Assembly: GCA_028293565.1 (NCBI GenBank)
Contig: JAQGON010000135.1
Span: 1-35,188 of the forward strand
Direction of reading: 5' to 3'
Length of the DNA: 35,188 nucleotides
Source of the DNA: Verrucomicrobiota bacterium
Lineage (GTDB): Bacteria; Verrucomicrobiota; Verrucomicrobiia; Opitutales; Opitutaceae
Position 1 is the stretch's first letter, and each line of letters begins with the position of its first letter. The notes below the pieces were generated by a model. The model was given only the letters and a program-made list of their open reading frames with translations, searched no databases and was not told the origin of the DNA. The translations under genes and the position numbers were made by a program. Shown here one piece after another: positions 1-35,188 of the stretch.

Positions 1-106
1 GAACAAGGCGAACGTGGCCCGCTATCGGGCGCGGCAGGCCCTGCAGGACAAGCTGAGCCTCGCCGTGCGGGACGTCTTCGCCGCGCACCGGAAGCTGGCG
101 TCATAG
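1..106 (+). CDS. 3' fragment of an unidentified gene
   Basis: An open frame enters from the left edge (first full codon at base 2) and stops with TAG at 104-106, giving about 34 residues. The readable tail is basic and helical, with a run reading NVARYRARQALQDKL. That arrangement (a hydrophobic turn followed by R-x-R-A-R and a leucine-bearing helix) resembles the end of the region-4 helix-turn-helix of sigma-70-like factors, but too little is left to be sure. The gene points towards the convergent AraC-type gene that ends at 143. It could equally be the tail of another DNA-binding protein; I would treat it as unassigned. Confidence 0.4.
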   Translation, partial: NKANVARYRARQALQDKLSLAVRDVFAAHRKLAS

Positions 107-142
107 TAGCGACGGGCGTCCTAGAACCTTCCTTCCGGAGGG

Positions 143-931
143 CTACCGCTCGGCGCCGGGGCTCTTTCCGAACCGGGTGCGGTAGGCGCGGCAAAACGTA
201 TTGCTGCTGGTGAAGCCGCTCGCGAGGGCGATTTCCTGCACGCTCAGGACGGTCGCGGTCAGCATCGCGCGCGCGTGCTCGAGCCGCAGGCGCCGCAGCA
301 TCAGCCCGGGCGATTCGCGGTAGCGGCCGCTGAACTCGCGGATGAAATGCTCGCGGCTCACGCCGCATTTCTGGGCGACGCCCTTGAGGTTCACCGGCGA
401 GCGGAAATGATTCCGCACGTAGTGATGCCCGAACTCGATCGGGTCGCTCGTGCGGGTTCCCTGGACCTGCTCGCGGTACAGCGCGATCAGCAGCCGGTAG
501 ATCAGTTCCGATTCGTGCAGCCGGTCGCGGAACTGCCGCTTCCGGTAGCGCTCGACGGCTTCGTTGAACAGCGCAGCGGCCTCCGATTCGTCGGGCATCC
601 GCACCACCGAGCCGAAATCCGCGCGCACCCGCGCGAACAGGTCCTTCGTCCCGGCGCCGGAAAAAGCGAGGAAGCGGAGCCGGTAGGGTTCGGTTGAGCC
701 GGGGGGATAGCCGTAGCTCGTCGGCTCGGCGTGGGTGAACAGCATCGCCTGGCCCGCGGGCACCGGCTGGATGCCTGCGGCGCCGCGGTACCATGCGGCG
801 CCGGCGAGCGTGCGCTGGATCACCAGCGCGAAACGGCCCTCGCGGCGGGCGTTGTCGAACCGGTACGCGGGACTGTCCTGGACTTCGTCGGCCCCGACGT
901 GAACCACGCTGAAGGGATCCGGTGGCGGCAT
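143..931 (-). CDS. AraC-family transcriptional regulator
   Basis: This 262-residue protein has the standard AraC/XylS layout: an N-terminal sensor region (about 1-150, likely a cupin-type ligand-binding fold) and a C-terminal double helix-turn-helix (about 165-262). The second recognition unit is clear, with the family pattern I-A-x-x-S-G-F followed by F-C-R-A-Y-R-x-x-F-G-K-S-P. The start ATG at 931 lies only 117 bp from the start of the divergent alpha-galactosidase gene. Many AraC-type proteins control adjacent sugar-use genes, so it probably senses an alpha-galactoside or product and activates the neighbour; this is inference from layout. The ligand cannot be told from sequence. Family assignment is secure. 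Confidence 0.88.
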   Translation of the reverse strand: MPPPDPFSVVHVGADEVQDSPAYRFDNARREGRFALVIQRTLAGAAWYRGAAGIQPVPAGQAMLFTHAEPTSYGYPPGSTEPYRLRFLAFSGAGTKDLFARVRADFGSVVRMPDESEAAALFNEAVERYRKRQFRDRLHESELIYRLLIALYREQVQGTRTSDPIEFGHHYVRNHFRSPVNLKGVAQKCGVSREHFIREFSGRYRESPGLMLRRLRLEHARAMLTATVLSVQEIALASGFTSSNTFCRAYRTRFGKSPGAER

Positions 932-1048
932 GCCCGTTCATCACATTATGCACATCGCGAATCAACCTTTTGCTATCCTGAACGGCCGGCCGTGGTGTTT
1001 TGCTCTCCGCAGGTTCCCCCCGCGTCACCATCCCATCACATAAGTGCT
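932..1048. promoter_or_regulatory. Divergent promoter region between AraC-type gene and GH4 gene
   Basis: This 117-bp gap must carry both promoters. On the minus strand a TGCATAAT string (952 down to 945) looks like an extended -10 box and would give a very short leader for the regulator. The plus-strand side has a TATCCT string near 974 but no convincing -35 box. No clear AraC-type direct repeat could be picked out by eye. Only the existence of a shared control region is well supported. Confidence 0.3.
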
Positions 1049-2524
1049 ATGAGCGCCCAGAAGACCAAACAGATCGGACATGCCGATCACACCAAGGACG
1101 CCGCGGCCCGCGGCCTGAACGGCGCGATGCTCCGTCCGGTCAAGATCACGATGCTCGGCGCCGGTAGCGCCTTCACGCCGCGGCTGATGAACGACATCCT
1201 GCGGATTCCCGGCGACCAGGGAGGGACGATCGCGCTCGTGGACATCGACCGCGAGCGGCTCGACACGATGGTGAAGCTCGTCACCCGGCTCACACTGCAG
1301 ATCGGAAAGCCGGGCTGGAAGGTGATTGGCTCGCCCGACCGGCGGAAAGTGATGGCGGACTCGGATTACATCGTGAACTGCATCGAGGTCAGCGGCACGG
1401 CGTGCGTGCGCTTCGACAACGACATTCCGGCGAAGTACGGCATCGACCAGTGCATCGGCGACACGATCGGTCCCGGCGGACTGTTCAAGTCGATGCGGAC
1501 GATCCCGGTTTTGCTGCAGGTGCTCAAGGACGCCGAGGCGCTGTGCCCCGGCGCAATCGTGCTGAACTACACGAATCCGATGAACATGATGTGCCTGGCG
1601 GCGGGGCGCACGTCGCCGATGAGGATCGTCGGCCTATGCCACTCGGTCCAGGGCACCAGCCACCTGCTCGCCGAGCGCGCGGGCGTCCCGGCGCACGAGA
1701 TGGAATGGGAATGCGCGGGCATCAACCACCTCGCGTGGTTCACCAAGCTCGAGCACCGCGGCCGCGACCTTTATCCGCGGCTGAAGCGGAAGGCGGCGGC
1801 GGACCTCGCGAAGGCGTTCGCGGACGGGCGAGCGAAGAAGCCAAAGCGGCTGAACCACTGGCAGTGGGAGGCGCCGGTGTGGCACCAGGACATCGTCCGG
1901 AAGGACATGATGCTCCAGTTCGGCGCGTTCATCACCGAGTCGAGCGGGCACCTTTCCGAATACCTGCCCTATTACCGGAAGCGGAAGGACCTCGTTCAGA
2001 AATACAGCCGCGAAGGCTACGAGGGCGGCACGAGTTTCTACGCGGACAACTGGCCGACGTGGCGAAAGATGGCCGACCGGCAGCGCGGCGAAATGCTCGC
2101 GGGCCGGGAGCCGATGGAGTGGGAGCGCAGCTGGGAATACGCCAGCTGGATCATCGAGGCGCGCGAAAAGGACACGCCGTTCCGGATCCACGGCAACGTC
2201 ATGAACAACCACGCGGGGGCGGGGCAGCTGATCACGAATCTTCCCGCCGACGGCTGCGTGGAGGTGGCGTGCATGATCGATCGCAACGGCATCAATCCCA
2301 CCCGCTACGGCGCGCTGCCGCGCCAAATGGCCGCGGTCTGCGACTCGAACATGCGGATGTTCGACCTCGGCGCGCAGGCGTGCATCGAGCGGAGCAAGGA
2401 ACTCGCGATCTACGCGCTGATGCTCGATCCGCTGACCTCCGCCGTCTGCAGCCCCGACGAAATCAAAAAGATGACGCTCGAGATGTTCGCCGCGGAAAAG
2501 GCATACCTGCCGGGATATCGCTGA
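1049..2524 (+). CDS. melA: Alpha-galactosidase, glycoside hydrolase family 4
   Basis: The enzyme would hydrolyse alpha-1,6-galactosides such as melibiose or raffinose in the cytoplasm by the NAD+- and Mn2+-dependent redox mechanism of family GH4. From the ATG at 1049 it has 491 residues, against about 450 for E. coli MelA. Visible family marks are the N-terminal dinucleotide-binding GAGS, the NYTNPM segment, the metal-binding Cys in GLCHSVQGT (about residue 197) and the His in GINHLAWF (about 227). The ORF is open upstream into the regulator, so the start is uncertain. ATG 1049 gives a 26-residue leader before an in-frame ATG at 1127, after which homology starts; neither has a ribosome site. 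The divergent AraC-type gene is the likely regulator. Related GH4 members cleave alpha-glucosides or glucuronides, but the match throughout is to MelA. Confidence 0.88.
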   Translation: MSAQKTKQIGHADHTKDAAARGLNGAMLRPVKITMLGAGSAFTPRLMNDILRIPGDQGGTIALVDIDRERLDTMVKLVTRLTLQIGKPGWKVIGSPDRRKVMADSDYIVNCIEVSGTACVRFDNDIPAKYGIDQCIGDTIGPGGLFKSMRTIPVLLQVLKDAEALCPGAIVLNYTNPMNMMCLAAGRTSPMRIVGLCHSVQGTSHLLAERAGVPAHEMEWECAGINHLAWFTKLEHRGRDLYPRLKRKAAADLAKAFADGRAKKPKRLNHWQWEAPVWHQDIVRKDMMLQFGAFITESSGHLSEYLPYYRKRKDLVQKYSREGYEGGTSFYADNWPTWRKMADRQRGEMLAGREPMEWERSWEYASWIIEAREKDTPFRIHGNVMNNHAGAGQLITNLPADGCVEVACMIDRNGINPTRYGALPRQMAAVCDSNMRMFDLGAQACIERSKELAIYALMLDPLTSAVCSPDEIKKMTLEMFAAEKAYLPGYR

Positions 2525-2529
2525 TTGGG

Positions 2530-2552
2530 CGCGCCGCCCCGGAAACGGCGCG
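2530..2552. terminator. Possible hairpin terminator after the GH4 gene
   Basis: A 7-bp perfect stem (CGCGCCG with CGGCGCG) around a 9-nt loop starts six bases after the GH4 stop codon and lies in the gap between convergent genes. No T-tract follows, so it is at best a weak or bidirectional terminator. A second small hairpin (GGCTCA/TGAGCC) overlaps the stop codon of the acetyltransferase gene at 2565-2581. Confidence 0.3.
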
Positions 2553-2567
2553 TTCCACCCGATGGGC

Positions 2568-3062
2568 TCATTGACTGAGCCGGCGGCCGACGATGATCAG
2601 GTCCCGTTCGACGCCGTCGAGATTCGCGACGCGCGGAAGGTGGGCCCACCGCTCAAACTTGAATTCGGCGAACAGCCGCAGGCTCGGTTCGTTGTGCGCG
2701 AAGATATATCCGAGGAGCGTGTGGACTTTCAGGCGCGGGGCCCGCGCGATCGACTCGGCGAGCAGCGTTCGGCCAAGGCCCTGCCGGCGGCGTGACTCCT
2801 CGATGTAGATCGCGACCATCGCGGTGCCGTCATAGGCGGCGCGAGGGTAAAACGGATCGAAGCTCAGCCAGCCGACGATCCCGCCGTCTTCCTCCGCCAC
2901 CCAGACCGGCCGATGTCCCGGATCGTGCGCCCTGAGCCACGGCACGCGGCTCGCAACTGTCACCGGCTCGAGATCCGCCGTCACGGTTCGTCCCGGAATG
3001 ATGGAGTTGTAGATCGCCACGATCGCCGGAAGGTCGGCCTCGGCAGCATCGCGGATCGTCAT
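2568..3062 (-). CDS. GNAT-family N-acetyltransferase (phosphinothricin acetyltransferase-like)
   Basis: This 164-residue protein has the GNAT fold signature. The N-terminus reads MTIRDAAEADLPAI, followed by an IYN segment typical of the phosphinothricin/methionine-sulfone acetyltransferase branch. The acetyl-CoA pyrophosphate loop is RRQGLGRTLL (about residues 90-100), with the IFAHNEPSLRLF segment after it. The frame is open to 3134, but the homologous start is the ATG at 3062, which gives the normal length for the family. Such enzymes acetylate amino groups of small molecules or amino-acid analogues; the true substrate here is unknown. It is convergent with the GH4 gene and probably transcribed alone. 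Confidence 0.8.
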   Translation of the reverse strand: MTIRDAAEADLPAIVAIYNSIIPGRTVTADLEPVTVASRVPWLRAHDPGHRPVWVAEEDGGIVGWLSFDPFYPRAAYDGTAMVAIYIEESRRRQGLGRTLLAESIARAPRLKVHTLLGYIFAHNEPSLRLFAEFKFERWAHLPRVANLDGVERDLIIVGRRLSQ

Positions 3063-3135
3063 TTCGCGAGCATGGAAACCGCGGGAAGTGGCGCGAGTGC
3101 AAAGGTGGCGCCGGCCTCCTGCGGCCAAAGTCACG

Positions 3136-3158
3136 AAAACCGGCGGGGCGTCGCCCCG
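3136..3158 (-). terminator. Likely intrinsic terminator downstream of the exported-protein gene
   Basis: Read on the minus strand, a 6-bp GC-only stem (CGGGGC/GCCCCG, loop of three) lies just after the stop codon at 3165 and is followed by CCGG and a TTTT stretch. This fits a short rho-independent terminator for the 3165-3833 gene and would separate it from the acetyltransferase gene. Confidence 0.4.
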
Positions 3159-3164
3159 GCATTT

Positions 3165-3833
3165 TCAGCGCGGCGTCGCGGGCCGGGTGAACTCGATCCT
3201 GCGCGCCAGTTCCACAAGCCGGTCGCGGAGGATTTCGTCCTCCTCCGCCTTCGTCTTCCGGTAGGCGCTGCGCTCGGTGACGCGTTCCGCCAGTTCGGTC
3301 GTGATGACGTAGATCACGTTGTTGCGGACAAAAATCAGGTTGCCGCGCTTGGCGACGGGCGGCGTTTCATCGCCGCCGAGGATCGAGCTCTTCGCCGCAA
3401 ACATTGATCCGCCCGGGAGCAGCGTGTACGCGATGAGCGACCCGCCCATGACGGTCTCCGAAAATCCCACGCTCTCCACCTTGCCGCCGGGAAAGGCGTT
3501 CTGGAAATCGGGCATCACGTAGGTGTCGAAAAAGTAGGCGAAGTAGTCCTTGAGGCCGCGGGTCGAGAGCTCCCAGCGCTGCGTCGCATCCTGCGGGAAG
3601 ACGCCGATGCTGACGTGGACGTTGAAGCTGTCCTGGAAGGTGACGACGTTTTCCGTATCCGTGATCGAGCCGCCGAGCTCGGGCAGCACCGGGATCGCGA
3701 TCCGGAAATACCCCGTTGGTGAAATATACGTCCGGCCCTCGACGCGGCCCGACAGACCCCGGACGGGATCGCCGGTCTGCGCGAACGCCCCGCCGGTCGA
3801 AAGGGCCAGAAGCAGGTAGAAAACGCGCTTCAT
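3165..3833 (-). CDS. Exported protein of unknown function
   Basis: The protein has 222 residues with a clear signal peptide: MKR, a hydrophobic stretch, and an AFA-Q cleavage site near residue 18. The mature part contains no motif I recognise. It is mixed beta-like and ends with a charged helix (RKTKAEEDEILRDRLVELARR). The frame is open to 4046, but the ATG at 3833 directly precedes the signal peptide, so I take that start. It lies 53 bp after the rsmA stop on the same strand and may be the last gene of the trpC-rsmA transcript. A role in the cell envelope or periplasm is all that can be inferred. Confidence 0.7.
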   Translation of the reverse strand: MKRVFYLLLALSTGGAFAQTGDPVRGLSGRVEGRTYISPTGYFRIAIPVLPELGGSITDTENVVTFQDSFNVHVSIGVFPQDATQRWELSTRGLKDYFAYFFDTYVMPDFQNAFPGGKVESVGFSETVMGGSLIAYTLLPGGSMFAAKSSILGGDETPPVAKRGNLIFVRNNVIYVITTELAERVTERSAYRKTKAEEDEILRDRLVELARRIEFTRPATPR

Positions 3834-3886
3834 CGAGAGTGGCGGGTTATGGGCGGCAGCGCGGCTTTCGAGCCGCGCCGCATTCC

Positions 3887-4720
3887 TCATACCTCCAACG
3901 TCAACCAAAGTTCCACCGGAATCGCCTCGGCGCGAACCTGGGGCGAAAGCCCCGCCGCCCCCAGCCGGGCCAGCCAGGCGCCGCCGCCGCCCGGCAGGCG
4001 ATCGCGCAGCAGTCCGCCGATCTGCTTCCGCCGTTGCTGAAAGCACGCGCGGATCACGGCCTTGGTTGCCGGAGGAAACACATGCGGCGCCGGTTTCCTG
4101 ACGAGGTGCATCAGGTACGACTCGATCTCGGGCTGGGGATAAAAGCAGCGCGCGTCGACCTTGTGTCCGGGAGCGACGTCATACGCCGCCTGGAGGAAGA
4201 CGGAGATCGCGCCGAAGTCCTTGCCGCCCGGCTTTGCCGCATAGCGCCGCGCGGCCTCCTGCTGCAGCATCAGCACCATCCGGCCGGGCAGGGGACCGGC
4301 CAGCACGGCGTCCATCCAGGGTGTCGAGATCGCGTAGGGCAGGTTGGCGACCACCTTGAAGTCGGGAGACCCCTGCCGCTGCAACGGATCGAATCCCGCG
4401 AGCGGTTGCTCCACCGCGTCCCCCTCGCTCAGATGCAGCCGGCCGCCGGCCCCGGGCGCCAGCGATTCCTCGAGGTGCAGGTGAAGGTTCCGGTCCTTTT
4501 CGACGGCCCACACTTCCGCGCCGGCGTCGAGGAGCGCGGATGTCAGCGTGCCCAGGCCCGGCCCGATTTCGACGACGGCGTCCCCGGGCCGCACCTCGGC
4601 CAGCTCGAGCGATTTGCGGACGATGTTTCCGTCGACGAGAAAATTCTGCCCCAGAAAACGCTTCGGCTGATGACCGAGCCGGAGCAGCAGGTCCCGCGTG
4701 GCGCTGGGAGAAAGCGGCAT
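3887..4720 (-). CDS. rsmA: 16S rRNA dimethyladenosine transferase
   Basis: RsmA (KsgA) uses S-adenosylmethionine to dimethylate two adjacent adenines in the 3' hairpin of 16S rRNA during small-subunit maturation. The 277-residue product has the usual length. Visible marks are the leader QPKRFLGQNFL, the SAM-binding EIGPGLGTLT (about 51-60), the acidic VEKD at the end of strand 2, and the catalytic NLPYAIS motif. The ATG at 4720 shares its first base with the trpC stop codon (TGATG), implying translational coupling. The long open frame upstream on this strand runs through trpC and mazG in other frames and is an artefact of high GC. Identification is firm. Confidence 0.93.
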   Translation of the reverse strand: MPLSPSATRDLLLRLGHQPKRFLGQNFLVDGNIVRKSLELAEVRPGDAVVEIGPGLGTLTSALLDAGAEVWAVEKDRNLHLHLEESLAPGAGGRLHLSEGDAVEQPLAGFDPLQRQGSPDFKVVANLPYAISTPWMDAVLAGPLPGRMVLMLQQEAARRYAAKPGGKDFGAISVFLQAAYDVAPGHKVDARCFYPQPEIESYLMHLVRKPAPHVFPPATKAVIRACFQQRRKQIGGLLRDRLPGGGGAWLARLGAAGLSPQVRAEAIPVELWLTLEV

Positions 4721-5520
4721 CAGGAACGGCGGAAATCCGCGATCAGCCCGCCGGGCTCGGCGGCGCGCATCAACGCCTCGCCCACCAGGACCGCGTGCGC
4801 GCCGGCCTGGCGCGCGCGGAGCGCATCGGCGCGGGTCGAGATCCCGCTCTCGCTCACGGCGATCACGCCCGGGGGGAATTTCGGGATCAGGCGCTCGCTC
4901 AGCGCGAGGTCCGTCCGGAACACCGCGAGGTCGCGGTTGTTGACGCCGATGATCCGGGCGCCGTGCCGCACCGCGCGCGCGATTTCTTCCTCGGTGTGCA
5001 CCTCGAACAGCGCCTCGAGCCCCGCGGCCGCCGCCGCGCGCTGCAGCACCTCGATCTCCTCGTCGGAAAGCGCGCGAACGATGATCAGGATCGCGCTGGC
5101 GCCGGCCTCGCGCGCCTGCAGGACCTGGATCGGATGCACCATGAAATCCTTGCGCAGGCAGGGGATTGCGGGCGAACCCGACGCAAGGAACGCGGCGACT
5201 CCCCGCAGGTCGTCGAGCGTTCCGCCGAAAAATTTCTCGTCCGTCAGGACGGACAGCGCGTCCGCCCCGGCCGCCTGGTAACGGCGCGCCTGATCCACTG
5301 ACGAGGCGCCCGCGTTGATCTCGCCCGCCGACGGTGACCGGCGCTTGATTTCCGCGATGACGGCCAGCTGCCCGTCGCCCCGGCGGAGCGCCGCGGAAAA
5401 CGAGGGCGGTTTCGGCCGCGCCGCATCGGCGCGCGCGAGTTCGCCGTCGCTGACCGGGCGGAGCAACGGGGCGATCTCGCGCCGTTTCCAGGCCATGATC
5501 TCGGTGAGCTTGTCGGACAT
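4720..5520 (-). CDS. trpC: Indole-3-glycerol-phosphate synthase
   Basis: TrpC closes the indole ring of CdRP to form indole-3-glycerol phosphate in tryptophan synthesis. The 266-residue single-domain TIM barrel carries the family motifs in order: the substrate Lys in EIKRRSPSAG (about 70), LSVLTDEKFFGG, the catalytic Lys in LRKDFM, GVNNRDL, and the phosphate-binding SESGI near the end. The start is the ATG at 5520 (MSDKLTEIM), where homology begins; the frame continues open to 5784. It is not beside other trp genes here, so the tryptophan genes are dispersed, and it is coupled to rsmA by a one-base overlap. No leader peptide or attenuator rich in Trp codons is seen upstream. Confidence 0.93.
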   Translation of the reverse strand: MSDKLTEIMAWKRREIAPLLRPVSDGELARADAARPKPPSFSAALRRGDGQLAVIAEIKRRSPSAGEINAGASSVDQARRYQAAGADALSVLTDEKFFGGTLDDLRGVAAFLASGSPAIPCLRKDFMVHPIQVLQAREAGASAILIIVRALSDEEIEVLQRAAAAAGLEALFEVHTEEEIARAVRHGARIIGVNNRDLAVFRTDLALSERLIPKFPPGVIAVSESGISTRADALRARQAGAHAVLVGEALMRAAEPGGLIADFRRS

Positions 5521-5531
5521 CGCGGGTGATA

Positions 5532-5614
5532 GCCGCAAAGAGGCGCAAAAGGCGCAAGAAACAATCGGCGGCCCGCCCGGTTTTGCCTTTGCGCTTTTGG
5601 CGGGTTTTTGTGGC
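5532..5614. repeat. Inverted repeat of the CCGCAAA/GCGCAA type between trpC and mazG
   Basis: The left part (5532-5561) carries GCCGCAAAGAGGCGCAAAAG and more GCGCAA units. The right part (5581-5614) is its imperfect reverse complement, with TTTTGCC, TTTGCGC, TTTTGGCGGG and TTTTTGTGGC. The arms are about 30 bp with mismatches and the loop is about 19 bp and GC-rich. It fills the 103-bp gap between the divergent starts of trpC and mazG, so any promoter for either gene must overlap it. Related strings occur at 18392-18506 and, with CGCGAA instead of CGCAAA, at 28516-28575. Confidence 0.6.
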
Positions 5615-5623
5615 CATTGCCGC

Positions 5624-6292
5624 ATGAGCGCGATCGACGACCTGAAGCACACGATGGCCCGGCTGCGCGGGCCCGGAGGGTGTCCGTGGGACCAGGAACA
5701 GACGCACGCGACGCTGGTGCGGTGCCTGATCGACGAGGCCAGCGAACTGATCGACACGATCGACCGGCAGGACATGGCGCACATGCGCGAGGAACTCGGC
5801 GACGTCCTGATCCAGATCGTCTTTCACGCCTGCCTGGCCGAGGAGGCCGGCCATTTCAATTTCGAGGACGTCGCGCGGGACATCAACGAGAAGCTCATCC
5901 GGCGCCATCCGCACGTCTTCGGCACCGACCGGCTGCAGACCTCGGACCAGGTCATCGCCCAGTGGGAAACGATCAAGGCGGGCGAAAAGAAAAACGGCCC
6001 GGCGAAAAGCGGCGTGTTCAAGGAGCAGCCTCCGCGCCTGCCGGCCCTGATGTTCGCGGAGGCCGCCTGGAAGCAGATTGAAAAGCAGTCTCTGCCGGCC
6101 GCGGGGCTGGTCGACATGGCGAAGGTCCGCGCGATCGGCGGACAGCTCACGGAGGAATCGCTCGGCCGGATGCTCTTCGAGATCGCCGCGGCGAGCCGGG
6201 CCAAGGGGCTCGATCCCGAAGGCGCGCTGCGCCTGCACACGGCGAAGGTCATGCGCGATGTCGAGCAACGCGTCCACTCCGCCGCGGTCTGA
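5624..6292 (+). CDS. mazG: Nucleoside triphosphate pyrophosphohydrolase MazG
   Basis: MazG hydrolyses (d)NTPs to monophosphate and pyrophosphate, as house-cleaning and in nutrient-stress control. The 222-residue protein keeps the first all-alpha NTP-PPase domain intact: RGPGGCPWDQEQTHATL, then EASELIDTI and EELGDVLIQIVFH, which supply the metal-binding acidic residues. The second domain is reduced. Where E. coli has an ELGD motif, this protein reads SLGRMLF, so the second site probably lacks a metal ligand. The start ATG at 5624 precedes the typical N-terminus. The last 35 bases overlap xerC, so the two genes are likely co-transcribed. Confidence 0.9.
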   Translation: MSAIDDLKHTMARLRGPGGCPWDQEQTHATLVRCLIDEASELIDTIDRQDMAHMREELGDVLIQIVFHACLAEEAGHFNFEDVARDINEKLIRRHPHVFGTDRLQTSDQVIAQWETIKAGEKKNGPAKSGVFKEQPPRLPALMFAEAAWKQIEKQSLPAAGLVDMAKVRAIGGQLTEESLGRMLFEIAAASRAKGLDPEGALRLHTAKVMRDVEQRVHSAAV

Positions 6293-7214
6293 GCTCCCGC
6301 CCGGCGTCGCCGCCGAATGGTGGCAGCCTTTCGCGGACTTTCTCGAGCACGAGCGCCGGTATTCCGCGTACACGCTGCGCAACTACCGGCAGGCGTTCGT
6401 GGATTTCCACGCCTGGCTTGCAGGCGAGGCGGCGGGGGAGAAGGGCCTGGATGCGCTGACCGGCCGCGAGGTGCGCGACTTCGTGATCGAGGCGCAGGGC
6501 CGCTTTGGCCGCCGCACGCTGCACAACCACGTCTCCGGGTTGCGGGCGTTTTATCAGTTCTGGCTGCGCCGCGGGAAGGTGCGCCGCAATCCGTTCCTCG
6601 GCGTACCGCTGCCGAAACTGGAGCGGCGCCTGCCGAAATTCCTGACCGAGGAGCAGATGGTGCTGCTCCTCGACGGCCCGCGGAAACTTCTGGAGCGCGG
6701 CGCGATCGACGCGTTCACCGCGAGCCGCGACCGGCTGGTGATGGAGCTCCTGTACGGCGGCGGGCTCCGGGTGAGCGAGCTGACGGGCCTCAACCATGGC
6801 GCGATCGATTTGGATTCGGGGGTCGCCCGGGTGCTCGGGAAGGGAAGGAAGGAACGGCTCTGCCCGCTGGGAAGCGTGGCGACGGCGTTGCTGAAAACGT
6901 TCAAGGCCGGATTCGCGGAAACGGCGACGCACGCGTCTTCGCCGGTGGTCACCGATCGCCGGCACCATCGCCTGCCGGTGCGGCAGGTGCAGCTGCTGCT
7001 CAAGCGTTACCTGGCGCTGGCGGAGCTGCCGATGGACCTGACGCCGCACAAGCTCCGGCATTCGTACGCGACGCACCTGCTCAACGCCGGGGCCGATCTG
7101 CGGCTGGTGCAGGAGCTCCTCGGCCACGCGCAGCTGACCTCGACGCAGGTTTACACCCACGTGAGCGTGGCACGGTTGAAGGACATCCACGCCCGGGCGC
7201 ATCCGCGCGGATAG
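6258..7214 (+). CDS. xerC: Tyrosine recombinase XerC/XerD
   Basis: This site-specific recombinase resolves chromosome dimers at dif. It has 318 residues with an N-terminal SAM-like core-binding domain (about 15-110) and a C-terminal catalytic domain. All catalytic residues are visible: Arg171 in GGGLRVSEL, Lys195 in GKGRKE, His264 and Arg267 in HKLRH, His290 in LLGH and the nucleophile Tyr299 in VYTHV. The ATG at 6258 lies inside the end of mazG; homology begins about 20 residues later. XerC and XerD cannot be separated by eye; XerC is the usual call for this length and motif set. There are no phage genes nearby, so a housekeeping Xer is more likely than an integrase. Confidence 0.87.
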   Translation: MSSNASTPPRSELPPGVAAEWWQPFADFLEHERRYSAYTLRNYRQAFVDFHAWLAGEAAGEKGLDALTGREVRDFVIEAQGRFGRRTLHNHVSGLRAFYQFWLRRGKVRRNPFLGVPLPKLERRLPKFLTEEQMVLLLDGPRKLLERGAIDAFTASRDRLVMELLYGGGLRVSELTGLNHGAIDLDSGVARVLGKGRKERLCPLGSVATALLKTFKAGFAETATHASSPVVTDRRHHRLPVRQVQLLLKRYLALAELPMDLTPHKLRHSYATHLLNAGADLRLVQELLGHAQLTSTQVYTHVSVARLKDIHARAHPRG

Positions 7215-7316
7215 TAGCACGGGCTCCGACCCGTTTGGGCGGACGCTGCCGACGGAGAACGTCGAGCGCACCCGTTTAGCTCGAGTCCACCTTCACGGGT
7301 CGGAGACCCGTGCTAC
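7214..7316. repeat. 103-bp palindromic element, GTAGCACGGG family, copy 1
   Basis: The left arm (7214-7234) begins GTAGCACGGGCTCCGACC, and the right arm (7295-7316) is its reverse complement with one extra base. Each arm is itself a small hairpin (ACGGGT with ACCCGT), so the element is a palindrome of palindromes, like paired REP sequences or a tiny MITE. The interior of about 60 bp is not related to copy 2 by eye. It starts at the last base of the xerC stop codon and sits between convergent xerC and hemL, where it could act as a two-way terminator or mRNA end protector. Copy 2 is at 15345-15448. Confidence 0.72.
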
Positions 7317-7338
7317 AGGCGGTTTTGTTCAAAGCGCG

Positions 7339-8622
<1,284 letters not shown>

Positions 8623-8682
8623 TTTTTTAACCGCTGATTGGCGCCGACCGTCGCTGGTTTTCCTGTCCGGGAAAAACGCCGG

Positions 8683-10362
8683 CTAGCTCACGTATTTCTG
8701 GACGATCGGGATCCTGCGGCCGACGCCGAAGGCGAGCGGCGTGATCTTCAGGCCCGGGGCCGCCTGCTTCCGCTTGTACTCGTTCAGGTCCACCTTCCGC
8801 ACGACGTCGTTGACCACCGCCTCGTCGAACCCGCGGGCGACCAGGTCGCGGCGGGACAGGCCTTCCTCCACGTAGCCCTGCAGGATGGCGTCGAGGAGAT
8901 CGTAGGGCGGCAGGCTGTCCTGGTCGGTCTGTCCCGGGCGGAGCTCGGCGCTGGGGGGTTTTTCAATCGTATTGTGCGGGATGATCTCGCGCTCTCGGTT
9001 GATCCAGCGCGCGAGGGCGTAGACCTGGGTCTTGAACACATCCGAGATCACCGCGAGCCCGCCGCACATGTCGCCGTAAAGCGTGCAGTACCCGACCGCG
9101 ACCTCGCTCTTGTTTCCGGTCGTGAGCAGGAGCGACCCGAACTTGTTCGACAGGGCCATCATCAGCACGCCGCGGATGCGCGCCTGGATGTTCTCCTCGG
9201 CCACGTCGCGCGGACGCCCGGCAAAGAGCGGCTGCAGCGCGCGCTCGGTCGCCGCCACCGGCTCGGCGATGGCCACGGTCTCGAACTGGATCCCGAGGTT
9301 GCCGGCGAGAATCCGCGCGTCGTCGCGCGAGTGCTGCGACGAAATCGACGACGGCAGCGAGACGCCGACGATGTTCTCCCGTCCCAGCGCCGCGGCGGCG
9401 ATCACCGCGACCAGCGCCGAGTCGATGCCACCCGACAGGGCGATCAGCGCGCGCCTGAAACCGCTCTTGTGCGCATAATCGCGGAGCCCGAGCACCAGCG
9501 CCTCGAAGGTGTCCTTCATCTCGTCCTGCGCGAACGTGGGATGGATCGCGACAGGCGTCCGCGCCGCCGACGCCGGAATGGGCGGCTCTCCGCGGCTCGG
9601 GACGCCGACCACCCGGATCTCCTCCGCGAAGGCGGCCAGGCCGGCGACGACCGCGCCCGTGGCGTCGCAGACGAGGCTGCGGCCGTCGAAGATGAGTTCG
9701 TCGTTGCCGCCGACCGCATTGACGTAGGCCACCGCGCAGCCGAGCGAACGCGCGGACTCCGCCACGAGTTTCTGGCGCACGTTTTCCTTGTCGTGGTGCC
9801 AGGGGCTCGCCGAAAGGTTCAGCATCAGGTCGCACTTCTGCGCCGCCAGCTGCTCGAGCGGCATCGCCCCGCTATAGAGCCGGCGTGTACTGAGCATCGG
9901 GTTCGTCCAGATGTCCTCGCAGATCGTCACGCCGATTCGCCGTCCCCCGTGCTCGACGACGGTGGGGGAGACCGCCGGTTCGAAATACCGGTCCTCGTCG
10001 AAGACATCGTAGGTCGGAAGCAGGCACTTGCGGGCCATCGCGGCCACCTTTCCCCGCACGCAAAACGCGGCGGAGTTGTGAAAGGGACGCCCGCGTCCGG
10101 TGGCGTTCAGCTCGACTGTCCCGAGGAGGATCGGCACTTCGCCGGTGGCGGCCGCGATCTGCGCCAGCGATTCCGCCACATCCGGCACGAACCGGCGCTT
10201 GAAGAGCAGGTCGCGCGGGGGATAACCGCAGACGGCGAGTTCCGGGAAGACCACGAGTTCGGCGCCCTGCGCCACGAGCGTCTGGTACGCGTCGAGGATC
10301 CGGTGGCGGTTGCCGGCGAGGTCGCCGACGATGGGATTGAGCTGGGCGAGGCCGAGGCGCAT
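8683..10362 (-). CDS. nadE: Glutamine-dependent NAD+ synthetase
   Basis: NadE amidates nicotinic acid adenine dinucleotide to NAD+ using ATP and glutamine. The 559-residue two-domain form has an N-terminal nitrilase-type glutaminase (about 1-260), with catalytic Glu in [15 protein letters not shown], Lys in [12 protein letters not shown] and Cys in GVTICEDIW. The C-terminal synthetase has the ATP pyrophosphatase P-loop [11 protein letters not shown] and the TTGNKSE and YGDMCGG segments. The frame is open to 10500, but that extension runs through the inverted repeat at 10442-10613; the ATG at 10362 starts the glutaminase fold and is preferred. No ribosome site is seen. Confidence 0.95.
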
Positions 10363-10441
10363 GAGGAAAATGGGAGCGCGCAACGTGGACGCGTTTCCAA
10401 GTCCTGACAACACGCAAGGCACGCGACCGATTCCAAGGCAG

Positions 10442-10613
10442 TTGAACAGAAGCCAACCAAGGAAACAAAGCGCCGTCCGTCGCCGGAGTCCGGGTTGCAC
10501 TCTGGAGTTGATCCTGAAGGGGGTTCGGAAACCAAAAAATCATTGGAGGCTGCCTGCAAACCCGGGTGTCTTCGACGGACGGCGCTTTGTTTCCTTGGTT
10601 GGCTTCTGTTCAA
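10442..10613. repeat. Perfect 41-bp inverted repeat with 90-bp spacer
   Basis: Bases 10442-10482 and 10573-10613 are exact reverse complements over 41 bp (start TTGAACAGAAGCCAACCAAG; end AAGCGCCGTCCGTCG). Weaker matching continues inwards, with CCGGGTT-GCA on one side and CCGGGTTTGCA on the other, so the two halves look like diverged copies of a repeat about 60 bp long in opposite orientation. It occupies the 309-bp gap between the divergent genes nadE (start 10362) and maf (start 10672), which otherwise shows no gene. The remaining parts, 10363-10441 and 10614-10671, must hold both promoters; I see no clear boxes. RNA across it would fold into a very stable hairpin. Confidence 0.85.
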
Positions 10614-10671
10614 ACGGATCGGGGTTCGGGGCTTGCGCCGGACGCGGGCGGATCGCTTTGTTGCGGCCTTC

Positions 10672-11253
10672 ATGACTGCCGCCCACCGCCTCATCCTCGC
10701 CTCCGCTTCGCCGCGCCGGCGCGAGCTGCTGGGCGGATTGGGCGTGCCGTTCGACGTCGTCGTGGCCGGCGTGACTGAACACGAGGATCCAGCGACGGAT
10801 CCCGCCGTGATGGTCGCCCACAACGCCGCGTTGAAGGCCGGGTGGGTCGCGGCGCGGCATCCGGAGGCGTTTGTGCTCGGCGCCGACACGACCGTCTTCA
10901 TCGACCGCACCGTCCTGAACAAACCCGCGACTCTCGAGGAGGCGCGGACGATGCTCCGGCAGCTCTCGGGCCGGACCCACACGGTGTTCACGGGGATTGC
11001 TCTGACGTGCCGGCGCCGCGAGGTGAACGTTCAGCGCGGGGTCACGAGCCGGGTGACGTTCAAGGCGTTCGACGACGCGGTGATCGACGCCTATTTCCGG
11101 ATCGTCAATCCCCTCGACAAGGCCGGCGCGTACGGAATCCAGGAGGGTCGCGAGCTGATCATCGCGGGCTGGGAGGGGTCGTTCACAAATATTATGGGGC
11201 TTCCGATGGAAGCGACGAAACAAATTTTGACGGAACAGGGTCTCGTGGCCTGA
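10672..11253 (+). CDS. maf: Maf-family nucleoside triphosphate pyrophosphatase
   Basis: Maf/YhdE proteins hydrolyse dTTP and UTP (or modified pyrimidines) to monophosphates and have been linked to septum formation. The product has 193 residues, the usual length. Diagnostic motifs are the N-terminal LILASASPRRRELL with its phosphate-binding Ser-Arg-Arg cluster, the catalytic GADTTV (about 75-80), the SGRTHTVFTGIAL segment, and DKAGAYGIQE near the end. The frame is open upstream to 10495 through the repeat; ATG 10672 is set by homology. The GADTTV form suggests the dTTPase/UTPase branch. It is 25 bp from the TonB-like gene and may be co-transcribed with it. Confidence 0.92.
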   Translation: MTAAHRLILASASPRRRELLGGLGVPFDVVVAGVTEHEDPATDPAVMVAHNAALKAGWVAARHPEAFVLGADTTVFIDRTVLNKPATLEEARTMLRQLSGRTHTVFTGIALTCRRREVNVQRGVTSRVTFKAFDDAVIDAYFRIVNPLDKAGAYGIQEGRELIIAGWEGSFTNIMGLPMEATKQILTEQGLVA

Positions 11254-11278
11254 CTCCTTGCGCACCGCCGGGTCATCC

Positions 11279-12400
11279 ATGAGCCAAACCATCGTTTCAC
11301 CCCCCCTGTCGCTGATCCTGCGCCGCGCAGTCGTGCGGATGTGGCATGACCCGGACTCGCGGTCGGTCCTCATCGGGATCGCCGGCATGCTGCTGGTGCA
11401 CCTGCTGCTGTACCTCCTGATGCCGCTCTTGCTGAAGACGGAGCCCATCCGGGCGCTGCAGCGCCCGCACGCGAAGCCGCAGCAGTTCAGCATCGAGCTC
11501 GCGCCGGAATCGCCGCTGACGAAGCGGCCGCCGCCCAGGCCGCCCACAAAATTCGTCGAGACCAATCCCGACGCGCCGGAGAACATCCCGGACAAGACGG
11601 AGAATTTCGCGGCGCAAAACCAGCAGGTCGCCCAGCAGAAGCCGACGCCCAACGGGAAGAGCGACCATCCGGCGATCGAGGGACAGAAGGAAATCCATTC
11701 CAACCAGATCGTCTCCGGCCAGCTCACCAAACCCGTGGAGCAGGTCGCCGTCCCGCCCGTCCCGCAGGACCAGCCGCCGCAGGAATCGCGGGTCATGACC
11801 ACCCGTCCCGAACAGAATCCCCTGGCCGGTTTCGAGAAAAAAACCGGCGACGACCAGGCCGGGTACGGCTCCAACATCGCGAAGCTGACCGACAACTCCA
11901 AAAACATTCCCGAGAAGATCGACGGCGCGAAGGACGTCCCGCTGGTCGAGGGCGCGACCGCGATGCAGCCGCAGATCGATCCGCACCGGCCGCGTCCGCG
12001 CCCGCAGATCGTGAAGCAGCAGCAGACGCGCCCCGCGATCTTCGAGGAAAACAAATTCGGGACCTCGAACATCGGCCTCATGGCCATCGACGCCAAGTGG
12101 AGCAACTACGGCGCCTATCTCCAGCGCATGATCGAGACGGTCCAGACGCAGTTCGACAAACTCGTCGCCGAGAGCCGGATCTACCCGCCCGCGGGGAGCA
12201 CGGTGACGATCAAGTTCATCATGGATTCGGAGGGGAAGATCGCGACCGTCGTGAGCGTCGACAACAAGGCGACGGAGGCCGCCGCGCGGGTGTGCATCAA
12301 CTCGATCACCGCGCGCTCGCCCTATGGTCCGTGGACGGACGACATGAAGGCGGTCCTTGGCGAGCAGCAGGAGATGACGTTTTCGTTTTATTACCAGTGA
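11279..12400 (+). CDS. TonB-like energy-transducing or envelope-spanning protein
   Basis: The 373-residue protein has a cytoplasmic N-terminus of about 28 residues, one transmembrane segment (about 30-52, rich in Leu), a long proline/glutamine/lysine-rich periplasmic linker (about 60-255), and a C-terminal domain (about 270-373) with beta-alpha-beta character containing IYPPAGSTVTIKFIMDSEGKI. This is the layout of TonB and TolA-type proteins, which carry proton-motive energy to outer-membrane partners. The final domain fits TonB C-terminal domains more than TolA. No exbB or exbD lies beside it. The ATG at 11279 is chosen because it directly precedes a basic stretch and the membrane anchor. 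Its stop codon overlaps the next gene by four bases (GTGA). Confidence 0.68.
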   Translation: MSQTIVSPPLSLILRRAVVRMWHDPDSRSVLIGIAGMLLVHLLLYLLMPLLLKTEPIRALQRPHAKPQQFSIELAPESPLTKRPPPRPPTKFVETNPDAPENIPDKTENFAAQNQQVAQQKPTPNGKSDHPAIEGQKEIHSNQIVSGQLTKPVEQVAVPPVPQDQPPQESRVMTTRPEQNPLAGFEKKTGDDQAGYGSNIAKLTDNSKNIPEKIDGAKDVPLVEGATAMQPQIDPHRPRPRPQIVKQQQTRPAIFEENKFGTSNIGLMAIDAKWSNYGAYLQRMIETVQTQFDKLVAESRIYPPAGSTVTIKFIMDSEGKIATVVSVDNKATEAAARVCINSITARSPYGPWTDDMKAVLGEQQEMTFSFYYQ

Positions 12401-13155
12401 GCGCCGTGCCCGAGGACTTCTGGACGTCGCTGCCGCTGGGGCGCAACGTGCGCCTGCTGACGCACGACGCGAACGGACTGGCGGCGTTCGACAAACCCGC
12501 GGGCGCGCTCTCGCACCCGAACGCCGGCGGCGACGAGCCGCGCTCGCTGCTGACCGTGCGCTATCGCCTCGAGGGGGAATTCTACGAGTGGACGGAAACG
12601 AAGGGCGGTCCAACGCGGCGTCTCTGGCTGCTCAACCGCCTCGATTCCGCGACCTCCGGCGTGATCCTCGTCGCCGCCGACGAGGCGCTGGCGACGGAGA
12701 TCCGGGCGCAGTTCAAGCGCAAGCAGGTGCGGAAGATTTACCAGGCCCTCGTTTTTGGCGCGCCGCGGGAACCGGCCGAGGTGTGGCGCGACATGATCTC
12801 GGCCGTGAAGAAAAAGGCGCAGGTCCGCGCCACGACCGGCGTCGGCAGAGTCCCGGCGGAATGCCGGATGACCGTCGTGCGGGCGGGTAGGGGAGAGCCG
12901 CGCGTCAGCCTGCTCCAGCTCGAACCGATGACCGGCCGGAGCCATCAGCTGCGGGTCCAGTGTGCGAAGCGTCACCTGCCGATCGTCGGCGACCAGACGT
13001 ACGGCGATTTCCCTCTGAACCGGGCGTTCGCGAAGGCGCAGCGCAGCAAGCGGCTCTTCCTGCATTCGCTCGCGACGAGCTTCGGCTACGACTTCAACGG
13101 GCGGAGGCACACCTTCGCGGTCGAGGCGCCGCTGCCGGCCGAATTCGCGCTGTAG
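12397..13155 (+). CDS. RluA-family RNA pseudouridine synthase
   Basis: Members of this family isomerise uridine to pseudouridine in rRNA or tRNA. The 252-residue protein shows the catalytic motif RLDSATSGV with Asp83, the FDKPAGALSHP motif I, the RKIYQALVFG strand, and the C-terminal TGRSHQLRVQCAKRHLPIVGD motif. There is no N-terminal S4 domain, so it is the short, RluA/TruC-like type. No ATG fits; the GTG at 12397 overlaps the previous stop codon and gives a good N-terminus, with GTG 12406 as an alternative. The target base cannot be told from sequence. Confidence 0.87.
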   Translation: MSAVPEDFWTSLPLGRNVRLLTHDANGLAAFDKPAGALSHPNAGGDEPRSLLTVRYRLEGEFYEWTETKGGPTRRLWLLNRLDSATSGVILVAADEALATEIRAQFKRKQVRKIYQALVFGAPREPAEVWRDMISAVKKKAQVRATTGVGRVPAECRMTVVRAGRGEPRVSLLQLEPMTGRSHQLRVQCAKRHLPIVGDQTYGDFPLNRAFAKAQRSKRLFLHSLATSFGYDFNGRRHTFAVEAPLPAEFAL

Positions 13156-13192
13156 CCCGATTTTTTCACCGGAGCCGATCAGGGCGAGGGAG

Positions 13193-13219
13193 GTGCGGCC
13201 TCCGGTTCCAAGGCCGCAC
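13193..13219 (+). terminator. Hairpin after the pseudouridine synthase gene
   Basis: An 8-bp perfect stem (GTGCGGCC with GGCCGCAC) with an 11-nt loop lies 38 bp after the stop codon and before the DedA gene. The following bases (TTGAAGTCTCGTTT) are only moderately T-rich, so termination is plausible but unproven. Confidence 0.35.
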
Positions 13220-13259
13220 TTGAAGTCTCGTTTGGATTTCAGCTAACTCGCCGTCGCGC

Positions 13260-13883
13260 ATGTTTGAAACCCTGTTGGACGCATTCCAAGGATCGCCCCT
13301 TTCGCTGTGGGGCCCGTTTGGCCTCCTCCTCCTGTGCGGGCTGGGCCTGCCGGTTCCGGAGGACGTGGTGCTGATCGTGGCGGGTGCGCTCGGCGAGCTG
13401 GACGGGCGTTTCTGGATGAAGGTGAGCGCCGTGATGTACGTCGGCGTGCTGGCGGGCGACTCGATGATCTTCATCGCCGGGCGGCACCTGGGAACGCGGC
13501 TCCTGGCGTCGCGCTGGCTGCAGCGCATCCTGCCGGCGGCGAAACAGATCAAGGTCGAGGCGATGATGGAAAAATACGGGTTCATGGCCCTGTTCATCGG
13601 GCGGTTTCTCCCCGGCCTGCGTGCTCCGCTGTTTTTCACCGCCGGGTCGATGAAGGTCGGCTATCTCAAGTTCCTGTTTTTCGACGGGCTCGCCGCGCTG
13701 GTCAGCGTGCCGCTCTTCGTCTGGCTCGGGCATTGGCTGTGGGTGAGGTTCAGCGAGGACCTCGAGCAGCTGAACGAAACCCTCGAGCGCACGCACGCGT
13801 ACTCGCTCTGGTTCGCCCTCGCGATCGTGACCGCCGTGGCGTCGAGCGCCTGGCTGTACACCCGGCGCACGCGCCAGGCGTAG
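13260..13883 (+). CDS. DedA-family membrane protein
   Basis: This 207-residue inner-membrane protein belongs to the DedA/VTT family, some members of which flip undecaprenyl phosphate or phospholipids. Family marks are GLGLPVPEDVVLIVAGAL in the first re-entrant/membrane region, the acidic GDSMIFIAGRHLG segment, and the F-I-G-R-F-L-P-G-L-R-A motif (about 115-125) with its essential Arg residues. Further membrane segments follow at about 135-165 and 180-200, and the C-terminus is basic. The start ATG at 13260 matches the family. Its substrate is not readable from sequence. The gene stands between the pseudouridine synthase and the M20 peptidase on the same strand. Confidence 0.87.
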   Translation: MFETLLDAFQGSPLSLWGPFGLLLLCGLGLPVPEDVVLIVAGALGELDGRFWMKVSAVMYVGVLAGDSMIFIAGRHLGTRLLASRWLQRILPAAKQIKVEAMMEKYGFMALFIGRFLPGLRAPLFFTAGSMKVGYLKFLFFDGLAALVSVPLFVWLGHWLWVRFSEDLEQLNETLERTHAYSLWFALAIVTAVASSAWLYTRRTRQA

Positions 13884-13967
13884 GTGGCGGACGTCACGGG
13901 GCAACGTAAGGGCCGGACTGGTCTCTTTTGCGGTTGGCGCGAGGAGGATTTCGCGCACGTTGGCGGC

Positions 13968-15341
13968 ATGTTTGACCCTGTCGAAAAACTGAAGGAATTC
14001 ATCCGCTTCCCCAGCGTCTCGGCCGACTCCAAATTCAAGGACGGCATGCGCGGCGCGCAGGAGTTTGTCTCGGGATTGCTCGGCTCGCTCGGCTTCCAGG
14101 TGGAGGTCGTGAAGACCGACCTGCATCCGATCATCCTCGCGCGGCGGGGCGGGGACCCATCGTGGCCCCACGTGATCATCTACGGCCACTATGACGTCCA
14201 GCCGGCCGATCCACTGAACCTCTGGCAGTCGCCGGCGTTCGAGCCGACGGTCCGCGGCAACCGGATTTATGGCCGGGGCGCGGCGGACAACAAGGGTCCG
14301 CTGATGGCGCACCTCGCGGCGGTTGGCCAGCTGCTCGAGGCGAATCCCGGCCTGCCGTTGCGGATCACGTTCCTGATCGAGGGGGAGGAGGAGATGGGCA
14401 GCCCGAGTTTCCTCCCGTTTCTCGAGCGGTACCAGCAGGAGCTCAGGCAGGCGGACTTCGTCTTCCTGTCGGACACGGGAATCCCGAACGAGCAGCAGAT
14501 GGTGATCACGGCCGGATTGCGCGGGCTGGTGACGTTTGAAATCGAGGCCACCGGAGCGAACAGCGACCTGCACTCCGGCCTGCACGGCGGCGTGCTCCTG
14601 AACCCAATCCAGGCGCTCGTGGACCTGTGCGCCTCGCTGCACACGCCGGACGGCCGCGTGAACGTGGCGGGATATTACGACGACGTGCTCGACGTCGAGC
14701 CGTGGGAGCGCGAGGAGCTGAAGAAACTCGGGGCGAACGAAAACGACTACCGGAAATTCCTGGGGATCGACGCGTTTCATACGCCGCCCGGAATTTCCCC
14801 GTTCGAGGCGCTGCGGTTTTTCCCGACCTTGGAGTTCAACGGGATCGGCGGCGGCTACCAGGGCGAGGGCGGCAAGACGGTGATTCCGGCCAGGGCCTTC
14901 GTGAAGATCAGCTGCCGCCTGGTCGCGAACCAGGATCCGCAGAAGATCAAGGCGCTCCTGTATCGGACAATCCAGGACCGTGCGCCGAAGGGCGTGAAGC
15001 TGAGGATCGTCGACGGACATACCGCGATGCCGTACGTCGTGGTGCCACCGGACCGCACGAACACGCCGAAGGCGCAGCCGCCGGCGCTGGCGCGGGCATT
15101 CCGGGCGACGGATGCCGCGGTGAAGGAAATCTGGGGGCGCGCTCCGCTTTACCTGCGCGAAGGCGGCAGCGTGCCGATCATCGGCGAGATCAAGCGCGTC
15201 CTCGGTCTCGATTCCGTGATGCTCGGCCTCTTCCTCCCGCAGGACAACCTGCACGCGCCGAACGAGAGCTTCAATCTCGACGTCATGAAAAAGGGGATCG
15301 AGACCTCGAAGCGAATCCTGACGGCGGTGGCCGGCAGGTGA
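13968..15341 (+). CDS. M20-family metallopeptidase (dipeptidase)
   Basis: The 457-residue enzyme is a di-zinc aminoacylase/carboxypeptidase-fold hydrolase. Metal and catalytic residues are visible: His74 and Asp76 in GHYDVQPA, the bridging Asp107 in AADNKGP, the Glu pair in EGEEEMGS (about 140-141), a ligand Asp in FLSDTG, and the late His in NLHAPNES. The dimerisation (lid) domain lies between about residues 185 and 330. Length and the GGGYQGEGGKTVIPA segment fit the carnosinase/cytosolic dipeptidase-like branch rather than DapE or ArgE. The frame opens at 13884 but ATG 13968 begins homology; a GAGGAGG string is 20 bp upstream, too far to be typical. Confidence 0.88.
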   Translation: MFDPVEKLKEFIRFPSVSADSKFKDGMRGAQEFVSGLLGSLGFQVEVVKTDLHPIILARRGGDPSWPHVIIYGHYDVQPADPLNLWQSPAFEPTVRGNRIYGRGAADNKGPLMAHLAAVGQLLEANPGLPLRITFLIEGEEEMGSPSFLPFLERYQQELRQADFVFLSDTGIPNEQQMVITAGLRGLVTFEIEATGANSDLHSGLHGGVLLNPIQALVDLCASLHTPDGRVNVAGYYDDVLDVEPWEREELKKLGANENDYRKFLGIDAFHTPPGISPFEALRFFPTLEFNGIGGGYQGEGGKTVIPARAFVKISCRLVANQDPQKIKALLYRTIQDRAPKGVKLRIVDGHTAMPYVVVPPDRTNTPKAQPPALARAFRATDAAVKEIWGRAPLYLREGGSVPIIGEIKRVLGLDSVMLGLFLPQDNLHAPNESFNLDVMKKGIETSKRILTAVAGR

Positions 15342-15344
15342 AAC

Positions 15345-15448
15345 GTAGCATGGGTCTCCCGACCCATAGGCGGGGTGCCTTCCACCAAAGAGCCCAGCCC
15401 AGCACCAAGACGCTCCGAGGTTAAAACGGGTCAGGAGACCCGTACTAC
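15345..15448. repeat. 104-bp palindromic element, GTAGCACGGG family, copy 2
   Basis: The left arm (15345-15367, GTAGCATGGGTCTCCCGACC...) and right arm (15426-15448) are imperfect reverse complements differing at four of 23 positions, and both match the arms of copy 1 at 7214-7316. Total length is within one base of copy 1, while the interior differs. Like copy 1 it starts only a few bases after a stop codon (M20 peptidase) and ends just before the stop of the convergent Pal gene at 15451. Confidence 0.72.
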
Positions 15449-15450
15449 CC

Positions 15451-16008
15451 TTATTTCTTCAGAATGATGATCTCGGCGCGGCGGTCCTTGGCCCTCGTCG
15501 CGTCGTCGGCATTCTTGGAAGCCTCGAGGCTGCCCTTGGAATTGGCCTCCACCTTGTCGGCGGCCACTCCGAGCGAAATCAGGTATTTCTTCGCCGCGGT
15601 CGCGCGGCGGTCGCCGAGGCTGAGATTGTACTCATCGGTGCCGCGCCAGTCGCAATGGCCTTCGAAAAGGATGCGGTGCTGCGGGTTCTTCTCGAGGTAA
15701 TCCTTCGCTTCCTTGATCCTGGCGCGCTCGCTTTCCTTCACGTTCGACTTGTCGAAATCGAAGTAAACCGGTTTGAGCAGGCCCTTGATCATCTGGTCGT
15801 CCTCGAACACGCCATCGGTGCGCTGGGTCAGGCCCTGGGCCGTCGGGTCGAGCGCGGGGTTGACCGTCTCGGGATTAACCGTGCCGCCGCCGGTCGGGCC
15901 GAGGACCGTGGAGCTCGGGTCCGGACGCACGGGTTTCTTTTTGCAGCCGGCGAGAACGAAAACGGCGCTGGCGAGGACAAGGCAAAGTTTCTTCGAGGCG
16001 ATGTTCAT
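15451..16008 (-). CDS. pal: Peptidoglycan-associated lipoprotein (OmpA-like)
   Basis: The 185-residue protein is an outer-membrane lipoprotein that grips peptidoglycan, as Pal does in the Tol-Pal system. It has a lipoprotein signal with the lipobox LAGC (Cys22), a flexible Pro/Gly/Thr-rich linker (about 25-70), and a C-terminal OmpA domain (about 78-185). The OmpA domain shows VYFDFDKSNV, the diaminopimelate-binding pattern with GHCDWRGTDEYNLSLGDRRA, and a basic end. No tol genes are adjacent, so identity as Pal proper rather than another OmpA lipoprotein rests on size and lipobox. It lies downstream of the response regulator on the same strand with a 62-bp gap. Confidence 0.85.
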   Translation of the reverse strand: MNIASKKLCLVLASAVFVLAGCKKKPVRPDPSSTVLGPTGGGTVNPETVNPALDPTAQGLTQRTDGVFEDDQMIKGLLKPVYFDFDKSNVKESERARIKEAKDYLEKNPQHRILFEGHCDWRGTDEYNLSLGDRRATAAKKYLISLGVAADKVEANSKGSLEASKNADDATRAKDRRAEIIILKK

Positions 16009-16070
16009 GGAAGGGATCGAAATGGATCGGTTGAAAAGCTATTGGCCAACCTTTTTACGGCGGCAAGGTT

Positions 16071-16718
16071 TTACTGCGCCTTCTTCTGCTCGATTAGCCC
16101 GACTTCCAACGCGTAACGGGTCAGGCTCGCGACGTCGTGCAGGTTGAGCTTGCGCATCAGGTTCGTGCGATGGTTGTCCACCGTCTTGATGCTGATCCCG
16201 AGCTTCGCCGCGATCTCGCGCGTGCTGTGGCTCTCGGCGACGAGCTGCAGGATCTCCCGCTCGCGGTCGGTGAGGAAATCGGAGGCGCTGCTCGCGTCGG
16301 GGTTCGCGACGACATCGCGGAGGAGCGCCGCGACGGCGGGGCCGAAGTAAGTGCCGCCGTTCGCGACGGTTTCGAGGCCCTTCTTGAATTCGACGAGCCC
16401 CGCGGTCTTTTCCACGAATCCATGGGCGCCGGCCTCGAGCATCTCGCGGACGAGCACCGGGTTTTCATAGCCGGAGAAGATCAGCACGCGCATGCCGGGA
16501 AGTTTTTTCGCGATGCGGCGCAGGATATCGACGCCGTTGAGCCCCGGCAGCTTCGCATCCAGCACGAGAAGATCGGGTTTTGCCTCCAGGCAAAGGGCCA
16601 CGGCGCTCTGGCCGTCGCCGCTTTCGCCCACCAGATCGTAGTTCGGGTCGAGGCGAAGGATCTCCACAAGCATTTCCCGGATCGCGGTTTGGTCTTCGAC
16701 GATGATCAGGCGCTTCAT
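16071..16718 (-). CDS. NarL/FixJ-type response regulator
   Basis: The 215-residue protein has a receiver domain (about 1-120) with the acidic pocket IIVEDQ, phospho-acceptor Asp54 in LVLDAKLPG, the switch residue region FSGYE and Lys109 or nearby in VEKTAG. A LuxR-type helix-turn-helix (about 148-212) follows, reading [14 protein letters not shown] and [19 protein letters not shown]. Phosphorylation by an unlinked histidine kinase would switch DNA binding; no kinase is in the window. The open frame extends upstream through the tRNA gene, but that part is not protein; ATG 16718 is the homologous start. Confidence 0.9.
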
Positions 16719-16753
16719 GGATTCGCGGTCACGGGGTAGGAGGTGTGGAAAAG

Positions 16754-16828
16754 TGGTGGGCCGGCTGGGATTCGAACCCAGAACCAATTGCTTAAAAGGC
16801 AACTGCTCTACCATTGAGCTACCAGCCC
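16754..16828 (-). tRNA. tRNA-Lys (anticodon UUU)
   Basis: On the minus strand the sequence folds into a full cloverleaf of 75 nt including an encoded CCA. The acceptor stem is GGGCTGG with CCGGCCC (one G-U pair), the D arm is GCTC/GAGC, the anticodon stem-loop is GTTGC-CTTTTAA-GCAAT with anticodon TTT, the T arm is CTGGG/CCCAG with loop TTCGAAT, and the discriminator base is A. The acceptor end is 35 bp upstream of the response-regulator start on the same strand, so read-through transcription into that gene is possible. Confidence 0.97.
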
Positions 16829-17004
16829 CCGGGCAAAGGAAAAGCGCGAAATAGGTGGTCTGGCGGAGACCTTTGGCAAGTCATTTCGCGGGAAAGCGCG
16901 CCGACGGCATTGACCGGGTCGCGCGCCGTGCTTAAGCCAGCGCTCCACCAATTACGATTTTGGGAACAATCCAAAAATATGCCCATCAGAGCGAGGTTGA
17001 ACGC

Positions 17005-17613
17005 ATGTCAACCAAAGCGCAGGAAGTTGCACTCGATCAAGTACTCGTGAACCGCTTCAAAAGCGGGGATCAGGCTGCCTTCGACGAGATGGTGGGCCGT
17101 TATTGGGATCGCATCTATTCGATGGTGAACCAGCTGCTCCGCAACTCGCAGGACGCGGAGGAGGTCACGCAGGATGCCTTCATCCGCGCGCACCGCGGCC
17201 TCGTCAACTTCCGCGGCGATTCCGCCTTCTCCACCTGGCTCTACCAGATCGCCACCAACCTCGCGCGCAACCGCTACTGGTACTGGTGGCGGCGCAAGCG
17301 GGACAAGTCGGTCTCGTTCGATGCTCCCATCAGCGCCGACAACTCCACGACCCTTGCCGACCTGATCCCGGCCGAGGTCGAGACCCCCGACGACATCACC
17401 GTCACCCAGGAATTCATCGCGCGCATCGCCAAGGGCATGGAACGCCTCAGCGCCAAGCACCGCGAGATCCTCACCCTCCGCAACATCAAGAACCTGACCT
17501 ATGAGGAGATCGCCGAGATCCTGGGGATCTCCGTCGGCACCGTGAAAAGCCGCATCGCCCGCGCCCGGGAAAGCCTCCGGCGAAAACTCGGCGAAGATTT
17601 TCGGACCTCCTGA
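17005..17613 (+). CDS. ECF-type RNA polymerase sigma factor
   Basis: This 202-residue sigma-70-family factor has region 2 (about 20-100) with DAEEVTQDAFIRAHRGL for core binding and a strongly aromatic WLYQIATNLARNRYWYWWRR for promoter melting and -10 recognition. Region 4 (about 140-195) has LTYEEIAEILGISVGTVKSRIARARESLRRKL for -35 recognition. The ATG at 17005 is preceded by a GAGG Shine-Dalgarno site (16993-16996), one of the few clear ones in the window. The next gene, 37 bp away, encodes a one-pass membrane protein that is probably its anti-sigma factor. A GGAAC string at 16963-16967 could be an autoregulatory -35 element, but the -10 partner is not evident. Confidence 0.92.
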   Translation: MSTKAQEVALDQVLVNRFKSGDQAAFDEMVGRYWDRIYSMVNQLLRNSQDAEEVTQDAFIRAHRGLVNFRGDSAFSTWLYQIATNLARNRYWYWWRRKRDKSVSFDAPISADNSTTLADLIPAEVETPDDITVTQEFIARIAKGMERLSAKHREILTLRNIKNLTYEEIAEILGISVGTVKSRIARARESLRRKLGEDFRTS

Positions 17614-17650
17614 CCCCGCAGCCTGTCCCTGCCTAACACCCCTGACTACC

Positions 17651-18319
17651 ATGAAAGAGTCCAAGTTCATCGAACTCCTCAACCTTTACGTCGACCACCA
17701 TATCAGCCCGGCCGACGCCGCCCTGCTGGAAGCCGAAGTCCGCACGAACGGGGCGCGGCGCAACGTCTACCGCCAGTACTGCCAGATGCAGAAGGCCTGT
17801 CACCAGCTCGGCGAAGCCTTCCGCATCGAGTCGCCCGCCGCCGCGACCACCCCGAAGATCATCGATTTCAAGCCGCGCCGCCCCGCCTTGGCCGGGGTCA
17901 CGTATGCCGCGGGAATCATCGCGGTCGCAGCCTGCATCGCAGTCGCGTTCGTCGTGCGTTCCGGAGGCCGGGCGCCGGGCTCGCCGGCGGCTGTCGCCAC
18001 GCATGCGTCCGCGCCGGCTCCGGCCAGTGTCGCCGCATTGACCGCGCCCGCAGTGCGGCCAGCCCTGCAGCCGGCCTTTGGTCCGCGCTCGCTGACCCTC
18101 CGCGGACAGAATGCCGAGCTGGCGGAAAACGCCGCGCCGGAGCAGGTCGCCTTGCGCGACTGGATGGATGACATCCGCCTTTCCTCGATGCAGGGCGTCT
18201 TGATCGAGGACCTGCGCTTCGACGGAAAACCCGCGCTCCCCAGCGACGACCGCGTCTATCGCTCGGTTCGCCCCTTCCAAGGCAAGGTCGAGATGACCGC
18301 GTTCAAGTTCCAGCGGTAA
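17651..18319 (+). CDS. Putative membrane anti-sigma factor
   Basis: The 222-residue protein follows the ECF sigma gene by 37 bp. The N-terminal cytoplasmic part (1-75) begins with a helix, FIELLNLYVDHHISPADAALLEAEV, that resembles the sigma-binding domain of anti-sigma proteins. A zinc-site-like cluster has Cys44 and Cys50 but not the classical H-x3-C-x2-C spacing. A single transmembrane helix covers about 80-102, and an Ala/Pro-rich external region leads to a C-terminal segment with no known motif. A role as anti-sigma factor is inferred from position and topology; direct sequence support is moderate. Release of sigma by proteolysis or partner binding is possible but nothing in the sequence shows it. 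Confidence 0.6.
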   Translation: MKESKFIELLNLYVDHHISPADAALLEAEVRTNGARRNVYRQYCQMQKACHQLGEAFRIESPAAATTPKIIDFKPRRPALAGVTYAAGIIAVAACIAVAFVVRSGGRAPGSPAAVATHASAPAPASVAALTAPAVRPALQPAFGPRSLTLRGQNAELAENAAPEQVALRDWMDDIRLSSMQGVLIEDLRFDGKPALPSDDRVYRSVRPFQGKVEMTAFKFQR

Positions 18320-18391
18320 GCCGCTTTCGTCGCGGCTCAACCGCTCAGTCCAACGTTTTTTCGAGTCGACACGGTTTAGGGTCGGAAGGGA

Positions 18392-18506
18392 TTGGCCGCA
18401 AAAATGCGCAAGGGCTCGGCGGCTCCGAATCGATTCTCCCGTGCGCATATGAGCGCGTTGGCAGTTCCTTCGCCGCCCCGGAGCCCTTGCGCATTTTTGC
18501 GGCCAA
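18392..18506. repeat. 26-bp perfect inverted repeat between convergent genes
   Basis: The arms 18392-18417 (beginning TTGGCCGCAAAAATGCGCAA) and 18481-18506 are perfect reverse complements, with partial pairing continuing inside (GGCGGC against the reverse complement of GCCGCC). The spacer is 63 bp. The core CCGCAAAAATGCGCAAG resembles the units at 5532-5561. It lies in the 248-bp gap between the anti-sigma-like gene and ruvA, both of which end here, so it could serve as a two-way terminator. The rest of the gap shows no gene. Confidence 0.75.
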
Positions 18507-18567
18507 CCCTCCGGTCGAAATTCCCCGCCGAGGATGAGGATTCATCCCAAGGCAATGCCGTGCGCCG

Positions 18568-19167
18568 TCAGCTCAGCGCTTTTTTGACCAGCGCCTCGGT
18601 CGTCGCTTTCGGGCCGAGGGTGAGGGCGGCACGGCGGACGGCCTGGTCGGCGTCGGCAGTCTTGTAGCCCAGCGCCGTCAGCGCGGCCACGGCGTCGCGA
18701 TGCGGCGCGGCGACGGACCCCGTGGCAGGTTCGCCCAAGGACACCACTGTGGTCGAGCCGGTCGCGCCAACCTTTGACTTTAGCTCCACCACCAGGCGCT
18801 CGGCGGTTTTTTTTCCGATGCCGGGGCATTTCGCCAGCGTGCCGATGTCTCCGGCACGGATCGCATCCTCCAGCAGCGCGAGCGAAAGGCGGCTCATGAT
18901 GCTGAGCGCGACCTTGGGCCCCACGCCGGTCACGTGCTCGATCATCAGGCGGAAAAAATCGCGGTCAGCCGGGGTCGCGAAACCGTAAAGCGTCTGGGAG
19001 TCCTCGCGGTAGATCACGAGCGTGTGCAGCTTCACCAGCGCGCCGGGGGCGGGAAGTTTTTCGGCGGTCGTGACCGGGATGTTCACCTCGTAGCTGAAAC
19101 CGTTGAGCTCGATGACGGCGTGCAGGGGCGAGGCTGATGCGAGGGTGCCTTGGATCGAGGTGATCAT
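18568..19167 (-). CDS. ruvA: Holliday junction branch migration subunit RuvA
   Basis: RuvA binds four-way junctions as a tetramer and loads the RuvB motor. The 199-residue product has the OB-fold domain I (about 1-63) starting MITSIQGTL, helix-hairpin-helix domain II with GVGPKVALSIMS and CPGIGKKTAERLVVELKSK, an Ala/Thr-rich linker, and domain III (about 150-199) with the ALTALGYK RuvB-contact helix. It is 4 bp downstream of dapB and is likely the last gene of the dapA-dapB-ruvA transcript; ruvB and ruvC are not in the window. Confidence 0.95.
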   Translation of the reverse strand: MITSIQGTLASASPLHAVIELNGFSYEVNIPVTTAEKLPAPGALVKLHTLVIYREDSQTLYGFATPADRDFFRLMIEHVTGVGPKVALSIMSRLSLALLEDAIRAGDIGTLAKCPGIGKKTAERLVVELKSKVGATGSTTVVSLGEPATGSVAAPHRDAVAALTALGYKTADADQAVRRAALTLGPKATTEALVKKALS

Positions 19168-19171
19168 GCCG

Positions 19172-19903
19172 TCATTTCAAGCCAAGCACGTCCTGCATGT
19201 CGTAGACGCCCGACGGCTGACTCACCACCCATTCCGCCGCCCGGAGCGCGCCGCGCGCGTAGATGCCACGGTCGCTCGCCTTGTGGACGAGCTCGAGCCG
19301 TTCGCCGAGCGCGGCAAACATCACCGTGTGCTCGCCGACCACGTCGCCGCCGCGCAGCGCGTGAATTCCGACTTCGGCGGCGGTCCGCTCGCCCGTGATT
19401 CCGGCGCGGCCATGACGCAGCGCGGCCGCCGTCAGCTTCCGTTCCTCGAGGATGATCTCGAGCAGCCGCGTCGCCGTGCCGCTCGGGGCATCCTTTTTGA
19501 ACCGATGGTGCATCTCGACAACCTCGGCATCGTAATCGGAGCCGAGCACGCGGGCCGCGCGGCGCGTGAGGGCGAAGAGCAGGTTCACGCCGACGGAAAA
19601 ATTTCCCGCCCACACGCACGGCGTCCGGGCCGCGAGCGCGAGGAGTTCCTTCTTCGACTCGGCCGAATGTCCGGTCGTGCCGATCACCACCGCCTTCTTC
19701 CGCGCGATCGCCACGTCGAGCACCGCCTTCGTCGCCTGGTGCGAGCTGAAGTCGATGATCACGTCGGCATTCGCCACGGCCGCGGCGAGGTCGTCGCTCG
19801 CGTCCACCTCGCCGGTCACGACGAGCCCCAGTTCCTTCGCCGAGGACGCGAGCGCCTGGCCCATGCGTCCACGGGCGCCGTTGATCAGGATGCGCGGGGC
19901 CAT
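19172..19903 (-). CDS. dapB: 4-hydroxy-tetrahydrodipicolinate reductase
   Basis: DapB uses NAD(P)H to reduce hydroxy-tetrahydrodipicolinate in the lysine/diaminopimelate pathway, supplying cell-wall precursor. The 243-residue protein shows the N-terminal NGARGRMGQA dinucleotide loop, VIIDFSS, the GTTG segment, the catalytic MHHRFKKDAPSGTA motif (His pair and Lys), and GERTAAEVGIHALRGGDVVGEH. It follows dapA by 4 bp and precedes ruvA by 4 bp on the minus strand, so translation is probably linked. Length is slightly under E. coli DapB (273), within the family range. Confidence 0.95.
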   Translation of the reverse strand: MAPRILINGARGRMGQALASSAKELGLVVTGEVDASDDLAAAVANADVIIDFSSHQATKAVLDVAIARKKAVVIGTTGHSAESKKELLALAARTPCVWAGNFSVGVNLLFALTRRAARVLGSDYDAEVVEMHHRFKKDAPSGTATRLLEIILEERKLTAAALRHGRAGITGERTAAEVGIHALRGGDVVGEHTVMFAALGERLELVHKASDRGIYARGALRAAEWVVSQPSGVYDMQDVLGLK

Positions 19904-19907
19904 GAAA

Positions 19908-20795
19908 TTATTTCCGCAGCGTCGCCATCGCCTTCACCAGCGGGGGCAGATGGGCGGGGGTCAGCGGCGACAGCGGGGAGCGCACCGACGCCGACGAAAT
20001 GATCCCGGCGCGCGCCAGCGCGACCTTCACCGGCACGGGATTCGGGTCGAGGAAGAGCGCCTTGAACAGGGGATACAGCTGACGGTGAAGGCGCGCGGCC
20101 TTCGCATAATCGTTCGCAAGCGCCAGGCGGACCATCTGGCAGATCTCGCGGACGGCGAGGTTCGACGCGACGCTGATGACGCCTTCCGCGCCGACGGCCA
20201 TGAAGGGCAGCGTGAGGGAATCGTCGCCGCTCAGCACGGTGATGTCGGCCCCCATCGCCTGCTTGAGCTGGTCGACGCGGTCGACGCTGCCGCCGGCTTC
20301 CTTGATCCAGCGCACGTGGGGAAAGCGCGCGCGGAGGCGCTCGACGACGTCGACGCCGATCTCGATCCCGCAGCGGCCCGGGATGGAATAGAGGATGATC
20401 GGGCGGTCGGTGGCTTCGGCGACGGCGCAGTAATGCTGGAACAGCCCTTCCTGGTTCGGCTTGTTGTAGTAGGGCGTGACCACGAGCATGCCGTCGACGC
20501 CGGCGGCGTGGGCGTGCTGTGTGAGCTCGACGGCCTCATGCGTGGAATTCGAACCGGTGCCGGCGATGACGGGCACGCGGCGCCGGGTCGCGTCGACGAC
20601 GGCGCGGATCACATCCATGTGCTCCTCGTGGCTCAGGGTCGGGGATTCGCCGGTCGTGCCGACGGGAACCAGCCCGTCGATGCCGCCCTTGATCTGGTGC
20701 TCGACGAGTTTCGCGAGGTCGCGGTAGGCGACTTCGTGATTCTTGAACGGCGTGACGAGCGCCGTGAGCGTGCCGGTGAGCGGGCGGAGTTTCAT
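19908..20795 (-). CDS. dapA: 4-hydroxy-tetrahydrodipicolinate synthase
   Basis: DapA condenses pyruvate with aspartate semialdehyde, the first committed step of lysine/diaminopimelate synthesis. The 295-residue TIM barrel shows GTLTALVTPF at the N-terminus, the GTTGESPTLS substrate-binding motif, the catalytic Tyr in TPYYNKPNQ, and the Schiff-base Lys in WIKEAGGS. Two in-frame ATGs compete: 20795 fits homology, while 20807 has an AAGG four bases upstream and adds four residues. It is the first gene of the dapA-dapB-ruvA unit and is divergent from pilT, with a gap of about 60 bp. Confidence 0.94.
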   Translation of the reverse strand: MKLRPLTGTLTALVTPFKNHEVAYRDLAKLVEHQIKGGIDGLVPVGTTGESPTLSHEEHMDVIRAVVDATRRRVPVIAGTGSNSTHEAVELTQHAHAAGVDGMLVVTPYYNKPNQEGLFQHYCAVAEATDRPIILYSIPGRCGIEIGVDVVERLRARFPHVRWIKEAGGSVDRVDQLKQAMGADITVLSGDDSLTLPFMAVGAEGVISVASNLAVREICQMVRLALANDYAKAARLHRQLYPLFKALFLDPNPVPVKVALARAGIISSASVRSPLSPLTPAHLPPLVKAMATLRK

Positions 20796-20864
20796 GATGT
20801 CGGGCAATGTTGCCTTGCCGTAGAGCGCATGGTGAAATATGGAATCCGCAACGCTTTTCTACCC

Positions 20865-21956
20865 ATGGCCACACCGCACACGGAAATGATCAACGACCTG
20901 CTGAAGCTCGCCGTCGAAAGCGGCGCGAGCGACATCGTCATCAAGTCGAACAAGCCGGGTTACGTGCGGCTGTCGGGCCGGTTGAAGCCCGTGGAAATGG
21001 ACCCGATCTCGTGTCCCGAGGCGCAGGCCTTCGTGGACGAGCACGTGCCGAAGGTCTTCAAGCGGAAGTGGGAGGACGAGGGCCAGGTCGACTTTGCCTA
21101 CTCGGCGGACGGCGTGGGCCGTTTTCGCGTCAATGCATTCCACCAGCGCGGGCTCGTGAGCATCGTGATGCGTCACATCAAGAGCCGGGTGCCGAACTTC
21201 GAGGACCTCGGCGTGCAGTCGGAGCCGATGCTGAAGCTGGCGCAGGCGAAGGACGGCATCCTCCTGATCTGCGGCGCGACCGGTTCGGGCAAGAGCTCGA
21301 CGATGGCGGCGATGCTGAACTGGGTGAACCAGAACATGGACAAGCACATTGTCACGATCGAGGACCCGATCGAGTACACGTTCCAGGACGAGAAATCCCT
21401 TTTCCAGCAGCGCGAGATCGGCCTCGACGTGCCGAGCTTCGAACTCGCGATCAAGGCGGTGCTGCGGCAGAATCCCGACATCATCCTGATCGGTGAAATG
21501 CGCGACCGCGAGACGTTCGAGACCGCGATCTCCGCGGCGGAAACGGGCCACCTGGTGTTCTCGACGATGCACGCCGCGACGGTTGCGCAGTCCCTGACGC
21601 GCCTGTTCGAGTTTTTTCCGCCCGAGGAGCAGATCCAGGCGCGGCGCGCGGTCTCGGGTTCGCTGCGCGGCTTCATCTGCCAGAAGCTCGTGCCCGCGCT
21701 CGAAGGCGGCGGCCGCGTGCCCACGAACGAGATCCTGAACGCCGACACCGTCGTGCGAAACCTGATCCTCGAGGGGCAGTTCGAGAAGATCCAGGGCATC
21801 CTCGACGGCAGCACGGATTCGAACAGCTTTTCGTTCAACAAGGACATCTACCGCCTGATCAAGGCCGGAAAGATCAGCAAGGCGGAGGGGCTTCGGTTCT
21901 CGCCGAACCCGCAGGCGCTGGAGATGAACCTCAAGGGCATCTTCATCAAGACCTGA
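20865..21956 (+). CDS. pilT: Type IV pilus retraction ATPase PilT
   Basis: PilT is the hexameric ATPase that depolymerises type IV pili for twitching. The 363-residue protein has an N-terminal PAS-like domain (about 1-100) and a RecA-like motor with Walker A GATGSGKSST (Lys143), the Asp box IVTIEDPIEY, the Walker B-like IILIGEMRD, and the His box GHLVFSTMHA. The C-terminal VVRNLILEG corresponds to the AIRNLIRE motif of PilT. The frame is open for over a kilobase upstream, antisense to dapA and dapB; ATG 20865 is set by homology, with ATG 20829-20831 out of frame. PilU is an alternative name for some paralogues. Confidence 0.92.
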   Translation: MATPHTEMINDLLKLAVESGASDIVIKSNKPGYVRLSGRLKPVEMDPISCPEAQAFVDEHVPKVFKRKWEDEGQVDFAYSADGVGRFRVNAFHQRGLVSIVMRHIKSRVPNFEDLGVQSEPMLKLAQAKDGILLICGATGSGKSSTMAAMLNWVNQNMDKHIVTIEDPIEYTFQDEKSLFQQREIGLDVPSFELAIKAVLRQNPDIILIGEMRDRETFETAISAAETGHLVFSTMHAATVAQSLTRLFEFFPPEEQIQARRAVSGSLRGFICQKLVPALEGGGRVPTNEILNADTVVRNLILEGQFEKIQGILDGSTDSNSFSFNKDIYRLIKAGKISKAEGLRFSPNPQALEMNLKGIFIKT

Positions 21957-21963
21957 CGCGGCC

Positions 21964-22878
21964 ATGATCGTCCGGCACTGGAGCACGAGCCTGCTGCTCG
22001 CGATGTTGGCTGCCTCCCCGGCACGGCCGGCGGACAAATCCCCGGCGCCGCCGGCGGGGCCCGGCGACGATTCCATCGCGAGCGCGAAAAAGGATTACGA
22101 GTCGTTCCGGAATTCGCGGACCGCAGTCGACCCGCAGCGCGCGGAAATGCCGGGATTGAGCGCGCCCGCGCTGCACCTCGGCAACGACGACTCCGCGGAA
22201 TTCACGGTGTCAGCGCAGGACCGGAAGAAGGAGCGCGAGGCCGCGGAGCGAAAGCCGGATCACTGGCTGGTGGACGCGATGAACGACGACCGGCGCGGCG
22301 GGCGCTCCTCCGGCTCGGCGAAAGGCGCGCGAAAGGACGAATCCGAAAATCGCACCAGCGTCGCCCTGGGTGGCCGCGAGACGATCAGGCCCGTCGCGAA
22401 ATCGTCCTTCGACCCAAGGCGTTCCGAGACGGATCGAAAACCGGTCTCGCTGGACAACCCCCTGAACACATTCATGGCGGTCTGGATGACGCCGAAGGAT
22501 TTCGACCTGCTGAAGGTGCGGGGATCGGACCTGGGCGTTTCCGATGCCTTTCTTCCATCGGTCGGAGACCCGCGATCATTCAACGGAACCAGGGCCACGC
22601 CGGGCACGACAGTGGCAGTCGGGCAAGTCGTGCGACTACCGGATCAAGGGCCGAATCCTTATCTGGCCGCCCCGTCCGGAGCCGGCGCCGCGAAGGCCGA
22701 GAGCCCCAAGCCCTTGGCGAGCATGTATGCGCCGGCCTCGGTGAAGTATGCGCCGATCGCATTCCCGATGATTGGCCTGAAAGGGGAGTCGGCATCGAAC
22801 GATCGCGACCGTGGAAGGCCCGACTTGTTGAAACCCACGGTCGACGCGAAGTATTTCCCGCAGCTGAAGCGCTTTTAG
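21964..22878 (+). CDS. Exported protein of unknown function, downstream of pilT
   Basis: The 304-residue protein has an N-terminal signal peptide (a hydrophobic stretch about 9-17, cleavage near residue 22, ARPA-D). The mature chain is mostly polar and low in predicted structure, with Arg/Asp/Ser-rich segments (about 50-150), one short hydrophobic patch (FMAVWMTPKDFDLLKV, about 168-185), and a Pro/Ala-rich tail. No family is recognised. It starts 7 bp after the pilT stop, so the two are almost surely co-transcribed, which suggests an envelope or pilus-associated role; this is inference only. Confidence 0.65.
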   Translation: MIVRHWSTSLLLAMLAASPARPADKSPAPPAGPGDDSIASAKKDYESFRNSRTAVDPQRAEMPGLSAPALHLGNDDSAEFTVSAQDRKKEREAAERKPDHWLVDAMNDDRRGGRSSGSAKGARKDESENRTSVALGGRETIRPVAKSSFDPRRSETDRKPVSLDNPLNTFMAVWMTPKDFDLLKVRGSDLGVSDAFLPSVGDPRSFNGTRATPGTTVAVGQVVRLPDQGPNPYLAAPSGAGAAKAESPKPLASMYAPASVKYAPIAFPMIGLKGESASNDRDRGRPDLLKPTVDAKYFPQLKRF

Positions 22879-22923
22879 GGCTTGGTTTTTCAGGGGCCGG
22901 GCGATGTTCTAGCCGGTTCAACC

Positions 22924-23835
22924 ATGGCTTTGGCACTAATTTTTTCCGGGCAGGGTGCCCAAAAGGTCGGCATGGGGCGCTCGCTGTTTGAGCAATCGGC
23001 GGCGGCACGGGGGCTCTATGAACAGGCGAATGCCATTCTGGGCTGGGATCTGGCAAAAATCTCGTTTGAAGGCCCTGAAACCGAGCTGACCCGGACGAAG
23101 GTCTGCCAGCTCGCGCTTTTCGTGCACGGGATGGCGCTGCTCGCGGTCCTGCGCGAACGCGGGAAACTGCCCGCCGGCGAACCCCGCTTCGCGCTGGGGC
23201 TCAGCCTCGGCGAGCTGACCGCGTGCTGCGCGGCCGGCGTCTTCGATTTCGGGACGGGCCTTCGCATCGTGGGGGAACGCGGCCGGCTGATGCAGGACGC
23301 GTGCGAGCGGACCTCCGGCGGAATGGCCGCGATCATGGGCGAGGAACGCGCGAAGGTGGCCGAACTCTGCCGGGAGTTCGACATCGAGGCCGCGAATTTC
23401 AATGCGCCCGGGCAGATCATCGTCTCGGGCGAAAAAACCAAGATCGACGACGCGGTCGGCGCGGCGAAGGAACGCGGGATCCGCAAGGTCGTCCCGCTCA
23501 ATGTGGCGGGCGCGTACCACTCGCGGCTGATGGAGCCGGCCCGGGCGGCGCTGGCCGGGTATCTCGAGCGGATCCCGTTCGCCGCGCCGACGCTCACCGT
23601 CGTCAGCAACACGACGGGCCGGGCGGTTTCGTCGGCCGCCGAAATCAAGGCGGCGCTGGTGAAACAAGTGGTGTCGCCGGTGCTTTGGGAGGACTGCATG
23701 CGCTCGGCGGCGGCGGCCGGCGCGACGGAGTTCTGGGAGCTCGGCCCGGGAGGGGTGCTCGCGGGCCTCGCGCGTCGCACGGAAAAGGACTGGGTGGTGC
23801 GGAGCCTGGCTGAATTTGCGGACATGACCGCCTGA
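22924..23835 (+). CDS. fabD: Malonyl-CoA:ACP transacylase
   Basis: FabD moves malonyl from CoA to acyl-carrier protein for fatty-acid synthesis. The 303-residue protein has the N-terminal FSGQGAQKVGMG oxyanion segment, nucleophile Ser94 in GLSLGE, the malonate-binding Arg (about 119) in GERGRLMQ, the catalytic His199 in GAYHSRLM, and the terminal ELGPGG. The usual GHSxGE elbow has Leu93 in place of His. An in-frame TTG at 22882 would add 14 residues, but the ATG at 22924 starts the conserved core. The stop is 2 bp before lepA. Other fab genes are not adjacent; fabZ-like and fabI-like genes lie about 7-8 kb away in a different operon. Confidence 0.92.
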   Translation: MALALIFSGQGAQKVGMGRSLFEQSAAARGLYEQANAILGWDLAKISFEGPETELTRTKVCQLALFVHGMALLAVLRERGKLPAGEPRFALGLSLGELTACCAAGVFDFGTGLRIVGERGRLMQDACERTSGGMAAIMGEERAKVAELCREFDIEAANFNAPGQIIVSGEKTKIDDAVGAAKERGIRKVVPLNVAGAYHSRLMEPARAALAGYLERIPFAAPTLTVVSNTTGRAVSSAAEIKAALVKQVVSPVLWEDCMRSAAAAGATEFWELGPGGVLAGLARRTEKDWVVRSLAEFADMTA

Positions 23836-23837
23836 CG

Positions 23838-25634
23838 ATGCCCGCCAAATACACCCGCAATTTCTGCATCATCGCCCACGTCGATCATGGGAAGACCACG
23901 CTTTCCGACCGCCTGCTCGAGTACACGAACACCGTCGCGCAGCGCGTGATGACGGACCAGCACCTCGACTCGATGGATCTCGAGAAGGAGCGCGGGATCA
24001 CGATCAAGTCCCATCCGGTGACGATGACGTACCGGGCGAAGGACGGCCACGACTACAAGCTCAACCTGATGGACACGCCGGGCCACGTGGATTTTTCCTA
24101 CGAGGTCTCGCGCAGCCTGGCCGCCTGCGAGGGCGCCGTGCTGCTGATCGACGCCGCGCAGGGAGTCGAGGCGCAGACGGTGGCCAACGCGCATCTCGCG
24201 TTCGGGCAGAAGCTCAAGGTCATCCCCGTGATCAACAAGATCGACCTGCCGAGCGCGAATCTCGAGCTGTGCATGCGCCAGCTCGAGGACATCCTTTCGA
24301 TTCCCGCCGAGGAGGCGATCCTCGCCAGCGGCAAATCCGGCATCGGCATCCAGGACATTCTCGAGGCGGTCGTCGCGCGGGTGCCGCCGCCGCGCTGGGC
24401 GACGTACCCGCAGCTTCGCGCGCTGGTGTTCGACTCGCTCTACGACTCGTATCGCGGCTGCATCGCCTATGTCCGCGTCTTTTCGGGCACGATCAAGGCG
24501 CACGAAATGATGATGCTGATGAGCAACGGCCAGAAGGCGGAGGTGAAGGAGGTCGGGGTCTTCATGCCGAAGATGACCAAGATCGCGACGCTCGGCGCCG
24601 GCGACGTCGGCTATATTGTTTCCAGCATCAAGAACACGTCCGACGTGAAGACCGGCGACACCATCACGCACGCGGCGCGCCCCGCGACGGAAATGCTCCC
24701 GGGCTATAAGGAAGTCCGCCCGCTGGTGTTCTGCGGGCTTTATCCGCTGGAGAGCGACGACTACGAGAAATTGAAGGCCGCCCTCGGGCGCCTGCGGCTC
24801 AACGACTCGGCATTTGTCTACGCCTCGGAAAGCTCGCTCGCGCTCGGCTTCGGATTCCGCTGCGGGTTCCTCGGGCTCCTCCACATGGAAATCATCCAGG
24901 AGCGCATCCGGCGCGAACACGACGTCGAGATCATTTCGACGTATCCGAGCGTCATCTACCACGTCGTGAAGCACGGCGGGGAGATGATCGAGGTGGACAA
25001 TCCCGTGAACATGCCGGATCCCGGCACAATCCTCGAGATCCGCGAGCCGACGATCCGCGCCTCGATCATCCTGCCCAACGACTCGATGGGCGACATCCTC
25101 GCCCTCATCATGGAAAAACGCGGGATCGTCGAGCACACCGACACCCTCGACATGAACCGCGTGATGCTCCGCTGCGTCCTGCCGTTGAACGAGATCCTCG
25201 TCGATTTCAACGACCGGCTCAAAAGCATCACCCACGGCTACGGCTCGATGGACTACGAGCTCGGCGATTACGTCGTGTCGGACCTGGTGAAGATGGACAT
25301 CCTCATCAACGGCGATCCGGTCGACGCGTTCGCCTGCATCGTCCACCGCGAGAAGGCCGACGGCAAGGGCCGGCAGCTGTGCGAGAAGCTCGCGGAGATC
25401 ATCCCTCCCCAGATGTTCAAGGTGGCCATCCAGGCGGCGATCGGCGGCAAGATCATCGCCCGCGACAACGTCCGCGAAATGCGCAAGGACGTCACGGCGA
25501 AGTGCTATGGCGGCGACATCAGCCGCAAGCGGAAACTCCTCGACAAACAGAAGGAGGGGAAAAAGAAAATGAAACAGATCGGAAAGGTGTCCATCCCACC
25601 GGATGCCTTCATCAAGGTGCTCCAGAATAACTGA
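23838..25634 (+). CDS. lepA: Elongation factor 4 (translational GTPase LepA)
   Basis: LepA is a ribosome-bound GTPase implicated in back-translocation and initiation/assembly. The 598-residue length is exact for the family. Visible are the P-loop AHVDHGKTT, switch region DLEKERGITIKS, G3 DTPGHVDF, G4 NKIDLPSA, and the LepA-specific C-terminal domain with GGKIIARDNV, MRKDVTAKCYGGDISRK and the KQKEGKKKMKQIG tail. It starts 2 bp after fabD and ends 10 bp before lepB; lepA-lepB order is conserved in many bacteria and signals co-transcription. Confidence 0.97.
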   Translation: MPAKYTRNFCIIAHVDHGKTTLSDRLLEYTNTVAQRVMTDQHLDSMDLEKERGITIKSHPVTMTYRAKDGHDYKLNLMDTPGHVDFSYEVSRSLAACEGAVLLIDAAQGVEAQTVANAHLAFGQKLKVIPVINKIDLPSANLELCMRQLEDILSIPAEEAILASGKSGIGIQDILEAVVARVPPPRWATYPQLRALVFDSLYDSYRGCIAYVRVFSGTIKAHEMMMLMSNGQKAEVKEVGVFMPKMTKIATLGAGDVGYIVSSIKNTSDVKTGDTITHAARPATEMLPGYKEVRPLVFCGLYPLESDDYEKLKAALGRLRLNDSAFVYASESSLALGFGFRCGFLGLLHMEIIQERIRREHDVEIISTYPSVIYHVVKHGGEMIEVDNPVNMPDPGTILEIREPTIRASIILPNDSMGDILALIMEKRGIVEHTDTLDMNRVMLRCVLPLNEILVDFNDRLKSITHGYGSMDYELGDYVVSDLVKMDILINGDPVDAFACIVHREKADGKGRQLCEKLAEIIPPQMFKVAIQAAIGGKIIARDNVREMRKDVTAKCYGGDISRKRKLLDKQKEGKKKMKQIGKVSIPPDAFIKVLQNN

Positions 25635-25644
25635 CCTCCCTTTT

Positions 25645-26943
25645 ATGTTCGGACTCTTCGCCTCCGCCGATTCCAAGATGCGCGAAAGCGCGACCAACTG
25701 GCTCGAGGTGGCGGACAAGGTCTGGCATTTCCGCCGCGATGTCCTGTCGGCGAAGGACGCGGCGGAGCTCAGGCAGGAGACGGAACAGCTCCGCCAGGAG
25801 GTCAAGGCGAAGGCCGGCGCCGCGGCGCTGAAGGAAAACATCGAGTCGCTCGAGGGCGTGCTGCGCCGCACCGGCGGCGCGATCTACCCGAAAAGCGCGC
25901 TGGTCGAGAACGTCGAGTTCCTGCTCGTGGCCGCACTCGTGATCATCGGCGTCCGCACGTTTTTCGTCCAGCCGTTCAAGATCCCGACGAACTCGATGTG
26001 GCCGACGTACAACGGCATGACCCCGGAAATTTTCAGCAAGCCCGCGGACGAACCCGGACCGCTGGCCGTCGCAGCCCGCGCGGTCGCGTTCGGCGCCTGG
26101 CCGCACCGGCTCGATGCGCCGGTGGACGGCGAGGTGCTGATCCCGTTCTACGGCGGACCGGAAAACCGGGCGTACGTGCACAGCCACAACGTGCCGGGAC
26201 ACACCTGGCTCGTCCTCCCGACGACCCTGCGGGAGTACACCATTTTTGTCGGCGACCGCTCCCTCACGCTCCGTCTCCCGCTGGACTTCGATTTCGACTG
26301 GGTGGCGTCCGACGCCTTTTTCCAGGATGGCACCATCAAGTCGCCGCGGGACTTCATCGAGAAGGTCAACGCCAAGATCCGGGCCGGCGCGGTCGAGATG
26401 AGGAACGTTGACGGCTACCCGACCTATTGCGTGCGCACCGGGCGCTTCGTGAAGGCCGGTGAACGCGTGCTCTCCTTCGACGAACGGACCGGCGACCAGC
26501 TCTTCGTGGACCGCGTCACCTATAATTTCAGCCGTCCCGAGGTGGGGCAGGGTTTCGTCTTCAGCACCCGGAATATCCCGCGCATCAACCAGGACCAGTA
26601 TTTCGTGAAGCGCCTGATCGGCGTCCCGGGCGACACGATCGAGATCCACGAGCCGGCGATCTACCGCAACGGCCAGCCGATCACCGGCGCGCCCGCCTTT
26701 GAGCGAAACGCCCAGCGCACGGGAAAATATCGCGGCTACTTCAACGGCCCCTCCGACGCGCAATATCTCCAGTCGCCGGCCGACAAATTGACGGTCCCGC
26801 CGGCGAGTTTTTTCGCGATGGGCGACAACTCCGGCAGCAGCTTCGACAGCCGTTATTGGGGCTTCGTCGCCGCCAAGGACGTCATCGGGCGTCCATTGTT
26901 CATCTATTTCCCGTTTACCAGCCACTGGGGTCCAACCCGGTAG
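25645..26943 (+). CDS. lepB: Signal peptidase I, enlarged form
   Basis: LepB removes signal peptides from exported proteins at the outer face of the inner membrane. The 432-residue product is much longer than typical (E. coli 324). It has an extra N-terminal coiled-coil-like region (about 35-75, repeated E-L-R-Q), one clear membrane segment (about 91-108), catalytic Ser117 in IPTNSMWPTY, an insertion of about 200 residues, then Lys322 in DQYFVKRLIGVPGDTIEI and the terminal MGDNSGSSFDSRYWG box. The catalytic pair is thus intact and split by a long insert. ATG 25645 is chosen because the next gene-like feature upstream is the lepA stop. Confidence 0.92.
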   Translation: MFGLFASADSKMRESATNWLEVADKVWHFRRDVLSAKDAAELRQETEQLRQEVKAKAGAAALKENIESLEGVLRRTGGAIYPKSALVENVEFLLVAALVIIGVRTFFVQPFKIPTNSMWPTYNGMTPEIFSKPADEPGPLAVAARAVAFGAWPHRLDAPVDGEVLIPFYGGPENRAYVHSHNVPGHTWLVLPTTLREYTIFVGDRSLTLRLPLDFDFDWVASDAFFQDGTIKSPRDFIEKVNAKIRAGAVEMRNVDGYPTYCVRTGRFVKAGERVLSFDERTGDQLFVDRVTYNFSRPEVGQGFVFSTRNIPRINQDQYFVKRLIGVPGDTIEIHEPAIYRNGQPITGAPAFERNAQRTGKYRGYFNGPSDAQYLQSPADKLTVPPASFFAMGDNSGSSFDSRYWGFVAAKDVIGRPLFIYFPFTSHWGPTR

Positions 26944-26961
26944 TTTTCAGAGGTAATCAAC

Positions 26962-26994
26962 GCACAATGGATATTATGTTAAGTAACATTGTGC
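26962..26994. promoter_or_regulatory. Nested palindromes just upstream of malQ (possible operator)
   Basis: Two palindromes overlap here: an outer pair GCACAATG (26962-26969) and CATTGTGC (26987-26994), and an inner ATGTTA-AG-TAACAT (26976-26989). They touch the malQ start codon at 26995, and the stretch is far richer in A and T than its surroundings. The inner palindrome has the size of a dimeric-repressor operator, and a TATTAT string at 26972-26977 could be a -10 box. In RNA, the outer pairing would form a hairpin against the start codon. Confidence 0.45.
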
Positions 26995-28512
26995 ATGAAT
27001 GAGCCGCCTTCGGGTTGGCTGAAGGACCGCGCCGCCGGTGTGCTGCTGCATCCGACGTCCCTTCCCGGTTCAATGGGAATCGGCACGATGGACGAAAACG
27101 CCGTCGCCTTCCTGGAGTTTCTGGCGTCGGCGGGCTTCAAGTACTGGCAGATCTGCCCGCTCGGGCCCACGGGTTACGGCGATTCGCCCTACCAGTGTTT
27201 CTCGGCCTTCGCCGGGAATCCCTACCTCATCGATCTCGCCGCGCTCGTCGGCTTCGGTTTGCTGGCTCCCTCCGAGCTGGCGCCGCTCCAGCTCCTCGGA
27301 ACCGGCCGCGTGGATTTTGGGAAACTGTACGCGGTCAAATGGCCCGTCCTGTTTCAGGCCCATGCCCGCTTTGTGCGCGGCGGCCGCAAAATCCAGCCTT
27401 ACGGGGATTTCGAGACCTTCCGTGAGAGTCAGTCCAGCTGGCTGCCCGATTACGCGTTGTATTCCGCCCTCAAGGGTCATTTCGACGGCCGGCCCTGGTG
27501 GGACTGGCCCCAAGCCTGCCGGACGCCCGCGGCCCGCAAGGGTTCGCTCGCCCGCGAACTGGCCGAGCGCGTCGAGGCCTATGAGTTCATCCAGTACCTT
27601 TTCTTCGGCCAATGGACCCGCCTGCGCTCCCGAGCCGCGGCGCTGGGCCTCGCGATCATCGGCGACACCCCGATCTTCGCGGCGCTCGACAGCGCGGATG
27701 TGTGGGCCAACCCGGGCCTTTTCCAGCTGAATCAAAAATCCGGGCGGCCCCTCGCGGTGGCGGGCTGCCCTCCGGATTATTTTTCCGCCGACGGACAATT
27801 GTGGGGCAATCCGCTCTACGACTGGCCGAAGCACGCCGCCGACGGATTCAAATGGTGGATTTCCCGGCTCAAGGCGAACTTCGCGCTTTTTGATGTCGTG
27901 CGGATCGACCACTTTCGCGGCTTCGAGGCTTATTGGTCGATTCCCGCGGGTTCCGTGACCGCGCGCCCCGGGCATTGGGTCCCGGGTCCCGGCATGGATT
28001 TTTTTCGCGCCGTCCAGGGCGCCCTGCCCGGCCTCAAGCTGATCGCCGAGGATCTCGGGACGCTGACGCCGGAAGTGATCGCCCTGCGCGACGCGACCGG
28101 CCTGCCGGGCATGGCCGTCCTGCAATTCGCCTTTGGCGGACCGTCGGACAATTTCTATCTCCCCCACAATCACCGCGCGAACTGCGTGGTGTATCCTGGC
28201 ACCCACGACAACGACACCACCCTCGGCTGGTACGCGACGGCCGACGAGAAAACCCGCGACCACGTGCGCCGCTATTTCCGGGTCGGCGGCCAGGAAGTCC
28301 ACCTGGACTTCCTGCGCGCGGCGTACGCCTCGGTCTCTGCCCTCGCGGTCATTTCGCTGCCCGACCTGCTGGGCCTGGGCTCCGAGGCCCGGCTGAACAG
28401 CCCCGGCGTCCCCGACGGAAACTGGTCGTGGCGGTTCACCGCCGAGCAGCTGGCGGCGTTGGCGAAGGCCGTCCCCTATCTGCGCGAGATGGCCGAACTC
28501 TACCGGCGCTGA
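26995..28512 (+). CDS. malQ: 4-alpha-glucanotransferase
   Basis: MalQ (amylomaltase, GH77) transfers maltooligosaccharide units between glucans in maltodextrin and glycogen metabolism. The 505-residue size matches the short Thermus-type enzyme rather than the 694-residue E. coli form. Family marks are AGVLLHPTSLPG at the N-terminus, the YGDSPYQCFSAFAGNPYLIDL segment, the nucleophile Asp in RIDHFRGFEAYW, the acid/base Glu in AEDLGTLTPEV, and the transition-state Asp in GTHDNDTT. Start ATG 26995 follows the nested palindromes; the frame opens six bases earlier at a TTG. It is transcribed with or just after lepB (51-bp gap) but probably has its own control. Confidence 0.94.
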   Translation: MNEPPSGWLKDRAAGVLLHPTSLPGSMGIGTMDENAVAFLEFLASAGFKYWQICPLGPTGYGDSPYQCFSAFAGNPYLIDLAALVGFGLLAPSELAPLQLLGTGRVDFGKLYAVKWPVLFQAHARFVRGGRKIQPYGDFETFRESQSSWLPDYALYSALKGHFDGRPWWDWPQACRTPAARKGSLARELAERVEAYEFIQYLFFGQWTRLRSRAAALGLAIIGDTPIFAALDSADVWANPGLFQLNQKSGRPLAVAGCPPDYFSADGQLWGNPLYDWPKHAADGFKWWISRLKANFALFDVVRIDHFRGFEAYWSIPAGSVTARPGHWVPGPGMDFFRAVQGALPGLKLIAEDLGTLTPEVIALRDATGLPGMAVLQFAFGGPSDNFYLPHNHRANCVVYPGTHDNDTTLGWYATADEKTRDHVRRYFRVGGQEVHLDFLRAAYASVSALAVISLPDLLGLGSEARLNSPGVPDGNWSWRFTAEQLAALAKAVPYLREMAELYRR

Positions 28513-28515
28513 TCT

Positions 28516-28575
28516 GCCGCGAAAAGGGCGATCGATTCAGGAGCATTTCTTCGCGGCCTTCGCGTTCTTCGCGGT
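28516..28575. repeat. CCGCGAA-type repeat between convergent malQ and oleB-like genes
   Basis: Read on the minus strand, 28575-28547 gives ACCGCGAAGAACGCGAAGGC then CGCGAAGAA, a short tandem of CGCGAAG units. The plus-strand bases 28517-28531 (CCGCGAAAAGGGCGA) are its partial inverted copy. It fills most of the 85-bp gap between the two convergent genes. It resembles, with G for A, the CCGCAAA/GCGCAA repeats at 5532 and 18392. Confidence 0.5.
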
Positions 28576-28597
28576 GGAATTTCCGGGACGCAGGACT

Positions 28598-29482
28598 CTA
28601 CGCGAGATGGTCCTTGATCATCGCGACCGCCTCCGCCGCATCCTCGAGCACGTAGTGGCCGGCATCGGCGATGCGCTCGCAGCGCGCCTGCGGGAATATC
28701 TTCCGCCACCGCGCGAGAAACCCGTCGTCGAAACAGAAATCCCGTCCGCCCCACACGATCAGGATTTTTCGATCGTTGAACTGCGGTAGGCCCACTTCCG
28801 CGGCCGCGAGCGCCGACCAGCTCGGATGCGTGCGATCAAGCGGGATGTCGCGCACGAACGCACTGACCGCGACGCGCGCCGCCCATGAACGGTAGGGAAA
28901 AAGGTACGCGCGTTTCTCGTCTGCGGCGAGCGCGCGTCGTTTCATTGCCATCCAGGTCGCCGACCCGGCGAACGCGTTCAGTCCGCGCACCAGCCATTCC
29001 CCGAGCACCGGCACTTTGCAGAGCGCGATCCGCGCGGGGATGCGGCCCGAGGGAAAGGCCGCGGTGTTCAGGATCGCGATCCGGCCGATCAGTTCGGGAT
29101 TCCGCGCCGCGAAACCGAACCCGATCGCTCCGCCCCAGTCGTGGACGACGAGATGGACACGTTTCAGCCCGAGCGACCTCACGAGCAGTTCCACATCGGC
29201 GATCCGCGTCGCGAGCGTGTACGGGTAGTCTTCCGGTTTTTCCGACAGCCCCATCCCGATGTGATCGGGCACCACGCACCGGACGTTGGGCGAAAGCTCG
29301 CGCACGAGGTTCCGATAATAGAACGACCAGGTCGGATTGCCGTGCAGCATCAGGACGGCTTCGTCCGTCTGCGGACCCTCGTCGAGGTAGCTCAGGCGCG
29401 CCCCGCCCGCGGTGGTCGCGGATTTCGGCGCAAACGGATAAAGCCGGGCGAGCCAGTCCGGGATGGGCGCGGCGTTCACCAT
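28598..29482 (-). CDS. oleB: OleB-like alpha/beta hydrolase (haloalkane dehalogenase superfamily)
   Basis: In the OleABCD pathway, OleB decarboxylates a beta-lactone to a cis-olefin. This 294-residue protein has the OleB/haloalkane-dehalogenase layout: oxyanion loop HGNPTWSF (47-54), VPDHIGMGLSEKP, nucleophile Asp115 in VVHDWGG, Asp248 in WGGRDFCFDD and catalytic His276 in DAGHYVLED. The PDHIGMGLS, ILNTAAF and NHYVLED-like blocks look like OleB more than like dehalogenases. Its start overlaps the oleA stop by 7 bp, so they are translated together. OleC, which makes the beta-lactone, and OleD are missing in this window, so the true substrate is open. Confidence 0.78.
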   Translation of the reverse strand: MVNAAPIPDWLARLYPFAPKSATTAGGARLSYLDEGPQTDEAVLMLHGNPTWSFYYRNLVRELSPNVRCVVPDHIGMGLSEKPEDYPYTLATRIADVELLVRSLGLKRVHLVVHDWGGAIGFGFAARNPELIGRIAILNTAAFPSGRIPARIALCKVPVLGEWLVRGLNAFAGSATWMAMKRRALAADEKRAYLFPYRSWAARVAVSAFVRDIPLDRTHPSWSALAAAEVGLPQFNDRKILIVWGGRDFCFDDGFLARWRKIFPQARCERIADAGHYVLEDAAEAVAMIKDHLA

Positions 29483-30510
29483 TCGAGTGCGAGCATCAGG
29501 CAGTTCAGCCCGCTGCCGATCCCGAGCAGCCCCACCCGGCTTCCCTCGCGGACGGCGCCGGCATCGATCGCGGCGGACAGCGTCGCCGGCAGCGCGACCG
29601 AGCCGGTGTTGCCCAGCGTTTCAAACGTCGAAAAATCCTTCGCCAGGTCGAGCCCGAGCGTCTCGTAGAGTTTCCGCCGGTGCACGCTGCCGACCTGGTG
29701 GCAGATGAACCGGTCGAACGAATCACCGGTGCCGCCATGGCTGGCGACGAATTCGCGCCAGGTTTCCTTCGCGAGGGCCACGCCCGCGAGCAGCAGCTGC
29801 TCGGAATCCGTCTGCATCGCGAGCGCGTCGGCGCCGTGGGTGTCGCCCTGGCAGAGGTCGCTGTGCTCCGTCGCCGCGCGCGCGATCCCGCCGAGCAGCC
29901 GGTGCGGCCGACCGGCGATCAACGACCGGTGACAGACCACCGCCGCCACCGCGCCGGAGCCAATCGTCAGGTTGGCGAAGTACGGCTTGATTTCATTCCG
30001 GTTCAGCGGCCGCGCGAGCAGCGTGGAAATCGTCTGCTCGACGAGGGGACGCCCGTTTTCGCCCGCCACCACCAGCGCGCACTGGATTTGCCCCGACTCG
30101 ATCATGCTCCCGGCGACCGTGAGCGAATTGAGAAAACCGAGGCAGGCATTGGACACGTCGAAAATCTGCGCGCTGCCCGGCAGCCCGATCTTGCGATGGG
30201 CGAACGAGGCGGTCGCGGGCTCGAGCATGTCGCGGCTCACGGCGGCGTGGATGAACAGCTGGACCCGCTCGCGCGACAGCTGCGATTTGGCGAGCACGGC
30301 CCGGCCCGCGGCGGCGCTGGCGTCGGAGGCCCGCGTGCCGGCGGGCCACATCCGGCGTTCCCGGATCCCGGTCATCAGCTCGAGGCGCCCTTCCGGCAGC
30401 TTCAGCCGCTCGTACAGGGGCCGCAGCCGCGCCTCGATGCCGGCCGACGTCCACGTTTCCTCGGGCAACGCGACGGCGAGCGACTCGAGGCAGACGTTTT
30501 CGAACCTCAT
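29476..30510 (-). CDS. oleA: OleA-like thiolase-fold condensing enzyme
   Basis: OleA joins two fatty acyl-CoAs head to head to give a 2-alkyl-3-ketoacid. The 344-residue protein has the thiolase fold with active-site Cys123 in VSNACLGFLNS, His271 in FICHQVGSVH, Asn301 in LGNTGSVALPA, and Glu97 in MLEPATASF, which matches the catalytic base region peculiar to OleA rather than plain FabH. The terminal GLLGIGSGLNCLMLALEW also fits OleA. It lies 7 bp after the fabI-like gene and overlaps the oleB-like gene. FabH (KAS III) is the main alternative; the Glu and the oleB neighbour argue for OleA. Confidence 0.8.
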   Translation of the reverse strand: MRFENVCLESLAVALPEETWTSAGIEARLRPLYERLKLPEGRLELMTGIRERRMWPAGTRASDASAAAGRAVLAKSQLSRERVQLFIHAAVSRDMLEPATASFAHRKIGLPGSAQIFDVSNACLGFLNSLTVAGSMIESGQIQCALVVAGENGRPLVEQTISTLLARPLNRNEIKPYFANLTIGSGAVAAVVCHRSLIAGRPHRLLGGIARAATEHSDLCQGDTHGADALAMQTDSEQLLLAGVALAKETWREFVASHGGTGDSFDRFICHQVGSVHRRKLYETLGLDLAKDFSTFETLGNTGSVALPATLSAAIDAGAVREGSRVGLLGIGSGLNCLMLALEW

Positions 30511-30517
30511 GCGCGCC

Positions 30518-31330
30518 TCACTTCAGCGGCCGCATGGCCAGGCGGATGATTTCCTGGTCGAAATAATTCGAGCCGAGCCCCGCGTCGACCACCAGCGTCG
30601 TTCCGTTCACGCCGCTGCTCCGTCCGCTGAGAAGAAACAGCACCGCGTTCGCGACTTCCTGCGTCCCGAGATTCCGCTTCCGGAACGTCATTTTCTCGGC
30701 GTAGAGGTAGCTTTCCAGGTAGCCGGGAATTCCCGCCGACGCGCTGGTCTTCAGCGGACCCGCGCCGACGGCGTTGAAGCGCACCGCCGTGTCCGCGCTG
30801 AACGATTTCGCGAGAAAGCGCACGCAGGACTCGAGCGCCGCCTTGATCGGCCCCATGTAGCCGTAGTTGTCGGGCGTGACCTGCAGCGAGGAGATCCCGA
30901 TCGTCACCACCGAGGCCTCCTGCGCGAGCAGCGGCTTGAAGGCCCGCGCGATCTCGACGAGGGAGAACGCGGAGACGCCGGTCGCCTGGAGAAAATCCGC
31001 GCGGCTCGTTTCATGGAAGGGCTTGAACCCCTCGCTGTAGTTCGCGAACGCGATCGAGTGCACGATCCCGTGAAGTTCGCCATGCCCTGCGGCGGACAGC
31101 TCGCCCGCCAGGCGGGAAATCTCCTCCCCGCGCTCGACGTCACACCGGAACACCGGCCTGCCCGCCAGCTGCGTCTCCAGCGATTTCTGGCGCGTCTCCG
31201 ACCGCACGCTGTACACGACGCGTGCACCCTCTTCCTCGAGCGATTTGGCGACGAACCACGCGACGCTCTTCCGGTTGGCGACGCCGAAGACGAGGAAGGT
31301 TTTCCCGGAGAGCTGGAGAAAGTCCGTCAT
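30518..31330 (-). CDS. fabI: FabI-like enoyl-ACP reductase (SDR family)
   Basis: FabI reduces trans-2-enoyl-ACP with NADH in fatty-acid elongation. The 270-residue protein has the FabI-type SDR pattern: [15 protein letters not shown] as cofactor loop, [22 protein letters not shown], catalytic Tyr156 and Lys163 in [14 protein letters not shown] (Y-x6-K), and [16 protein letters not shown]. In E. coli FabI a Tyr sits at 146, in the SYLG stretch; here that area reads [10 protein letters not shown] with no Tyr, so this is a divergent member, perhaps with a different acyl substrate. Its ATG at 31330 overlaps the fabZ-like stop (ATGA). The frame opens at 31402 but homology starts at 31330. Confidence 0.82.
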
Positions 31331-31782
31331 GCCGCCGGCGATCCGCCGGGAGTTTTCCAGGCGACAGCGAACTCGAGGGTCAGGACGCGCTTGTCGCCGC
31401 ATTTCACAGCGCCGCTCATCATCGTGAATCCCCCGGCGATTTCCTTCTTCCTCACCTCGATCATGATCGTGTCGCCGGGATAAACCGGATTCCGGAAGCG
31501 CACGTCGGTGATCTTCGCGAGCAGCGGAACCCCTTCGCGGTGGCCGAGGCCGCCCATCGTGCGCGCCATGTACAATCCTCCCGCCTGAAAAACGGCCTCG
31601 CAGAGGATTACGCCGGGCGTGATCGGGGCGCCGGGGTAATGCCCCCGGTAGAAATCCTCCTCCGCGCGGAACGTCCGCCTGGCCACCAGTCCATCGGCGG
31701 TCTCCGAGACGATTTCATCGACAAACAGAAAGGGAGGCCGGTGCGGAATGAGCTCGGTGACCGGTGGAAACATCGGCGTCAC
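31327..31782 (-). CDS. fabZ: FabZ-like 3-hydroxyacyl-ACP dehydratase
   Basis: FabZ dehydrates 3-hydroxyacyl-ACP in fatty-acid synthesis. The 151-residue hot-dog-fold protein has [13 protein letters not shown] at the N-terminus, catalytic His48 in [13 protein letters not shown] and Glu62 in [10 protein letters not shown], and [14 protein letters not shown]. These are the standard FabZ marks at standard length. In-frame ATGs at 31782 and 31773 are both possible. It follows a 96-bp gap after the FAD oxidoreductase gene and overlaps the fabI-like gene by four bases, so fabZ-fabI-oleA-oleB are tightly coupled. Confidence 0.88.
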
Positions 31783-31812
31783 CTTCGCAGCGGGGACCCT
31801 CGTCCGGCAAGA

Positions 31813-31875
31813 GCGGAAAATGCGTTTTCCGCCATCGGGAACCGCGTATCGACCGGACGGGAATCCGCTCCGGTC
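31813..31875 (-). promoter_or_regulatory. Two hairpins between the FAD oxidoreductase and fabZ-like genes
   Basis: The 96-bp gap holds two perfect small stems: GACCGGA/TCCGGTC (31851-31857 with 31869-31875, loop 11), starting four bases beyond the upstream stop, and GCGGAAAA-TGCG-TTTTCCGC (31813-31832, 8-bp stem, four-base loop). Neither is followed by a good T-tract on the minus strand. They may act as a partial terminator or an RNA processing or stabilising site that sets different levels for the first gene and the four that follow. Confidence 0.4.
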
Positions 31876-31878
31876 GCG

Positions 31879-33336
31879 CTAGTCGCGCGGGGCCGCGTCC
31901 CTTTGTGACTTCAACCCGAAGAGGCGCTGGTCGATCTTGTTGGCCACGATCACCCCGTAGTTGATCGTGCCCAGCCAGCCGGACATGATGATGCCGACCG
32001 ATCCCGCGTGATAAAGCCCGGGAAGCTTTTCCGGCAGATCCATCGAAACCTTCAGGCCCTCGAATTTCGTGCCGAACGAGGTGCCGCTCTGGTGCGTCGT
32101 GTAGCGCTCGATCGTCCGCGGCGTCGCCGCCTCGGACCAGTCGATCTTCGCCCCGACCCCGGGAATGTAGCGCTCGAGCGCGGCGATCGACTCCCCGATC
32201 AGCCGGTTTTTTTCGCGCGCGTAGTCCTCCTCGCCCAGCTGGCTCCAGTCGCCGTAGCGGCCGTTGAGCGAGACCACGACGGTGTAGCGGTCCGAGCCCG
32301 GGCGCGTGTCGGGATAATAGACGGAAAAGGTCCGGCTGGTCGTGCGAAAATCCGTCAGCTCGGCGCTGCTGAACCGCGGATTTTCCGAGGTGAAGACCAG
32401 GTCGCCGATGTGCGGGATGGTCTCGCCCTTGCGGATGCCGAGATAAACCTGGCAGGAACTCGCGTTGATCCGCACGGCCCGGGCGGCCGCCACGTAATCG
32501 GCCGGAAAATTTTCCTCCCCCGCGAGCCGGAAGATCGTGTTCTTGATGTTCGCGTTCGAGAGCACGGCTTTGGCGCGGATCACCCGCCCGCTCGAAGCCA
32601 CGATGCCGCAGGCGACTTTTTTCCCGCCGTGCTCCTCGACGAGGATCCGGTCGACCAGCACTTTCTTCCGCACCTCGACGCCGTTGCGCTTCAGCTCCGC
32701 CATCATCTTTTCGATCAGCAGGTCGGAGCCGCCGCGGAACGTGTACACGCCCGAGCCCATGAAGTTGGAAAAAACGATGCCGTAGGTGATCGCGGGGTCG
32801 TCGAGCGTCGAGCCGTTCGCGTAGGCGATCGGCTCCATCAGGAGCCGCTTCACGTCGTCGCGTCCCGGGAAAAACCGCTCGAGCATCTCCCCCGTCGTCT
32901 CGGGGTTGTCGTCGTAAAAGTTCATCCCCCGGAGATACTCGTAGAATTTCTCCACGTGCGCGCGGTCGAGGCGGAACTGCTCCACGAGCACGCGGGTGTA
33001 GTCCTCGCGCGTGAACGTGGTCCAGACGTCCATCTGGGGATTGATGAAACGGATGTCCTTCAGCTGGACGATCGAGCCGGCGATCTCCTTCGTCCAATAT
33101 TTCCGGCACGACTTGATCATGCCGACGGGAAAACCGTGGAGCGAAATATCGAAGATGTGGCCGCCCTTGCGCGTGAACCAGGTGGCAAGGCCGCCGAACT
33201 GGTAGTGGTGCTCAAGCAGCAGCACGCGGTGGCCGGCCTTGGCGAGCACGTTCGCGCCCGTGAGTCCGCCGAGCCCGCTGCCGATCACGATCACATCATA
33301 CTCGTCGGCCACCCCCTTGAGCCAGTCATAAGCCAT
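31879..33336 (-). CDS. FAD-dependent oxidoreductase, phytoene desaturase/RetSat-like
   Basis: The 485-residue protein has the dinucleotide-binding motif [18 protein letters not shown] with G19-x-G21-x-x-G24 and the ribose-binding acidic residue in LLLEHH (Glu42), the [16 protein letters not shown] segment typical of CrtI-like desaturases and retinol saturases, and a C-terminal [27 protein letters not shown] motif that completes the FAD site. Such enzymes remove or add hydrogens on long hydrophobic chains, often polyenes. No carotenoid genes are nearby. Its place as first gene of the fabZ-fabI-oleA-oleB group suggests it acts on the acyl product; that is inference. The start ATG 33336 fits. 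Confidence 0.8.
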
Positions 33337-33650
33337 GGAAGGCGCAGAGTGAAGGCGCCCTCAAAGCGAGGGCAAGGTGGAATGCGTTGTCGCAGGCCCT
33401 GAGCTTGTCGAACGGGCCCCAAACGCGTTGGACGCTCCGGACGCGGTGCAGGTCGAGCTCGCATCTCCAGCGCATTGAGGGCAATGCGCTCCACCCAAGG
33501 CGGATCCGTCCAGCGCCGTTGCGCGAGACAAGGTGGAACGCGTTGCCCCCAACGCGTTGGACGCTCCGTCAGTCCTTCGAGTCGTGCTCAACCCTCCTGC
33601 GCGATAAGGCCCAGCCGAGTTCAGGGTCCGCGATGCCCCATTCCACCGGC
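33337..33650. repeat. 314-bp gene-free stretch of short repeats
   Basis: This gap upstream of the FAD oxidoreductase gene has no gene. It holds two copies of CAAGGTGGAAYGCGTTG (33373-33389 and 33529-33545) and two copies of CCCCAACGCGTTGGACGCTCCG-like text (33417-33439 and 33546-33568, one base different). There is also an inverted relative, CAATGCGCTCCACC, at 33482-33495. A palindromic CCTGAGCTTGTCGAACGGG string (about 33397-33417) resembles an intergenic repeat seen in many bacteria. A hairpin GCCCTC/GAGGGC (33357-33373) lies 21 bp upstream of the FAD gene start. No clear promoter was found. Confidence 0.6.
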
Positions 33651-35144
33651 TTATTTCTCCTTTTGCTGGGCGTCGCGCTCGCGGACCGGGCGTTCCTTCG
33701 CCGGCGCATTGGGATTCCGTTGGATGGGGGCTTGGTTCCCCTGCGGGGGAACCGGGTTCGCTTGCGGCGGGCGCGACATTTGCGGAGGACGTTCACCGCG
33801 AGGGACGCTCTCGCCGGCCGCGGGCGGACGGTTGATGGGAGCCTGGCGCTCGACCGGCGGGGCGCGATCGACCACCGGCGGACGCTCGGCGCGCGGAGAC
33901 GGGTCGACGCGGGGCGGTTGATCGACGCGCGGCGGACGGTTGAAGCCAGGGCCTCCGCGCCGGGGCTGGTCCGGGGGATTCGCCGAACGGAGCGAAGGCG
34001 ACGGTGGCGTCACCAGCTGCGTCGAGGTCGAGGGCGGGGTCACGCGCTGAGTGTCGGTCGATGAAGGCGTGGCCCGCTGATAGGGATTGGGCATCGGCGT
34101 CGCGCGCGGCGGCTCGACCGCGGGGCCGAAGGGCCGGTTCGGGTTCGCGGGAAGCGTGCCGCGGTTCACCGGAAGCTGGCCGGACTCGCGCGGCGCGACG
34201 GGACGCTGCGGGCTCCGCCGATCGCCGCGGTCGCCTTGGAACGACCCCGCCCCGCCGCTCGGCGGACGCGCGTGATCCGGAGTGCCGGGAAACGGATGCG
34301 GGCGAATCACCCTCGGCGATCCGCGGTTGAAATCCCGCGGCGGGCGCGGCCGGCTCACGGGCGGATTCCACGCGTGCCACCCGGGATTGCCGGAAAAACC
34401 GGTGCGGCTCGGCGGACGATCGCGACGCCAGTCGCGCTGGTCGCGCCAATTCCGGCGATCGCCGACAAAGATCGCCCGGCGATGCCAGTCGAAATCGTAG
34501 CTCAGCCAGAGTCCCGCGGCGAATCCGAGGCCGAAGGTGATGAAGGGCTCCGAAGGATAATAGCCTTCGGCGCGCGAGTAATAAACCACGTCGGGATCAT
34601 AACGCGGGACGTAGATCACGTCGGGTTGCGCCGGCACGATCTCGATGACCTCCTGGTCGACGACCACCCGCTGCTGCGGGGTGTCGACCAGCGTGCCGTT
34701 CGCGCGCGCGATTCCCCGCAGGCGCTGCACGGCGTTCATCACGTCGGCGGGCTGGCTGTAGACGGCGTCGCCGAGTTCGCGCGTCCACTGCAGGTTCGAA
34801 TCCATCCACTGGATGATTTCCGGATATCGGGCCAGCGCCCGCACGCTTTCGCTCCAGGGCTGCGCGTCGATCTGATCGGGGCTGCCGTTGGAATTCAGGT
34901 AACGCGCCGCCAGCACGATCTCGGTCTGCGCGATGGACGCCGGCAGGATCAGCGCGACGAGCGCATCGGGATAGAGCGCAATCGGACCGAGGAGCTGGTC
35001 CAGCTGCTCGGGGGTGAGCTGTTCGCTGGTCATCGGGCCCTTCGAGTCGTCGTCGAGATCCGCCGCGCTGGCGATGCCGGGGGGGGTGAACGCGAGGCCG
35101 AGCAGAAGAAGCAGCCGTGGGGCCAAGCTGAGTCGTGTGTTCAT
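33651..35144 (-). CDS. DUF3300-family exported protein
   Basis: The 497-residue protein has a signal peptide (cleavage near IASA-A, residue 27), then a DUF3300 domain (about 40-195) recognisable by LDQLLGPIALYPDALVALILPAS, ARYPEIIQWMDSNLQWTRELGDAV and the VIYVPRYDPDVVYY segment. A short hydrophobic GFAAGLWLSYDFDW patch follows, and from about 225 to the end there is a Pro/Arg/Asn-rich low-complexity tail with no expected fold. DUF3300 has no agreed function; a periplasmic or envelope role is likely from the signal. The tail may bind cell wall or surface polymers. The ATG at 35144 is 44 bp from the window edge. Confidence 0.82.
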   Translation of the reverse strand: MNTRLSLAPRLLLLLGLAFTPPGIASAADLDDDSKGPMTSEQLTPEQLDQLLGPIALYPDALVALILPASIAQTEIVLAARYLNSNGSPDQIDAQPWSESVRALARYPEIIQWMDSNLQWTRELGDAVYSQPADVMNAVQRLRGIARANGTLVDTPQQRVVVDQEVIEIVPAQPDVIYVPRYDPDVVYYSRAEGYYPSEPFITFGLGFAAGLWLSYDFDWHRRAIFVGDRRNWRDQRDWRRDRPPSRTGFSGNPGWHAWNPPVSRPRPPRDFNRGSPRVIRPHPFPGTPDHARPPSGGAGSFQGDRGDRRSPQRPVAPRESGQLPVNRGTLPANPNRPFGPAVEPPRATPMPNPYQRATPSSTDTQRVTPPSTSTQLVTPPSPSLRSANPPDQPRRGGPGFNRPPRVDQPPRVDPSPRAERPPVVDRAPPVERQAPINRPPAAGESVPRGERPPQMSRPPQANPVPPQGNQAPIQRNPNAPAKERPVRERDAQQKEK

Positions 35145-35188
35145 TGGGTATATGACGTCTCTCCCTCTGACAGGTTGCCGAAACCTTC

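Follow-up and report, generated by a model that had tools for sequence, protein, structure and literature searches.

A gene-less inverted repeat inserted between nadE and maf in a Verrucomicrobiota genome and its probable link to GxxExxY nuclease genes

The inverted repeat and its site

The window, that is, the whole stretch of 35,188 nucleotides that we analysed from a Verrucomicrobiota bacterium, contains the divergent genes nadE (8683-10362, minus strand), coding for NAD+ synthase (NCBIfam NF010588, 689 bits), and maf (10672-11253, plus strand), coding for a Maf family nucleotide pyrophosphatase (NCBIfam TIGR00172, 152 bits), whose starts at 10362 and 10672 leave a gap of 309 bp (10363-10671). 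Inside this gap the left (5') arm TTGAACAGAAGCCAACCAAGGAAACAAAGCGCCGTCCGTCG (10442-10482, plus strand) is complementary at 41 of 41 bp to a right (3') arm on the minus strand (10573-10613), with a spacer of 90 bp; both the coordinates and the NCBIfam names agree with the original prediction of a perfect 41-bp inverted repeat between divergent nadE and maf genes. The pairing continues imperfectly inwards, as had also been predicted, but for ~14 nt and not ~18, up to 55 nt at 89% (10442-10496 with 10559-10613). Furthermore, the repeat does not fill the promoter region: its gene-less core (10442-10613, plus strand) spans 172 of the 309 bp. The predicted RNA fold of this hairpin reaches -113.2 kcal/mol (z -10.76), and a search of the window with Rfam gave no match at the hairpin, only one tRNA elsewhere. 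The 20-mer given with the original prediction occurs twice in the window against 0.00 times expected from 100 shuffles.

Among 18 inverted repeats of up to 500 bp in the window, the one between nadE and maf is the longest. The second longest (18389-18509, 41-nt arms, 88% complementary) lies between positions 18319 and 18568. Pairs similar to it occur inside the longest hairpin of the same genome (locus L056, 2960-3377), as a nested insertion, and in the nadE-maf insert of the same-genus genome G006, so it is probably another mobile repeat.

We compared the nadE-maf gap across the genus. All 12 genomes hold maf, and the gap was readable in 10 relatives, the contig of G005 ending there. The distance from the nadE start to a maf motif was 123-131 bp in G001, G004, G010 and G011, 192-664 bp in G002, G003, G006, G007, G008 and G009, and 336 bp in the window; four relatives have no insert, six have other sequence, and none has the window element. 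Since a nadE-side block (10363-10419, minus strand) common to the same-genus relatives and a maf-side block (10628-10671, plus strand) common to most of them are both kept in the window, ~207 bp must have come in between them (10421-10627, an approximate span drawn against the four insert-less gaps, with ends uncertain by some bases). Judged from this comparison, the nadE-maf hairpin is an insertion. The retention of both blocks on either side of the insert also speaks against the claim that the repeat must affect both promoters, and the explanation that we favour would need no role for it in the expression of nadE or maf.

The insert-less site is a small palindrome, CGCAAG-GCTGG-GCTTGCG. The insert of G006 has 36-nt arms (92%) of a different type, ...GGCGAATGGACGCGAATAAACGCGAAT, and that of G008 a 12-nt inverted pair. 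The same search setting revealed no arms in G002, G003, G007 and G009, whose inserts we therefore regard as other inserts and not as proven hairpins. Those of G009 and G002 (L194 and L196) contain ...CTCCTCGCAATGACA / ...CTCCTCGTGGTGACA, presumably akin to a repeat known from many bacteria.

Two further gaps, whose gene names hold by NCBIfam, were followed in the same way. Between argG and argF a member of the window's family stands in the window's own genome. In G002, G003 and G006 its place is taken by an insert in which GAAT-type arms enclose a GxxExxY gene (with an internal stop in G006), and in G004, G008 and G010 by other sequence; the gap is shorter in G001 and G007 and nearly absent from G005, G009 and G011. 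Between lspA and yicC there is a copy in the own genome, and other sequence or a short gap in the relatives. Taken together, the three comparisons indicate that the same gaps hold different inserts in different species.

Copies of the repeat and the history of its arms

The original prediction called for a search for further copies in the genome, and these were found. In the own genome (4.16 Mb in 239 contigs) we found 128 matches to the 172-bp element, many being arms that match on both strands; the full-length matches are ~70-78% identical to it (40 of 69 candidates were scored in this search). The arm pattern TTGAACAGAAGnnAACnAAGGnAACnAAG, with up to 3 mismatches, occurs at 52 + 59 = 111 sites and its reversed control at 0 + 0. 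The genome holds at least 50 hairpins, 47 with arms paired by script and three copies in which the arm pattern was missed. The nadE-maf hairpin is thus a member of a multi-copy inverted-repeat family.

By a rough gene caller, which marked 91% of the sequence as coding and chose starts poorly, 44 of the 50 hairpins lie outside called genes and 6 inside; 25 are in tandem gaps, 8 in convergent gaps, 5 in divergent gaps (the window's included) and 6 at contig ends. Identical arms between divergent genes would fit a single duplication event or an invertible promoter switch. Both are barely credible, however, given at least 50 hairpins of which only 5 of 50 stand between divergent genes, and given that the element is absent at this spot from the ten readable relatives, which leaves the suggested inversion of the spacer without support.

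Another reading is that the hairpin is kept for its structure in RNA or DNA, as a terminator, an mRNA stabiliser or a binding site. The very stable fold is in line with this, as are the distances to a neighbouring stop codon, of which 28 of 44 are -15 to +34 nt. On the other hand, covariation over 34 of the 50 copies amounts to +0.19 kcal/mol, with arm pairs that are mostly invariant or changed on one side, no T-run follows the stem, and neither the relatives at this spot nor Rfam offers a counterpart, so that we hold selection for structure to be highly improbable. As an intrinsic terminator or a structured RNA the hairpin fails for want of a U-run after the stem and of pairing kept by covariation.

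The arms are periodic. Over 94 arms of the own genome, variation is greatest at positions 12, 13 and 22 (majority base 0.40-0.45), and conservation at positions 12-29 is described best, among periods of 3-12, by a period of 9 nt (adjusted R2 0.54). A reading of the 9-nt unit as codons was rejected by inspection, because the freest base would fall at the second codon position. In locus L149 (3523-3559) the arm motif stands five times at 9-nt steps, which suggests that arms may lengthen one whole unit at a time. With the loose pattern VRCNAAG x3 we counted 203 hits in the own genome, about twice the number of window-type arms, and with its control 0; sibling repeat families are therefore likely there.

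The perfection of the window's arms is uncommon in the family. Among 41 own copies of 155-190 bp only 4 have perfect outer 29-nt arms, and arms agree at 0.858 within a copy and 0.823 between copies. In the copy that matches best (L021), the 3' arm has 39 of 41 positions in common with the window's arms and the 5' arm 32 of 41, and the two arms of L021 are alike at 33 of 41. Template switching at a hairpin can rewrite one arm from the other. The 41 of 41 identity in the window is best explained, as the simplest reading of these matches, by a recent rewriting of the 5' arm from the 3' arm, i.e., by a later arm-to-arm correction. The original prediction had derived the identical arms from a recent duplication or inversion, or from gene conversion: the matches of L021 favour conversion, and the at least 50 hairpins do not agree with a one-off duplication.

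The family also extends beyond this genome. In a search of 38 genomes, the own one included, 6 had a match to the element; G006, of the same genus, had 58, a count in which arms enter on both strands, and each of the ten remaining genus members 0 to 2. In the phylum sample 26 of 288 genomes contain the arm pattern when up to 2 mismatches are allowed, the control giving 0 among the matches listed, and an exact scan of the named genomes gave at least 108 stretches with arms. The matches listed carry the labels Verrucomicrobia, Planctomycetes, Lentisphaerae, Kiritimatiellae and their subgroups, with one contig labelled Nitrospiraceae and two named only 'bacterium'. In a Planctomicrobium assembly (L074, 1-660) four window-type hairpins follow one another in tandem at a spacing of 163 bp and adjoin a GxxExxY gene.

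Like the REP and BIME repeats served by RAYT proteins, the window's family consists of intergenic palindromes in many copies, and such repeats occur in this phylum, with REPs reported in Opitutus terrae (PMC3733652, as far as its accessible text goes). A Y1 transposase, either RAYT or IS200/IS605-like, could have moved the family as it does REPs, and Y1_Tnp is found in 9 of the 12 genus genomes, both arm-rich ones included. Nevertheless, 7 of the 10 arm-poor genus genomes have Y1 as well, and the hits in the own genome are weak (29 and 21.8 bits). Moreover, the arms exceed the 20-40 bp stated for REPs, and they lack the tags of the GTAG and CGTC families described in that source, with no GTAG at the arm ends and no Y1 transposase tied to their copy number. 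Movement by a Y1 enzyme is therefore very unlikely, and we rejected Y1/RAYT as the driver, since its occurrence, in 9 of 12 genus genomes, does not follow arm copy number.

GxxExxY genes and the repeats around them

Because the argG-argF inserts of three relatives carry a GxxExxY gene, we followed up this link. ORFs beside window-type arms at three Planctomycetota loci belong to the same family (TIGR04256, E 8e-37 to 5e-38, with PF13366). We looked for the best ungapped inverted repeat, of any arm type and with a score of at least 14, between the 400 bases before and the 400 bases after each GxxExxY gene. In the genus set 24 of 30 loci were enclosed, against 4 of 112 shifted windows and 16 of 140 cross-paired flanks, and in the phylum-sample set 22 of 29, against 5 of 110 and 8 of 300. 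The loci tested were 30 of the 47 matches in the genus and 29 of the 109 in the phylum sample, mostly in draft assemblies, whose contigs are prone to end at repeats. With both sets joined, 46 of 59 were enclosed against 9 of 222 shifted windows, and 13 of 59 had no spanning repeat. Fisher's test on the shifted counts, with loci and windows treated as independent, gave 1e-17 for the genus and 4e-15 for the phylum sample.

The arms around GxxExxY genes vary widely in sequence, e.g., CCACGAATGGACACGAATGAACACGAAT and CCACAGATTTCACGGATTAC. They have a period in common, with self-matches at lags 8, 9 and 10 (z 10.7, 7.6 and 6.0) and also at lag 2 (5.5), and the best lag is 8-10 in 40 of the 46 enclosed loci. 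GxxExxY is present in 26 of 59 sampled genomes of the phylum, many of which have several copies of the gene. The window-type arm pattern occurs in 6 of the 26 genomes with GxxExxY and in 0 of the 33 without it. VRCNAAG x3 occurs in 18 of 26 and 7 of 33, respectively; this pattern is loose, some hits resembling lysine-rich coding sequence, and serves here as a co-occurrence count only. In G040 the reversed control of VRCNAAG x3 gave 141 hits and the pattern 6, owing to an unrelated abundant repeat.

We aligned GxxExxY proteins from 60 of 66 loci. The G-x-x-E-x-x-Y residues are kept in 59-60 of the 60 and those of Q-x-x-x-Y in 52 and 59; a D and an E-x-K are kept too, although their counts are biased because the gene search pattern required them. 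We take the Q-x-x-x-Y to recall nucleases of the RecB/Cas4 type. A search of solved structures gave no relatives of the protein at E of 1 or less. In the literature searched, which largely left out subscription journals, we found no stated role for GxxExxY proteins beyond an incidental mention in partly accessible text, and no tie of GxxExxY, TIGR04256 or PF13366 to periodic inverted repeats, although a description may exist elsewhere. Searches with the arm sequences returned, by title, nothing on bacterial repeats, and those for repeats of these phyla led mostly to studies of REPs and to papers on other subjects.

In a quick tree of 58 proteins the arm labels, which were given by hand before the tree was built and in which unlabelled and odd arms formed separate groups, needed 22 changes where shuffled labels needed 40.0 on average, and 0 of 200 shuffles were as low. 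Taken singly, five of seven named arm types were clustered (0 to 4 of 500 shuffles as low), and the GAAT and GAAA groups were not (69 and 500 of 500). The tree leaves out L252 and L210, the same genes as L027 and L261, respectively; L027 was labelled from a neighbouring hairpin, and L063 is truncated at the locus end, its far arm being known only from the arm-pattern search of the phylum sample.

Five proteins stand by window-type arms, from Schlesneria, Planctomicrobium, a Planctomycetaceae bacterium, G014 and the own genome (contig C159). They need one change (0 of 500 shuffles, branch support 79) in the 58-protein tree. In a tree enlarged to 71 rows by further proteins of the genus, drawn from a set in which no ORF was found in L308 or L309 (L308 reads open in another search), the smallest clade with all five holds exactly those five (SH-aLRT 93), and the next row is a protein of G007 (L246) that adjoins a degenerate window-type arm (22.6 bits). 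As this clade spans a phylum border, host descent does not explain the match of the arms.

Among 67 pairs of window-type arms less than 700 bp apart in the named loci, two are more than 400 bp apart, one in L122 (whose assembly bears the name Chthoniobacter flavus) and one in L165. Each pair surrounds an intact GxxExxY gene, whose product has 61% (L122) or 57% (L165) identity to the C159 protein; the gene of L122 reads open. The survey covered pairs below 700 bp; L153 has wider pairs, and the motif pattern found no GxxExxY there.

A gene-less copy and its possible driver

The assembly of L165 also contains a 169-bp hairpin (L119). Inside it lies sequence that matches the final part of the L165 gene and what follows that gene (RMMLPGVD against RMMLPGAN). 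The local DNA score is 27.1, against a mean of 10.0 and a maximum of 16.7 in 300 shuffles; by tblastn alone the remnant has an E of 0.46. This interior is what an internal deletion of a gene-bearing element would leave. The same search for a GxxExxY remnant in the hairpin cores of the own genome gave a best E of 0.045, which is not convincing, and the descent of the window copy is therefore traced through its arms.

The GxxExxY gene on C159 is a TIGR04256 member (127.6 bits). A complete hairpin precedes it, but only a weak arm follows (7.5 bits, a score reached by 5 of 1015 arm-free windows), and in the 400-base enclosure test the gene had no spanning repeat (L252). In the own genome the only gene with which the window copy could have ends in common is this one, next to a hairpin and with a weak second arm. 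The arms of another own GxxExxY gene (C73) were considered as the source of a hairpin family and rejected, because a single further partial site (C186) does not make a family.

We consider it probable that the nadE-maf hairpin is a gene-less, non-autonomous, MITE-like copy of a GxxExxY-linked inverted-repeat element, a grouping proposed here, to which the window's arms belong as the type found around one GxxExxY lineage. Fuller members would carry one small GxxExxY gene, coding for a predicted PD-(D/E)XK nuclease, between their arms. The nuclease would recognise the periodic arms, either folded or as duplex, the element would have been moved or copied into intergenic sites with gene-less copies served in trans, and the intact C159 gene of matching lineage would be the driver in the own genome. 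As in MITEs, the copies are short, lack coding capacity, are numerous, and end in inverted repeats that they have in common with gene-bearing relatives of putative autonomy elsewhere (L165 and L122). They differ from MITEs in that the ends are made of 9-nt units and the partner gene codes for a nuclease and not for a known transposase. They differ, too, in that no target duplication was found: direct repeats measured 3.39 at 46 gene-bearing loci against 3.38 in cross-paired controls, and 3.87 at 39 own hairpins, whose ends are uncertain by some bases, against 3.85.

Alternatively, the GxxExxY genes may be passengers or homing-type invaders in hairpins spread by another enzyme (a DDE or HUH transposase) or by replication slippage. 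There are indeed far more hairpins than genes (50 and 3-4, respectively, in the own genome), the 83%-complete assembly of arm-rich G006 yielded no GxxExxY gene whose lineage matches, target duplications were not found, and the gene of L074 has a hairpin on either side instead of one arm pair around it. A passenger, however, need not match its arms, whereas here the type of arm goes with the lineage of the protein across phyla and inverted repeats enclose 46 of the 59 genes tested, and for this reason we regard a passenger role as unlikely.

PD-(D/E)XK enzymes are known in mobile DNA, as TnsA of Tn7 and as some homing endonucleases; TnsA acts with a DDE partner, and homing enzymes reside in introns or inteins. 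GxxExxY proteins resemble them in superfamily and in their mobile setting, and differ in that one small gene stands alone between periodic arms. The genes enclosed by related repeats are members of the GxxExxY family (TIGR04256; PF13366, PDDEXK_3), for which the family library gives a name only, whereas the window copy has no gene. To judge from their sequences, the repeat family and its GxxExxY-bearing relatives look like an undescribed family of mobile DNA.

More tentatively, and with somewhat less confidence than doubt, we propose that GxxExxY proteins are the putative enzymes of an undescribed class of mobile elements, in which a lone nuclease gene lies between arms of about three 8-10-nt units and each lineage has its own arm dialect. 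Such elements would be present in at least Verrucomicrobiota and Planctomycetota, with gene-less hairpins far commoner than gene-bearing ones, and would move with neither a classical transposase nor target duplication, perhaps through cutting of the folded hairpin.

The repeat alone is of modest interest, which lies instead in the tie of an orphan nuclease to hairpins with periodic arms and in a matching candidate enzyme in the same genome. Should GxxExxY proteins be what moves or maintains the repeats, this orphan family of nucleases and a large class of bacterial hairpins so far without explanation would explain each other. The origin of long intergenic palindromes, and of the differing ones found in the same gaps across species, would then be accounted for. 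Finally, as arm type predicts nuclease lineage, the arms may offer ready pairs of enzyme and site, one of them in the window's own genome.
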